The position numbers were made by a program, and so were the translations under genes. The notes below the pieces were generated by a model that was given only the letters and a program-made list of their open reading frames with translations, was not told where the DNA came from and did not search any database. A stretch of 64,000 nucleotides of DNA from Bacteroidota bacterium (GTDB lineage Bacteria; Bacteroidota; Bacteroidia; B-17B0; Aurantibacillaceae): NCBI GenBank assembly GCA_016194985.1, contig JACQAK010000013.1:101999-165998 (forward strand). Reading direction: 5' to 3'. How positions within the stretch are numbered: position 1 is the first letter of the stretch; every line of letters begins with the position of its first letter. Shown piece after piece: positions 1 to 64,000 of this stretch.

Positions 1-55
1 TTGTATGGCTAGTTAATTTCGTAATTGATTTCATAATCTCTAATAAATTAGTCGT

Positions 56-811
56 TTATTTCTTTGCTTGATACCTGTAATCCTTCAACTGAAAGGCTTT
101 ATATTTATCTAATAAATTTATTTTCTCTTTATCGTTTAATACAATTAATTTTTCCTGAAATTCAGATTCAGCAATAGTTATTGGCGCTTGGTAATTTGTA
201 AATAAAACTTCTAATCGAGGCTTTACCTTTGTTTTCAAAGGTGCCAAGTATTGACCATCTCCATCATCTTCTTCTATTTGTTCACTGTAATAATATACCA
301 AAGATTCTAGTAACCCTTTATCATTGATTGTAAACTCATAAGCCTCGTATAATTCATTTTTTATAAAATCAATTCTATAACAAACACTCTTACCAATCTT
401 TCTTTTCTTTAAGGCTTTTACATTATCTAACATAACTTCTAAATCTTTTGCATTAGTTAATGCTGGGTTCAACTTTCCCGGATTTAAAACTGTTATAATT
501 TTGTCAAGAGTATCAATAATGATTCTGACTTTTTCATTCTGAATGGTTTTTATGCCTACTACCTCGGTTTTATACTTATTACCTAAACGTTTGTAATAAC
601 CTTCAGAACTTTCAATTATTTCTTTGGATACATAATCTTTATAGGAAGTGTATTTTAATTTAAAAGCATAGTTTTGGGTATTGGTAAACCAAGTCCATGT
701 TTTTTGATAAGATGAAATAACTTCACTTTTAGTCGCAACCTCCCATGTCCCAACTTGAGCACTTGAAATAGTGGAAACAAAAACAAATAGTATGTATACT
801 GCTTTTCTCAA
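56..811 (-). CDS. Exported protein, LolA-like outer-membrane-lipoprotein-carrier fold suspected
   Basis: 251 aa ORF with N-terminal signal peptide (MRKAVYILFVFVSTISSAQ); last gene of minus-strand operon; fold guess from sequence pattern only. Confidence 0.6.
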   Translation of the reverse strand: MRKAVYILFVFVSTISSAQVGTWEVATKSEVISSYQKTWTWFTNTQNYAFKLKYTSYKDYVSKEIIESSEGYYKRLGNKYKTEVVGIKTIQNEKVRIIIDTLDKIITVLNPGKLNPALTNAKDLEVMLDNVKALKKRKIGKSVCYRIDFIKNELYEAYEFTINDKGLLESLVYYYSEQIEEDDGDGQYLAPLKTKVKPRLEVLFTNYQAPITIAESEFQEKLIVLNDKEKINLLDKYKAFQLKDYRYQAKK

Positions 812-815
812 AAAA

Positions 816-2297
816 TTATTTTTTAGTGTTATTTCTATTTTCCTGAATAGTCATTTTCCCTTTTTCTGTTTCTTTTTTCACTCTTATTAATTTACCCTCT
901 TCATCATATTCATAAAGGGTGGCATAGTTTCTTTCGTCTAATTCAGCCACCAATCTCATGGTCACAGGATCATATACGTAAGATTTCATGGAGCCATCAA
1001 ATGGCAAGACACGAACATCATCAAAATAACAATCACCTGTTGAGCAATCTAATTTGATACTTATATTTGTTGCAGAAGCAGGGATTAAGAATTCTCCTTC
1101 TACCCTTTGCCATCCATCAATTATAACACCACTAGCTGTAAATGGACCAACGCTTCCTGAAATCGATGGAAATAAAATTGTAAGACTCGGATTTGTATAA
1201 CTTGTTTTTGATTGAGGTGCATTCTTTTCTTTCACCCACGCACTTACTAAATATTTTTTACCCGGTATGGGTGCAAATGAACTAATACAATCAGTACATG
1301 GGGGAGGAGGTGTTGTATTACATAAATTTGAACACTGATAGACTAAAATTTCAGCGTTAAGCTGAGTTGCTGCGAGGTAAGTATCCGAAACTCTAATATC
1401 AATATAATTTTGCCCCGCTACTAAAATCGAACTACTGCAAGAATTTACTGAGAGTAATAATGGTCCTCCGGTATACATACCACCTGTTGTTCCATAACCG
1501 GGTGACTTAATATCAGTTCCATTTAAACTAACCTGATATACAGCATCATCAGCCCTCAAGTTCATGACTACTTTGTAGGATTTATTCGCAGGTAATGGTG
1601 ATGGGAGATTAAAATAAGTTCGATAAGTTGTTATATAGGGAGCAGGGTCTTGGCTACTGGAAGTAGAATTTAAACTTATAAATCTTGCGTTTCCCGAAGC
1701 ATTTCCATACCACGAACCATTCGGATCAATATCGTATGCCAGTACGCCTGTATAATATGTTTCCGTGCCGGGTATTGGTGTGAAAGTAGGATATGATAAA
1801 AGCTGTTTTTTTGTAACGAACCAATAGGGATCAAAATTTCCGTCATTAGCACTGGTGTATGGAGCATTTGCAACCCTATTAAATCCAGTACTTATATTAC
1901 TATATGTTGGGCAGGATTCACAATTACCAGTTACGGCAACCGTACATGTAGCTGAGGAAGAACAGGCTCCAGGTCCGAGTGTTGATAACGTCAACGTATA
2001 AATTCCATTTGTTGTGTAGGTGTGGTATGTCACTGGGAATATTGAACCTGAAAAAACATTATAAGAATTTACAACTACAGGGCTACCATCTCCATAGTTC
2101 AGGGTTGTAGTATAGGAAAGGTTACCCGAGATTCGAGTAACCGTTTTATAAATAATACATGGCTGTGGAAGTGAGGTAGTACATGTAAAACCTATGATAG
2201 TTGGACACGACTGCGCCTTCAGTTTCCCGCCTAGACAAAGTATTATCCCTATAATAATGAACTGATATCTATACATTTTTATCTTTTTTAAATTCAT
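816..2297 (-). CDS. Secreted PKD-like/carbohydrate-binding-like protein ending in a YD/Rhs-type repeat
   Basis: 493 aa; signal peptide (..IIGIILCLGGKLKAQ); C-terminus YFDDVRVLPFDGSMKSYVYDPVTMRLVAELDERNYATLYEYDEEGKLIRVKKETEKGKMTIQE, typical end of giant Bacteroidota Rhs-like surface proteins. Confidence 0.75.
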   Translation of the reverse strand: MNLKKIKMYRYQFIIIGIILCLGGKLKAQSCPTIIGFTCTTSLPQPCIIYKTVTRISGNLSYTTTLNYGDGSPVVVNSYNVFSGSIFPVTYHTYTTNGIYTLTLSTLGPGACSSSATCTVAVTGNCESCPTYSNISTGFNRVANAPYTSANDGNFDPYWFVTKKQLLSYPTFTPIPGTETYYTGVLAYDIDPNGSWYGNASGNARFISLNSTSSSQDPAPYITTYRTYFNLPSPLPANKSYKVVMNLRADDAVYQVSLNGTDIKSPGYGTTGGMYTGGPLLLSVNSCSSSILVAGQNYIDIRVSDTYLAATQLNAEILVYQCSNLCNTTPPPPCTDCISSFAPIPGKKYLVSAWVKEKNAPQSKTSYTNPSLTILFPSISGSVGPFTASGVIIDGWQRVEGEFLIPASATNISIKLDCSTGDCYFDDVRVLPFDGSMKSYVYDPVTMRLVAELDERNYATLYEYDEEGKLIRVKKETEKGKMTIQENRNNTKK

Positions 2298-2306
2298 AAA
2301 ATATTT

Positions 2307-2744
2307 TTAGTGTGAAATAGGATTAGTCACAGACTTTACAATGTTTATGTTTGAGGTGTAGTTCAATTTTATTTTCCAACTGTTATTATAGGTAGTTTGA
2401 TCCACAATTTTTGTAAAAAAAATATCATTGCCTAAAATGGTTTTCTTTTCATTTGCGCTAGTCTCTAAATAATTAAAACCACTCGCATGTGCCTTTAAAT
2501 CATAGTTACCAATTTGTAAAACAAGTGCATTGCTTTGATTTAAAATAGACAAATCCAAAGATTTAAGATTTTGCAGTTGTTGAACAGTAATTTTAAATAC
2601 TAACTTGTAATTACTAGGTCCAGATATAGTATCTTGAGCAACTGTTATGGCTGATAGTTGAACAGTCAATGAATCGTTGGCGCTTGTCTGACAAGATAAA
2701 CGATTCACAAAAAACATCACGAGTATTAAACTGATATATTTCAT
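2307..2744 (-). CDS. Small exported protein of unknown function
   Basis: 145 aa, signal peptide MKYISLILVMFFVNRLSCQ; lies between the two Rhs-like pieces. Confidence 0.6.
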   Translation of the reverse strand: MKYISLILVMFFVNRLSCQTSANDSLTVQLSAITVAQDTISGPSNYKLVFKITVQQLQNLKSLDLSILNQSNALVLQIGNYDLKAHASGFNYLETSANEKKTILGNDIFFTKIVDQTTYNNSWKIKLNYTSNINIVKSVTNPISH

Positions 2745-2765
2745 TTTTTACTTTTTATGATTTAA

Positions 2766-5700
2766 TTAAAATTTCACAATTGTTTTTTTAATACAACCTT
2801 TTTCATCTGTCACTGTAAATTCTACACTGCAAGGTCCCGAACTTGTCACTTTTACACCTGTAGCCGTAAGAGTAATTTGTGGATTACTGGATGCTCCTGA
2901 CAAAATACTCCATGTTGTGTTATATGGTGCAGTTCCTCCCGAAAAGTTCACTAACCAAGCTACTGAAGGTGTAGACTGATAATTTTGGAGTAAATTAATA
3001 TTGCATCCTGAAGAATCAATACAACTTAAATTAATTTGTTTGTTAAACAATTTTGGAGAACCCGCAGTTACTTTTAAACTGTATCTTCCTGTATGAGATT
3101 CTGTTTTTGTAGTATCCGTTGAAGCAATTTTAAAGTGGTCATCAATGCAAGGATTAAATCGATAATCTTCAAAACCGTCAAAACCTTGTTCTTTAAATTG
3201 TGAATTAGCCGCAACTGATAGTGCCTGTGTTTGATTATAACCAAAGGTTGCAGAAGAATATCTTCCTAAAGCATCCTTATTTTCAACCTCTTGGCCAAAC
3301 ACATTGAACTCAGTAACTTCACTTACATAAGTCCAGTTGTTACCATCTACTTGCCAATTACCTGAATTTAACTTGTAGTATGGCGTATAAGATTCAAACA
3401 CTCCATCTTTTCTGATATTTGTATTGTTGTTCGTATTGCTTTGACTACGAGTTGTTAAATGGGTGTATGATTTTAATGGTCGCCAAGTACCCTTTATACC
3501 ATTAACAAAAGGATTACTTGTATAAGGAATAATTGTATTTTTAGCAATACAGTCACAATGTGTTTTACGTTTATTCGCAAACTCAACAGCAGACGCTTGT
3601 AACACATTTTGATAGGCATTACTACTAAGTGAAAGCAACGGATTACTTAACGTTGTGATAGTTGCCATATCAGTTGTCAAATTGTTTTTCTTTCCTGAGC
3701 GAATAATTTTTAAATTATAATTGTCATTAGCTACAGAGCTACCATTTTTTAAAATAAATGATATCGTATTTCCAGTAACTCCATCTACCCATGCAACAAC
3801 ATTATTGCTGGGTAATGAACCTTTAAGAGCTACTTCATCTCCTTCTTTAAATAAGTACGCAGATGCTAAAGTAACTGTGCCACCTGAAATATTTACACCA
3901 CTTTGTTCAAAGCCTAAATTCTCATAAGAAGATCCCATCAAATCGTAATACCACCAAGCGGGATATTTAAATGAATAAATGTTGTCATTATAATTAGTAG
4001 TAGTTTGTGTTAGAAGCAAATCTCCAGTTTCAGAATCATATGCCAAATTTTTAGTTGAAACAACAGAACCTAAATCCTTAGCAATCGTTTCTTCTTGAAT
4101 ACCGAAACGCTGAACTACTTTGGTTAAAGTTGCTGAACGGAATCGTGACTTGTCTTTTGCAAAGCCCGGCCATATACCCGGAATAGGAACAGGAACCCCA
4201 TAAATTGGCATTACATCTAGATTTAGTTCAACAGTTGTAGATTTAGTTTCCGTTTTAGACTCTCTAAAATCTCCCACCATATCAAAGAACATTCCGATAT
4301 TTCGTTGATTTATTGTTCCGTTTTTTTCGATGACTTTACAATTATTAGTAAGCTTAAAACTTCCATTTAAATATGGTTCCGATTTATATTTATATTCAAC
4401 ACTTGTAATAGGAACACTTTGTCCTTCCTGATATACCTTTTGAGATTTTGGTTTACCATGCATATCATTTAATTCAATCACAAAGCCTTGGGTAGCTGCA
4501 AAATAATCTCGCACATTTATTTTCAATAATGATCTTAAACTACCCGGACCATCTTTCCCCCTTCTAAATTTAACCTCTGTTCTTTTTGTAATGGTCGGAA
4601 AATCTTTGGCTGTATAAAATTCATGCATTACAATTCCCGTAGCGTGACGTGTAACGTTTGCTCGTTGAATATTTTTCACGCTTACTTGACTATATCCTAT
4701 ACTTGGACTAGGGAAAAATGATTCGCCAAACGGCTCTTCAACATAAGATTGGTCATCAGGAACTAATAATTTCTTAGCATTTACAAAAATCGGTTGTTTA
4801 AAAGGGTTTTCATCTCCGCCTAATTGAGGCTCGTAGGAGGCAACCCCTGACGAACGACCATCAGCTAAATTATAATTGTACTCTTGACCATAGTTAGAAG
4901 TTTCTCCATTTGAAGAGCCTCCTACCATCGTTTGCCAGTTATCAATCATTTCAATTTTCTTAACCCTCAGGCCACCGCCTAATTTATGTCCATCGGGATT
5001 ATTTAGTCTTACCCACGATTTAGCTCCAATAAATTCTTGAGCAACACTATAATATTGAAATAGACTTTGAGTTGGCCCCGTTACAGCATCACGAATATTT
5101 TTTATAAAAGATGAATTAACCAAAGCCGAAACAATAGATCCACTTAGTGTTCCACTAAAACTTCCACTTGTAGCATCCCATACAACTTTAGGTAAATGTA
5201 ATTTACCAAAATTGATACCTGCTTTTACAATTGGATTAACATTACTACCTGTATTATCATCGGTTTATTAATATTTCCATTTGGAGCTTTAAATAAAAAA
5301 TAGCCGCCACCATTTGAAAAAGGAACTGTGGTATTACTTTGGTTAACATTAGCGGGAGTAACTAAACTCGTATCACTGACGTAATTAATAATTTTAAACA
5401 TTTGCCCTGCTTGTTTATCCTGTACATAAGCATAATCATCAGATTCGTATGATACTTTAATTGTTCCTCCGGATGGGAGATTAATCTCTTTCAAATTCCA
5501 TACAGATGTATAGACATCTGTTAATGTTCGATCCTGTTCTACGTAAGGATAATCTGAAGGAGGCATAGCCGTTGATCCTATAAAGGAGTTAGCATTTTCA
5601 GATGTACTTGCATTATCACGAACACCAATAGTTGTGGCATTATTAGGTTTATAATTACCCCATCGATCATAGGCTTTAATGTTGTAATTAGGGTTTTCAA

Positions 5701-8263
5701 CTGGATTGGTTTCATGGTAGTCAAATACATAAGGACTCATCCTTGCTCTATTTGAATTTTGGTAAGTGAAATATATTTTCTTTAAAGTTAATTTACCTGT
5801 TCCTGGAACTGAAGTATTTGTTATCCCTTTACACAAAGCATAAGTATATTCAAAATGCACACGTTTAAGAGGTGTTTTTAAATCTCTTTTAGAATACATA
5901 CTGATACTATCCAACTTCATTACTTTTGAACTAGAGCTAACACCCCCGTTTTCTCCAACTACTCCTAAACCATCCTGTCTAAAGGACTTATGAAATACGG
6001 CAATATAATTTTTAGTAATTACCGAGTCTAAATAATAAAGATCTTTTGTTCCATATAAGATATTTGCCTTGTCATCCGTATAATCAGATTTTAAGCCTTC
6101 CGAAAAAGTCGCCTTTTGACTTTCAACAGGAGTTCTCCAATTAAAGTTACTTAGTTTAGTATATTTAAATTTAGTGTATCCTCCAAAATCTCCATCACTT
6201 GGGCCTCTAACACCATCTGCGTCAATATAATCCGGAGTTAATACAGAAGTTAATAAATAGGAATGAGCATATGCCGGAGTTGTTGTACGGCTAAAATAAT
6301 TATCTAATCCTTTTGCATTGCTCAAAGAATTGTCAGAACCTCCATAACTTACTAAACCATCAGAAGCAGAGCCTGCTAGAGAAGAATTATTATCGTGATT
6401 TGTAATATCAGTACTACCAACAGAAAACGTAATTTCCTTCTGTGAATTGTTGTATGCTGCAATGCCATAAATGTAACGAGAACCATCTGTTCCTAAAGTA
6501 GTGACTTCTGCGATATGGTGTGGTTGAGCCGAGGTAGATAGTTGACTATTATAACTGTTATCAATTGCAAAATCGTTATATTCATTTGATTTCAAAAAAG
6601 AAATATTTTGTGTTTTTTTATCACGTTTTTTTCTTTTGATAGGGCCTGAATAAGAAAATGTTTGTCCATATTGGTTAACAAAACCGTTTTTCACTGCGTG
6701 GTCAAATTTTCCAAAATTTACATCAAAACGAACAGGGTTATCTCGTCCTGCACTTTCATAAAAAGTAGAATCAGAGTCAACTGTTTTTTCATTTGCTTCT
6801 TTAAAATACACATTTTCAAAATCATTACCATCTCCTTTTGGAGTATGAACTAATGAATACAAAGCCGCATTATCACTTTTCCATTTTCCTGATTGACTTA
6901 ATACATCAATAACAGTTACGTTTGTTCCAACGTGAACATAGCCACCAAAGCCTAACTCAGCAGTTAAAGCATCATTATCATTTGTAGTATAACTAGCTGC
7001 ATCAAAGACATAACCAATGTCGCCACGGAATGGTCTGTAACTTCCTCCTATTCCTTGCCCTGAAACACCGTAAGTATCAAAGGTGAAATTTGTTAATGGT
7101 AAAGCAGGGGTGTTCTCTGTAAACGTTCCGTCTTTTTCTCTATTATAATCCATTAATGCGTTATCATTATACTGACCTTTCTCTGCATATAAATACCCAT
7201 AGGCAGGATTATTAATAGTTGTTTGAGCTAATTCTTGTCCTGAATAAAATCCCGACAAACCAATCTTTCCATGAACGCCCCACAATTCTCCACCAAGAGT
7301 GAAACTTCCTGACATAGAAAAATTTTTCATTGGCATATCTATCTTTGGTGTATAGGTTGGTTGACCAAAATCAAATGTACCGCCTGCACTTTGAGCTCCT
7401 AATGAAGCGGATGAAGCATTTTGTCCTGTTCTAACTGTTTCAGTTGTAGTGGTTGATCCATCTTTATTTTGAGTCACAGTTTTATCTGTTGCCTTTCGAC
7501 TTACAGATGCAGAAGCACTAATAGACAATTGTTTTAAACCTCCTCTTGAATTAAAAGCCGTTCCAATACTTATCCCTAGACTGGTTTCTGTGTTGCCCCC
7601 ACTGCTTATTTTTGCGCTAAAACCCAATGATGGCTGAACGGTTAATCCTTCATCACTGCTGGATGTTAATCCTAATCCAGCATTTAATTTGCCACCACCA
7701 CCAAGGCCAGCGCTAATATTAACGTTAAAACTTTTTATAACAGATGGGCCAGTATAATTATTAAAATTAAAACCATATGAACCACCCAATCCTAATCCAA
7801 TTTTCCCGCTACCAAATAATTCTACACCCACATTTACAGCTACCCCCCAAGTCTTGTTGGGTTTCATGTTAAATTCCTTAGTTACATTTTCTCCGGAAAA
7901 ATCATCAGGGATACCTCGCATATTTCTATTTATTACACCAGGATTAATGTTCCATCCTAAACCTACCCAACTCGCTTCTTGATCTGTATTAACACCTGAA
8001 TGGTACGATATGTTAATTGGGTATCCTTCTACATCCATTAAGGGGAGATTATAATTAAAATCCCCTGAGAACATATCCACCATATCTGATGTTCCAATAG
8101 GCTCAAAAGATTGAACCTCCGGTTGACTTGGACCACCTGTTAAAGCGTATGCACCTGTTGGATAAGAAACCTCAAGGAAAATCAATATAGCCAAAATCAA
8201 AGAAGTTTGCTTTTGTAATTTCCTTTTAATCTTTACCAGTTTACGTTTATTAATTTTTATCAT
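2766..8263 (-). pseudogene. Giant Rhs/SpvB-like surface protein, interrupted by a -1 nt frameshift (ORFs 5225..8263 and 2766..5123)
   Basis: N-terminal ORF has MFSGDFNYNLPLMDVEGYPINISYHSGVNTDQEASWVGLGWNINPGVINRNMRGIPDDF; after ..NGNINKP the other frame continues DDNTGSNVNPIVKAGINFGKLHLPKVVWDATSGSFSGTLSGSIVSALVNSSFIKN.. into the 785 aa ORF. One nt missing at about 5261/5262. Could be a sequencing error rather than a true pseudogene. Confidence 0.8.
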
Positions 8264-8943
8264 AATCCGCTTATATTGGGTAAGTTAATGAGTTGCTTGT
8301 TTTTATAATTGAATTTCACGAAACCTTTTTCAAATAATTTGTCATTATAAATGATTGTAAACTCGCTGTCTTTATTAAATTTTTTATTATCAAAAGCGAG
8401 CATAACTGTTGAGTATGGGGCGACTTCAAATATCCTTTCAAAGTGAAATAGTCCCGGTAAAAGCGTGTCGTTTCCTTGAACTAGGTATATATCTTTTTGC
8501 ATTTCAAACGAGGTATATTTAACCCTCTCTTCATATTGAGCTGGAGATTGGAGTTTATATTTTAATAATTCACCTGTTCCATCAATAACCTCTAGTCTAA
8601 AGTTAAAGTAACTCATATCATAATAATGATTACAAGCTTCTTGAAATTTAGGAAAATCGTAAGTTTCTGTTCGGAGCTCTAAATACGCCATACATGGGGC
8701 GGGCCTATAAGATAGATCAAATCGTATATCTGCAATATCCTTTGATTTATTGAGTTTGTTATTTTTATCGGCGCACCATGTTACAAACTCCTGAACGGTA
8801 ACCTTTTCTTCGGTGTAATTTTTAAGTTCTACAGTCTCTTCTGATTGCTCGTTTAACTGCTCTTTTATTTCTTTGCCATGACAAGAAACAACAGCTGTAA
8901 TAACGATTGTGAAAAATGAGCCTATTATAAACTGTCTAATCAA
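8260..8943 (-). CDS. Putative lipoprotein of unknown function
   Basis: 227 aa, lipobox-like VVSCHGKE near N-terminus; stop overlaps next gene start (ATGA). Confidence 0.65.
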   Translation of the reverse strand: MIRQFIIGSFFTIVITAVVSCHGKEIKEQLNEQSEETVELKNYTEEKVTVQEFVTWCADKNNKLNKSKDIADIRFDLSYRPAPCMAYLELRTETYDFPKFQEACNHYYDMSYFNFRLEVIDGTGELLKYKLQSPAQYEERVKYTSFEMQKDIYLVQGNDTLLPGLFHFERIFEVAPYSTVMLAFDNKKFNKDSEFTIIYNDKLFEKGFVKFNYKNKQLINLPNISGL

Positions 8944-9478
8944 TTCCTTTGTATTTATTATTTATATATACAATTATATCTTCAGAAATATTGTACGATT
9001 CCTTAGAATACATTAAACTACCATTACCGTCAGCGCCAAGTATGATGTCGTAATTGTTTTTTTTACCATACTCAATTACATACTGCGTTAATTGAGCTAA
9101 TATTTGATTATCATATTTTTGACTTAATACAGCATTATCTTCTTGATATTGCTTTTTTAATTTTAAAAATTCTTCTCTGTTGTATTCAAACTGGTAAATC
9201 TCATCTTTCGGTATTTCAATCTTTGAATTTTTTCGTTCGTTCAAATGCTTGGACATTAATTTTAAATTAAAAGATAAACTATCAAGAATTTTATCTCTGC
9301 CTTTTTGTGTTTTTTCATATTCTTTCTCTAACTCTTTTTTCATTTGAAACCCATTAAATACTTTTTTAATTTCTATATAGGCCGTTTTAGTATGGTACAT
9401 CCTGTTATATATAAATAAAGCAACAAAGCTGATAAGCCCTGAAATTAGAATTGTTGTAATAAGTGATTTTAGTTTCAT
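8936..9478 (-). CDS. OmpH/Skp-family periplasmic chaperone-like protein
   Basis: 180 aa: N-terminal TM/signal, coiled-coil centre, C-terminal NNYDIILGADGNGSLMYSKESYNISEDIIVYINNKY typical of OmpH family. Confidence 0.75.
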   Translation of the reverse strand: MKLKSLITTILISGLISFVALFIYNRMYHTKTAYIEIKKVFNGFQMKKELEKEYEKTQKGRDKILDSLSFNLKLMSKHLNERKNSKIEIPKDEIYQFEYNREEFLKLKKQYQEDNAVLSQKYDNQILAQLTQYVIEYGKKNNYDIILGADGNGSLMYSKESYNISEDIIVYINNKYKGID

Positions 9479-9497
9479 AAATTAAATAAGTATGTTG

Positions 9498-10622
9498 TTA
9501 TGGTAAAAATATTTTTAAGTAAAATGATTCGTTCTTTTCATTCTTTATTTCTAAAGTGTAAAATCCCGAGTTTAGCTTTTTTGCATCTAAGTTTAATTCA
9601 TACCTATTGTCACCGGATACTTTTAACTCAGAAGTTGCGCTAGAAATTCCATTTTTAGTTTTCTCTTTATCTTGCTTAACATCAATGTCAATGGGTTTAG
9701 ATTTGACATCTGTTAAATTGAATTTCAATTGCCCCTGGCTTTTATATTCTTCTAAAAATTTAAAATATACTTTACCATCGTAGGCATTATAATACGATCC
9801 GTCTAATTGATTTTTCAAAGCAACGTATTTTAAGCTTTTTAATTCATTTATGACCTTAGTGTTAAATACCCATGATTCGGTTTTGTTAATAACAACCCCG
9901 TCACTCAATTTTTGAACTTGCCATGCGTATTTAGAACCATCTTTTAATTCTTTAGCATCATAAGGATATTGAACTTGGTGTTCCTTGAGGTAATTTTTAA
10001 CCATAGCTGGTGAATTAATTGTAATTGCCTCTTCAGCGGATTGATCCTTTTTCATTTCGGAAACTATCATTCGATAAAATTCTCCTTGGTTTAATAAAGT
10101 AAACGGTTCGCTGTGTGTCCATGATAAAATAGGGTTCTTTGAATCAACAGTATCACCATCAAGGGGATTAACTAAGTATAAATATTGATTAAAATCAGCT
10201 TCTAATTCATCACAAAAATCATCGACTTTATCCGCCCCATTTTCCACTAAAATAGAACTACATATTTTATATCTTCCACTAGCCAAATTATGAGTTGTTT
10301 TAAGATAATTTGCTTGCGATGAGCTGGAATATTCAACCGATGCAACCCCTCTATTTCCAGAGGTTCCTGAATTTAATCCTTTTGAAAGTTTAAACGGTTG
10401 TGACTTAACGGTTAGTAAAACGACATTACTGGAACTATACAATTGTGTTAAAATTTGAACCTGCTTTTCATTTTCGCCATTCATAATCCCAACATTCAAT
10501 AGTGCTTCCGGAGTTATATTAAATGCCTGCACTGAAATATTAATAATACTTACTTGAGATTTCATTGTAATTTGAAACAGCAAACACAAAAGTATTGTTC
10601 TAAAAAATACTGGAATTTTCAT
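9498..10622 (-). CDS. Exported protein of unknown function (operon member)
   Basis: 374 aa, signal peptide ..LLCLLFQITMKSQ; fibronectin/Ig-like segments suspected (LSWTHSEPF..YAWQVQKLSDG). Confidence 0.55.
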   Translation of the reverse strand: MKIPVFFRTILLCLLFQITMKSQVSIINISVQAFNITPEALLNVGIMNGENEKQVQILTQLYSSSNVVLLTVKSQPFKLSKGLNSGTSGNRGVASVEYSSSSQANYLKTTHNLASGRYKICSSILVENGADKVDDFCDELEADFNQYLYLVNPLDGDTVDSKNPILSWTHSEPFTLLNQGEFYRMIVSEMKKDQSAEEAITINSPAMVKNYLKEHQVQYPYDAKELKDGSKYAWQVQKLSDGVVINKTESWVFNTKVINELKSLKYVALKNQLDGSYYNAYDGKVYFKFLEEYKSQGQLKFNLTDVKSKPIDIDVKQDKEKTKNGISSATSELKVSGDNRYELNLDAKKLNSGFYTLEIKNEKNESFYLKIFLP

Positions 10623-10625
10623 GCG

Positions 10626-13124
10626 TTAAAAATTTAGGATTATTTTTGTACTACAATAATATGGAAATTTTTTTAGATTATTCAAATCGTAGCCATTAAA
10701 TAGGTCTCCAACGATGAATTTCTCAATTTGATTTTCCCAATAGAATGACTTGGAAAGTTTTATATTTGATTTTAGTATAAAGCCGGGATAAAACTGATTG
10801 TTCAATTTATAAGCTGATTTACCGGCTACGGTTATGCTTGATCCATTTTTAAATTGATAGCCAATATCAAGAACACCAAGGAATACATTATTATTTGTTG
10901 AATCTTTGAGATTATTTTTAAACCATGACAAATTTAGTCCAGTCTTAAAACCTCCTTTAAAAGAAATTTGATGGTAGTATGCAAAATTTTGAAAATTGAT
11001 TTGTGTACTATCGGTATTAACAAGATAATAGTTGTATAAGAAATTAAATTGCTTTTGTACATTCCTACTTTTGGGTGTAAAGGTTATAATTCCAGTTGTT
11101 ATAGAATTTTTATTTTGTATATGATAATTATCGCCATTTAAAGTCCTGATTAAAGGGGTATATCCTACACGTAACATCAAACCTCTTCGTATTTTGTACG
11201 AAATAGTATTATTAATACTGTAAAAAGTATTTTTATAATTTAATAATTTTAATAAGTTATCTTCTTCATAACGAAACATACCCGTATATCTTAAAACTTT
11301 ACTCAGAGGTTGATCTAGTTTTACTTCATACCGCATATTATCTGATCTTATAAAACCGATACCAAAACTTTTAAAGAAAGGATCAACCCATCTTACAGAC
11401 AAAGTTAGGTTGGATTTAGTTACTGGTATTTTTGTAGATAATTTTACTAAAAAAGCATAAGATCGAAAATTAGAAAAAATTTCTTTAGCGGCAGTTCTTA
11501 TAACCTCCATATTTAAGTCTGACTCCTGTAAAGACGATTTACCTAGTGCGATATCTAAAAACGTATTTTTAAGCAACTTTTGGCGGATATCAGCTTCAAT
11601 TACTAAATTGGATTCCTTTGGTTTGGATGTGATATCTGTGGAAGTAGGGTTTAAATAAGAGTTTAATCCTTTACCCAGCAAGAAACCAACAAAAAAATGG
11701 TTATTTTCTTTTGTTCCAACTCCAAATTTTAGTGAAAGAATTTTTCTCCCCGCTGATAGATTATTAATATCAAAATAATTGTATGAATTTCTAACATTTT
11801 GCAAAAAACCATCAATATTTTTGTTGTTGTATAACAGAGTGCTTACTGTTGTTCCATAAGTAAAACCAAAAAAGCGATTATTTATTTGATACTCAACATT
11901 GATACCCCTTACTGGAATATTATTTGCAAGGAAAGTTGAATAGTTTGGATAACACAATCCTAAGTCAAATTTTTTAATACCACTTAAAAAATTTTGAATT
12001 TTATTAAAGTAAGGCAATTTAGATAAATAAGGTGCGTACCCCGAATTAGTGAGGGTTTCTAATTCATTAATTTTCGCCTGAGTTTTCTTTGTTGAATCAT
12101 TTAAAAGATCATACTTACTCTTATATGTATCATATAATTTCATTACTGAATCCGATTTGTTTTTATAGTAAATTGCTTTTTGGGCTATTGAGTCAGCTTT
12201 GGAGTAGTATTGATTGTTTTTTAAGGTGTCTTTTTTATTAGCATATTTGTTTAGAAATGAAGAATCGGGGTTATTTGTGTTTAGTTTGGTTTTAGTTGTG
12301 TCTATTTTTAATTTGGGTAATTGTAATGCTTTTACATCGGGTTTATTTATAGTTGTTGTATCAATAGGCCATTTATCCGGACTAATAGAAGATAAGTAAT
12401 CTGTGTATGCCATTTTTTGCATCAATTGTTGCTTTTGAGAATTTAAATCTCCCAATTGATTCTTATATGAATCTAAATTCCCCGTTAACTTATTACTAAG
12501 TTTATCCTTATAGCGATCAGCATTATAGCTAATTCTAAAATAATTATTTAACCCAATTAAATTTTTTTGTGTAGAATAAAAAAATGTAACATCAAGAGGG
12601 ATATTAAATAAATCTAAGCCTAGTCGCCCTTCAGTTTTAATGGCAGATGCAGGCGTAGGCATATTAATAGTATAAGGTAAAAAGCCATAATCATATCCTA
12701 ATGATATATTCCCTGTTGGAAAGACTGTTTTTAGTTTTTTTAAAAGAGAATTTTTATTTGATGAGCTATCTTTACCTGCGTTATGAAAAGGTATTTTTTC
12801 TTTTAAACTGGATTTAAGTGAATCTTTATTTAAATCTTTTTTAAGTCCTGATCGCATTGAACTATCATTTGCAGATAGCTTTTTAGGTAATACGGGAACA
12901 TTGATTTTTTTTGAAAATACATCTTTATTTAAACGATTAGATGCCGTATCGACAGAAAAAACACTTGTTGGTTTTAGATCAATCTTCTTTATAGAATCTG
13001 TTTGTCCATGCATACCTACAACAATAAATTGAACTAATATAAAATAGAATATGTGTGGAATACTAAAATTCAATTTAATAACTATTTCGATTAATAAATG
13101 TACTGAAAAAATACTAATGAACAC
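10626..13124 (-). CDS. Putative outer-membrane beta-barrel protein
   Basis: 832 aa, signal peptide, long C-terminal region with alternating aromatic/polar strands and terminal ..YYCSTKIILNF; first gene of operon. Confidence 0.6.
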   Translation of the reverse strand: MFISIFSVHLLIEIVIKLNFSIPHIFYFILVQFIVVGMHGQTDSIKKIDLKPTSVFSVDTASNRLNKDVFSKKINVPVLPKKLSANDSSMRSGLKKDLNKDSLKSSLKEKIPFHNAGKDSSSNKNSLLKKLKTVFPTGNISLGYDYGFLPYTINMPTPASAIKTEGRLGLDLFNIPLDVTFFYSTQKNLIGLNNYFRISYNADRYKDKLSNKLTGNLDSYKNQLGDLNSQKQQLMQKMAYTDYLSSISPDKWPIDTTTINKPDVKALQLPKLKIDTTKTKLNTNNPDSSFLNKYANKKDTLKNNQYYSKADSIAQKAIYYKNKSDSVMKLYDTYKSKYDLLNDSTKKTQAKINELETLTNSGYAPYLSKLPYFNKIQNFLSGIKKFDLGLCYPNYSTFLANNIPVRGINVEYQINNRFFGFTYGTTVSTLLYNNKNIDGFLQNVRNSYNYFDINNLSAGRKILSLKFGVGTKENNHFFVGFLLGKGLNSYLNPTSTDITSKPKESNLVIEADIRQKLLKNTFLDIALGKSSLQESDLNMEVIRTAAKEIFSNFRSYAFLVKLSTKIPVTKSNLTLSVRWVDPFFKSFGIGFIRSDNMRYEVKLDQPLSKVLRYTGMFRYEEDNLLKLLNYKNTFYSINNTISYKIRRGLMLRVGYTPLIRTLNGDNYHIQNKNSITTGIITFTPKSRNVQKQFNFLYNYYLVNTDSTQINFQNFAYYHQISFKGGFKTGLNLSWFKNNLKDSTNNNVFLGVLDIGYQFKNGSSITVAGKSAYKLNNQFYPGFILKSNIKLSKSFYWENQIEKFIVGDLFNGYDLNNLKKFPYYCSTKIILNF

Positions 13125-13160
13125 ATTTTATATTAAATTTGGGCTATAAAATATATAATC

Positions 13161-13772
13161 ATGAAAAAACAAATCCTATTAATAATATTCGTAACACTAA
13201 CATTTTTTATAAATGCACAAATATTAATCACTGCGGGTAAGCATCAATATGATTTTTTTAAATCCTATGAGGATTATAAAGCTGATAAGGCAGTAGATGG
13301 AATCCAAGTAACTATTTGTAAAGGTTCTAATATTGAATATACTGAAAACGGGGCGAAGAAAAAATCTAAAGCATCTAAACTTCCTTATTCGTGGTTTTGT
13401 AATAGTGAGGGCATGTTGATGAGAGTTTTTGATGGCGATTTATATTACGTAGTTGTAGACGGAGCGGTTTCCTTTTATATTAAGGTAAGTGAAGGGACTA
13501 TTTCAAAACCTGATAATGCTGATTATATAATAAGTGGTGATGTCAGTAACACTTGGCCAAATGAATACTACTCTTTAACTCCTAATGGAACAATAGAAAA
13601 ATTAAAAGACAAAATTTTAGAAGAGTATTTAGAGAAATACAATTTAACATCACAATATGAAAATGATCCGAATTATAAAAGACAGGCTAAAGATTGCGTG
13701 ATGTGTTGGGCAAATAAAAAGACAAATAAAAAAATAAAATATACAAAATTGATTAATGAAAAAATCAAGTAA
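13161..13772 (+). CDS. Exported protein of unknown function
   Basis: 203 aa, signal peptide MKKQILLIIFVTLTFFINAQ; divergent from the minus-strand operon. Confidence 0.6.
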   Translation: MKKQILLIIFVTLTFFINAQILITAGKHQYDFFKSYEDYKADKAVDGIQVTICKGSNIEYTENGAKKKSKASKLPYSWFCNSEGMLMRVFDGDLYYVVVDGAVSFYIKVSEGTISKPDNADYIISGDVSNTWPNEYYSLTPNGTIEKLKDKILEEYLEKYNLTSQYENDPNYKRQAKDCVMCWANKKTNKKIKYTKLINEKIK

Positions 13773-13835
13773 TTTTATATTTAGAGAATTTTAAACTATC
13801 GGAAACTTTTTTACATTTATTTAAAATTATACAAC

Positions 13836-14408
13836 ATGAAAAAACAACTACTAATTATTTTTATTGCCTTAAGTTGTGTTGCAATTAAAACAAAAGCACA
13901 AACCGTTACAATTACTCATACTACTACTTTACCATCTTGCCCATCTTGTTGTGATGGTTCTTTTACTGTTACACCTTCGGGATGTAGTGGTTACACGGTT
14001 GACATTATGCCGAATTTCAGTATTGGCGCCCCAACCATAGTGGGGAATGATTGGATTTATGCCAATATATGCGCTGGTACATACTCTATTATTGTTTCAG
14101 CCAATTTACCATGTAGTACAGCTGTTCAAATGTGTAATATGAATTTTATAGCTACAGGAATAGAAAATCAATCGCAGAAAAAAGATGTACCAATTATTTA
14201 TCCTAATCCAATAATTGACCGTTTTACGACAAACATCGAAGGGATTAAGTTAATTGATGTGTCGGATATCTATGGAAGACGTTTTAAATATATTAATACC
14301 CTTGAAAATGAAATTTCATTAAGAGAATTATCAAAAGGAATATATATAATTTCAATTTATAGTGATGAAAATGCTTTAGTTTTGAGAAAAAAAGTAGTGA
14401 AAGAATAA
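13836..14408 (+). CDS. Small Cys-rich secreted protein with T9SS type A sorting domain
   Basis: 190 aa: signal peptide, 8 Cys in the mature segment, C-terminal IYPNPIIDRFTTNIEGIKLIDVSDIYGRRFKYINTLENEISLRELSKGIYIISIYSDENALVLRKKVVKE. Confidence 0.8.
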   Translation: MKKQLLIIFIALSCVAIKTKAQTVTITHTTTLPSCPSCCDGSFTVTPSGCSGYTVDIMPNFSIGAPTIVGNDWIYANICAGTYSIIVSANLPCSTAVQMCNMNFIATGIENQSQKKDVPIIYPNPIIDRFTTNIEGIKLIDVSDIYGRRFKYINTLENEISLRELSKGIYIISIYSDENALVLRKKVVKE

Positions 14409-14441
14409 TTTGAAATGGTGCCTGTATTTAATAAAGCATCA

Positions 14442-14475
14442 AAAACTTGTTATTCTCGAATAACAAGTTTTTTTA
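14442..14475 (+). terminator. Rho-independent terminator
   Basis: AAAAACTTGTTATT-CTCG-AATAACAAGTTTTT perfect stem followed by T run. Confidence 0.85.
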
Positions 14476-14737
14476 ATTTAAAAAGCAATTTTGTTTCTTT
14501 TATTCAATTCTTTTAATTAGTCCGTAAATACCCCACAATTTATAAAATCGGCAATCAATTCCTTCACAAATTTACTTTAAACATTAAAGATGTGCTTTTG
14601 TATCGTCCTGAAATAAGTTAACATAAATAACAAAAGCCAAAAATTCCATCGGTATAATTATGTATGCCATGAGACATAATTTATTGTAATATTTTTATTC
14701 AAAAAAGAGTTAAATTGCATACCTTTTTAGAATATTT

Positions 14738-15085
14738 ATGGAAAACTTAATCATCAACAGAAAGCAAATTAGTTTAGAAAAAAACAAGGAATTCTCTTTT
14801 AAAATCCCTGTTTTATTTACCCCGATAGAATGTGAATTTATACTTGATAGAACAGACAATGAAACCGATGAAGAAGTTGTTGTGGTGTTTAAATTAAAAT
14901 GCACGAAAAGCGGATCAGAAAGCGAAAATAAACAACTTTCAGTTCAGGTGATTGAAAGAACAACCAGTTCATCACTTAAATACTTGGATTTACAAGGAGA
15001 ATTTTTACTTCTAAGTTGTACTGCAAATAAAAACATACAATTTGCCTTTAGTATCAGAAGAAATTTTTCAAGAACGATTATTTAA
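14738..15085 (+). CDS. Hypothetical protein
   Basis: 115 aa ORF; convergent 4-nt overlap with histidine kinase gene. Confidence 0.5.
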   Translation: MENLIINRKQISLEKNKEFSFKIPVLFTPIECEFILDRTDNETDEEVVVVFKLKCTKSGSESENKQLSVQVIERTTSSSLKYLDLQGEFLLLSCTANKNIQFAFSIRRNFSRTII

Positions 15086-15870
15086 ATTTTATTTTTTCTT
15101 TTAAACTCAATGGAAATGGTAGTTCCACTATTTTCATCGCTACGAAGAATAATCAACCCTTTATTTATTTCAACGATTTTTTTTATAATCGCTAAACCTA
15201 ATCCTGTAGTTGGTTCATTTTCAGTCCCCAATCTTTTAGCATTTGAATATGGCAGAAACAATTCTTTTTGCAATGTTGCCGGAATGCCTATCCCCGAATC
15301 CGTAATTTCAATAACAACACTGTTACTTAATGCATGGAGCTTCACTTGTATAAACCCTTTTCGAAGAGTAAACTTTATTGCATTCGAAAGTAAATTATCA
15401 ATAACTCTTTTAATATCATCGGGATTTACAAAACAAAAATTATCTTCGGAAGGTATGGATAGATTTATTTCAATGTCTTTGCTTTTGGCTAATAAATAGT
15501 GAATTTGAGATTGATGTTTTACCAGATCATTTATTGAAATCCATGCACAAGTTTGACTATAATTCTTTTTTTGATTTAGTTTATCATTGAAAATAAAATC
15601 ATTGAGCATATTATTTCCTTGCTCACATACGGTATTGATCATCCTGCTGAATTCATGGAGGTCGGAAGCAGGTTGATGGGCTAATTTTACGGCAAGTAAA
15701 GAATTCAAACCCGAAATTTTTGCGATTAATCCTTTTAAGTCATGCGCTACATGGTAAATACTTAACCCTTCTTTCCTTTCTTCTTTGAAGTGCTCCGTGT
15801 GCGATACTTGTCTTTCAATATCATCGATAGTTTTACTACCTACAGCATTATTGATTTCTTTTTTACTCAT
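15082..15870 (-). CDS. Sensor histidine kinase (HATPase_c), no obvious TM/sensor domain
   Basis: NLLSNAIKFTL (N box), ITDSGIGIP (G1), TGLGLAIIKKIVEINKG (G2), SGTTISIEF; start taken at MSKKEIN rather than upstream extension in the ORF track. Confidence 0.85.
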   Translation of the reverse strand: MSKKEINNAVGSKTIDDIERQVSHTEHFKEERKEGLSIYHVAHDLKGLIAKISGLNSLLAVKLAHQPASDLHEFSRMINTVCEQGNNMLNDFIFNDKLNQKKNYSQTCAWISINDLVKHQSQIHYLLAKSKDIEINLSIPSEDNFCFVNPDDIKRVIDNLLSNAIKFTLRKGFIQVKLHALSNSVVIEITDSGIGIPATLQKELFLPYSNAKRLGTENEPTTGLGLAIIKKIVEINKGLIILRSDENSGTTISIEFKRKNKI

Positions 15871-15922
15871 TTTGATTTTTTGGATGAACACCAAAAAATC
15901 AGCGCAGGCTAATTGTAATACT

Positions 15923-16038
15923 TGTATTCTGCGGGAGTCGAAGCCCGTACCTACAAAATAAAACAACGCCCACGCCTTCCCGTGAACGTTACTAAATTCC
16001 CCTGTAGGTATTGTGAATTTTCGACTTTTCAGAATACA
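15923..16038. repeat. Imperfect long inverted repeat (arms about 33 and 36 nt)
   Basis: Arm 1 TGTATTCTGCGGGAGTCGAAGCCCGTACCTACA (15923-15955); reverse complement of arm 2 (16003-16038) TGTATTCTGAAAAGTCGAAAATTCACAATACCTACA. Confidence 0.6.
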
Positions 16039-16260
16039 GAATAATTTAAGAAACGCTAATTTTTATATGTTGTGATTAATAGTTATGCCATAGATTTATT
16101 TTTGTTATTGTACACAGCAAATATAAGATTTTTGGGCATAAGTTTCTCGTCCCTCCGAATAACAATTTGAAAAACAATTGTTTAGGGAAGATTAAGAATG
16201 TAATTTTTTAATGAAATTTATCTCCGACTACGTTTTAATTAAATAGAGATAATTTTCATT

Positions 16261-16458
16261 TTATTCCCCCGGTAATCCTAACTTATCAAATATGTATTTT
16301 ACTTGTTTGGGATTGTAATACCAACCATATCGTTTGCCTAAATCTTCTTTGAAAGGCTCCAACCATGTGGTCATAGAGCGTACTCCAATTTTGTACAAGT
16401 CTGCTAATTCTTTTTTCGAATAAGGCTTAATTTCTAACACTTCATTTTTTTCTTTCAT
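16261..16458 (-). CDS. Small HTH/excisionase-like protein
   Basis: 65 aa: KPYSKKELADLYKIGVRSMTTWLEPFKEDLGKRYGWYYNPKQVKYIFDKLGLPGE; resembles short HTH proteins of Bacteroidota mobile elements. Confidence 0.6.
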   Translation of the reverse strand: MKEKNEVLEIKPYSKKELADLYKIGVRSMTTWLEPFKEDLGKRYGWYYNPKQVKYIFDKLGLPGE

Positions 16459-16562
16459 ATCCGGGTAGGACGTTAGAGCTATAAATCCGTTGCGTTTTTT
16501 CTGCTAAATACTGTTAAGGTTTATACCCTTTTCGAGCATCTAAGTTGGTTTTCAGTCAACGA

Positions 16563-16809
16563 GAGTTAACGAAACGCAATAAGAGTGAACGAGAGTGATC
16601 CATTTCAATCGAGTAAGCATATCGATCAATAATATAACATATGAGTTAACGAAACGACAACTTTCGGAAGTTGCCAAAAAAGAGTAGTTGAGATTTGTAC
16701 CGTAAACTACTATAAGAGCATTTAAAAAATATGCGATAAAATATACTCTTATTGACGATGAAAAATTAAACAAGAATAGAATATGCGGTAAAATATGCGC
16801 TAAATATAC
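16563..16809. repeat. Iteron-like direct repeats
   Basis: GAGTTAACGAAACG at 16563-16576 and 16643-16656; ATATGCGATAAAATATAC (16729), ATATGCGGTAAAATATGC (16781), ATATGCGCTAAATATAC (16793). Confidence 0.7.
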
Positions 16810-16847
16810 AGTAACTGATTATAAACATGTAAAAAAAGGAGGACAAG

Positions 16848-17270
16848 ATGAGTAATACAACTGAAAACAAAGAGCAAACACAGCAAAACAAAGATAAAAA
16901 AACAGAAGAACCGAAAGATTGGTTGGAACTAATTCAAGATTTTATAAAAAACCCGGTTACAACCGGAATAACAGGACTCGCTGCCGGATATCTTTTAGGA
17001 ACATATAAAGCAAGTAAAGATATAGAAGCCATAAAAGCGGAGCATAAAGAACAAATGAAAGAACAGAATGATTTATTTAAACTCTTAGTAAAAGAAATAA
17101 GAGTTAACAATAAACTTTTGGCTTCAAAACAACACCAAGCATTACTATCCGCTGAAGATGAAAGCGATGATGAAGATGGCAACACACTTGAGATGGTAGA
17201 AGACGCAAAATCCAAAGTATATAATTACAAGCCTAAAACAAAAAAAAGAATATTTGAATTTAAAGCATAG
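16848..17270 (+). CDS. Hypothetical mobile-element protein with one TM segment
   Basis: 140 aa; PVTTGITGLAAGYLLGTYKAS hydrophobic segment; preceded by strong SD AGGAGG. Confidence 0.6.
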   Translation: MSNTTENKEQTQQNKDKKTEEPKDWLELIQDFIKNPVTTGITGLAAGYLLGTYKASKDIEAIKAEHKEQMKEQNDLFKLLVKEIRVNNKLLASKQHQALLSAEDESDDEDGNTLEMVEDAKSKVYNYKPKTKKRIFEFKA

Positions 17271-17284
17271 GAGAATAAAAGCAA

Positions 17285-17545
17285 ATGAAAACCACAACAG
17301 AAAAACAACACATAAAAATTCCGATTGAATTATTTTTAGATGTCTGCAAAATGATCCGCACTGGAAATTTAAATAATAAAATAACCGGAAGCAATGAAGC
17401 AACAGGAGAAGTGCTATTGGAATTATCCTTTTCAAAAGGAAATAAAATTCAAAATGATGCGCTACAAAACATTTATGAATCTGTGAGTGAATGGAACGAA
17501 CAGCGATATGGAGATGAAAATCCGGATGAGATCGCGCTTAATTAA
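17285..17545 (+). CDS. Hypothetical mobile-element protein
   Basis: 86 aa ORF, same strand/operon as neighbours. Confidence 0.55.
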   Translation: MKTTTEKQHIKIPIELFLDVCKMIRTGNLNNKITGSNEATGEVLLELSFSKGNKIQNDALQNIYESVSEWNEQRYGDENPDEIALN

Positions 17546-17574
17546 TGGAAATAAATATTTTAAAATAAAACAAA

Positions 17575-18306
17575 ATGAACTGTTTATATTGCAATAAACC
17601 CATAGAAGGAAAACGAAACACAAAAAGGTATTGTGGTAATACCTGCAAACAATACGCCTACTTAAAAAGAAGTTTTTCTATTCCTTCAGATAGTCTTTCG
17701 ATATCACTAAGTGAGCCTGAAAATTCATCGAACCCCAAGGAACATTTTCAAAATATAAATAACACTTACAACAAACCAACAGCACAGCATGTATATAGAA
17801 AACAAGTAACTCAACAGGAGTACCAATATATTAATGCTGATATTTTGGATCGGATTCAAGGCGGGTATGTTTCCTTAACTATAACAAGCGATTATTTTAC
17901 AAATCAAAACACTTCTGCATTTGCGTATATCATACCACGGATTCGATGCATTATCGAAAATCTATTTCAGTTAAGTTATAAAAGAAAGCTATATTATAAA
18001 ACAGCCATCACCATTTGTAGAGCTGTTGAAGAAATGCTTTTACCGGAACATATTGGTCAGCTACCTTGTGATTTTCCTTTTTTGGAAGATCTTAAAAAAA
18101 TGCGAGAACAGTTTATTCCGATGGCAAACTATTTAAAAGAGGATAAAGAAGGAGTTAAATTTCGGTTGACAAAGTCTGTAATTGTCAGGTATATTCTTAT
18201 TCTAAACCTTCTCAGAAATTGCACTAAAAAGGAGCCGTTTATGGTATTATTCCCTGAATTATACAAATCCAACACCCCTGCAAAGCCCAACACAGTAGCG
18301 GCTTAG
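17575..18306 (+). CDS. Zinc-ribbon protein of mobile element, unknown function
   Basis: 243 aa; N-terminal MNCLYCNKPIEGKRNTKRYCGNTCKQYAYLKR (CxxC..CxxxC). Confidence 0.65.
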   Translation: MNCLYCNKPIEGKRNTKRYCGNTCKQYAYLKRSFSIPSDSLSISLSEPENSSNPKEHFQNINNTYNKPTAQHVYRKQVTQQEYQYINADILDRIQGGYVSLTITSDYFTNQNTSAFAYIIPRIRCIIENLFQLSYKRKLYYKTAITICRAVEEMLLPEHIGQLPCDFPFLEDLKKMREQFIPMANYLKEDKEGVKFRLTKSVIVRYILILNLLRNCTKKEPFMVLFPELYKSNTPAKPNTVAA

Positions 18307-18345
18307 CCCGACTTTTATGTGTGGAACTAATTGTTTAACTTAGCT

Positions 18346-18606
18346 ATGAAACACCAAATGAAAGAAAACGAAACAACTGAAATTGAAAATGAGAATAAAA
18401 ATATACTTACGCTTGAAAAGGCAAGAGAACTTTTAGGAGAGAATGATATAAGTGATGAAAAACTGGAGATGATAATTAGTAATATAAAAGTATTTTGTAA
18501 AGTAGCCTATGAAATGTATTGCGAAGAACAGAATAAAAAAATGGATAATGAACAAGATACTATAATTGAACTTCATTCAAATCAAGAATTAAAAGAAGCT
18601 GCATAA
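18346..18606 (+). CDS. Hypothetical protein
   Basis: Short acidic ORF, start taken at MKHQMKENE; upstream of recombinase. Confidence 0.45.
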   Translation: MKHQMKENETTEIENENKNILTLEKARELLGENDISDEKLEMIISNIKVFCKVAYEMYCEEQNKKMDNEQDTIIELHSNQELKEAA

Positions 18607-18649
18607 TTAAATAAAAAAAGAATAACAGAAATTAAAAGCAAATAAAAAT

Positions 18650-20215
18650 ATGTCAGACGATAATCAATTATTTAAAATGTTTTCAAAGGGAAAAAAGAAT
18701 ATCCGCTTTGAAAATGACGACTGTGTTATTTACACCCGTGTATCAGGAGCCAAACAATTAGATGGCTTGAGTCTTGAAACTCAACTAAAGGGCAACGAAG
18801 AATATGCCAAGAGACATAAGCTCATCGTGCGTGAACGGTTTGGTGGTACGTATGAAAGTGCTGCTACCGATGAGAGAAAAGAATTTCAACGGATGATTAA
18901 ATACATTAAAACATCAAAGCATAAGATTTCAAAAATACTTGTTTATAGCTTAGAGCGATTTTCACGAAGCGAAAATTCTATTTGGTTAAGTGGTCAGCTA
19001 AGAAAATTGGGGACAGAGATTGTCTCGGTCACACAACCAATTGATACTACAAACCCTGCTGGAATTATGCAACAAAAAATGTTGTTTCTATTTGGAGAAT
19101 TTGATAATCAACTCCGAAGACAAAAAAGTATGGCGGGTGTAAAAGAACGATTACTTAAAGGAGAATGGTGCACGAAGCCTCCCATCGGATATGATATACT
19201 GAGAACCAATGGAGAGAAGAAAATTATTTTAAATGAAAAAAGTAAAATCATTAAAAAGATGTTTGTGTGGAAAGCAGAAGAACGCTTACCTAATGAACAA
19301 ATCAGAAAACGTCTTGCAAATTTAAATTACAATTATGACCTCAGAAGAATCTCTGAAATATTACGAAACCCATTCTATTGTGGCATTATGGTTCACAAGG
19401 CTTTAGAGGGAGATGTATTGGAAGGTAAGCATGAAAAGCTGATCACTAAAAATATGTTTTTGCAAGTCAACGGAATATTAAATGAAAAGAAACTCGGTTT
19501 ACAAACTCGAAAAGAACGAAAAGAAATTGCATTAAAACGTTTTGCACTATGTGAAGCCTGTTATCAACCAATGAGGGGATATATTGCCAATAGCTGTGAT
19601 ACTCCTTATTACAAGTGCAACACACCTAATTGTAAATGCAACCGTAATGCAGATATAGTAAATACCAAATTTGAAAACCTAATAGCAGGCTATAAAACTA
19701 ACGTCATTTACGATAAATTAATTCATCAGCAATTAAAATACACTTTTACCCAAATGAATGCCTCCACCGAGGAGAATCAAGCCTCAGCAAAGGCTAAAAC
19801 AGCCGATTTAAGCCATAATTTGGAGCGTTTGGAGGAACGGTTTATCCTTGAGGAGATAACGGGCGAACTTTACCAAAAATACAAAACCAAGTTTGAAAAG
19901 GAAAGGGACGAAATTGAGCTACAAATCAGTAAAAACAAAATTGAGATGTCGAAGTTGGATGGCTACATCAACTACACGTTGAATCTTTCCCTAAACCTTC
20001 GTAAAATGTGGGCTTCCGGGGATTATACTCAGCGACAGGAACTGCAAAACACCTTCTTTCCCAAAGGAATTACCTATAATCGGCAAAAAGACGAATGTCG
20101 AACTATAGAAACCAACGAATTTTTAGAAGAAGTCTCTGATTTATCAGGGACTTTTGCTACTTTTAGCCCGACTCAATTACAAAACTTTAAACCCAGTCCG
20201 AGTTGGGCAGGCTGA
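18650..20215 (+). CDS. Large serine recombinase (resolvase N-terminal + recombinase + zinc ribbon)
   Basis: VIYTRVSGAKQLDGLSLETQLKGNEEYAKRH; VYSLERFSRS; recombinase domain GEWCTKPPIGYDILR; Cys motif CEACYQPMRGYIANSCDTPYYKCNTPNCKCN; C-terminal coiled coil. Confidence 0.93.
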   Translation: MSDDNQLFKMFSKGKKNIRFENDDCVIYTRVSGAKQLDGLSLETQLKGNEEYAKRHKLIVRERFGGTYESAATDERKEFQRMIKYIKTSKHKISKILVYSLERFSRSENSIWLSGQLRKLGTEIVSVTQPIDTTNPAGIMQQKMLFLFGEFDNQLRRQKSMAGVKERLLKGEWCTKPPIGYDILRTNGEKKIILNEKSKIIKKMFVWKAEERLPNEQIRKRLANLNYNYDLRRISEILRNPFYCGIMVHKALEGDVLEGKHEKLITKNMFLQVNGILNEKKLGLQTRKERKEIALKRFALCEACYQPMRGYIANSCDTPYYKCNTPNCKCNRNADIVNTKFENLIAGYKTNVIYDKLIHQQLKYTFTQMNASTEENQASAKAKTADLSHNLERLEERFILEEITGELYQKYKTKFEKERDEIELQISKNKIEMSKLDGYINYTLNLSLNLRKMWASGDYTQRQELQNTFFPKGITYNRQKDECRTIETNEFLEEVSDLSGTFATFSPTQLQNFKPSPSWAG

Positions 20216-20255
20216 GCGGAGTCGAAGCCTTCATAAACCCTTCGACTCCGCTCAG
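20212..20255. repeat. REP-like hairpin overlapping the recombinase stop codon
   Basis: CTGAGCGGAGTCGAAG (20212-20227) ... CTTCGACTCCGCTCAG (20240-20255), perfect 16-nt inverted repeat, 12-nt loop. Confidence 0.85.
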
Positions 20256-20326
20256 GGAGACAAGATTTTCTTTTCTCACATGGCAGACGATTCTATACAC
20301 ATATGGAACAAATTATAAAAAACAAA

Positions 20327-20393
20327 GAGGTTGTTGAAAAACATATACTATAAAAGTTTTAGTTAAGTCATATTATATTTTTTAGACAACCTC
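20327..20393 (+). promoter_or_regulatory. Long-loop inverted repeat upstream of DUF779 gene (possible terminator/attenuator)
   Basis: GAGGTTGT (20327-20334) and ACAACCTC (20386-20393), flanked internally by A-run/T-run. Confidence 0.4.
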
Positions 20394-20418
20394 CTTTATA
20401 ATCAACATTCAACTCATC

Positions 20419-20799
20419 ATGACAACAGTAAAACGAATTTTAGTAACTCCTGCAGCCAGTGAATTAATTACATTACTAAGAGTAGGATTTGGGGATCTGG
20501 TGTTTCATCAAAGCGGAGGCTGCTGTGATGGCTCTTCTCCCATGTGCTTTCAGAAAGATGAATTCAAGATCGGTAATAGTGATGTTGGGTTAGGTTATGT
20601 AGGTGGGTTCGAATTCTGGATGAGTAAAGATCAATTTGAATACTGGCAACATACCGAATTAACCTTAGATGTGGTGAATGGCAGAGGCGCCAGTTTTTCA
20701 TTGGAAATACCAACCAGTAAACGTTTTCTCATTCGTTCAAGAATATATACTGAAGAAGAAATGAATCATCTGGAACCCTTATTTTATAAAAAAGATTAA
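20419..20799 (+). CDS. DUF779 family protein
   Basis: 126 aa: VFHQSGGCCDGSSPMCFQKDEFKIGNSDVGLGYVGGFEFWMSKDQFEYWQHTELTLDVVNGRGASFSLE, family hallmark. Confidence 0.85.
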   Translation: MTTVKRILVTPAASELITLLRVGFGDLVFHQSGGCCDGSSPMCFQKDEFKIGNSDVGLGYVGGFEFWMSKDQFEYWQHTELTLDVVNGRGASFSLEIPTSKRFLIRSRIYTEEEMNHLEPLFYKKD

Positions 20800-20802
20800 A
20801 GG

Positions 20803-21840
20803 CTAGACCAATTCCCACCAATTTCTGAATGAGTAACTATCATTCAATACTACCGATTCACCTATCATCGGCGTAACAACCGTGACATTTAATTCTTCTG
20901 CTTTTTTCAAAACACGTTTAATTGGCTCATCCCAATCATGCATGGCCAAAGCAAATTTACCCCAATGAATAGGAAACAACACTTTTGACTTTAAATCAAC
21001 ACTGGCCTGCACGGTCTCTTCCGGCATCATATGAATATGAGGCCACAAAGCATTGTATTGTCCCGATTCCAACAAGGCTATATCAAAAGGTCCGTGCTTT
21101 TCTCCAATCTCTTTAAAGTGTGAATCATATCCTGAATCACCACCTAAATAAATGGATTGTGTTTTTGTTTTTAAAACATACGACGCCCATAACATTTTAG
21201 AACGCACCATTGTTCGTCCTGTATAATGTCTTGCCGGAGCCGCCGTAATCACTACATCATTAAAGAACGTATGAGATTCCCACCAATCCAATTCAGTAAT
21301 TCCTGATTCATGAAAACCCCAGTGTTCTAAATGCGAACCAACACCAAGCGGACAACATACCTGTTTTACTTTAGAATGCAACAATCTCAACGTTTTATAA
21401 TCTAAATGATCGTAATGATCATGAGTCAATAATAACAAATCTATAGGAGGCATATCCTCGGCAGAATATTCATTAGCGCCTTTAAACGCTTTGATCATAA
21501 ACGAAAACGGAGAAGCATTTCCGCTAAATACAGGATCCACTAAAATAGTTTTGCCATTAATTCTTAATAAATAAGACGAGTGCCCAAACCACACAATTGT
21601 TGGTTCATCAGAATGCAGTTCGTTCAAATTGGTCTTAACAAAAGGAAGTGTCTGCTTAGGTTCCGCATTTTTAGACTTGCTCAAAAACTCTTTCCCTGTT
21701 TTAAAAAACGAGCTATCCTTTGATAATTGTTGAGTAGGAGATAAATTTTGAAAGGCATTATGCTTATAGTTAGGCGATTGTTTAATACGCTCTAAGCGTT
21801 TCCCTGAGGGATTTTTACCTAATGATTTTAAAAGTGACAT
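20803..21840 (-). CDS. MBL-fold metallohydrolase (NAPE-PLD/UlaG-like)
   Basis: WFGHSSYLLRINGKTILVDPVFSGNASPF; LLLTHDHYDHLDYKTL; YLGGDSGYDSHFKEIG; PIHWGKFALA. Confidence 0.9.
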   Translation of the reverse strand: MSLLKSLGKNPSGKRLERIKQSPNYKHNAFQNLSPTQQLSKDSSFFKTGKEFLSKSKNAEPKQTLPFVKTNLNELHSDEPTIVWFGHSSYLLRINGKTILVDPVFSGNASPFSFMIKAFKGANEYSAEDMPPIDLLLLTHDHYDHLDYKTLRLLHSKVKQVCCPLGVGSHLEHWGFHESGITELDWWESHTFFNDVVITAAPARHYTGRTMVRSKMLWASYVLKTKTQSIYLGGDSGYDSHFKEIGEKHGPFDIALLESGQYNALWPHIHMMPEETVQASVDLKSKVLFPIHWGKFALAMHDWDEPIKRVLKKAEELNVTVVTPMIGESVVLNDSYSFRNWWELV

Positions 21841-21955
21841 GATTTCATTTTATTATATTGTTGTCAGTTCGAACGTAGTCAAGCACTAAACTAAATACGA
21901 AGAGCACTTCTCTCCCGATAACTATCGGAATACTTAAAGAGACATAAACTGATTA

Positions 21956-22702
21956 TTAAACCCCCAGTGTTTCTTTTAACTTAGAATAGCCTGTGCGGCT
22001 CAACGGAATTTTCTTTCCACTTTTTAAAAGCACCACATAGGTATTCTTTTCCAATGGCTCAATTTTAGTGAGCTGTTGCAAATTGATAATGAACGAACGA
22101 TGTGTTCTGAAAAACAGTGCGGGGTCTAATACCTGCTCATAATAATTCATTGTTTTCTTTTTCAGGTAGTAGGTGTCTTTTGTAAAGATCTTCACATAAT
22201 CGTCATAGGCCTCTATATACATCACATCAGCCATAGGCACGATACGGATATCGCTTCCGTTCTTTACCACGATTCTGTTTTTTTCGTCTGGTTGCTTAGT
22301 CGTGTTTTCCAAAAGTGTTTGAAGATTTTTCTCGGAAGTATGAGTGGTACTATTTTTTGATTTCCATTTTTCAAGAGCTAAATCAAAACGTTCTTTACTA
22401 AAGGGTTTTAATAAATAATCAATGGCGTTGGCTTCAAAGGCTTTAATAGCATACTCGTCAAAGGCTGTTGTGAAAATGACTGAAGGTGTCGTATCCAATA
22501 ATTCCAACATTTCAAAACCATTAATCTTAGGCATTTGTATATCCAAAAAAATCAAATCAGGTTTATGTTGCATGATAGCTTTCACTCCCTGAAATCCATC
22601 ATTACATTCTGCTACAATTTCAATAGATGGGTGTTGCTGAATATATTCAACCACCAAACTGCGAGCTAAAGGCTCATCATCTATAATCACTACTTTACTC
22701 AT
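21956..22702 (-). CDS. LytTR-family response regulator
   Basis: REC domain VVIIDDEPLARSLV..DLIFLDIQMPKINGFEML; C-terminal LytTR RTHRSFIINLQQLTKIE. Confidence 0.93.
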   Translation of the reverse strand: MSKVVIIDDEPLARSLVVEYIQQHPSIEIVAECNDGFQGVKAIMQHKPDLIFLDIQMPKINGFEMLELLDTTPSVIFTTAFDEYAIKAFEANAIDYLLKPFSKERFDLALEKWKSKNSTTHTSEKNLQTLLENTTKQPDEKNRIVVKNGSDIRIVPMADVMYIEAYDDYVKIFTKDTYYLKKKTMNYYEQVLDPALFFRTHRSFIINLQQLTKIEPLEKNTYVVLLKSGKKIPLSRTGYSKLKETLGV

Positions 22703-23712
22703 TTTTTTACTTGTGGTATTTTTAAAGAGGTAATAAACAAATTATTGTTTTTCTCGGTGGTCATTAAATCATTGCGGGCATATAATAAAAACAAGCGACG
22801 TTGTACAGAACTCAAACCAAAACCTGTTCCTTCATTAGCCTGTTGTGTATCCGAATCAAACGGATTTCTGACCTGAATATGCAAAAAATTATTCTCCGAA
22901 TGAGCTGAAATACTGATCGTAATATCTTCCACGGTATCATACAAGCCAAATTTAATGGCGTTTTCTACAATCGGTTGTAACAATAAGGGTGGTAAATAAG
23001 CTTCCAGATTTTCCGGCTCAATAGCGATCTCTACCTGCAAGCGATGACCAAATCTAACTTTTTCGATCTCTAAATATAATTTCAAATGCTCCAGTTCTTC
23101 ATGCAACGAAACCGTTTGCTGATCGTCTTTCTTGAGTGTCCCTCTTAAAAAATCAGACAATTGCTGGATCATTTTTCTGGCTTCATTAGGTTTGGTTCCA
23201 GCCAGCGCACTAATCGAATTTAAGCTGTTAAATAAAAAATGTGGTTGTAACTGCTGACGTAATCTGGCCAATTCCGCTTCTTTTACCAATTGTTCAGCAT
23301 CATTACGTCGCTGTTCTTTTTCTTTTTGTTCCTGTATATTATAAAGTAACCAATTGGTAATCGTTAAAAATGTCAATACCAATAAAGAGATGATAGAGCG
23401 TATTGGCATTGATTTTTCCAGAAAATCCACATAATAGTCATCTGCACCTAACAGGTACATGATGATCCATTTAAATGTAATGCTGTATAAAATGGTAATA
23501 CTGATGGCAAATACCAACCGATAGATACGGTTGCTTTTTCCGGGTTGATAGTAGCGGTACAAAATGATGGCTGCAAAACATGCCAACGCCAACAATCCAT
23601 TTGATACTAAAGAATCAATAATAGCAGCATGCCAGTTCAATTCTAAATGATGTAGTACCCAGCTTTGAATAAACGCCCAGAATATCCACCATGCCACATA
23701 CATGACAAGCAT
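22699..23712 (-). CDS. LytS/YehU-type sensor histidine kinase
   Basis: LRQQLQPHFLFNSLNSISALAGTKPNEARKMIQQLSDFLRGTL; LPPLLLQPIVENAIKFGL; GTGFGLSSVQRRL; overlaps response regulator by 4 nt. Confidence 0.93.
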   Translation of the reverse strand: MLVMYVAWWIFWAFIQSWVLHHLELNWHAAIIDSLVSNGLLALACFAAIILYRYYQPGKSNRIYRLVFAISITILYSITFKWIIMYLLGADDYYVDFLEKSMPIRSIISLLVLTFLTITNWLLYNIQEQKEKEQRRNDAEQLVKEAELARLRQQLQPHFLFNSLNSISALAGTKPNEARKMIQQLSDFLRGTLKKDDQQTVSLHEELEHLKLYLEIEKVRFGHRLQVEIAIEPENLEAYLPPLLLQPIVENAIKFGLYDTVEDITISISAHSENNFLHIQVRNPFDSDTQQANEGTGFGLSSVQRRLFLLYARNDLMTTEKNNNLFITSLKIPQVKK

Positions 23713-23753
23713 TTTCTTAAATGGATATGTGGTATATGTTTTCAGAAAATTAA

Positions 23754-24101
23754 TTATGCAAAAGTTAAGCTTTTTGCCTGAATTAACATGGCTTTTTGTC
23801 GAACATAATTAATAAATGAATGGCGTTCGGTATTTTCATGTGTAGTTGAATACACTTGTTCTCCGTCTTTTAATGCTTCCAACTCATACACATCCGTGAC
23901 ATCAATAAATTGCCAGTGTACCATTTTACTTTCATTATTAACGAAAACTTCTTCTTCTTTTTTTCCGATTGTTCTGGCTTTTTGAAAAGCCGCTTCCAAA
24001 GTGTAAGCCTCTACAATTCGGATTTGTTCGTCAAATTGATGAGCGTGGTTTCCGTTGTCGATATTGATGTTAAACATCAGTTTTACTAAATAGCGTTTCA
24101 T
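23754..24101 (-). CDS. DUF4288-like protein
   Basis: 115 aa: RYLVKLMFNINIDNG..EEEVFVNNESKMVHWQFIDVTDVYEL. Confidence 0.65.
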   Translation of the reverse strand: MKRYLVKLMFNINIDNGNHAHQFDEQIRIVEAYTLEAAFQKARTIGKKEEEVFVNNESKMVHWQFIDVTDVYELEALKDGEQVYSTTHENTERHSFINYVRQKAMLIQAKSLTFA

Positions 24102-24130
24102 ATTCTGTAATCAGATTAGTGGTTAATTTT

Positions 24131-24925
24131 TTAATAACTTTTAATGTCTATTCCTCCCATAAAGGTGGTACCCCTTAAGATTAAAACTTTTTTATCTCCT
24201 GTTGCTGTATTTGGTTGCATAGGCCTTTTATCTTCTATGCTTCCAAATACCGAAACTAATTCAGAATTAATTTCCCAATGTGCAGGTATGATCAATTTAG
24301 TTCCTCCAAATACATTGGTTAAATCCATAGTGGCTGTGCTTTCCATATCTGCCTGAGACAGATTAATTTCGGCGCCGCCAAACACATTTGTAATGTCGGC
24401 ACCTTTAAACTTTTTTGAAAGCACATTCTTTTTTACACCTCCCATAAACGATGTAGATTCAACAAAATCTTCACTTACGGAATCTTCTCTTACATAACAA
24501 TTACCCTGTTGTTCGTATCTGTTAAATCTGTGGTGAGCATACTTCCAATGGCGGTGATTAAATTTTCTACGTGGTTTAAAGATCATCATTAATCCAAAAA
24601 GGATCAGAAGAACAGGCCATAAAAAGGATTTAATATGCATATCCGGATAAAAATCTCCCAATAAAAATATACCCCCTATAGCCACCAGAAAAAACCACCA
24701 GGCATTTCTAAAGTTATGCTTTACACCGGTGATAATACCGATGGCAATTAAAAATGTTTTCCAGGTAAATAACCATTGTGGAATTTCTGCCCCTAATTCC
24801 CTTGCCAAAAAAAGCGATCCGGCAATTACTACCAAAATACCTCCAACGACTTTACCTCGTCTTTGGCTTTTTTCTGTTTGTTTACACATTTCTTCAAAAT
24901 CCATGTGCTCTTGTTGATTTGTCAT
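24131..24925 (-). CDS. LiaF-like membrane protein
   Basis: N-terminal TM segments plus C-terminal FGGAEINLSQADMESTATMDLTNVFGGTKLIIPAHWEINSELVSVFGSIEDKR. Confidence 0.8.
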   Translation of the reverse strand: MTNQQEHMDFEEMCKQTEKSQRRGKVVGGILVVIAGSLFLARELGAEIPQWLFTWKTFLIAIGIITGVKHNFRNAWWFFLVAIGGIFLLGDFYPDMHIKSFLWPVLLILFGLMMIFKPRRKFNHRHWKYAHHRFNRYEQQGNCYVREDSVSEDFVESTSFMGGVKKNVLSKKFKGADITNVFGGAEINLSQADMESTATMDLTNVFGGTKLIIPAHWEINSELVSVFGSIEDKRPMQPNTATGDKKVLILRGTTFMGGIDIKSY

Positions 24926-25199
24926 TGTATTCTTTTTTATTTAATGTTTAATTAATATGACTCTGGTCTTTGGCTTTGTGAGTACTGCACTTTGCCATAA
25001 TTTTATGTAAAAGTATATCAGGAATACCTGTCGTACAATAGCAATTAGGTAAGATTATACAGCCAGTCGGTGAACGGTACCTGGCAGGCGGTAATAAGAA
25101 TACGGAACCCTCTGATTCATCAATTTTTAACTAAAACAGGCTGCTTTTGAAGCTTCGCAATACAATATAATTTGTATTTTTGATAATAATCACAACACT

Positions 25200-26507
25200 A
25201 TGTCTGAATCTAACAAAGACCAACAAATTGAAAGCCTGGAGGAGAAAGTGACTCATCTGAGCCGAATGCTTGTCAAATCATTTGGTTACGCCGATCAGGA
25301 TCCTGATACATTTTTGCAAAATGCCCGCAGAACAACCGAGGCCATTTGTCGCTTTATGTATACCAAGGAACTGGGTGAACCTAAAAGCAAAATGATGCTG
25401 AATGACTATGGCCGTGAATTATTACAAAAAAAGATCATTCCGGATAAAATTGGAATTTTAATAGGCACCATTCAAACCTACGGTAATTACGCCGCACATG
25501 CACAAGATGATTTATCGGAAGCTACCCGCGAATGGATTGCCCCCTGCCAAACAGCATTAGCCAGTTTAACCAATTGGTTCTTTCTGGAATATTTAAAAGG
25601 TAATGTACCTAACGAATTAATTACTCCCGTGCAAAGCTATGCTGAATCAGGCGGTGGCAAAAACACCAACATCGCACAATCAGCTACAGTTACCCAAAAA
25701 AAATCGCCCTTAGTTCCGATTTTAGTAGTGGCTTTAATTATTGTTATTGGAGGCTTTGCCGCTTTCTATTTCTTAAACAATAAATCTAAGGAAGTGGCCT
25801 CCGAACCACAACAATCAACAACGGCTTCAGATAATTCAATTAACCAGCAGGAATCAATCGTTGATCATTTAAACAGTGCTACGCCAAATGCCGACGCCAA
25901 ACGCATTGCGATTTTATATTTTGATAACGGGTCTGATAATACTGAATTATCTCGTTTAAGAAAAGGCTTAGCAGATATGTTGATTTCTGATTTATCTAAA
26001 ATCAAGATGCTAAATGTGATTGAGCGTGCAAGATTAGAAGAAATTTTAAAAGAGCAAAAGTTAAATAATTCCAAAGAGTTCGATCCATCCACCGCCACTA
26101 AAGTTGGTAAGCTTTTAGGCGTTCAATATATTTTAACCGGAGCCTTTTTTGATTTGATGGGAAGCATGCGTATGGACGCCCGCATTATCGACGTAGAAAC
26201 CGGAAAGATTATTAAAAGCGAAGGCATTGACGGACAAACCAACACCTTTTTCGACTTAGAGAAAAAGTTAGTGGTGAAAATTGCAAGTGGCTTAAATGTA
26301 GAATTAAAGGCTGATAATAAAGACCTCTCAGAAACAAAAACATCTTCTTTAAGCTACGAGACCTCTTTGTTATATTCAGATGCTTTAGATAAAATGGATA
26401 AAGGAGAAAATGGGAAGGCTATTGAATTACTAAAAAAAGTACTTCAAAAAAATCCTGATTTTGTTCCGGCTCAACAAGCACTAAGCAAATTAACAGCAAA
26501 GGTATAA
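25200..26507 (+). CDS. DUF4145/HEPN-like N-terminus - TM - CsgG-family domain - TPR-like C-terminus
   Basis: N-term RRTTEAICRFMYTKEL..IGTIQTYGNYAAHAQDD; TM PILVVALIIVIGGFAAFYFL; CsgG-like KRIAILYFDNGSDNTELSRLRKGLADMLISDLSKIKMLNVIERARLEEILKEQ..GVQYILTGAFF. Confidence 0.75.
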   Translation: MSESNKDQQIESLEEKVTHLSRMLVKSFGYADQDPDTFLQNARRTTEAICRFMYTKELGEPKSKMMLNDYGRELLQKKIIPDKIGILIGTIQTYGNYAAHAQDDLSEATREWIAPCQTALASLTNWFFLEYLKGNVPNELITPVQSYAESGGGKNTNIAQSATVTQKKSPLVPILVVALIIVIGGFAAFYFLNNKSKEVASEPQQSTTASDNSINQQESIVDHLNSATPNADAKRIAILYFDNGSDNTELSRLRKGLADMLISDLSKIKMLNVIERARLEEILKEQKLNNSKEFDPSTATKVGKLLGVQYILTGAFFDLMGSMRMDARIIDVETGKIIKSEGIDGQTNTFFDLEKKLVVKIASGLNVELKADNKDLSETKTSSLSYETSLLYSDALDKMDKGENGKAIELLKKVLQKNPDFVPAQQALSKLTAKV

Positions 26508-28397
26508 TGAAAAAAGGGTTCCTGTTTTTAATAGCTATCGTATTTGCATTACACATTCATGCAAAAACAATTGCTATTTCCTATTTTGACAACTCGAGTG
26601 GAGATGCCAAATATAATGCCCTATCCAAAGGTATTGCCGATATGCTCATTACCGATCTATCCAAAGTAAAAGGTGTAACGATTGTAGAGCGTGAAAAACT
26701 GGAAAAACTACTTCAGGAAATTAAATTAGGGCAATCCAAATACTTTGATCAATCCACCGCACAAAAATTAGGTAAAGGCTTAGGTGCACAGAATATTTTA
26801 ACGGGCTCTTTTTACATTTTAGATAATATCATTCGTTTGGATGCTCGTTTAATTGATGTGCAAACAGGTGGTGTTATTTTTGCGGAACAGGTAAGCGGCA
26901 ATAAAAACAATTTTTTTGCGTTGCACCAGCAACTGGCTAATCTGCTAGCCAAAAACATCAACGTACCTTACAGTCCGGATTTAAGTGGGCTTTACAAAGC
27001 TGGTGAGGAAGTAACTTTAAAAGAAGTAGTGAATTATTCAAATGCCTTGGAATTGCAGGATGTGGGCATGAGTAGTGACGCGAAGCAATTACTGGAAAAA
27101 ACCATTAAAGAGAATCCGAAATTTCATTTTGCAAAAAATAAATTAGATGAAATTAAAGAATGGTTAAAGAAAGTAGAACTACAACGCGAACAATTGATTT
27201 TAGAAGAACTTAAGAACACGATTAATAGTCTGGATGCCAATAGTGATAAATTCGGCATGCAGGTTAGTAATATCTGGACAACACTTTTATCGTCCTACAA
27301 ATATAATCAGCTATTATCATTTAATAATTCATTACGTAAAATGAAATTAGATGAAAAGAAAAAAATGTATGGCGAAGCATCTCCTATCACCTTAGGCGAA
27401 ATGATGCTGTTTTATGACTGCACCTCCCTTTCGGCCTTAAAAAAATACGAAGAAGTAATCGATGCCTCAAAACTGTTCATCACCAACTACCCTACCAGCT
27501 TATATTTTCAAAGTGTGAAAATGAACTTGGAACAAGCCATTAAAGAATTGGAACAACGCAGTAATGGTAAAAAAGGCATCGACACCAAATTATCTGCCGA
27601 ATCACTGGACGCTTACATTACTTACCTGAATAAGCTGGAATGGAAATCGAATCTGCAGTTTGTGGATGACAAAGATTACAAACACTATTTACAATTGTAC
27701 AGATCGCAGGTATTAAGTGCCAATACCGAAGTGATCAGGAACTGGGATGAAAGCATTAAGTTTAATGAGTTTACCGAATTTTTTAACGTAGCTAAACAGT
27801 TCAATGATACCAAGACAATGGAAGACATTATAGCAGCTTGCAAAGTGGTGTTTACCGAATCAGACGATCAGGACAGAACCTTTTCTCTGGAAAATAGTTT
27901 AGAAGATTTAAAAACAAAAAACATCGAAAAAGCTGATAAAATAAAAGAACTGGAAACCATTTCCAAAAAAGGGTCCAAAGCCGAATTAGAAAAAATTATT
28001 AAGAAAAGCCGGAGATTATACTTTTAAACAAAAAGATTACGACAAAACCATTCGTGAACTGACACAGGATCTCAAGAATTTACAAAACGATTACGCAAAT
28101 TATCTGAAGAATGTAAAAGGTTTGGACCCTATGGTAAATGTATTAGAAAACTATGCCAAGATCTATAACGAAAACCATCAGTATGCTGATGAAGTGTATA
28201 CCAGAAATCAATTATTGGATCTGTTTAAACTGGATAGCGACAAAGAACAATTACAACTGTATTTGTTAACGATGAGTTATTATAACTTGGGTTATTTTGA
28301 TAACGTTAAAAAAACAGCGGGTATTTTAAAAGAAAAATACCCTTCCGGTTCTTATACTGAATCCATTTCATCCATCGTTAGTTATTTGCCACAATAG
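26507..28397 (+). pseudogene. CsgG-family/TPR exported protein, interrupted by +1 frameshift in an A run
   Basis: ORF 26507..28027 (506 aa) with KTIAISYFDNSSGDAKYNALSKGIADMLITDLSKVKGVTIVEREKLEKLLQEIK; after AAAA at 28004-28007 the other frame continues KAGDYTFKQKDYDKTIRELTQDLKNLQNDYANYLKNVKGLDPMVNVL.. into ORF 28122..28397. May be sequencing error. Confidence 0.85.
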
Positions 28398-28399
28398 TT

Positions 28400-30328
28400 A
28401 TGTCAACAAACCACACAACCGCTATAAACGAACTAAACACAAAAGCGTGGGCGTACAGATATATTGACAGGGCAAAAGCCATGACACTTGCTACTGAAGC
28501 AAAATTAACGGCTTTACATAACAATCAACTCACAGACTTTCATTTTGCTCAACTCACTATTGCTCAGTTAGCCTTTTGGAAATCGAGTGAAAGTGAACAA
28601 TTGATCACCGCAAACGAAGCTGTCATCTATTTTGAAAAAGAACAAATCGCTCATGGCATATCACGAGCCAATGCTGTTTGCGCCGGTATGTATGATCAGT
28701 TTGGCCAATACGAAAAGGCCATGCAACATGCTCTAAATGCTGTAAAAGCAAGCGAGTTGATTAATGATGATACTAACAAAGGTGATTGCTATACAACGCT
28801 CGGACAAATTTATTCGCGCATACATGATTACAGCAACGCGATCCAAGCTTTAACAAAAGGCTTACATAGTCGTCAACAAATAAACGATGATAAAGCAATA
28901 GCCTCTTCTTTAAATTTAATAGCACGCAATTATGTGCTAAGTAAAAAGTACGACGACGCTAAAAATTATTATAATCAAAGTTTAGCGATAAGAGAGCGCA
29001 GTAAAGATGAAGATGGAATTCCGTGGACCTATCTTGGCTTAGCCAGCTTATATGCCGAACAGGGAGACTGGAATCTATCTTTAGAGTATTATCAAAAAGC
29101 AGAACGATCCAATGTAAAACACGAACAACGTTTTGATGTGTTGTGCTTGTTAGGTAAAGGAAAAAATCATTTACATCAAAGTAATCTTTCTGAAAGTATT
29201 GCCTGCTTAAATAAAGCCCTAATTATTTCACAGGAATTAAAAATCACGTCCATTCAATCCGAAGTGCATGAGCTATTAGCTCAAGCCTTTGAGAAATCAG
29301 GCGATTTAGAGCAGGCCTTATTTCATTACAAAACATATAATACCTTACGTCAGGAGTTATTAAGCAATGATAAAGTTAACACACTTAAAAATCAACAAAT
29401 TACCTTCTCGGTAGAAGCAGCCGAAAAAGAAGCAGAGATCCATCGCCTGAAACATGTAGAACTTAAAAATGCTTTTGATCAGATTGCTGCACAGCATCAC
29501 CAGTTAGAAGAAAAGAGTAAAGAGATTACCGATAGTATCAGCTATGCCAAACGCATACAGGATGCCTATTTACCGGCAAAAGACTTACTAACTACGATCT
29601 TTCCTCAAGCCTTTTTATTATTTAAACCAAAAGATATTGTGAGTGGTGACTTTTATTGGTTCAGTCAATTAAACTCTACTACTCCATCTCGTATTTTTGC
29701 CGCCGCCGATTGCACAGGGCACGGTGTACCGGGTGCAATTATGAGTGTGATTTGTAGCAATGCCTTAAACGAAGTGGTTGGCAACAAATATATACATCAA
29801 CCTGATTTAATTTTAAATGAAGTGCGCAACTTAGTTACGGCATCCTTTAAGAAGCAAGGAGAAGCCACACAAAAAGACGGGATGGATATTTCGTTGGTGC
29901 GATTAATAGATATGGATGGAAAAACCACTCTACAATATGCCGGCGCTAACAATCCCCTATGGATCGTCAGAAAAGGGCAACCGTCTACTCCATCAGAAAA
30001 TATAATAGCAACAAGCACACATTATTTAATAGAGATCAAAGCTGATAAACAGCCCATTGGCAATTACGAAAAAATGAATCCCTTTACCTTGCATCAAATG
30101 GACTTACAAAGTGGCGATACCATTTATTCTTTCTCCGACGGATATGCCGATCAGTTTGGCGGCACCTTTGGAAAAAAGCTAAAATACAAACCACTGAAAG
30201 ATTTGATCCTTTCTATTCAGGATAAAGATATGAGTGAACAACACACCATTTTATTCAATGCTTACAACGACTGGAAAAGAAATTTCGAACAGATCGATGA
30301 TGTATGTATGATTGGTGTGAGGGTTTAA
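28400..30328 (+). CDS. TPR-repeat SpoIIE/PP2C-type serine phosphatase
   Basis: Multiple TPRs; ITDSISYAKRIQDAYLP, FLLFKPKDIVSGDFYWF, FAAADCTGHGVPGAIMS, YSFSDGYADQFGG. Confidence 0.92.
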   Translation: MSTNHTTAINELNTKAWAYRYIDRAKAMTLATEAKLTALHNNQLTDFHFAQLTIAQLAFWKSSESEQLITANEAVIYFEKEQIAHGISRANAVCAGMYDQFGQYEKAMQHALNAVKASELINDDTNKGDCYTTLGQIYSRIHDYSNAIQALTKGLHSRQQINDDKAIASSLNLIARNYVLSKKYDDAKNYYNQSLAIRERSKDEDGIPWTYLGLASLYAEQGDWNLSLEYYQKAERSNVKHEQRFDVLCLLGKGKNHLHQSNLSESIACLNKALIISQELKITSIQSEVHELLAQAFEKSGDLEQALFHYKTYNTLRQELLSNDKVNTLKNQQITFSVEAAEKEAEIHRLKHVELKNAFDQIAAQHHQLEEKSKEITDSISYAKRIQDAYLPAKDLLTTIFPQAFLLFKPKDIVSGDFYWFSQLNSTTPSRIFAAADCTGHGVPGAIMSVICSNALNEVVGNKYIHQPDLILNEVRNLVTASFKKQGEATQKDGMDISLVRLIDMDGKTTLQYAGANNPLWIVRKGQPSTPSENIIATSTHYLIEIKADKQPIGNYEKMNPFTLHQMDLQSGDTIYSFSDGYADQFGGTFGKKLKYKPLKDLILSIQDKDMSEQHTILFNAYNDWKRNFEQIDDVCMIGVRV

Positions 30329-30331
30329 ATT

Positions 30332-30440
30332 TTGTCAGTTCGAGCGGAGTCAAAGGCTTTCTAAAATAGTATGTCACTTCGAGCGTAGTCGAGAAGCGTT
30401 CTAAAATTCTTTCTAGTTCTCGACTACGCTCGAACTGACA
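30332..30440. repeat. REP-like cluster between convergent genes
   Basis: GTCAGTTCGAGCGGAGTCAAAG (30334), GTCACTTCGAGCGTAGTCGAGA (30373-30394), inverted CTCGACTACGCTCGAACTGAC (30419-30439). Confidence 0.85.
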
Positions 30441-30448
30441 AGAGCACC

Positions 30449-30994
30449 TTAATTCAACGAAGGATCATAAGAAAAATCCGCGAAGGCTTTATAACCCGGG
30501 TTTATCTTAACAAGCTCCTCACCCCATAATTCATCGGGATGAACACTCATTAATTGGTGGTAATCAACTGTTTTCTCAAACCACATATCATTTTCCAGCT
30601 CACCGGAAAGTTGTTCTTCGCCCCAGCCGCTATAACCAATATAAAAACGGATCTGATGGGAAGACACCTCACCCCTTTCGATTAGTTCTGATAACTCAAA
30701 GAAATTACCTCCCCAATAGATATCACCGGTAATATGCTGACTGTCGCTTATTTTAGAGCCAAGGGTATGCGTGTAAAACAATTGGTTGGGAGACACCGGA
30801 CCGCCCTCAAACAAAGGGAAATTGCCATTCTTTAAATGGGGAAAAATATCACGCAATAATAATCCGTGCGATTTATTGATAATAAAGCCAAGGCTCCCGT
30901 CTGCAGTATGTTCGCAAATATAGATTACCGAGCGTTTAAAATGTCCGTCCTGTAAAAATGGTTTGGCTATTAATATATCTCCTGCCTTTATCAA
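30449..30994 (-). CDS. YqgE/AlgH family protein
   Basis: GDILIAKPFLQDGHFKRSVIYICEHTADGSLGFIINKS; FEGGPVSPNQLFYTH; FYIGYSGWGEEQLSGELENDMW. Confidence 0.93.
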   Translation of the reverse strand: MIKAGDILIAKPFLQDGHFKRSVIYICEHTADGSLGFIINKSHGLLLRDIFPHLKNGNFPLFEGGPVSPNQLFYTHTLGSKISDSQHITGDIYWGGNFFELSELIERGEVSSHQIRFYIGYSGWGEEQLSGELENDMWFEKTVDYHQLMSVHPDELWGEELVKINPGYKAFADFSYDPSLN

Positions 30995-31006
30995 GAATAA
31001 ACTCTT

Positions 31007-31014
31007 TATATTTG
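31007..31014 (+). promoter_or_regulatory. Bacteroidota -7 promoter element (TAnnTTTG) for pdxH
   Basis: TATATTTG 17 nt upstream of ATG at 31031; matching TTG -33 box not clear. Confidence 0.5.
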
Positions 31015-31030
31015 TGTAAAATTACAAAAA

Positions 31031-31684
31031 ATGAGTCAGGTAAACCAGCATATTTCTCAGTTACGCGAAGATTTCATGAAAGGTGAATTGAATGAAAGCA
31101 ATTTACATAAAACGCCCGATATGCAATTTGAACAATGGATGAAAGATGCCATTGATGCTAAGGTAAATGAAGTACCTGCCTGCAATTTAGCAACCGTTGA
31201 TAAAAATCATAAGCCATCCGCACGGATTATTTACTTACGCGAATTTGCTAATAATGAATTTTATTTTTATACCAATTACGATTCCCGCAAGGGACAACAG
31301 ATCGCTGAAAACCCTCATGTATGCTTAACTTTTTTTTGGCCCGAATTGGAGCGACAAATTCGTATTGAAGGAATCATAACTCAAAAAGCGGATAAAGAAA
31401 AAAGTGATGCCTATTTTAATGCTCGTCCGAAAGACTCTAAAATAGGCGCCTGGAGCTCTCCACAGAGTAGTGTATTAAACAACCGCGAAGAATTAAATAC
31501 CTTCATTGAAGGCAATAAGACAAAATTCGGTAATCAGGAAATTCCCCGTCCTGAATTTTGGGGCGGCTATATCATTAAAGCCAACTACTACGAATTTTGG
31601 CAAGGACGTAAAAATCGCTTACACGATCGCATTGCTTTTACTTTAGAGAATGGCAATTGGAAGATAGAGAGATTAGCACCATAA
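31031..31684 (+). CDS. pdxH: Pyridoxamine 5'-phosphate oxidase
   Basis: MQFEQWMKDAIDAKVNEVPACNLATVDKNHKPSARIIYLREF; C-term EFWQGRKNRLHDRIAF. Confidence 0.95.
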   Translation: MSQVNQHISQLREDFMKGELNESNLHKTPDMQFEQWMKDAIDAKVNEVPACNLATVDKNHKPSARIIYLREFANNEFYFYTNYDSRKGQQIAENPHVCLTFFWPELERQIRIEGIITQKADKEKSDAYFNARPKDSKIGAWSSPQSSVLNNREELNTFIEGNKTKFGNQEIPRPEFWGGYIIKANYYEFWQGRKNRLHDRIAFTLENGNWKIERLAP

Positions 31685-31760
31685 ATATTAACTATTTCAG
31701 GTTTCTTGTTTCAAGTTACCTGAACAAGAAACATTAAACTTAAAAACCAGAAACATTATT

Positions 31761-32804
31761 ATGAACAAACAAGAAAAAATAAAAAACTTTGATCCAAACA
31801 GCGTAGGAGACGTTAACGCCAATATGTTTGGTTTACCATTTACTACACTGGAATCTGAAACTGTATTAATACCCGTGCCTTGGGAAGTAACCGTAAGCTA
31901 CGGCGGCGGCACCATTGACGGACCACAACAAATATTTGACGCCTCTTTTCAGGTAGATTTATTCGACCCGATTGTGAAAGACGCATGGAAAATGGGGATT
32001 GCCATGGACGATTTTAGCGAAGAGCTAAGAGAGAAAAGCGAGATCTATCGCCCTGTAGCGGAGATTATTATTGACAGACAAAGTAACGGAGAACCATCTT
32101 CGGAAATTGAAGAAATAAAAAACGTCAATAAAGTGTGCGAAGAAATGAACGCCTGGGTGAAAAAACGCGCCCTGCATTTCTTAAAACAAAATAAAAGCGT
32201 TGGTTTAATTGGCGGTGACCACTCTACTCCACTAGGCATGATTGATGCGTTGGGAGAGCACTTTGGAGAATTTGCCATTTTACAAATTGATGCGCATGCC
32301 GATTTACGTGTCGCCTACGAAGGTTTTGAATATTCCCATGCATCTATTATGTACAACGCCTTGAAAAGACATAGCGTACAAAAATTAGTGCAGGTAGGCA
32401 TCAGAGATTATTGTCAGGCTGAGTTGGATATCATTAATAATTCTAACGGCCGTGTGAAAACATTTTTTGACAGAGACATTAAACAACAACAATACAAAGG
32501 CAAAAGCTGGGATACCATTTGCCAGGAAATTGTAGCCGAATTACCACAAAACATTTATTTAAGTTTTGATATTGATGGCCTTGACCCCAAATTATGTCCC
32601 GGTACAGGAACCCCTGTAGCAGGTGGTTTTGAGACCGATCAGGTATTATATTTATTAGAACAGGTTGTCGCTGCAGGTAAAACCTTCATCGCCTTCGACT
32701 TAAATGAAGTGGGTGGCGAAGACGAATGGAATGCCAATGTAGCATCGCGTTTATTATACCGCATTGCTAATTTAGCAGCACATAGCCAAGGGAAGAAACC
32801 ATAG
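31761..32804 (+). CDS. Agmatinase/arginase (ureohydrolase) family protein
   Basis: GGDHSTPLGMIDAL; LQIDAHADLRVAYEGFEYSHASIM; LSFDIDGLDPKLCPGTGTPVAGG metal-binding motifs. Confidence 0.92.
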   Translation: MNKQEKIKNFDPNSVGDVNANMFGLPFTTLESETVLIPVPWEVTVSYGGGTIDGPQQIFDASFQVDLFDPIVKDAWKMGIAMDDFSEELREKSEIYRPVAEIIIDRQSNGEPSSEIEEIKNVNKVCEEMNAWVKKRALHFLKQNKSVGLIGGDHSTPLGMIDALGEHFGEFAILQIDAHADLRVAYEGFEYSHASIMYNALKRHSVQKLVQVGIRDYCQAELDIINNSNGRVKTFFDRDIKQQQYKGKSWDTICQEIVAELPQNIYLSFDIDGLDPKLCPGTGTPVAGGFETDQVLYLLEQVVAAGKTFIAFDLNEVGGEDEWNANVASRLLYRIANLAAHSQGKKP

Positions 32805-32824
32805 TAGTAACTAAATAAGAATTG

Positions 32825-32854
32825 AAAAAGGCTGAGAGAAATCTCGGCCTTTTT
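32825..32854 (+). terminator. Bidirectional terminator
   Basis: AAAAAGGCTGAGA-GAAA-TCTCGGCCTTTTT with one G.U pair. Confidence 0.85.
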
Positions 32855-32857
32855 ACA

Positions 32858-33118
32858 TTAATTAGCTTGAACAGCTTCAATAAATATATAGTATTCCGTG
32901 GGGGGATATAATTCCATCTCATTTACATATTTTATTAATTCATTATACTGCCTTTGTTCTATTTGATATGGTCTATAGTAATCGGGGTCGTCGTCAAAAT
33001 GCTTAAATAACTTTTTCAATAAATCAAGATTAATTACATCAACATTAATTTCTCGAAAAAATTTCCCACCTTCTTTTTTTTCAAACACGGTAATTAAACG
33101 TTCTATTTTCATCAGCAT
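32858..33118 (-). CDS. Hypothetical protein
   Basis: 86 aa ORF immediately downstream of hydrolase gene. Confidence 0.55.
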   Translation of the reverse strand: MLMKIERLITVFEKKEGGKFFREINVDVINLDLLKKLFKHFDDDPDYYRPYQIEQRQYNELIKYVNEMELYPPTEYYIFIEAVQAN

Positions 33119-33798
33119 TAACTAAATCTCAAAATTATTTGACTCAACAACTCCACATCCACAGTCTCTATAGGATGCTTAGTATCAGGCAACATATACA
33201 TCGCTCCGTTTTTTAATTGCTTATAAACGGCCGTGGTTTCTTCTAAAGTAACCATGGTGTCTTTATCTGCTAAGCCAATGAGTACTTTGTTTTCAATCGT
33301 TGTGTAATCATTTAAGGACAACGTATTTTTGTTACCGAGGCTTATCATCATCTCTGCTGTTTTTTGAAGCAACACTTCCCAATCCCTACCATGTCTTTGT
33401 TTCAGAGCTTCTGCAAACTTCGGCACTTTTTCTATGATGGTTTTTGCATCAAGCATCTTTGCTTCTTTTTGTGCGATCTCAGGACTCCATTCGAACTTGG
33501 TTCCGAGCGTAATAATAGTTCCTAAGACGTTTGGTTGTTGGTGCGCTAAATACAAGGCCACATAGCCACCCATGCTATAGCCAAACACGGTTGGTTTATT
33601 CAAATGGTTGGCTTTAATAAATTGTTCTAACTCTGTAGCAAATTGCTCAATACTAAAATTATCAGCAAAAGGTGTTTGTCCGTGCCCGCTGAAATTCAGT
33701 GTATGAACCTGAAAGCCTTGTTGCTGAAGCTCTTTAGCGAGGGGTTCTAATTGGTCTTTGGCGCCAATAGCACCGTGTAGTAAAATAATATCTTTCAT
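33118..33798 (-). CDS. Alpha/beta hydrolase
   Basis: MKDIILLHGAIGAKDQLEPLA; nucleophile elbow VFGYSMGGYVAL; late ..PDTKHPIETV. Confidence 0.9.
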   Translation of the reverse strand: MKDIILLHGAIGAKDQLEPLAKELQQQGFQVHTLNFSGHGQTPFADNFSIEQFATELEQFIKANHLNKPTVFGYSMGGYVALYLAHQQPNVLGTIITLGTKFEWSPEIAQKEAKMLDAKTIIEKVPKFAEALKQRHGRDWEVLLQKTAEMMISLGNKNTLSLNDYTTIENKVLIGLADKDTMVTLEETTAVYKQLKNGAMYMLPDTKHPIETVDVELLSQIILRFS

Positions 33799-33821
33799 AT
33801 AAACTATACGCTATACATCAC

Positions 33822-34718
33822 TTAGCATTTATCATGGCAAGCCACGCTTTCTGTTTCAAAGGTTACATGCTGAATGTTGAGATGCTCCAAATCATGTTTT
33901 AACTCATGTTTCAATTCAGCAATTTGCTCTTCTTTTAAATTATTGTCCAGTATTAAATGAGCCGTCATGGCATTTTTAGTGGTGCTCATGGCCCACACAT
34001 GAATGTGATGAATATCTTTTACCCCTTCAGCTTGTACCAACTGTTCTTTTATTTTGTCAATATCAATGCCTGATGGTACCGCATCCAGAGATAATTTCAA
34101 ACTCTCCGTTAACAAACCCCAGGTACTATATAATACTACCACCATGATCAATAAACTGATCAACGGATCGATCCATTTAATACCGGTGTAGGTAATAATA
34201 AATCCGGCGATTACTACTCCCAGTGAAACCGCGGCATCCAACATCAAATGCAAATAAGCCCCTTTTACATTCAGGTCTTTTTCTTTGTCTCTGAAAAATA
34301 ATAAAGCCGATACGGTATTGATCACAATACCAATTCCGGCAACGATGCTGATCACACTACCTTTGGTCTCTTCAGGATTCATAAAACGCTGAATAGCTTC
34401 CCAGCCAATACTTCCTACTGCAATCAATAAGATAACGGCATTCGCCAACGATGCCAGAATGGTACTTTTATGAAAGCCGTAGGTATATCGTGTAGTTGCT
34501 TTTCGTTTCGCTATCTGAAAAGCAAACAACGATAAGCCAAGCGTGGCCACATCACTTAAATTATGCCCTGCATCGGAAAGTAGTGCCAGCGAATTGGTAT
34601 AAAAACCGGTAGCAAATTCGATCACTACAAATCCCAGATTTAACACGATACCCCATATAAAAGCCCTGCTAACAGAAGTTAACTGAGTAGTGTGATGATG
34701 AGCGTGATCGTGTGCCAT
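33822..34718 (-). CDS. Cation diffusion facilitator family transporter
   Basis: MAHDHAHHHT..; SLALLSDAGHNLSDV; HLMLDAAVSLGVVIAG; start taken at MAHDHAHH. Confidence 0.93.
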   Translation of the reverse strand: MAHDHAHHHTTQLTSVSRAFIWGIVLNLGFVVIEFATGFYTNSLALLSDAGHNLSDVATLGLSLFAFQIAKRKATTRYTYGFHKSTILASLANAVILLIAVGSIGWEAIQRFMNPEETKGSVISIVAGIGIVINTVSALLFFRDKEKDLNVKGAYLHLMLDAAVSLGVVIAGFIITYTGIKWIDPLISLLIMVVVLYSTWGLLTESLKLSLDAVPSGIDIDKIKEQLVQAEGVKDIHHIHVWAMSTTKNAMTAHLILDNNLKEEQIAELKHELKHDLEHLNIQHVTFETESVACHDKC

Positions 34719-34799
34719 TACAGTAAAGTTACACAAAAAACAGAAACGGATCTGTTACAAATTTTTAGAACATTTTATAGTAGATTAATGTAAATTTCA

Positions 34800-35023
34800 T
34801 TTGGGCATTTCCGCCAGCTGGCGGACCGGGCTGTCGCTTCAATCTTTTGTTCGTGCCTCACAAAAGGATTTTCGCTTGCATCCCTAATGCAAGTAACCGT
34901 TCTTTCGAAGTTTTGGTGCGTAAGGGATTGAGGCTTTGTCTGAGCTCTTTTTATTTGCGCTGAAAGCCAAATAAAAAAGCGAGTGCCGAAAGCCCGGCCC
35001 GCCAGCTGGCGGATACGCCCAAA
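34800..35023. repeat. MITE-like dispersed repeat with terminal inverted repeats (full-length copy)
   Basis: TTTGGGCATTTCCGCCAGCTGGCGGACCGGGCTGTCGC ... GCGAGTGCCGAAAGCCCGGCCCGCCAGCTGGCGGATACGCCCAAA. Confidence 0.8.
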
Positions 35024-35083
35024 TATTTAAAATAAAAATTAAACCCAACCTACATTTTCTAATACCATGTATCCGGAAATAAA

Positions 35084-35107
35084 AAACCCCGAATATATCG
35101 GGGTTTA
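35084..35107 (-). terminator. Rho-independent terminator for enoyl-CoA hydratase gene
   Basis: AAACCCCGA-tata-TCGGGGTTT stem immediately 3' of gene (minus strand). Confidence 0.85.
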
Positions 35108-35113
35108 AAAATG

Positions 35114-35872
35114 TTAAGCTTTTGCTTTGAATTTATTGATGGCGTTTACCGTAAATTCAGAGAGGACTAATGTTCCGCTCATACCGGCACGTTCAATTAA
35201 TAAGGTGTCCCAGTTTTCTGTGCCTTCCCACATGATCTTTTTCAACATCATCATAGCCTCCGGATTACTGGTCGCTAATTTTCCTGCCAAGGTTGCAATT
35301 TGTTTATCCATATCGGCAGCATTTGCAAATACTTCCGCATACAAGCCTTTTTCTTTAGCCCACTGAGCCGTTTGCCATTCGGTAGCATTGATGGTCAACT
35401 GACAAAAAGCAGAGGTTCCTACTTTACGTTCTACAGCCGGACCAACTACAAAGGGACCAATACCAACGGCTAGTTCAGATAATTTAATAGATGCATCATT
35501 CACCGCAAATGTGTAATCTGCACTGGCAGCAATTCCTACTCCACCGCCAACAGCTTTTCCCTGAACGCGGGCAATCACAAACTTAGGCGCTTTACGCATC
35601 GCATTGATAACCAAAGCAAATCCTGAGAAAAATTTTAAACCTGTATCAATGTCTTTAATAGAAATTAATTCATCAAAGCTGGCGCCCGCACAAAATGTTT
35701 TTTCGCCTTCGCTTTGTAATACGATCACTTTAGCATTATCATCTTTTCCTAATTTCTCGATCTCTGCCGCTAAGTTACGCAATTGCGTTCCCGGCATAGA
35801 GTTACTTTGAGGATGAAAAAATGTAATGGTTCCTATGCCATTTTCAACCGTTGATTTTATTGTTCCTTCCAT
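35114..35872 (-). CDS. Enoyl-CoA hydratase/isomerase family protein
   Basis: VIVLQSEGEKTFCAGASFDEL; ARVQGKAVGGGVGIAASADYTFAVNDASIKLSELAVGIGPFVVGP. Confidence 0.93.
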   Translation of the reverse strand: MEGTIKSTVENGIGTITFFHPQSNSMPGTQLRNLAAEIEKLGKDDNAKVIVLQSEGEKTFCAGASFDELISIKDIDTGLKFFSGFALVINAMRKAPKFVIARVQGKAVGGGVGIAASADYTFAVNDASIKLSELAVGIGPFVVGPAVERKVGTSAFCQLTINATEWQTAQWAKEKGLYAEVFANAADMDKQIATLAGKLATSNPEAMMMLKKIMWEGTENWDTLLIERAGMSGTLVLSEFTVNAINKFKAKA

Positions 35873-35956
35873 TATAAATAGTGTTTAGTATTTAGTGCTA
35901 AGTTATGAGTTGAGTTATTTTCTATTAAAAACTAATCACTCAACACTTAATAACCG

Positions 35957-37552
35957 CTATGCAAGCATCGTTACCGGATTCTCCAAATATGTTTTTAAAG
36001 TTTGTAAAAATGCGGCACCAGTTGCCCCATCTACTGTTCTATGGTCGCATGCCAATGACAACATCATTGTATTTCCCGGAACTACTGCCCCGTTTTTTAC
36101 CACAGGCACCTGACGAATAGCGCCAACAGAAAGAATACATGATGCCGGCAGATTAATGATAGATGTAAAAGATTCTATCCCAAACATGCCAAGATTCGAA
36201 ACAGTGAATGTATTTCCTTCCATCTCTGCAGGCTGCAACTTTTTATCTTTGGCTTTTTTAGCCAATTCCTTAGCATCTGCCGCAATTTGTGTAAATGTTT
36301 TTTGATCGGCAAAGCGAATAACAGGCACTAATAAGCCATCTTCAACTGCAACAGCCATTCCAACATGAATGTGTGAATAGTAACGCACTTTATCTCCCAT
36401 CCATGAGGTATTCACCTGAGGGTGTTTACGCAATGCTACTGCACAGGCTTTAATAACCATATCATTGAAAGATACTTTTGTATCCGGCATTGAATTGATG
36501 GCATTACGTGAAACAATGGCATTATCCATATCCACCTCAATATTCAAATAAAATACCGGGGCGCTTGTTGTAGATTCCAACAAACGACGGGCAATTGTTT
36601 TACGCATTTGTGTTGCCGGAACATCTTCAAATCCTTCTGCACCGGGAACAAATGAACTAACTGTTTTAGAACTGCCGCTTGCAACTGATTGTTGTGGCTT
36701 GTAATTTTCGATATCTGCCTTAGTAACACGTCCGTTATCACCGCTACCGGTTACCTTTGAAATATCGATACCTTTTTCTTTGGCCAGTGCTTTTGCCAAA
36801 GGACTTGCTTTTACTCTTGAATCAGAAGAACTTGACGTCTCGACTACGCTCGAAGTGACAGATGTTTTTTGTTCTGCGACTTCTGCTTTTTGAGAACTAC
36901 CGCCTGTCTTCTGTCCGCTGTTAACTGTCGCCAAAATAGCGTTGATATCTTCTCCCCCTTTTCCTAAAATAGCAATGATAGAATCTACAGGTATACTTTT
37001 CCCTTCTTCAATCCCAATATGAATTAACACACCATCCTGAAATGATTCAAATTCCATGGTTGCTTTATCGGTAGCAATATCTGCCAATAACTCACCGCTC
37101 TTTACTTTATCCCCTACCTTTTTATGCCATTTTTCAATCACCCCTTCTGTCATCGTATCACTTAACTTAGGCATACGAACTACCTCAACACCTGCAGGCA
37201 ATGTTGTCGGAGCAGAATTAGTTGCTGCTGAAGTAACCGTTGGTGCGGGAGTTTCCTGAACCGGCGCTGCTTTCTGCTGGCCGCCTCCTGCAATCAGTGC
37301 GCTAATGTCTTCTCCTTCTTTTCCCAATATAGCAATCACTGAATCTACGGGAACAGCTTGTTTTTCGGGAATACCAATGTGCAATAACACACCATCCTGA
37401 AATGATTCAAATTCCATGGTAGCTTTATCAGTTTCGATATCTGCTAATAAATCTCCGCTTTTAATTTTATCTCCCACTTTTTTGTGCCATTTCGCTACCA
37501 CACCTTCTGTCATGGTATCACTCAATTTGGGCATTCTAACTATTTCAGCCAT
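35957..37552 (-). CDS. pdhC: Pyruvate dehydrogenase complex E2 (dihydrolipoamide acetyltransferase), two lipoyl domains
   Basis: Two ETDKATMEF/ATDKATMEF lipoyl domains, PSBD KASPLAKALAKEKGIDISKVTGSGDNGRVTKADI, catalytic SLACDHRTVDGATGA. Confidence 0.96.
   Translation of the reverse strand: MAEIVRMPKLSDTMTEGVVAKWHKKVGDKIKSGDLLADIETDKATMEFESFQDGVLLHIGIPEKQAVPVDSVIAILGKEGEDISALIAGGGQQKAAPVQETPAPTVTSAATNSAPTTLPAGVEVVRMPKLSDTMTEGVIEKWHKKVGDKVKSGELLADIATDKATMEFESFQDGVLIHIGIEEGKSIPVDSIIAILGKGGEDINAILATVNSGQKTGGSSQKAEVAEQKTSVTSSVVETSSSSDSRVKASPLAKALAKEKGIDISKVTGSGDNGRVTKADIENYKPQQSVASGSSKTVSSFVPGAEGFEDVPATQMRKTIARRLLESTTSAPVFYLNIEVDMDNAIVSRNAINSMPDTKVSFNDMVIKACAVALRKHPQVNTSWMGDKVRYYSHIHVGMAVAVEDGLLVPVIRFADQKTFTQIAADAKELAKKAKDKKLQPAEMEGNTFTVSNLGMFGIESFTSIINLPASCILSVGAIRQVPVVKNGAVVPGNTMMLSLACDHRTVDGATGAAFLQTLKTYLENPVTMLA
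36838..36859 (-). repeat. REP-like repeat copy inside pdhC linker
   Basis: TCTCGACTACGCTCGAAGTGAC, exact reverse complement of GTCACTTCGAGCGTAGTCGAGA at 30373-30394. Confidence 0.9.
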
Positions 37553-37618
37553 GTTGTATTTAAATTTTGAATGATGAATTTTAATTAATTCATCGCTTAA
37601 ACTTTTAATAATTTAAAA

Positions 37619-38629
37619 TTACTCTTGAATGTAAGGATAGTTTGGTTCAGCATAAACATCTTTATATAATTCATCTGCTTCCGGATAAGGGCTTTCTTCC
37701 GCAAACTGAACAGATTCATCAACTAAGGCTTTTACTCTTGCTTCTGCTGCTTCTATTCCTGCATCATCGATCCATTTATTCTCGATTAATGTATTTAGTA
37801 CCTTTTGGATCGGATCCTGAGTCTGGTATTCTTTTACCTCATCTTTGGTTCTGTATGTTTGCGCATCACTCATCGAGTGACCTTTATAACGATACGTTTT
37901 CATTTCCAGAAATGTAGGTCCGTCACCACGGCGTGCACGGGCTACCGCTTCTTCCATCGCTTCATGAACAGCTTCTACTGTTAAACCATCAACCGGTTTG
38001 CTTGGCATATCATAAGCCAATCCTAATTTCCAAAGATCATGTACATTACTGGTACGTTCTACTGAAGTTCCCATCGCATACATGTTATTCTCTACAATAA
38101 AAATTACCGGCAATTTCCAGTTCATGGCCATATTAAATGCTTCATGCAATGCCCCCTGACGAACTGCTCCGTCTCCCATCGAACACACGCATACATTATC
38201 ATTGCCCATAAATTTATCCGCAAAAGCAATACCTGCTCCCAAGGGGATCTGTCCGCCAACAATACCATGTCCGCCAACAAAATTGTGTTCTTTACTGAAA
38301 ATATGCATAGAACCACCTTTGCCTTTACAGCAACCGGTCACCTTGGCATACATTTCGGCCATAATGTATTTTGGATGCATTCCCAAACCAATACCATGTG
38401 CATGACAACGGTAAGCGGTGATGTGCTTGTCGTCTTTTTTGGTAGCACTAACCGTACCTGCTACAATAGCTTCCTGACCAATATATAAATGGCAAAAGCC
38501 TTTTATTTTTTGTTGAACATATACTTGTCCGGTTTTCTCTTCAAACTTGCGCATCAATAACATTGACTCATACCATTTAAGGTATTGTTCTTTAGAAAAC
38601 TTGCTCTTTTTTTCAGCTGTTTTAGCCAT
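37619..38629 (-). CDS. pdhA: Pyruvate dehydrogenase E1 component alpha subunit
   Basis: YESMLLMRKFEEKTGQVYVQQKIKGFCHLYIGQEA; GDGAVRQGALHEAFNMAMNWKLPVIFIVENN TPP motif; YRYKGHSMSD. Confidence 0.96.
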   Translation of the reverse strand: MAKTAEKKSKFSKEQYLKWYESMLLMRKFEEKTGQVYVQQKIKGFCHLYIGQEAIVAGTVSATKKDDKHITAYRCHAHGIGLGMHPKYIMAEMYAKVTGCCKGKGGSMHIFSKEHNFVGGHGIVGGQIPLGAGIAFADKFMGNDNVCVCSMGDGAVRQGALHEAFNMAMNWKLPVIFIVENNMYAMGTSVERTSNVHDLWKLGLAYDMPSKPVDGLTVEAVHEAMEEAVARARRGDGPTFLEMKTYRYKGHSMSDAQTYRTKDEVKEYQTQDPIQKVLNTLIENKWIDDAGIEAAEARVKALVDESVQFAEESPYPEADELYKDVYAEPNYPYIQE

Positions 38630-38700
38630 AGAAATTACAATTAAATAAGGTACAAAAATAAGAGAAATTGTGATATAGAAAAGCTCTAAAAAAAGCCTGC

Positions 38701-39198
38701 CTACAGGTACTTTTTACTAAACATCAGGGGTAATAAGCTTTCTATACTTTTTGCGATGTAAATCTGACCTTTTTCGCCCGACATGATGATTCTGATAGGT
38801 TTTCCGGACTTATTCTCATACTCCGCAATAGCCTGCCGACAGGCGCCACAGGGAGACAAGGGCTCGTTTACTATTACATTTTTAGACTTTACCGCTACAG
38901 CAATGGTTTTAATGCCAACATTGGGGTATTGTGCTCCCGCGTAGTAAATAGCCACCCTTTCGGCACATAAACCGCTGGGATAAGCTGCATTTTCCTGATT
39001 ATTTCCTCCGATTATCTTACCATTTTCCATCAAAATGGCTGCCCCTACCTGAAAATTGGAATAAGGTGCATAAGCCGATTTTACCATTTTTTGAGCTTCC
39101 AGCAATAACTCAGCATCCTTTTTGGATAGATCTTTTGCTGATTGGTAAACTTCGAATTCGGTTAATATGGTGAGTTTAGAGATTTTAGATTTTGCCAT
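38701..39198 (-). CDS. cdd: Cytidine deaminase
   Basis: AYAPYSNFQVGAAILMENGKIIGGNNQENAAYPSGLCAERVAIYYAG; PCGACRQ. Confidence 0.94.
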   Translation of the reverse strand: MAKSKISKLTILTEFEVYQSAKDLSKKDAELLLEAQKMVKSAYAPYSNFQVGAAILMENGKIIGGNNQENAAYPSGLCAERVAIYYAGAQYPNVGIKTIAVAVKSKNVIVNEPLSPCGACRQAIAEYENKSGKPIRIIMSGEKGQIYIAKSIESLLPLMFSKKYL

Positions 39199-39257
39199 AT
39201 AAGTGTTTTATAAAATAAATAAGAAAGGTAAGAAAGAAATTGAAGTTCATCAATCTT

Positions 39258-39818
39258 TCAGGCTTTTCTTTTGGGGTTGTCTTTAATAAAAGCATCCCAG
39301 CCGGAATACGATTTTTTAGCTCCGCCGCCTGCTGCCTTGTTTTGAAAATAATGACACACAGCGGCACCCAATGCATCCGTCGCATCCAGATATTTATCGT
39401 CGTTTTTAAAATTCAGTAGATTTTCCAGCATTGCCGCTACCTGCTCTTTAGACGCATTCCCGTTTCCGGTGATCGACATTTTGATTTTTTTAGGGGAATA
39501 CTCCGTCATCGGAATATTTTTAGACAGAGCTGCTGCAATAGCCACGCCCTGAGCTCGTCCCAGCTTTAGCATCGACTGAACATTCTTTCCAAAAAAAGGT
39601 GCTTCAATAGCTAACTCATCGGGTTTATACTCCTCAATTAAACCTACAACGCGCTCAAATATCTTTTTCATTCGATCCGCTTGCTCATCAAATTTATCCA
39701 ATTTAATTACACCTAAAGCAATTAGCGATAGCTTACTGTTTTGAATATGCACCAGACCATAACCCATTACTAATGTTCCAGGGTCAATTCCTAATATGAT
39801 GCGATCGGTAATAGCCAC
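39258..39818 (-). CDS. ruvC: Crossover junction endodeoxyribonuclease RuvC
   Basis: [60 protein letters not shown]. Confidence 0.95.
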
Positions 39819-39850
39819 AAATGAAGTTTATAGCCACAAATGTAAAATAA

Positions 39851-39880
39851 AAAGCCCTCCGTTAGTTAACGGAGGGCTTT
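39851..39880 (-). terminator. Rho-independent terminator
   Basis: AAAGCCCTCCGTTA-GT-TAACGGAGGGCTTT downstream of adhesin gene 39897..45857. Confidence 0.88.
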
Positions 39881-39896
39881 AATTTATAAAACGGTC

Positions 39897-42800
39897 TTAT
39901 CTGAATAAATTAAGATAGCCTTGTTGCTTATACTCTTTACCATCGAAACCTGTACAATTTAATATAAAAAAATAGGTGCCGTCCGATGCATTTCCTCCAT
40001 CCCAATAACCTGAAGGAGATGTAAATGAATACATTTTTGTGCCCCATCTGTTAAAGATATCACATTGCAGATCTTTGATGCCTGTACTGGTTATTTTAAA
40101 GAGATCATTTTTACCATCGCCATTTGGAGTAAATACGTTAGGAACAATCAATGAAGAGTTTTCCAAAACCTCAATGGATAATGTTGCCGTTCCAGAACAT
40201 AAGCCTGAAAAATCGGTTACTGTTAAAGTCACAACATAAGTTCCCGTAGCATTATATGTATGGTCCGGGTTTGTCAACGCAGAGGTGTTATTATTGGTAT
40301 CACCAAAATTCCAGGAATATGTATTTCCCACACCTGCACTTTGATTACTGAAATTCACGGCCAATGGAGCTGTTCCGGAAGTTGGATTAGCTGTAAAAGC
40401 AGCATTAATACCTCCTGATGTTACAGTTGAGACACCTGTATTTGAGCAACCATTATCATTATCAAAAACCGTTACTGTATATTGGCCAACGGATCCGGCT
40501 ATTGGAGATGATGTATTAGCACCGGATAATAACGTTCCGGTTCCTGATGTTGTCCAGCTATAACTAGCGTTTGATGCTGTTGTACCGGCAGAAAGTGCTA
40601 CTGTGGTGGAGCCGCATGGAATAACCGGATTATTAACCGATACAGAAGGAGGTGTCGTATTAGAACCAACCGTATAGGCAGTTGTTGCTAAACATCCATT
40701 AGATGTGTTCTGAATCGTTACTGAAATAACACCCGGAGCTGAGACATTGGCGTTTTGTGTATTACTTCCGGTAGACCAACTATAAGTAACATTTGAAGAA
40801 GGATTAGTATTAACGGTTAAGCTTACGGTAGGGTTTGCACAATTGATGATTTGAATAGCAGATGCAGGAGTAATAGTAGCTGTTGGAAGTGCTCCACTGG
40901 TTGTTACCACCACACTGGCTATACCCGAACAACCATTATCCGAATTCGTAACTGTCACATCATAATTACCGCCGGCATTTACACTTACGGAAGCATTATT
41001 TGCCGGTGTTGTAATTCCTGACCCTGTCCAACTATACGTATAATTACTTCCGATAGGGCTTGCATTTAATGTGACATTAGGTGATGTGCACGTAATGGTT
41101 GTATTTCCTGTAATAGAAGCGTTAACCGCTGTAGTATTAGTAGGTACCGTTACATTAGAAATAGAAGCACATAAACTATTTGTATTAGTCAGCGTCACTG
41201 TATACACACCTCCCTGATTAACATTAATGGTATTAGTCGTAGACGAACCAACAATTCCGGGCCCTGACCAGTTTACAGAAACAGGTGTCGTAGTTGTAGT
41301 TAAACTAACAGAGACTAATGTATTAGTGCAGGTAATAGAATTAGTGACGGAATTAATCATTAAAGAAGGATTTCCTAAGTTAGGAAATACTTCTACCGTT
41401 GATGTCGTTGTACAACCGGTTGTAGGATGTTGAGCCTCCAATGTATAAATACCAGCAGCGCATGCCGTAGTGGTTAAACTGGTTGCCGAACCACACACAC
41501 CACCTAGCCAGGTAACAGTAGTACCAACCGGAGAAGTAAAGCTTCCTGTTAAGGTTACGGAACTTGACGAACAGGATAACGTTTGGGATAATCCGGCATC
41601 AAGTCCTGAAGGTACAGATACATCCGTATTGGCTAGTGCTGTTGTTGAATAAGTACAATTCGTATTTGGATCTACAACAACTAACGTATAGATCCCTGCT
41701 CCTGAACCGATAGCGTTCTGAGAATTAACACCATTACTAACAGAGCTTCCGAAAGGTGCTGTCCAGGTATAGTTCATTCCGGCCAACGATGAATTCAAAT
41801 CCACGGTAGATGTGATACAGGTAATTAAACCGTTGGTACTGGCTGTAGTTGTTGGAACCGCCGTATTTTGAATAACAACATGGCTTCCTGCAGATGTGCA
41901 GTTTGAGTTTGTATTTGTTACCGTATAGCCAAATGTTCCGCCTTGCGTAACCGTGATCGTTCCTGCTCCATCATCCGAAGCAATACCTGTTCCTGCCCAG
42001 CTATAGGTTACCGGACTGTCGGTTGTAGAGACACTAACAGTAACTAGCGTATTGGTACATGTGATTGTGTTGGTTACTGCGGTTACTGTTACTGATGGCG
42101 CTCCCGGACTAGGAAACACCTGAACCGTAGATGTTGCCGAACATCCATTGGCAGGATCAGTTGCCTGTAAAGTATAAACCCCTGCACCACAGGCAGAAGT
42201 AGTATAATCAGTGGCTACACCACATACACTTGGCCCCGACCACGCCGCTGTTGCTGATGTTGGCGAAGCAATGCTTCCATTTAAGGTTACGGAAACCGAT
42301 GCCCCGCAGGTTAATGTTTGATCCGTTCCGGCGCTAAGACCGCTTGGCGTTGCTGTATTCTGTATAACAGTAGCTGTTGTTGTATAACTACAATTACCTG
42401 CAGGATCCTGAACAGTTAAACTGTATGCTCCCGGCGAAGAAGTAACTGCATTTTGAGAATTTGCTCCACTGGCAATAGAGCCAGCCGAAGGAGCCGTCCA
42501 TGTATAATTCATTCCTGCTAACGACGCATTTAAATTAACAGTCGTTGTTGCACAGGTCAGAACTCCTGATGGGCTTGCCGTAGTGGTTGGTATTGGATTT
42601 ACAGTTACAACTACTGTATTTGTTCCCTGACAGCCAGACACATCACTTCCTGTTACGGTATAAGTTGTTGTAACAGCTGCGCTGGACGTAACCGAAGCGT
42701 TGTTTGAGGCGTTTAACGACCCGGAAGGCGACCATGTATAATTTGTGGCGCCGCTCGCATTTAAGGCCACTGTTGCTCCCTGACAAATAGAAGTGGCGGA

Positions 42801-45800
42801 AGGAGTAATAGAAACCGTTAAACTTCCGTTAACCACTACCTCAACCGTTTTGGTTTGTGTGCCACTACAATTAGGAGATGTGACGGTATAAATGGTAGTA
42901 ACAGTTGGATTAACAGAAATAGATGCTGTGGTATTTGATCCGGTAATTCCGGTTGTTGGCGTCCACGTATAAGTACTTCCTCCTGTAACGGTCAGGGTAC
43001 TGCTTTGTCCTGCACAGATTGTAGATGTAGGAGATACGGTTAATGCAGATGCTGCCGGTAATATCGTTAATGGAACCGCTGCCGAATTTGAACAACCGTC
43101 GCATCTGATCACCGTTAAACTATAAGCAGTAACTACAGAAGGGGTAATGGTTAATGATTGGGAAGTTGCTCCTAATCCTGCAGGAGAAGAACTCCAGTTA
43201 TAATTATAGGTCATAGATTCTGTAAATACAACATCATCAATAGAAGCAGCCGGATTATTAACCGTTGGGCCTCCCACAATAGCAGCACCCGTATTTACCC
43301 ATTGAAATACAATTCTGGCAGTTTGCCCAACATAAGGCGTTAAATTTAACGTTACATTTTGATAAGTGGTTTGTCCTGAATAAGGTCCGCCTAAAAGAAC
43401 ATTTCCTGATCCGGCAGTTATTGCAGTACCGGCAGCAGGAACAAAGGTATTAGGCACCAACCAAACGCTCAGTTCAGCTTGTCCTGCCTGACCACCGCAT
43501 TTCCATTTAAAAGATAAATCAGAGGTACAGAAACTGCTGATAGCATAATCTCTGTAAGCATGATTAGTAGCAGTTTTTGGCGTGATAAAATTTCCAATAT
43601 CATAATTATTATTTCCGGTTGCGGTACCAATATATAAACCTTTAGTACCTGTAGCAAAAGCTGCAGTTCCCCAATACCATTTATTATTTGATCCGTTTAC
43701 AAGTGTAAATCCATTAGCAGATTCAAAATCCTGAGTATTTGTAACATTAGATCCTGTTGGAGCAGCAGTCAGTGTTGCCGTATTTCCCAAACACATGGTT
43801 GAAGGAGTGGCCGTTGCTACCACAACAGGCAGATCTCTTACAGGTATAGTTACTACAGCTGTTCCGGTACAACCCGCTGTTGTGCTGGTTGCCGTATAAG
43901 AAGTTGTTGTATTAGGAGAGACTACTAACGGTGCGTTAGGTGATGTTCCTGTATTCCATGTATAAGCATTCATACCCGGAGGCAGCGATAATGTAGCTGT
44001 TTCACCGGCACATAAAAATGGCTTACTGGCAAGGATGCCAAATGATCCGGCTCCAAATGTAATTTTAATTTGATCGGTAACCGTACAAGCGCCGTGAGGA
44101 CTGGTAACGTTTACCTGATAATAAGTAGCGCCTGTTGATCCATACTGCACAGGAGTTGTAGAATAAGAACTGTTGGTAGCACCGCCAATATTGCTAAATG
44201 TTGGTCCGCCAAAAAAAGGAACCGTTCCTGTTTGTACCTGCCATTGATAAGTTCCGCCACCACTTGCATTCAAGGTTAATGGCAGGCCGGAACACATTAA
44301 AATATCCGGTCCTAAGTTAACCGTTGGTGCTGTTTCATTAAACACAGTTACCACATCTGTTGCCGTACAAGCTCCCTGAGTTACGGTTAATGTATAATTT
44401 GTTGTTTGGGTTGGCGCTACACTTGGTGATGCTCCTGTTGAGCCATCACTCCAATTATAGATACTACCTGCACCTCCACCGGAGCCATTTAATGTTACAC
44501 TGGAGTAATTATATCCAATACCTAAAAAGCCGGGCGACTTGCAGTTATATTTATCCGGACCTGCATTTGCTGTTGGAGCTACCCCGAGTGTTACTACGTA
44601 ATTGACATTCATTGGATTACCACACATATCAGTCATTGACGTTCCTACTCCACTATTCAATACACTTAACGTATAAGACGAAGGAGTTCCGGCAACTGCA
44701 GTTAATGCAGGATTCACCGCAATTTGTACATGATTGGTCTTACCTCCGTTACAGTAATCATTGATCATTGTAAATGTTCTTCCCGGCATTGTAAAGTCAG
44801 TTGCCTGAAGCGTTGTACAATTGATCCATTCCGAAAAATAAACATCCATCACCGTTGTATTGGTACAACCATTTCCTGTTACATATGTAATTGTTGGAGG
44901 AACATTATCGGTGATGGCTACTGACGACGCTTCATTTTTAAATTGTAAAGTATAACCATCATTAGATCCACCATAAAAATTAATACAAATAGCATACTGC
45001 CTTCCAACAGTAACTGTTGGCCTTGTGCATAATAAACTACCTGATGCTCCTTCAGACGCAGATGCCCCGGAAGAACTCGCTCCGGTGTTGCCATGTGTGG
45101 CAGAATAGTTACATAATATTTCTGTTTTTGATCCACATCCACCGGTGATATCCCAAACCACAAAATCATAATCCGTTGAACCGGCCGGAATAATTAAGAA
45201 ATCCAATGGCCCTGTGGCTTGTGGCGTAAATGAATACCATACGGATCCACCTGAACCTGTTCCGCTATAACAACCACCATTGTCATCATTGATAGCACCA
45301 AGATCAACATATTGAGCAGCACTTACAATCACCGTGTTGTTAGCACATAAAGGAATAGCATTGGGGCAATCGCTTTCAGGAGCCGACTGAACCGTTGGGT
45401 TTTTAGTGATCTGACTTGTTTTAAAAACACCTTTCCAGCCTCTTCCGGGTGCATTTGATGGCGAGGCAAGGTATTCAATGGTTATGTTTTTTGCCTTGAA
45501 ATTCCAGGGCTTATCACCTGATTTTAAAACAGCTAATAAATCGCCATTTGTAGAATTACCATCATATATCTTTACCATGGCATCATACGGAATATTAAAA
45601 TCTGTAAAATATAATTCCAAAACGCCTTCTGTTCCAACAAATGTTGTAACCTGATGCTTATTACCTATATTTCCCTGTTCTCCACCATCATCAAAAAAAA
45701 GACCCTTCGACAATTCGATGGTCTTATTATGCTCCATATTATATTTAGCAGTTGGAGCAGATTCGCTTTTTTGTTGTATTACTGTAGAATGATTTTGGGC

Positions 45801-45857
45801 AATAGCCGAAAAACACACAGCAAATAACAGAACGGTCAATAGTTGTGTTAGTTTCAT
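39897..45857 (-). CDS. Giant T9SS type B (gliding-motility-associated C-terminal) adhesin-like protein with CUB, Ig-like/PKD repeats
   Basis: 1986 aa; signal peptide; CUB-like N-term; repeated SLAGMNYTWTAP..; PKD AAFTANPTSGTAPLAVNFSNQS; C-term LIVPNVFTPNGDGKNDLFKIT..IFNRWGTKMY..WDGGNASDGTYFFIL. Confidence 0.93.
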   Translation of the reverse strand: MKLTQLLTVLLFAVCFSAIAQNHSTVIQQKSESAPTAKYNMEHNKTIELSKGLFFDDGGEQGNIGNKHQVTTFVGTEGVLELYFTDFNIPYDAMVKIYDGNSTNGDLLAVLKSGDKPWNFKAKNITIEYLASPSNAPGRGWKGVFKTSQITKNPTVQSAPESDCPNAIPLCANNTVIVSAAQYVDLGAINDDNGGCYSGTGSGGSVWYSFTPQATGPLDFLIIPAGSTDYDFVVWDITGGCGSKTEILCNYSATHGNTGASSSGASASEGASGSLLCTRPTVTVGRQYAICINFYGGSNDGYTLQFKNEASSVAITDNVPPTITYVTGNGCTNTTVMDVYFSEWINCTTLQATDFTMPGRTFTMINDYCNGGKTNHVQIAVNPALTAVAGTPSSYTLSVLNSGVGTSMTDMCGNPMNVNYVVTLGVAPTANAGPDKYNCKSPGFLGIGYNYSSVTLNGSGGGAGSIYNWSDGSTGASPSVAPTQTTNYTLTVTQGACTATDVVTVFNETAPTVNLGPDILMCSGLPLTLNASGGGTYQWQVQTGTVPFFGGPTFSNIGGATNSSYSTTPVQYGSTGATYYQVNVTSPHGACTVTDQIKITFGAGSFGILASKPFLCAGETATLSLPPGMNAYTWNTGTSPNAPLVVSPNTTTSYTATSTTAGCTGTAVVTIPVRDLPVVVATATPSTMCLGNTATLTAAPTGSNVTNTQDFESANGFTLVNGSNNKWYWGTAAFATGTKGLYIGTATGNNNYDIGNFITPKTATNHAYRDYAISSFCTSDLSFKWKCGGQAGQAELSVWLVPNTFVPAAGTAITAGSGNVLLGGPYSGQTTYQNVTLNLTPYVGQTARIVFQWVNTGAAIVGGPTVNNPAASIDDVVFTESMTYNYNWSSSPAGLGATSQSLTITPSVVTAYSLTVIRCDGCSNSAAVPLTILPAASALTVSPTSTICAGQSSTLTVTGGSTYTWTPTTGITGSNTTASISVNPTVTTIYTVTSPNCSGTQTKTVEVVVNGSLTVSITPSATSICQGATVALNASGATNYTWSPSGSLNASNNASVTSSAAVTTTYTVTGSDVSGCQGTNTVVVTVNPIPTTTASPSGVLTCATTTVNLNASLAGMNYTWTAPSAGSIASGANSQNAVTSSPGAYSLTVQDPAGNCSYTTTATVIQNTATPSGLSAGTDQTLTCGASVSVTLNGSIASPTSATAAWSGPSVCGVATDYTTSACGAGVYTLQATDPANGCSATSTVQVFPSPGAPSVTVTAVTNTITCTNTLVTVSVSTTDSPVTYSWAGTGIASDDGAGTITVTQGGTFGYTVTNTNSNCTSAGSHVVIQNTAVPTTTASTNGLITCITSTVDLNSSLAGMNYTWTAPFGSSVSNGVNSQNAIGSGAGIYTLVVVDPNTNCTYSTTALANTDVSVPSGLDAGLSQTLSCSSSSVTLTGSFTSPVGTTVTWLGGVCGSATSLTTTACAAGIYTLEAQHPTTGCTTTSTVEVFPNLGNPSLMINSVTNSITCTNTLVSVSLTTTTTPVSVNWSGPGIVGSSTTNTINVNQGGVYTVTLTNTNSLCASISNVTVPTNTTAVNASITGNTTITCTSPNVTLNASPIGSNYTYSWTGSGITTPANNASVSVNAGGNYDVTVTNSDNGCSGIASVVVTTSGALPTATITPASAIQIINCANPTVSLTVNTNPSSNVTYSWSTGSNTQNANVSAPGVISVTIQNTSNGCLATTAYTVGSNTTPPSVSVNNPVIPCGSTTVALSAGTTASNASYSWTTSGTGTLLSGANTSSPIAGSVGQYTVTVFDNDNGCSNTGVSTVTSGGINAAFTANPTSGTAPLAVNFSNQSAGVGNTYSWNFGDTNNNTSALTNPDHTYNATGTYVVTLTVTDFSGLCSGTATLSIEVLENSSLIVPNVFTPNGDGKNDLFKITSTGIKDLQCDIFNRWGTKMYSFTSPSGYWDGGNASDGTYFFILNCTGFDGKEYKQQGYLNLFR

Positions 45858-45948
45858 TTTTTAGAATTAAATAGTTAATTGAAAAGGGCCACTTCACGAC
45901 CAGTGAAAAGCTCTTCTATCCTGTGAAAATAGGTTTTTATGCATATAA

Positions 45949-45974
45949 AAATAGGAGGGCTGCCCCTCCTATTT
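45949..45974 (-). terminator. Rho-independent terminator
   Basis: AAATAGGAGGG-CTGC-CCCTCCTATTT downstream of 45996..50543. Confidence 0.85.
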
Positions 45975-45995
45975 CATATTTTATGTATGCGAAAA

Positions 45996-48900
45996 TTATC
46001 TGAACAGATTCAAATAACCCTGCTGTTTATACTCTTTGCCATCTAACCCGGTACAGGTAATCACATAAAAATAAGTCCCGTCATTGGAGTTTCCTCCATC
46101 CCATACACCACTAACAGATGTAATAGAAAATACTTTCGTGCCCCATCTGTTAAAGATATCGCAATTCAAATCTTTCATCCCTGTACTGGTAATTTTAAAC
46201 ACATCATTCTTACCATCGCCATTTGGTGTAAATACGTTAGGGATTATTAAAGCTGAATTATCAAACACCTCAATCGACAAGGTGGCTGTAGATGAACATA
46301 ACCCGGAAGCATCTGTTACCAGCAATGTAACTACATAATTTCCGGTAGCATTATAAGTATGATCAGGGTTAGTTAATGACGATGTGTTATTGTTATCATC
46401 TCCAAAATTCCATGAGTAGATATTTCCAGTACCCGCAGTTTGATTACTGAAATTAACTAATAATGGTGCTGTTCCGGATGTAGGATTAGCTGTAAATGCT
46501 GCATTAATAGATGTTGTTGTAACATTAATCGTTGTTGTGCTTGAACAACCATTATTATTATCGGTTGCTGTTACGACATATGGTCCCACTGAACCTGCAA
46601 GCGGAGAAGCTGTATTTGCCCCGGATAATAACGTACCTGTTCCTGATGTTGTCCAACCATACGAAACATTTCCTGTTCCTGAAGTTGCATTAAGCGTTAC
46701 CGAAGGGGAACCGCATGGAATAACCATATTTGTTGAAGATACTCCCGGAGCCGTAGTATTGGTTCCCACTGTATATGGAACAGAAACAGCTGTACAACCG
46801 GTTACAGCATCTAAAACCAATACCGTGTATGAATTAGCACTTGTTACAGTTTCTGTACTGTTATTTCCTCCGGTAGACCATGTATATGAATAAACAGGGC
46901 CCGAAGGATTAGGAGTTGCATTTAAAGAGACTGTATGGTTCTGACAAGTTATAAGACTATTTGATGTTGCTGCAGAAATAGATACTGTTGGAGGAATAGC
47001 ACCCGAAGTTACTTGCACTGGTGTTGTTGTGGAGCAGCCATTCGAATTATCAGTAACAGTGACGCCATAACTTCCACCCTGATTAACGGTTACTGTTCCT
47101 GTTCCTTGTCCTGATACAATACCGCTTCCTGTCCAGTTATATGATGCACTGGCACCTGAACTAACCGTAACAGTTGTAGAAAGAACTGCCGTAGAATTAG
47201 CACAGGTCAATGTTTGATTAGGAGATATATTAACAACCGGAACCGCTGTATTTGTAGAAACGACCACCTGAACATTAGCAGAACAATTAGTTAAAGTATT
47301 CGTAACAGTGCATATATAAGTATTAGCCGTATTAAAAGAGACAATGGAACCATTAGCCGATAATGTGGCCGGTGTATTATTCCATGTATACGTTACATCC
47401 GAATTTGGCACACTGGTTACAGTAGCTGAAGGACTAGCATTGTTACAGTCAATTACTAAGGCCGTGGATGTAATACTTGCTAATGGCGCACCGGAGTTAG
47501 GGAAAAGCTGAACTGACGAAACAGCGCTACAACCGTTTGACGGATCAGTGGCTACTAACGTATATACTCCGGCAGCACAGGCATCCGTTGTAATTAAGGT
47601 TGGGGTTCCACATACCGCAGGTCCTGACCAAATATAAGACGCATTTGAAGGAGATGTAATACTACCCGTTAACGTTACGGAAGTAGAATTACAAGATAAT
47701 GTTTGATTATTTCCTGCACTTAATCCAACAGGAGCTACTGTATTTTGTGTCACAGTCACAGAAGTTGTAAAAGAACAGCCATTAGCAGGATCTACAACCG
47801 TTAAACTATAATCTCCTGCTCCGGATGCATTGGTAGATTCTGTATTAGGACTTGTTACACTTCCTCCTGCAGGTGCCGTCCAAGTATAATTCATCCCTGT
47901 TAAAGTTGAATTTAAAGCAACCGTAGTTGTTACACAGGTTAAAGCGCCGGATGAAGTTGCGGTTGTTGTAGGCACAGCCGTATTAGTGGTTACAACAACC
48001 TGAACAGGTGTTGAGCAATTACTAATGGTATTGGTTACTGTGCATATGTATGTATTAGCTGTATTAAAAGAAGCTCCGGAACCATCGGGCGATGTTGATG
48101 CCGGACTGTTGTTCCAGCTATAAATCACGTTTGTATTGGGAGTACTACTAACAGTCACTGATTGAACAGGAGAATTACAATCCAATATCAGGGCAGTGGA
48201 AGAAATAGTTGCTGTTGGCGCACCGGAATTAGGAAACACCTCTACTGTTGATGTTGCTATGCATCCATTCGAAGGATCAGTTGCCGTAAGTGTATAAACA
48301 CCTGCCGCACAGGCTGAAGTGACTGCATTTGTTGTACTTCCGCATACGCCGGAATCCCAGCTAAAAGTAGCATTACCCGGAGTTGATACACTTCCTGTTA
48401 ATGATACAGAGGAAGATGAACAGGTCAATGTTTGATTTGAACCCGCACTCACACCCGTAGGAGTAATTGTATTATCCGTTACAGAAGCGGTTGTTGCATA
48501 TGAACATCCGTTCGACGGATCTATAACGGTTAACGAATATATGCCAATTCCAGAGCCTATGGCATTCTGAGAGTTTACACCACTCGATATATTTCCTGTA
48601 GACGGTGCTGTCCAGGTATAATTCATTCCGCTTAACGAAGAATTTAAATTCACGGTATTAGTAACACAGGTAACAGACCCTGTTACCCCGGCTACTGTTA
48701 CAGGAACCACTGTGTTCTGAGTAACGGAAGTGGTAGTGGAATAAGTACAGCCCGCCGCACTTTGAACGACTAAGGAATAGATCCCGGCAGCTCCGGAAGC
48801 TTCTGTGGTTTGTGAGTTAGCGCTTAAAACACTTCCACCTGAGGGAGCTGTCCATGTATAATTTACTCCTGCCAATGTTGAATTTAAAGCCACGGATAAT

Positions 48901-50543
48901 GTGCTACAGGTTAAAACTCCCGAATTACTGGCTGTTGTAGACGGAATTGCATTTACAGTTACCGTTGACACGTTGGTTGATGAGCAACCGTTGGCTGTTC
49001 CTGTTACTGTATAAAATGCTGTACTGGTTGGATTCGCAGAAACAGTTGAACCCGAAGTACCACTTAAATTCGTGCCGGGTGACCAACTGTAAATAGTGCC
49101 TCCGTTAGCAGTTAAAACAGCTGATGAACCCAAACAAATAGTAGGGCTATTTACCGTAATAACAGGTAACGAACTTACTGTTACGGTTGATGTTTTCGTA
49201 TCCGAACAAAGACCAGATGTTCCCGTTACTGTATATACAGTAAGACTCGTTGGATTAACAGAAACTGTTGAACCCGTTGTAGAACTCAAACCGGCTCCCG
49301 ACCATGAATATGTAGATGCCCCGGAGGCTGTTAATATCGTTGAACCTCCTGAACATATTGTTGGAGAATTAACACTAATCGATAATGGCACAACAGACAT
49401 GGTTAAAGCCACAGTAGCACTCGCTCCACAGTAGCCAAAGGCCGTAGTGGTAATAACTGATGTTGACGAAATATTATTAAAGACAGCCGTATTGGAAGAC
49501 GTTGAAACCGGTGCCGGACTCCAGGCGTAACTGGTTGCTCCGGCAGTAGCTGTTACCGTAAATGTTTGATTAGGGCATATAGTATTTGAAGTTGCGCTCG
49601 ATGTGGTATTTAATGTTTGAACATTTCCCTTAGCAGTAACTGTATAGTCGCACACATTTCCTCCATAACCATCTAACATTAAATAATAATCCTGTCCTGC
49701 AGTTAATCCTGTTAAGCTTAATGTAACAGTTCCGGCTGCCGTTGTTTGATTAAAATTACCTCCCGAAACCGGAGTAAAAGTCGAACAATTGGTAGAAGCA
49801 TATACGGCTCCCTGAATTCCGCTTCCTGTGAATAAGCAATTAGCAGACTGAACCACTAGCGTGGAAGTTGTAGCACTCGACACAAAATTAATCCATGAAT
49901 TATTTTCTATACTTCCTCCAAAACCCGGAGCTGCCTGACCTTCTAGTTGTGCATTATCTTCATTATACCAACCACCTGTATTACCACAATACCCAGCTAA
50001 ATTACATATCTGAGGAGAAGATGAACAATTATCAGCTGCAGGGATGTTTCCATTACAACTAGTAGGAGGGCATCCTATCAATATTGACCAACCGTATACT
50101 TCATTTGGGAAACTGCCTAAGAACTGGCCTTTTGAGCCGTTAGATACAAAGCGGATCGTAATAACTGAACCTGTACTGGTAGCGTTCAATCCAGTAAAGC
50201 AGGTTGTTGTATTCCCTCCGGTCCAGGTAGCTATTAATGGGCTGGCAGCAGACGGACCATCATACACATAAATAAAGTCATCATCCAACACATGCAATGT
50301 TAAATTAGCATTTAGCACCGTTCCGGATCCGGAGACAAATGTATAAGCCCTGTCTATATTTGCACAATAAACGGGCGTCAAAAAGGCTCCTCTTGTACAT
50401 GCCAATTCTACATCCAAAGTGGCTCTGCAGGAAGTAATTGTTTTAGTACTAGCTGTCATTATATAAGACCCATCCTGCGAATAAGCCTTTTCAAGTAAAC
50501 ATGTTACCAGAATTGTTAAAGTAAATAGTAGTTTTTTCATCAT
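45996..50543 (-). CDS. Giant T9SS type B adhesin-like protein, paralog of neighbours
   Basis: 1515 aa; signal peptide, CUB-like YVYDGPSAASPLIATWTGGN, Ig-like repeats, PKD, C-term LIIPNVFTPNGDGKNDVFKIT..IFNRWGTKVF..YLNLFR. Confidence 0.93.
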   Translation of the reverse strand: MMKKLLFTLTILVTCLLEKAYSQDGSYIMTASTKTITSCRATLDVELACTRGAFLTPVYCANIDRAYTFVSGSGTVLNANLTLHVLDDDFIYVYDGPSAASPLIATWTGGNTTTCFTGLNATSTGSVITIRFVSNGSKGQFLGSFPNEVYGWSILIGCPPTSCNGNIPAADNCSSSPQICNLAGYCGNTGGWYNEDNAQLEGQAAPGFGGSIENNSWINFVSSATTSTLVVQSANCLFTGSGIQGAVYASTNCSTFTPVSGGNFNQTTAAGTVTLSLTGLTAGQDYYLMLDGYGGNVCDYTVTAKGNVQTLNTTSSATSNTICPNQTFTVTATAGATSYAWSPAPVSTSSNTAVFNNISSTSVITTTAFGYCGASATVALTMSVVPLSISVNSPTICSGGSTILTASGASTYSWSGAGLSSTTGSTVSVNPTSLTVYTVTGTSGLCSDTKTSTVTVSSLPVITVNSPTICLGSSAVLTANGGTIYSWSPGTNLSGTSGSTVSANPTSTAFYTVTGTANGCSSTNVSTVTVNAIPSTTASNSGVLTCSTLSVALNSTLAGVNYTWTAPSGGSVLSANSQTTEASGAAGIYSLVVQSAAGCTYSTTTSVTQNTVVPVTVAGVTGSVTCVTNTVNLNSSLSGMNYTWTAPSTGNISSGVNSQNAIGSGIGIYSLTVIDPSNGCSYATTASVTDNTITPTGVSAGSNQTLTCSSSSVSLTGSVSTPGNATFSWDSGVCGSTTNAVTSACAAGVYTLTATDPSNGCIATSTVEVFPNSGAPTATISSTALILDCNSPVQSVTVSSTPNTNVIYSWNNSPASTSPDGSGASFNTANTYICTVTNTISNCSTPVQVVVTTNTAVPTTTATSSGALTCVTTTVALNSTLTGMNYTWTAPAGGSVTSPNTESTNASGAGDYSLTVVDPANGCSFTTSVTVTQNTVAPVGLSAGNNQTLSCNSTSVTLTGSITSPSNASYIWSGPAVCGTPTLITTDACAAGVYTLVATDPSNGCSAVSSVQLFPNSGAPLASITSTALVIDCNNASPSATVTSVPNSDVTYTWNNTPATLSANGSIVSFNTANTYICTVTNTLTNCSANVQVVVSTNTAVPVVNISPNQTLTCANSTAVLSTTVTVSSGASASYNWTGSGIVSGQGTGTVTVNQGGSYGVTVTDNSNGCSTTTPVQVTSGAIPPTVSISAATSNSLITCQNHTVSLNATPNPSGPVYSYTWSTGGNNSTETVTSANSYTVLVLDAVTGCTAVSVPYTVGTNTTAPGVSSTNMVIPCGSPSVTLNATSGTGNVSYGWTTSGTGTLLSGANTASPLAGSVGPYVVTATDNNNGCSSTTTINVTTTSINAAFTANPTSGTAPLLVNFSNQTAGTGNIYSWNFGDDNNNTSSLTNPDHTYNATGNYVVTLLVTDASGLCSSTATLSIEVFDNSALIIPNVFTPNGDGKNDVFKITSTGMKDLNCDIFNRWGTKVFSITSVSGVWDGGNSNDGTYFYVITCTGLDGKEYKQQGYLNLFR

Positions 50544-50567
50544 CTGTTCAATATATAATTAAGACTA

Positions 50568-50990
50568 TTAGTTTTTATTTGGGATTTCTTTATGCATTAC
50601 TTTTTGAGTCATACAGGTATAATAATCCATAGTTTTTATTTTGTTGCCATCAACTATGACATGATCTATAGACAGACTTAATAAATAATCTCTGAAATAA
50701 TAGGGTGTATCTTCTGCTTCCTTGTTGAGTAATAATTTAACGTCGTAACCATCAACTACTTTATTAACAGTTACATCGGTTACATATTTATATTTAAAGG
50801 ATTGTGCTTTAAATTCCTCAATCTGTTTTGAGTTATACGCGTTCGATAATTTAAATACCTGATAATAAGAATTATCTGATGCGCTTTCACGAATGGTGCT
50901 CAGATTAATAATAGCCAATTTTTCCTGAGATATCAGTTTAAAAGCGCTTAAAAACAAACTGCAGAAAATAAAAAAAATAACTTTTTTCAT
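50568..50990 (-). CDS. Small exported protein of unknown function
   Basis: Signal peptide MKKVIFFIFCSLFLSAFKLISQ; between two adhesin genes; start at MKKVIFF. Confidence 0.65.
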   Translation of the reverse strand: MKKVIFFIFCSLFLSAFKLISQEKLAIINLSTIRESASDNSYYQVFKLSNAYNSKQIEEFKAQSFKYKYVTDVTVNKVVDGYDVKLLLNKEAEDTPYYFRDYLLSLSIDHVIVDGNKIKTMDYYTCMTQKVMHKEIPNKN

Positions 50991-51120
50991 AGAATTAGGA
51001 TTAAGTGTGACATACTTTTTTGTACTCGTTATTAAAATTAACAATTTTTTAACAAAAAAAGTGCCCTTTTTTGTTAAAAATTCAGATTTTTTTCAGAATT
51101 CATAATTAAGTCAAAAAAAA

Positions 51121-51141
51121 ACAGGGGCATTAAGCCCCTGT
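51121..51141 (-). terminator. Rho-independent terminator
   Basis: ACAGGGGC-ATTAA-GCCCCTGT preceded on + strand by A8 (U-run on minus transcript). Confidence 0.85.
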
Positions 51142-51166
51142 TGCATATTGATTGATTAGATTTTAC

Positions 51167-54100
51167 TTATTTGAATAAATTCAAATAGCCCTGCTGACTG
51201 TAATCTTTGCCATCCAAGCCGGTGCATTTTAAAATATAAAAATAAGTTCCCGAAGAATGATTTCCTCCATCCCAAAAATCATCAGCCGATTTTATAGTAT
51301 AGACTTTTGTCCCCCATCTGTTAAAAATATCACAAGTTAAATCTTTCATACCCGATGCAATAATTTTAAAATGATCATTGGATCCATCTCCATTAGGTGT
51401 AAAGACATTTGGAACAATCAATACTGAGTTTTCCAACACCGTAATTGTAGTAGTAGCCGACACACTACATACACTAAATGCATCGGTTGCCGTTAATGTT
51501 ACCACATAAACACCGGGCAAATTATATGTATGATCGGGATTTGACAACGTAGAAATATTATTATTTGAATCACCAAAATTCCATGAATATGCGGCTGCAC
51601 CCGTACTTTGATTTGTAAAATTAACAAGTAATGGTGCTGTACCTGATAATGGATTAGCTGTAAAAGCAGCGTTAATAGATAAAGACGTAACATTTGAAGT
51701 TGCCGTATTAACACATCCATTACTATTATCTTTCACCGTAATTACATAGTTACCTGCTGAACTTACTGTAACAGTACCTGTTGTACCGCCTGATACGATT
51801 GTCCCATTTAATGTTGTCCAGCTGTATGTTACATTAGTAGGAGAGGATACAGCTATTATATTAACCGTATTGGAGTTGCAAGGTATGATCGTATTACTTA
51901 CAGTAACAGTTGGCAAGGAATTATTTTGAGTAACTACTACTTGTATTGAAGATGAACAACTGGTTAATGTGTTGGTTACCGTACAAACAAAAGTTCCCGC
52001 CGAATTAAATGAGGCATTGGAAGAGGTTGAACCTGATAATGGTGCAGGGTTCCAGCTATACGTCAGATCGTTTGAAGGGGTAGCTGTTACTGTTGCTGAA
52101 CGTGTTGCATTGTTACAATCCAAGATTAAAGATGAGGATGAAATGCTCAGCAAAGAAGCCCCTGCATTTGGAAACACCTGTACTGTAGATTTAGATGTAC
52201 ATCCATTCGAAGGATCTGTAGCGGTTAATGTATAAATACCAACGGCACAAGCTGATGTTGTAAGTGTGGTTGCAGAACCGCATATACTTGCACCAGTCCA
52301 GTTTTCAGTAGCATTTGTTGGCGTTGCTACACTTCCTGCCAATGACACTGAATTCGACAAGCATGTTAATGTTTGGTTTGGCCCTGCACTTACACCTGTT
52401 GGAGCTACTGTATTTTGTACTACCACTGCTGTTGTTGAATAGGTACATCCATTAGTCGTATTTAGCACGGATAAAGTATATGTACCGCCTGATCCTGAAG
52501 CAGATGTATTTTGAGTATTCGTAGTTGCCAAAACACCTCCGATAGGGGCTGTCCATGTATAACTCATACCCGATAAAGAAGAATTTAATGTCACGCTCGT
52601 ATTTGTGCAGGTTAACATTCCGGCAGCGGTAGCCGTAGTTACGGGCACAATTGTATTACTGGTTACTACTACCTGAACAGGAACTGAACAGTTACTTATT
52701 GTATTTGTAATTGTGCAAATATATGTATTAGCATTTGTAAAGGTAGCAACGCTTCCGTCTGTTGAAACTGTTGCCGGAGGAGTGTTCCATACATAAGTAA
52801 CATCGGTATTAGGCGTACTTGTTACCGTTACTGAACCAACTGAATTATTACAGTCAAGTGCTATAGAGGTAGACGAAATTGTTCCGGTTGGAGCGCCTGC
52901 ATTTGGAAATATTTGAACCGTTGCATTCGCAGAACATCCGTTTGCCGGATCAGTTGCCGTTAGCGTATAAATTCCGGCTGCACAAACAGATGGGGTAAGT
53001 GTAGTAGCCGCCCCACATACATTAGCACCTGTCCAGTTAACCGAAGCATTTGTTGGGGAAGAAACACTTCCCGAAAGCGTTACTGAATTCGACGGACAGG
53101 TTAATGTTTGGCTGGAGCCTGCATTCACTCCTGTTGGAACAGGATTGATAGTAACCGAAGCAATTTGAGTATTAGTACATGTGCCAACACCACCCGTAAC
53201 TGTATAACTTGTTGGAGACACAGGAGAAACAGAAATTGTAGAAGTTGTAGCTCCGGTACTCCAGGTATAAGAAGAGGCTCCGCTGGCTGTTAATACCGTA
53301 GATGCTCCCGGACAAATGGCTGCCGACGTTACAGAAATGGTTGAAGCAGATCCCACGATGATATTTTTATACTCAACAGCCGTACAGCCTAAAGATGATG
53401 TAGCCTGTAAGATTGCTACATATGTACCTGTATTAGGGAATACAACAGTATGAGGGCCAACACCCGTAGCTGTTGTCACAGGGCTTCCTGTTGGGTTAAA
53501 ACTCCAGTCTAAACTACTATAATTTGTAGATGTTGAACCGTCAAAGGTTACGGATTCTCCGGCACAGATAGTCGTATCGGATGCAATGATATTTGGATCA
53601 GGTCCTAAAAACGTACCTGTGCCTCCCCATACAATATTAAATCCAGTGTTTCCATTTGCATTATTAATTAATATGGCATAGCTGGTTCCTGCCACCATAT
53701 TAATTTGCTGGCAATATGCATTTTCGCCCGGATCACAACCCGGATCTTCAGATATATCAGTATCAGTGGCGCTTAATCCTGTAGAACCTGTTGCATTTAA
53801 ACAAGCAGAAGTGTTACAACGTATAATGGTTCTTCCTCCGCAAGGGTTTGTTCCGGATAGTTGATATAGCACATAATCTATATCATTCGAAGGATCTAAA
53901 GGAGTTAAATCAAACAATAGAGTTCCTGATGTGCCACAAGTCCAGGTATACCAAACAGAATTACTTTCTGCATCTGTAAAAATATCACCTGTCATACAGG
54001 AATTTGTTTCGTTGGCTGGTTCGTTGGGATTTGACCCACCGCCTGACAAAGTACTAACACTCAAAGGATTTTTACTGCATAATTTACCGGCTCCACCACA

Positions 54101-54560
54101 ATCTGCGCTAGCCGGTGGCGGTGGCGTGTAGTTATTAACGCATAGCTCAAAAGTTCCAACATTTGCAGCTGTACTACTTATTCTAATAAGATATGTCTGC
54201 CCCAAAACCAAACCGCCTACATATAACTGATTATACCCGCTACCTGCTGTACCATTACTACAGCCTAATTGATTTATCAATCGTTCCTCCAAAACCACTT
54301 CCATTAGTAGAGATCAAAACACTTGTTCCCGTAGCTGTAAATGAAAACCAAACATCAGATGTTGAAGCTCCGGTCCAGCAGGAAGCTACACCAAATCCAC
54401 TGGCTGTAGAGCCGGCATTAGTGTAAATAGCCGCGTTCGAACAATAATTAGTAACATTAGTCAATGTTAATGCAGAAGAACAATCGTCTCCTTGCGATAA
54501 AGCAACATTAACAAAACACAAATTGACAAGCAATAGACAGAAAGAGTAGATTTTTTTCAT
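51167..54560 (-). pseudogene. Third T9SS type B adhesin-like protein, N-terminus separated by frameshift/deletion (ORFs 54258..54560 and 51167..54304)
   Basis: 54258..54560 carries signal peptide and ..DVWFSFTATGTSVLISTNGSGFGGTIDKS; 51167..54304 resumes NQLGCSNGTAGSGYNQLYVGGLVLGQTYLIRISS.. in another frame and ends LIVPNVFTPNGDGSNDHFKII..YLNLFK. Confidence 0.8.
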
Positions 54561-54717
54561 AGTTCACCATATTTGGAAGTGACAATGTATAAAAAAAAAT
54601 TAAGCAAAACGGAAAACCAATTTTTTTTCAGAAATAGAAAAATCATTCCCGGGGTCTAAAAAATTTAGTTTAACAAATAGTTCCAATTTTTTAATACTTT
54701 TAATGTTTTTATAACCC

Positions 54718-55680
54718 TTGATTTTATCCAGAAAAAATACCATTTTTTTAAGCAAATTACTGATTGGTGTCATTAGTTTTTGGATCATTTATTCACGTCT
54801 TAGTCAAATTCCTCAATTAAAAGAGCAATGCCTATTTTGGTTAAACGAACCTCATATGTATGTTGTGTTATTGATCGTATTATGTTTAATGCCTGTAAAT
54901 TGGGGGATCGAAAGTTATAAATGGAACATGATTACTCAACAGGTAGAACAGGTATCTTATGTTACTGCTTTAAAATCCGTTTTTTCAGGTGTGTGTGTAG
55001 GAAATATAGCTCCCGGCAGGGCCATGGAATTTTTAGCCAAAATTATTTTTTTTAAGCCCGAGAACAGGCCAACTATTACCATACTCCATTTTATAAATGG
55101 CATGTTTCAAATGCTGATCACGGTGGTAGTAGGTATCATCTCTATTGCGTTTAAACTTAATCAAAGCAACCAATCTTCCAATTTTATTTATGTTGTTTTA
55201 GCAGGAGGTTTTTGTCTTATTCTGTTTTTCTGCTGGGCTATTTTAAATGTATCATTTATTCAAAAAAAATTAAGATTCATTAAATGGTTCAAAAAAATAG
55301 ATGATGCGGGACATATTCAATTTTCAAAAACACTCCTTCTGAAATTAGTCTCTTTTTCCATCATCCGTTACGTTGTGTTTACATCTCAATTTTATTTAAT
55401 CTATCAGTCATTATCACCACAGCATCATGCTGCACAAACCTTTATGAGCATAGCCGCTTATTTTATGCTTACCAGTCTTATTCCCATGATCAGTATTATA
55501 GAACCAGCCATTAGAGCCGCCATTGCTTTGTTTGTATTTAATAATGCCGACGATAATACAGTAACGGTGGTTTTGGCGTCTACCTTTGTTTGGATCATCA
55601 ATGTAGTTGTACCAAGTGCGGTTGGCTATATGATCATTTTAAGAGAAAAAATAGATTTCAGATCTGCAGGTGCTAATTGA
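54718..55680 (+). CDS. Lysylphosphatidylglycerol synthase TM/flippase-like membrane protein
   Basis: 320 aa polytopic; VFSGVCVGNIAPGRAMEFLAKIIFFK; family-like topology. Confidence 0.75.
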   Translation: MILSRKNTIFLSKLLIGVISFWIIYSRLSQIPQLKEQCLFWLNEPHMYVVLLIVLCLMPVNWGIESYKWNMITQQVEQVSYVTALKSVFSGVCVGNIAPGRAMEFLAKIIFFKPENRPTITILHFINGMFQMLITVVVGIISIAFKLNQSNQSSNFIYVVLAGGFCLILFFCWAILNVSFIQKKLRFIKWFKKIDDAGHIQFSKTLLLKLVSFSIIRYVVFTSQFYLIYQSLSPQHHAAQTFMSIAAYFMLTSLIPMISIIEPAIRAAIALFVFNNADDNTVTVVLASTFVWIINVVVPSAVGYMIILREKIDFRSAGAN

Positions 55681-56800
55681 ACTATACATATTTGCTTTTA
55701 TTATAGTAGCGTACGGAACGTTTACAACACTGGCCGTTATCGGATTTAACAGATTAAATCGTGCTATTAAACCAACGCCATTTGCCGATACTCCATTTAT
55801 CTCTATCGTTATTTCTGCCCGAAATGAAGCCGACACTATTGAACTTTGTCTCAGGCAAATTATAAAGCAGGAGTTTCCTAAAACCGGTTTCGAAGTGATT
55901 CTGGTTGATGATGACTCAAAAGATAGCACCTACGACATTGCATTTCAAACATTAAAAGATTCAGGCTTATCCTATCAACTCATTCAACAAACAGAACATC
56001 ATGGAAAAAAACAAAATCTGGCGTTGGCTATCCAAAAATCAAGAGGCTCTGTGATTATAACCTCCGACGCTGATATTGTGTATCGTTCTGTCAACTGGCT
56101 TTCTACCATTTCTGATTATTTCAAAGTGTATGCTCCCAATTTGCTAATTATGCCTATCGACTTTGAAAGCCGTTCAGGTTTTTTAGAAACGTTTCAAATA
56201 GTAGAAAACATAGCCCTTACCGGAATTACGGCAGGTTATAGTGGATTACAAAAACCCTTTATGTGCAATGGTGCTAACCTGGCCTTTAAAAAAACAGCGT
56301 ACGAACATGTAAATGGCTATGAATCACATCTTCACATCACATCCGGTGAAGACGTTTTTTTACTGGAAGATCTAAAAAAGCTAAATCCTGCAGCCATTCA
56401 TTATGGTGCTATGAGGGATTTGATAATTAAAACAAGGTCTCAAACCACATTCAAATCATTATTTAATCAAAGGGTAAGATGGGCCTATAAAGCAAAATAC
56501 AATACCAATAAGCTCAATTTATTTGCAGGATTTATTGTTATGGCTGCCAATATTTTATTTTTGGCTTTATTAGTCGCAATCCTCAAAAAATCAGTCATTA
56601 TACCTTATTTATCGATTTTTGCACTTGCAAAGTGTGTTTTTGATTTTTTGTTGCTATTTTTAGCTTCAGATTTTTTAGGGCGCGCTAAATTTATTGTGTG
56701 GCTTATCCCTTTTGAATGTGTATATTGGTTATATGCATTTTTAGTGGGAACTGCCTCTTTATTTTTTAAGCCTTACTGGAAAGAAAAAAAAATTAACTAA
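55670..56800 (+). CDS. Glycosyltransferase family 2
   Basis: PFISIVISARNEADTIELCLRQI; VDDDSKDST; ITSDADIVYR; NQRVRWAYKAK. Confidence 0.92.
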   Translation: MLIELYIFAFIIVAYGTFTTLAVIGFNRLNRAIKPTPFADTPFISIVISARNEADTIELCLRQIIKQEFPKTGFEVILVDDDSKDSTYDIAFQTLKDSGLSYQLIQQTEHHGKKQNLALAIQKSRGSVIITSDADIVYRSVNWLSTISDYFKVYAPNLLIMPIDFESRSGFLETFQIVENIALTGITAGYSGLQKPFMCNGANLAFKKTAYEHVNGYESHLHITSGEDVFLLEDLKKLNPAAIHYGAMRDLIIKTRSQTTFKSLFNQRVRWAYKAKYNTNKLNLFAGFIVMAANILFLALLVAILKKSVIIPYLSIFALAKCVFDFLLLFLASDFLGRAKFIVWLIPFECVYWLYAFLVGTASLFFKPYWKEKKIN

Positions 56801-58060
56801 TTGCTATTTAAAAAACAACATAACGACTATATTTCAGAATCTCTTTCTGTGCAAACATGGCGACGTTTTAAAAGAAACAAGCTGGCTATGTTTGGGTTAT
56901 GCTTAATTGTTATTGCAACTACTATTTCAATTTTAGGTTTTTTAATCACTCCTGATTCGTCGCCTTACGCCAATGACCAAAAGCCTGAATTACATATCAA
57001 AAAACCCGGATTTAACGCGCATATGTTATTAGCCAGAAAAAATGAGCTGTCTCATAAAGCAGGCTGGTTTAATAAAATGATCTTTGGTGAAATAAGTGAT
57101 TACACATACATTCCGGCATATTCATATTCTTTTAAAGGATTTGACATTGTAATTGAAGAGTATACCGGTAACGAACCTAATAATGGAAATAAAGTAGCTT
57201 ATAATTTAGCCGACGTTGTATACGACGTGAACAATAACTATCCTATTAAAAATGACAGCGTCACCAATCAAATTGAATTTTATCAATTAAGCACCGGAGA
57301 GAAATTAAAATTAAGCGCTACTGAATTACAAAAATCCGTTACAGAAAATAATATCAAAGACCGACGTTATATTTTAGGGACAGACCTAGCCGGCCGCGAT
57401 CTTTTAAGCCGTTTAATGATAGGCACGCGTATCTCTTTATCCGTTGGTTTTATCTCTGTTATTATTTCCATTGTGATTGGTATTTTATTAGGCGCTATGG
57501 CCGGATACTTTAGAGGTTGGCTGGACGATGTGATCATGTGGTTGATTAATGTTGTATGGTCTATTCCAACATTATTATTGGTTATTGCTATCACTTTGGT
57601 GTTAGGAAAAGGAATTTTACAGGTGTTTATCGCTGTAGGATTAACCATGTGGGTAGATGTGGCGCGTTTGATCCGTGGTCAAATATTAAGTATTCGTGAA
57701 AAAGAATTTGTAGAAGCCGGCCGGGCTTTAGGATTTAAAAATATGCGCATTATTTTGCGTCATATTTTACCAAATGTAATGGGTCCTGTTATTGTTATTG
57801 CAGCCTCCAATTTTGCAGCGGCTATTTTAACAGAAGCCGGACTTAGCTTTTTAGGAATTGGTGCTCAACCTCCTACGCCATCATGGGGAGAAATGATCAA
57901 TGCGCATAGAGGCTATGTATTGGTAGACGCAGCCTATCTTGCGTTTGTACCCGGTTTGGCTATTATGGTATTGGTATTGGCATTTATGTTGGTAGGAAAC
58001 GGATTAAGAGATGCATTAGATTCCAAATCTTTGGACAGTAAGCCATTGATGGGGCATTAA
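56801..58060 (+). CDS. ABC transporter permease (OppC/DppC type)
   Basis: YILGTDLAGRDLLSRLMIGTRISLSVGF; EAGRALGFKNMRIILRHILPNVMGPVIV; EAGLSFLGIGAQPPTPSWGEMI. Confidence 0.95.
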   Translation: MLFKKQHNDYISESLSVQTWRRFKRNKLAMFGLCLIVIATTISILGFLITPDSSPYANDQKPELHIKKPGFNAHMLLARKNELSHKAGWFNKMIFGEISDYTYIPAYSYSFKGFDIVIEEYTGNEPNNGNKVAYNLADVVYDVNNNYPIKNDSVTNQIEFYQLSTGEKLKLSATELQKSVTENNIKDRRYILGTDLAGRDLLSRLMIGTRISLSVGFISVIISIVIGILLGAMAGYFRGWLDDVIMWLINVVWSIPTLLLVIAITLVLGKGILQVFIAVGLTMWVDVARLIRGQILSIREKEFVEAGRALGFKNMRIILRHILPNVMGPVIVIAASNFAAAILTEAGLSFLGIGAQPPTPSWGEMINAHRGYVLVDAAYLAFVPGLAIMVLVLAFMLVGNGLRDALDSKSLDSKPLMGH

Positions 58061-58157
58061 GAATGATTCGTCATGTTAAAAAAGCATTTTGACGGCTATT
58101 TCTGAAATTAATTATTACTTTTACCAGCTTAAAATTAGCAGATAAAAAAGCATTTTT

Positions 58158-60197
58158 ATGAAAAAACTCATTACTCTTATCTTTATATGTTTAGTAACTA
58201 TTGGCTCTGGCCAGGTAAGCAAGTATTTGAGAAAAGGTTCCAAAGCACTTGAAAAAAACAAACTGGAATCTGCCAGAATCAATTATCAAAAAGCATACGA
58301 CCTTGATAAAACAGCTTACGAAACAAATGCCAGTATGGGTTATTTACTGGCAGAGTTTTATTACAAATATGAAGAAGCCTTACCGTATTTAGAAATTGCC
58401 TATAGCAAAACACCCACGGATACCGTTGCCGATTTGCTGGGTGCACTGGCAAAATGCTATCAATACGTGGGGGAATTTAAAAAAGCATATTCCCTGTTTG
58501 ATAATTTAATTGTAAGAGCCACATTGGATAAAGAACAAGACAAAGCCTACATCATTGATTTGAAAAAGCGCAAAGAAGATTGCTTGTTTGCGGAAAAAAA
58601 CAAAGAGTTAGTTTATGATAAAAATATTTACGTTGGAAACGTAGGTCCAAAAGTAAATACTGATATGCCGGAATATGTACCTGTCATTACCCCAAATAAC
58701 GAATTACTATTTACATCTCGCAGAAAAGATTTCGAGAAAGAAAAAACAAGTAAAATAGATGACAAGTATTTCGAAAATATTTACATCAGTAAAATAGATA
58801 ACAACGGTAAACCACAAACCGCCAAAGTATATACCATACCAAAAGAAATTTTAAAAACAAATCCAAGGAAAAGTCATTTATCCATCATTTCAGCTTCTAC
58901 AGACGGCAATACCATGTTTGTGTTTCAGAAAAATAAAATCCACGAAATTAAAACAGAGGGCAATACAAAAACAGTAAAAGCTTTATCTAAAAATGTGAAT
59001 ATCGATTTTTATCAAAACCATGCCACTATCAGCAAGGATGGGAATACGCTTTTATTTACAAGTGAAGATGACAGAGGAAAAGGTGGGCTTGATATTTATA
59101 AATCTGTAAAAGGCAGTGATGGTGAATGGGGTGTTCCTGAAAATCTAGGATCCACAATAAATACAGAATACGACGAAGATTCTCCTTACTTATCTGATGA
59201 CGGAAAAACATTATACTTTTCATCAAAAGGACACGAAGGCTTTGGAAATTATGATATTTATAAAAGCACATACAGTAATGGTTCTTGGTCTCAACCACAA
59301 AATTTAGCACACCCTATTAACTCTCCGGGCAATGATATTTTTATGATCGAATCCGATCATTTCAATAACGGATATTTATCATCTCACCGACAAGGCGGCA
59401 AAGGTGATATGGATATATACAAAATTACGTATCTCGATAAATTCAAAAAAGAATGTTCGGAGAAAAAAAGTGCTTTGGTTTCTATTAATTCCAAAATAAC
59501 CGATAAAGAAACATTTGCTGTTAATTTCGAAAGTTCTATTCCTTCCAACTTAAACGTGATTGCTTATCAATGGACCTTTAATCAAACCAAATTACCAAAT
59601 GACGCTTCTCAAATTACTCATACCATCTCTTTAACGTCTCCCGGTGATTCTGTATTTGTAAAAGTGATCGCCGGTTGTGATACCTGTATCGAACCTGTTG
59701 TGCTTTGTAACAATCTTATTTACAAAGTACCTGCAGATATGATTGCGGTTACACCCGTTGAAGAAGCTGGTAAAAATCCTTACGATGATAAATTGATTTT
59801 ACCATATTTAAATAAATCAAAACTGGATGCTTTAGGATTAAATATGACGCCTATTTATTTTAATTTGAATAAATCCAACATCAGAGAAGATGCTGTTGCT
59901 ATTTTGAAAAATAACATTGATATATTATCCAAACATCCTGAATTATCCATATTAATCTATGGTTTTGCGGATAGCAGAGGCTCGGAAGCCTATAACCTGC
60001 CTTTATCTAAAAAACGTGCGCAGCATGTGAAAGAGTATTTGGTATCTAAAGGATTGAAAGTAAAACAAATTGAACAAGTGTCTGGCAAAGGCGAAGCTTT
60101 TATTTTAAACAAATGCACAGAGGGTGTAAGTTGTGAAGATGCTGAACATGAAGTAAACCGTAGAGTAGAGTTTATTATTTTTGAAAATAAAAAATAA
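58158..60197 (+). CDS. TPR-PD40-OmpA family protein (PorE-like)
   Basis: Signal peptide, TPR-like N-term, DEDSPYLSDDGKTLYFSSKGHEGFGNYDIYKS PD40 repeats, C-term OmpA IYGFADSRGSEAYNLPLSKKRAQHVKEYL..NRRVEFII. Confidence 0.9.
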   Translation: MKKLITLIFICLVTIGSGQVSKYLRKGSKALEKNKLESARINYQKAYDLDKTAYETNASMGYLLAEFYYKYEEALPYLEIAYSKTPTDTVADLLGALAKCYQYVGEFKKAYSLFDNLIVRATLDKEQDKAYIIDLKKRKEDCLFAEKNKELVYDKNIYVGNVGPKVNTDMPEYVPVITPNNELLFTSRRKDFEKEKTSKIDDKYFENIYISKIDNNGKPQTAKVYTIPKEILKTNPRKSHLSIISASTDGNTMFVFQKNKIHEIKTEGNTKTVKALSKNVNIDFYQNHATISKDGNTLLFTSEDDRGKGGLDIYKSVKGSDGEWGVPENLGSTINTEYDEDSPYLSDDGKTLYFSSKGHEGFGNYDIYKSTYSNGSWSQPQNLAHPINSPGNDIFMIESDHFNNGYLSSHRQGGKGDMDIYKITYLDKFKKECSEKKSALVSINSKITDKETFAVNFESSIPSNLNVIAYQWTFNQTKLPNDASQITHTISLTSPGDSVFVKVIAGCDTCIEPVVLCNNLIYKVPADMIAVTPVEEAGKNPYDDKLILPYLNKSKLDALGLNMTPIYFNLNKSNIREDAVAILKNNIDILSKHPELSILIYGFADSRGSEAYNLPLSKKRAQHVKEYLVSKGLKVKQIEQVSGKGEAFILNKCTEGVSCEDAEHEVNRRVEFIIFENKK

Positions 60198-60247
60198 CTC
60201 ATTTTATGAGAATAATGTAAACTTGTTTTAATCGTTTTTTATTATTT

Positions 60248-60350
60248 TTTTGGGCGTATCCCTTCGGGTCGGGCTTTCGGCACTCGCTTTTTCATTTGTC
60301 CTTCGGAGCAAATAAAAAGAGCTCAAGCAAAGCCTCAATCCCTTACGCAA
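60248..60350. repeat. Truncated copy of the 34800-35023 dispersed repeat
   Basis: TTTGGGCGTATCCCTTCGGGTCGGGCTTTCGGCACTCGCTTTTTCATTTG..AAATAAAAAGAGCTCAAGCAAAGCCTCAATCCCTTACGCA. Confidence 0.82.
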
Positions 60351-60382
60351 ATTTTACAATAATATTAAACTAATAAAATCAT

Positions 60383-61162
60383 TTATTTAAACCCTTCAAA
60401 GGCACCCAATCCAAACAAAGAAAAATCGTATTTAATAGGATCTTTTTTATCGAAGCTTCTTAATACAGAGGTAATTTCTTCTACTGCCTGCCAGTCGTTT
60501 TGAGTGCGCTGTAATAAGCCCAGTTTCCGACTTACATTTCCGGTATGCAAATCTAAAGGCAGGCACAATTGATGAGGTTTTATATTGTTCCAGATTCCGA
60601 AATCAACACCGTGTTTATCTTTCCGAACCATCCATCTCAAAAACATGCAAAGCCGTTTGGCGCTTGATTTTGCTGCCGGATTAGAGATATGCTTTTCACT
60701 TCTGGTTTGATGTGCCGTTTTTAAAAACAGTGTTCTAAAATTAGTAATAGCATCTTTGACATCTGTTTCGTTTCCCGAAAGCTTATCAGAAAATGCGGCT
60801 TCCAAACCTCCTTGCTTGAGATAAATATACTTCAAAGAGTTCAAAAAGAAAATGCAATCCGTGGCATTGAATGTACGGTGAACAAAGTCTTCAAAGCGAA
60901 CCGCATCCTTTTTCGTAAAATTCAAAATAAAATCGTGCGGTTCATTATTCATTAACCTCATCCATTTATGGCCGTTGTTGATAATAGAAGTCCGTTGGCC
61001 CCATGCAATAGTTGCCACCAACAATGCAGCAATTTCTATATCTTCTTTTTTGGTAAATTGATGCGGAATGGAAATAGGGTCTGTTTCTATAAAGGCGGAA
61101 TTATTGAAGCGGAGATATTTTTCATCCAGGAGTTCTTTTACTTCTGCAAAATGTGACGCCAT
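60383..61162 (-). CDS. TIGR02757 (DUF2400) family protein
   Basis: LDEKYLRFNNSAFIETDPISIPHQFTKKEDIEIAALLVATIAWGQRTSIINN; KRLCMFLRWMVRKDKHGVDFGIW. Confidence 0.92.
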   Translation of the reverse strand: MASHFAEVKELLDEKYLRFNNSAFIETDPISIPHQFTKKEDIEIAALLVATIAWGQRTSIINNGHKWMRLMNNEPHDFILNFTKKDAVRFEDFVHRTFNATDCIFFLNSLKYIYLKQGGLEAAFSDKLSGNETDVKDAITNFRTLFLKTAHQTRSEKHISNPAAKSSAKRLCMFLRWMVRKDKHGVDFGIWNNIKPHQLCLPLDLHTGNVSRKLGLLQRTQNDWQAVEEITSVLRSFDKKDPIKYDFSLFGLGAFEGFK

Positions 61163-62424
61163 TATTCCAACTCTTTTAAATCAAGTTTTTTCAATTGAGG
61201 GTTCAGTTTATTAACACCCAATACAACACCAATGGTCATAATTCCACCAAACACGATAGAAGGAACCAATCCCATTAATCGTGCAGCAGCTCCCGACTCG
61301 AAAGCACCGATCTCATTACTGGAGCCAACAAAAATACTGTTTACTGCAGATACACGACCTCTCATATTATCCGGTGTCATTAATTGCAGAATAGTATGTC
61401 TTACCACAACACTCACATTATCAAAAGCACCCGTCAGCAATAACATGGCAAAAGCCATCCAATAATTAGTACATAAAGCAAATAAAATAGTACACACTCC
61501 AAACGCAGCTACGGTCCATAACAGATCAAATCCTGCTCGTTTACCGGGTTGCTTAAATGCCAACACGAAGGATGTTAATACCGCGCCTATAGCGGGTGCT
61601 GTTCTTAATAAACCATAGGCTTCGGGTCCCAGATGCAAAATTTTATCGGTATACGCCGGAATAATGGCTACTGCACCCCCAAACAATACCGCAAACATAT
61701 CCAGCGACAAAGCACTGAAAATCATGTTATTATTAAATACAAATTTCAATCCCGAGCTTAAGCTTTGCAACAGGGTTTCATCTTTTGTTTTTTCAGGAAT
61801 CGGTTTTGATTTTATTACCAGATAAGAAACAACACATCCCAAGAACAATAAACAGTTAACAGCGTAGCACCAATCTGCATGCCTGGCATCATGGTAACCA
61901 TATATTAATCCGGCCAAAACCGGCCCTAAGATGGCCGCCGTGTGCCATACCGTTGTGTTCCATGTAGTAGCCTGAGTATATTGACTTCGATCTACCAACT
62001 GACTCATAAAGGGCTGTGTAGCGGCTGCCAAAAAGGCTCTGATGATCCCAAAAATGAATACTACAGAAAATAAAGCCGATGCACCCAGCAATTTCAGTGA
62101 CGGGAAATACTCGCTACTGAAGGCCCATAAAAACATTGAACCTAATAACAATGCCAAGCAACCAACTATCAGGATCCTTCGTCGGCTCATCACATCAGCA
62201 ATATGCCCTGAAAAGAAGGATGTAATGATAAAAGGGATCACCTCTGACAACCCAATCAACCCTAAGGTAAGCTCATTACGGGAGTGCTCATAATAGATCT
62301 GTAAATAAATGGTACTCATTTGCATTTGAATAGCCAGCGTGACGAAGAATCTGGCGTATATAAACCATTTAAACTCTTTATGTTTAAATATCTGTAGTGA
62401 GGAAGAAAAAGACATGCTGTACAA
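61162..62424 (-). CDS. MFS transporter
   Basis: 12-TM pattern; SGHIADVMSRRRILIVG; MRGRVSAVNSIFVGSSNEIGAFESG. Confidence 0.92.
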   Translation of the reverse strand: MYSMSFSSSLQIFKHKEFKWFIYARFFVTLAIQMQMSTIYLQIYYEHSRNELTLGLIGLSEVIPFIITSFFSGHIADVMSRRRILIVGCLALLLGSMFLWAFSSEYFPSLKLLGASALFSVVFIFGIIRAFLAAATQPFMSQLVDRSQYTQATTWNTTVWHTAAILGPVLAGLIYGYHDARHADWCYAVNCLLFLGCVVSYLVIKSKPIPEKTKDETLLQSLSSGLKFVFNNNMIFSALSLDMFAVLFGGAVAIIPAYTDKILHLGPEAYGLLRTAPAIGAVLTSFVLAFKQPGKRAGFDLLWTVAAFGVCTILFALCTNYWMAFAMLLLTGAFDNVSVVVRHTILQLMTPDNMRGRVSAVNSIFVGSSNEIGAFESGAAARLMGLVPSIVFGGIMTIGVVLGVNKLNPQLKKLDLKELE

Positions 62425-62470
62425 AAGTATTATTTTAAATTTTATTAAAAAGCATTAATTTTAAAACATA

Positions 62471-63172
62471 TTGGAAGAATCTCCACATAAACATTTAACC
62501 ATAAAAGCCTGGGCTGAAGATGATCGTCCGCGCGAAAAGCTGGTTGGTAAAGGAAGGCAGGCTCTTTCTGATGCAGAGCTATTGGCAATCCTTTTAGCGT
62601 CCGGTAATAGAAATGAAACGGCTGTGCAATTAGCTCAGCGTATTTTAAAAGAAAATAATAATTCTATCAATGACCTAGCCAAACTTCAGTTAAACGATCT
62701 GAAAAAATACAGAGGTGTTGGAGAGGCAAAAGCAGTAACTATTGCCGCTGCCTTAGAAATAGGACGCCGACGAACAGATGAAGTGATTGATGAAAAAACA
62801 AAAATAACATCTTCTAAAAGCGCCTATAATATTCTAAAATCCAAATTAAGTGATTTACCTCACGAAGAATTTTGGATACTGTTTTTAAACAGAAGCAATA
62901 GTGTCATAAAAACAGAATGCATCAGCAGAGGTGGTATTAGTGGTACGGTAGTGGATATTCGATTAATATTAAAACCCGCCATAGAATGTTTAGCCAGTTC
63001 ATTGGTATTGGCACACAATCACCCTTCCGGAAATTTAAAGCCAAGCGGCGAAGACATTAATTTAACAAAGAAAATAAAAGAAGCCGCGAAATTTTTAGAC
63101 ATCAGTATACAGGATCATTTAATTATAGGCGATCAGGCTTATCTGAGTTTTGCCGACGAAGGAATTTTATAA
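62471..63172 (+). CDS. radC: RadC family (JAB domain) DNA repair-associated protein
   Basis: DDRPREKLVGKGRQALSDAELLAILL; LVLAHNHPSGNLKPSGEDINLTKKIKEAAKFLDISIQDHLIIGD; TTG start. Confidence 0.95.
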   Translation: MEESPHKHLTIKAWAEDDRPREKLVGKGRQALSDAELLAILLASGNRNETAVQLAQRILKENNNSINDLAKLQLNDLKKYRGVGEAKAVTIAAALEIGRRRTDEVIDEKTKITSSKSAYNILKSKLSDLPHEEFWILFLNRSNSVIKTECISRGGISGTVVDIRLILKPAIECLASSLVLAHNHPSGNLKPSGEDINLTKKIKEAAKFLDISIQDHLIIGDQAYLSFADEGIL

Positions 63173-63180
63173 CTAAACAC

Positions 63181-64000
63181 ATGATTAAAATAGTAACCAT
63201 CATTGGTGCAAGACCTCAGATTATCAAAGCTGCTGCGCTTAGCAGAGCAATCAAAAATAACTTCTCTGATTCTATTACTGAAATTATTGTTCATACAGGG
63301 CAGCATTACGATGAAAATATGAGTCAGGTGTTTTTTGATGAACTGGGGATTCCTTCGCCAAATTACAACTTGAATGTAGGAAGCGGAAGTCATGGAAAGC
63401 AAACCGCTACTATGATCACGGGCATTGAAGAAATTCTGCTTCAGGAAAAACCAAATGCCATTGTGCTATATGGTGATACAAACTCAACTTTGGCTGGTGC
63501 TATTGCCGCCAGTAAAATTCATGTGCCTGTTGTGCATATTGAAGCAGGATTACGTTCTTTCAATAAAGCCATGCCCGAGGAAGTAAATCGTATTATGTGC
63601 GATCATGTTTCTACCCTGCTGTTTTCGCCCACCAGGACAGGCTATCAAAATCTGGTGAATGAAGGTTTTAAAACCGGCAACTCCAAACCCTACAACGCCA
63701 ATAATCCAAAAATATATCATAGTGGTGATGTGATGTATGATAATAGTTTACATTTCAGTGAAGTTGCTGAACAAAAAACATCGATTATTACTAAAAACGG
63801 CTTGCAAAAAAACAATTTCATTTTAGCGACGATTCACCGCAATAATAACACAGATGAGCCCGTTAGATTGAATGCTTTATTCAATGCTTTATATAAAATT
63901 AGTGAACAATATCAATTAGATGTATTATTACCATTACATCCACGAACTGCCAAATTACTGGAATTTAATTTAGACCATGAATTGCATCAAAAAATCAAAG
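63181..64000 (+). CDS. wecB: UDP-N-acetylglucosamine 2-epimerase (non-hydrolysing), 3'-truncated by window end
   Basis: Open frame from ATG 63181: MIKIVTIIGARPQIIKAAALSRAIKNN..IVHTGQHYDENMSQVFFDELGIPSPNYNLNVGSGSHGKQTA..VHIEAGLRSFNKAMPEEVNRIMCDHVS; no stop before window end, so absent from ORF track. Confidence 0.93.
   Translation, partial: MIKIVTIIGARPQIIKAAALSRAIKNNFSDSITEIIVHTGQHYDENMSQVFFDELGIPSPNYNLNVGSGSHGKQTATMITGIEEILLQEKPNAIVLYGDTNSTLAGAIAASKIHVPVVHIEAGLRSFNKAMPEEVNRIMCDHVSTLLFSPTRTGYQNLVNEGFKTGNSKPYNANNPKIYHSGDVMYDNSLHFSEVAEQKTSIITKNGLQKNNFILATIHRNNNTDEPVRLNALFNALYKISEQYQLDVLLPLHPRTAKLLEFNLDHELHQKIK

Follow-up and report, generated by a model that had tools for sequence, protein, structure and literature searches.

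A candidate transmembrane co-sensor in Bacteroidota: a three-gene block combining a predicted HEPN-fold receptor, its exported CsgG-like paralogue and a SpoIIE phosphatase

Introduction

For the many SpoIIE phosphatases of Bacteroidota, no explanation of the route by which an envelope signal reaches them was found in the literature searched. A three-gene block (hereafter the trio) from a bacterium of this phylum raises this question in a compact form. The trio lies in a window of 64,000 nucleotides (the whole stretch of DNA analyzed here) located on contig C101 of a 4.23-Mb genome in 236 contigs. Its initial annotation, made from the nucleotide letters, proposed that paired CsgG domains sense across the membrane and feed a phosphatase. 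The questions are therefore whether the three genes belong together, what each of them encodes and how their products could be wired.

Organization and inheritance of the trio

The features of the locus, in window coordinates, are the following.

25096..30448, no strand: trio-bearing inserted segment, missing at the same site in the congener G012
25175..25182, plus strand: Bacteroidota-type -7 promoter-like element TAnnTTTG (TATTTTTG), 25 nt 5' of the gene 1 start
25200..26507, plus strand: gene 1, 435 aa (Pfam, hydropathy, AF2 helices, Foldseek HEPN matches and alignment), with a DUF4145/HEPN-fold domain at aa 1-143, a transmembrane (TM) helix at ~171-189, a predicted periplasmic CsgG/LpoB-like domain at ~233-372 and a short TPR at ~385-432
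25200..25628, plus strand: DUF4145/HEPN-fold domain of gene 1, with the invariant H100 in GTIQTYGNYaaHaQ and a dN/dS of 0.007
26507..28027, plus strand: 5' part of gene 2, with a signal peptide, a CsgG/LpoB/CadC-sensor-like domain and the start of a TPR-like helical region, ending prematurely
27999..28000, no strand: junction of the 194-nt deletion that breaks gene 2, from the alignment to L018
28122..28397, plus strand: 3' remnant of gene 2 in another frame, with 95.6% identity to the C-terminal end of the 694-aa protein that is intact in L018/L007
28400..30328, plus strand: gene 3, cytoplasmic TPR-SpoIIE (PPM-type) phosphatase, 642 aa (Pfam TPR and SpoIIE, match to 6k4e, motifs)

The order gene 1, gene 2, gene 3 is kept in all nine testable trio loci (the window, L011, L012, L013, L014 and L016 (gene 3 partial), L017, L018 and L020). 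In the genome G001, the start of gene 1 is on one contig and genes 2 and 3 are on another. In a class-wide search with gene 2, the trio was met in two further genomes, G566 (that of L013) and G664 (that of L012). Hence, the co-occurrence proposed as a check in the initial annotation is observed, the three genes being co-conserved in every testable relative. Intergenic gaps are mostly between -4 and 30 nt. Genes 1 and 2 overlap or are separated by at most 10 nt in seven of eight loci, the distance being 98 nt in L014. In the window, gene 2 indeed starts at 26507 on the annotated TAATG that also holds the stop of gene 1. The tight junctions from which co-transcription had been proposed recur in the relatives; the 2-nt gap to gene 3 was, however, counted from an out-of-frame remnant of gene 2. 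Upstream of gene 1, TAnnTTTG is found at a fixed spacing of 25-26 nt from the start in 9/12 loci. We take this sequence to be the -7 consensus of Bacteroidota, and the element is putative here. A sigma-70 promoter scan is uninformative for this phylum.

Local alignments of the window flanks to G012 extend up to 25095 on the left and resume at 30449 on the right. Only 3 nt separate the two matches in G012, where a LiaF-like gene is directly followed by an AlgH-like gene, without the trio. Relative to G012, the trio is thus a clean insertion of 5353 bp (5.35 kb). The LiaF-like and AlgH-like genes are also adjacent in G013 and G006. In G008 and G001, the trio stands beside other genes, hence at different chromosomal sites in congeners. 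With its clean insertion between two genes that directly adjoin each other in congeners, and its other sites in further ones, the trio appears to move as a unit; the block behaves as such, with common inheritance and several chromosomal locations. Its distribution is patchy (4 of the 20 genomes of the genus). According to Pfam, the insertion site in this genus adjoins LiaF-like and LytTR genes. At L011 (4807-7935, genome G008), the trio is immediately preceded by two more SpoIIE genes. The window carries a palindromic repeat-like sequence (GTCAGTTCGAGCGGAGTC ... GACTACGCTCGAACTGAC; 30333-30440) 3' of gene 3, close to the right end of the insertion. Farther along (39897-50543), it holds two very large minus-strand ORFs of 1986 and 1515 aa.

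A single-pass protein with a HEPN fold lacking the RNase arginine

Pfam recognizes DUF4145 in residues 31-112 of gene 1 (27.1 bits for a cut-off of 23.1), CsgG (56.9 bits for a cut-off of 20.8) and a weak TPR at the C-terminal end. LpoB also scores above its Pfam cut-off in gene 1, as it does in gene 2. A single TM helix, at ~171-189, is predicted from hydropathy in 11/11 relatives. The initial description of gene 1 as a DUF4145/HEPN-like domain followed by one TM helix and a CsgG domain is therefore confirmed. From the nature of these domains, the HEPN part would be cytoplasmic and the CsgG-like part periplasmic.

The AF2 model of gene 1 has a mean pLDDT of 51.5; only the bundle at the N-terminus and the final helices are modeled with confidence, and the periplasmic part is poorly modeled. 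In this model, the N-terminus forms five helices within aa 7-131 (pLDDT ~50-85). Using Foldseek, most of the structures matched are HEPN proteins (2hsb, 1o3u, 1wol, 3o10 and HepT-type complexes), with probabilities near 1 and a best target TM-score of 0.65-0.69; their E-values are weak (0.1-0.7) because the remainder of the model is poor. These helices and matches predict for the N-terminus the HEPN fold that the initial annotation had asked to verify; together with the co-conservation of the three genes, the proposal thus passes both of the refuting conditions set in that annotation. When the DUF4145 part was compared by profile with solved structures, nothing matched up to E 5. Used alone as a query across 396 genomes of the phylum, this domain gave a match in none but its own.

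Within the trio, constraint is strongest on the HEPN domain, with the above dN/dS obtained against L018. RNases of the HEPN superfamily require an Rx4-6H motif (PMC3710099). This motif is absent here: T, Y and G occupy positions 93-95 in 11/11 relatives, without Arg, before an invariant H100. As this arginine is missing in every relative, a HEPN toxin or active RNase was rejected as the main view. The lack of the motif arginine suggests that the domain is probably a protein-interaction output and not a toxin.

An exported paralogue of the sensor domain, broken in this genome

Gene 2 has a signal-peptide-like N-terminus and a Pfam CsgG match of 59.6 bits, its CsgG region being 44% identical to that of gene 1. 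The NCBIfam CadC model matches it with an E-value of 2.3e-5, below the family cut-off. A better AF2 model (mean pLDDT 76.3) was obtained with the intact gene 2 of the relative L018. Its best Foldseek match is the periplasmic domain of CadC (3ly9, E 8.7e-6), and further matches are the lipoprotein GNA1162, LpoB (4q6l/4q6z) and TolB (2hqs). By paralogy with gene 2, a TolB/LpoB-like and TPR-like periplasmic sensor is attributed to gene 1. Overall, the proposal of trans-envelope sensing is supported by the topology and by the CadC/LpoB/TolB fold match. A curli secretion pore was rejected: genes 1 and 2 cover the Pfam CsgG model only partly, the gene 2 model has short strands only, with no long membrane-spanning beta hairpins, and no lipobox is found in the gene 2 alignment.

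In the relatives, gene 2 is one ORF of 692-696 aa. In the source genome, it stops at 28027 after 506 aa and resumes in another frame, 194 nt of the closest relative L018 being absent between 27999 and 28000. An intact gene 2 in this genome is rejected by this deletion. The dN/dS is 0.033 for the 5' part and 0.029 for the 3' piece (28032-28394), indicating purifying selection in both. Because the two halves are still under strong constraint, the break is either recent or an assembly fault of the 236-contig genome. Gene 2 as initially annotated, an exported CsgG-TPR paralogue of gene 1, thus stands as to its export signal and its paralogy, but not as one intact reading frame here.

A SpoIIE phosphatase and its possible partners

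Gene 3 matches SpoIIE in Pfam with 49.8 bits (cut-off 25) and, by profile, the solved serine phosphatase 6k4e (E 1.3e-38). Its SpoIIE part is SiaA-like, the SiaA model giving 138 bits. The metal-binding acidic motifs GDFYW, D-x-TGHG-x-PGA, DGMD, DG and DDVC are conserved in 8/8 proteins, and hydropathy gives no TM helix in the window protein. With TPR and SpoIIE recognized by Pfam and its acidic motifs intact, gene 3 is the cytoplasmic TPR/SpoIIE phosphatase first described.

Against 33 SpoIIE-domain matches, the genome (G000) has a single match to STAS and only one RsbW-like protein that stands alone, so that phosphatases are many and visible partners few. The sole STAS gene is on contig C95 and the RsbW-like gene on C233, both away from the trio. 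The trio operon itself contains no STAS or kinase gene. A linked SiaABCD/Rsb partner switch was rejected, the only STAS gene lying elsewhere. In view of these numbers, the STAS protein, stand-alone and the only one in the genome, is the best candidate substrate of gene 3. The same 33 matches make adjacency to a SpoIIE gene less special here than in most bacteria.

A sister group with a caspase output

The class-wide search with gene 2 also identified six genomes in which gene 1 encodes a signal peptide, CsgG, TPR and a caspase. This form keeps the CsgG pair; the caspase replaces the HEPN-TM part and there is no cytoplasmic domain. Peptidase_C14 scores 74.9 bits (Pfam) in G059, and several of the proteins show the His and Cys motifs of caspases. 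In G588, gene 1 is cut by the contig end ahead of the caspase motif. Loci of this form are listed below; the first four are operons, sister to the trio, of an exported CsgG-TPR-caspase protein and an orthologue of gene 2.

L023, 8734-12347: caspase gene and gene 2 orthologue
L147, 4790-8406: caspase gene and gene 2 orthologue
L148, 1113-4723: caspase gene and gene 2 orthologue
L150, 2309-5937: caspase gene and gene 2 orthologue
L151, 6528-8081: caspase gene only

No description of a CsgG-TPR-caspase operon was found in the literature searched. No SpoIIE gene follows gene 2 in the four caspase loci that have sequence beyond it (G059, G568, G595 and G532); in G595, a SpoIIE fragment lies ~5 kb off on the opposite strand. 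SpoIIE thus stands beside the cytoplasmic HEPN form in 9/9 loci vs. 0/4 for the caspase form. The count is small, and each form belongs to a clade of its own, so that the association of HEPN with SpoIIE may go back to one event passed on many times. In the trees, the gene 1 CsgG domains of both forms group together, and so do the gene 2 domains (support 99/94 and 100/98 in one tree, 95/93 and 100/98 in the other). This grouping across the forms implies that the duplication behind the CsgG pair is older than the swap of the output.

CsgG pairs in other classes of the phylum

Adjacent CsgG pairs also occur in other classes of the phylum, where they correspond, according to the tree, to a separate duplication. 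By motif, a Ser/Thr kinase gene adjoins 12/12 of these pairs, as well as one additional pair interrupted by one gene. Pfam confirms the kinase in L064, L068 and L074, a PP2C in L064, L074 and L061, and FHA in L064 and L068. In four loci of one family, where the CsgG genes are kilobases apart, no such kinase gene was detected by motif. At L074 (4803-16998), the PP2C, the Ser/Thr kinase and the tandem CsgG pair are directly beside the type VI secretion genes TssJ, TssK and TssM (Pfam), and L075 has the same gene layout, mirrored.

A model for the trio, and its rivals

We lean, with modest confidence, toward the trio being a transferable transmembrane co-sensor resembling CadC and ToxR/ToxS, in which a HEPN adaptor output controls the SpoIIE phosphatase. 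Gene 1 would be a CadC-like single-pass receptor, with a cytoplasmic output, one TM helix and a periplasmic CsgG/LpoB/TolB-N-like domain followed by a short TPR. Gene 2, its soluble periplasmic paralogue, would probably bind an envelope ligand or partner through its long helical TPR-like arm, and may pair with gene 1 by way of the CsgG-like fold that both have, as a same-fold analog of ToxR/ToxS. Binding of such a putative ligand would alter the pairing of gene 1 and, in turn, the state of its HEPN-fold domain. The latter is proposed to switch the phosphatase by docking on the TPR region of gene 3, and gene 3 would then dephosphorylate a Ser/Thr-phosphorylated regulator, possibly the stand-alone STAS protein. 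A wiring from HEPN adaptor to SpoIIE fits with SpoIIE being found beside the cytoplasmic form but missing beside the caspase one. Accordingly, the initial idea that a CsgG pair feeds a phosphatase gains indirect support from this distribution and from the separate CsgG pairs found beside Ser/Thr kinases. A literal CsgG pore is not supported.

A broader proposal, to which we give somewhat less than an even chance, is that the conserved paralogous periplasmic CsgG-like pair is the sensor core of an undescribed modular Bacteroidota family. Its outputs would be either intracellular (the HEPN adaptor and SpoIIE) or periplasmic (a caspase-like protease), with independent pairs wired elsewhere to Ser/Thr kinases and PP2C.

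Three other explanations were weighed. Genes 1 and 2 could serve envelope or peptidoglycan maintenance as LpoB- or FlgO-like structural activators, gene 3 being a general phosphatase co-transcribed by chance. LpoB is indeed among the best folds and above its Pfam cut-off in both genes, the insertion site in the genus adjoins the LiaF-like and LytTR genes, and the L074 pair with its kinase and PP2C adjoins a type VI secretion cluster, L075 being laid out alike. We nevertheless find this explanation unlikely, as chance co-transcription does not agree with gene 3 occurring in all nine trio loci and being absent beside the caspase form, the constraint is strongest on the cytoplasmic domain, which points to an inward output, and the neighbors vary between insertion sites. 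Binding of RNA at the membrane by a non-catalytic HEPN domain, as for the MtlR type, with the phosphatase in a parallel branch, has in our view only a slim chance of being correct. Motif-less HEPN domains of the MtlR type were proposed to bind RNA, and membrane-linked DUF4145 proteins are on record (PMC3710099); this, however, leaves the co-inheritance with SpoIIE unexplained, and no RNA-related gene was recognized among the annotated neighbors.

An anti-phage or stress-suicide module, where the CsgG pair would sense envelope damage and trigger a HEPN or caspase-like effector restrained by the phosphatase, would account for the patchy distribution and the insertion as a block. It would also agree with the swap between HEPN fold and caspase, both common effectors of conflict systems (for HEPN roles, see PMC3710099), and PADLOC returns a weak match of the candidate-defense model PDC-M16A over the DUF4145 part (E 4e-6). 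Nevertheless, other PADLOC models give at most partial, low-scoring matches, and no defense gene was recognized among the adjacent genes examined with Pfam. A specific defense role, as raised in the initial annotation, is not supported. The three possible positions of the motif arginine before H100 are invariably G, Y and T. Conflict effectors usually diverge fast, and the HEPN part is under very strong purifying selection. Altogether, a defense module appears distinctly improbable.

The co-sensor reading, if true, would define a kind of receptor that uses an inactivated HEPN domain as a signaling adaptor and not as a toxin. The trio is a small and mobile test system whose receptor, partner and enzyme are all predicted, and a comparison of domains with the caspase version allows a direct test of the modular idea.

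Comparison with known systems

The building blocks of the trio are already known; their combination was not found described in the literature searched, nor was that of CsgG with SpoIIE, kinases or caspase. Genes 1 and 2 resemble the CsgG curli channel, LpoB and FlgO in matching Pfam CsgG and LpoB. They differ from the channel by the partial match to the CsgG model and, for gene 2, by the missing lipobox and long beta hairpins. Membrane-linked DUF4145 proteins were described with an N-terminal TM helix and a WP signature (Anantharaman 2013, PMC3710099). Gene 1 shares with them a DUF4145-family HEPN fold and a TM helix, but its HEPN domain is N-terminal with the TM helix after it, a CsgG-TPR sensor is attached and the motif Arg is lost. 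Gene 3 has the SpoIIE domain and conserved acidic motifs of SiaA/RsbU-type phosphatases; unlike these, it carries an N-terminal TPR instead of a membrane sensor, in an operon without STAS or kinase gene.

Neighboring genes, which often overlap, encode an output protein anchored by a TM helix and its partner in the periplasm in the co-component systems ToxR/ToxS and VtrA/VtrC (PMC9214523). The trio is similar in the adjacent or overlapping gene for a predicted periplasmic partner and in its cassette-like spread. However, this partner is not a lipocalin: it is paralogous to the sensor domain and bears a long TPR-like arm. Nor is the output a transcription factor. Finally, gene 1 resembles the ToxR-like one-component sensor CadC in its predicted cytoplasmic output, its single TM helix and its alpha/beta TolB/LpoB-like periplasmic sensor with a helical TPR-like part. 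It differs from CadC in having a HEPN-fold output in place of the winged-helix DNA-binding domain, and the trio also encodes a separate periplasmic paralogue and a phosphatase.
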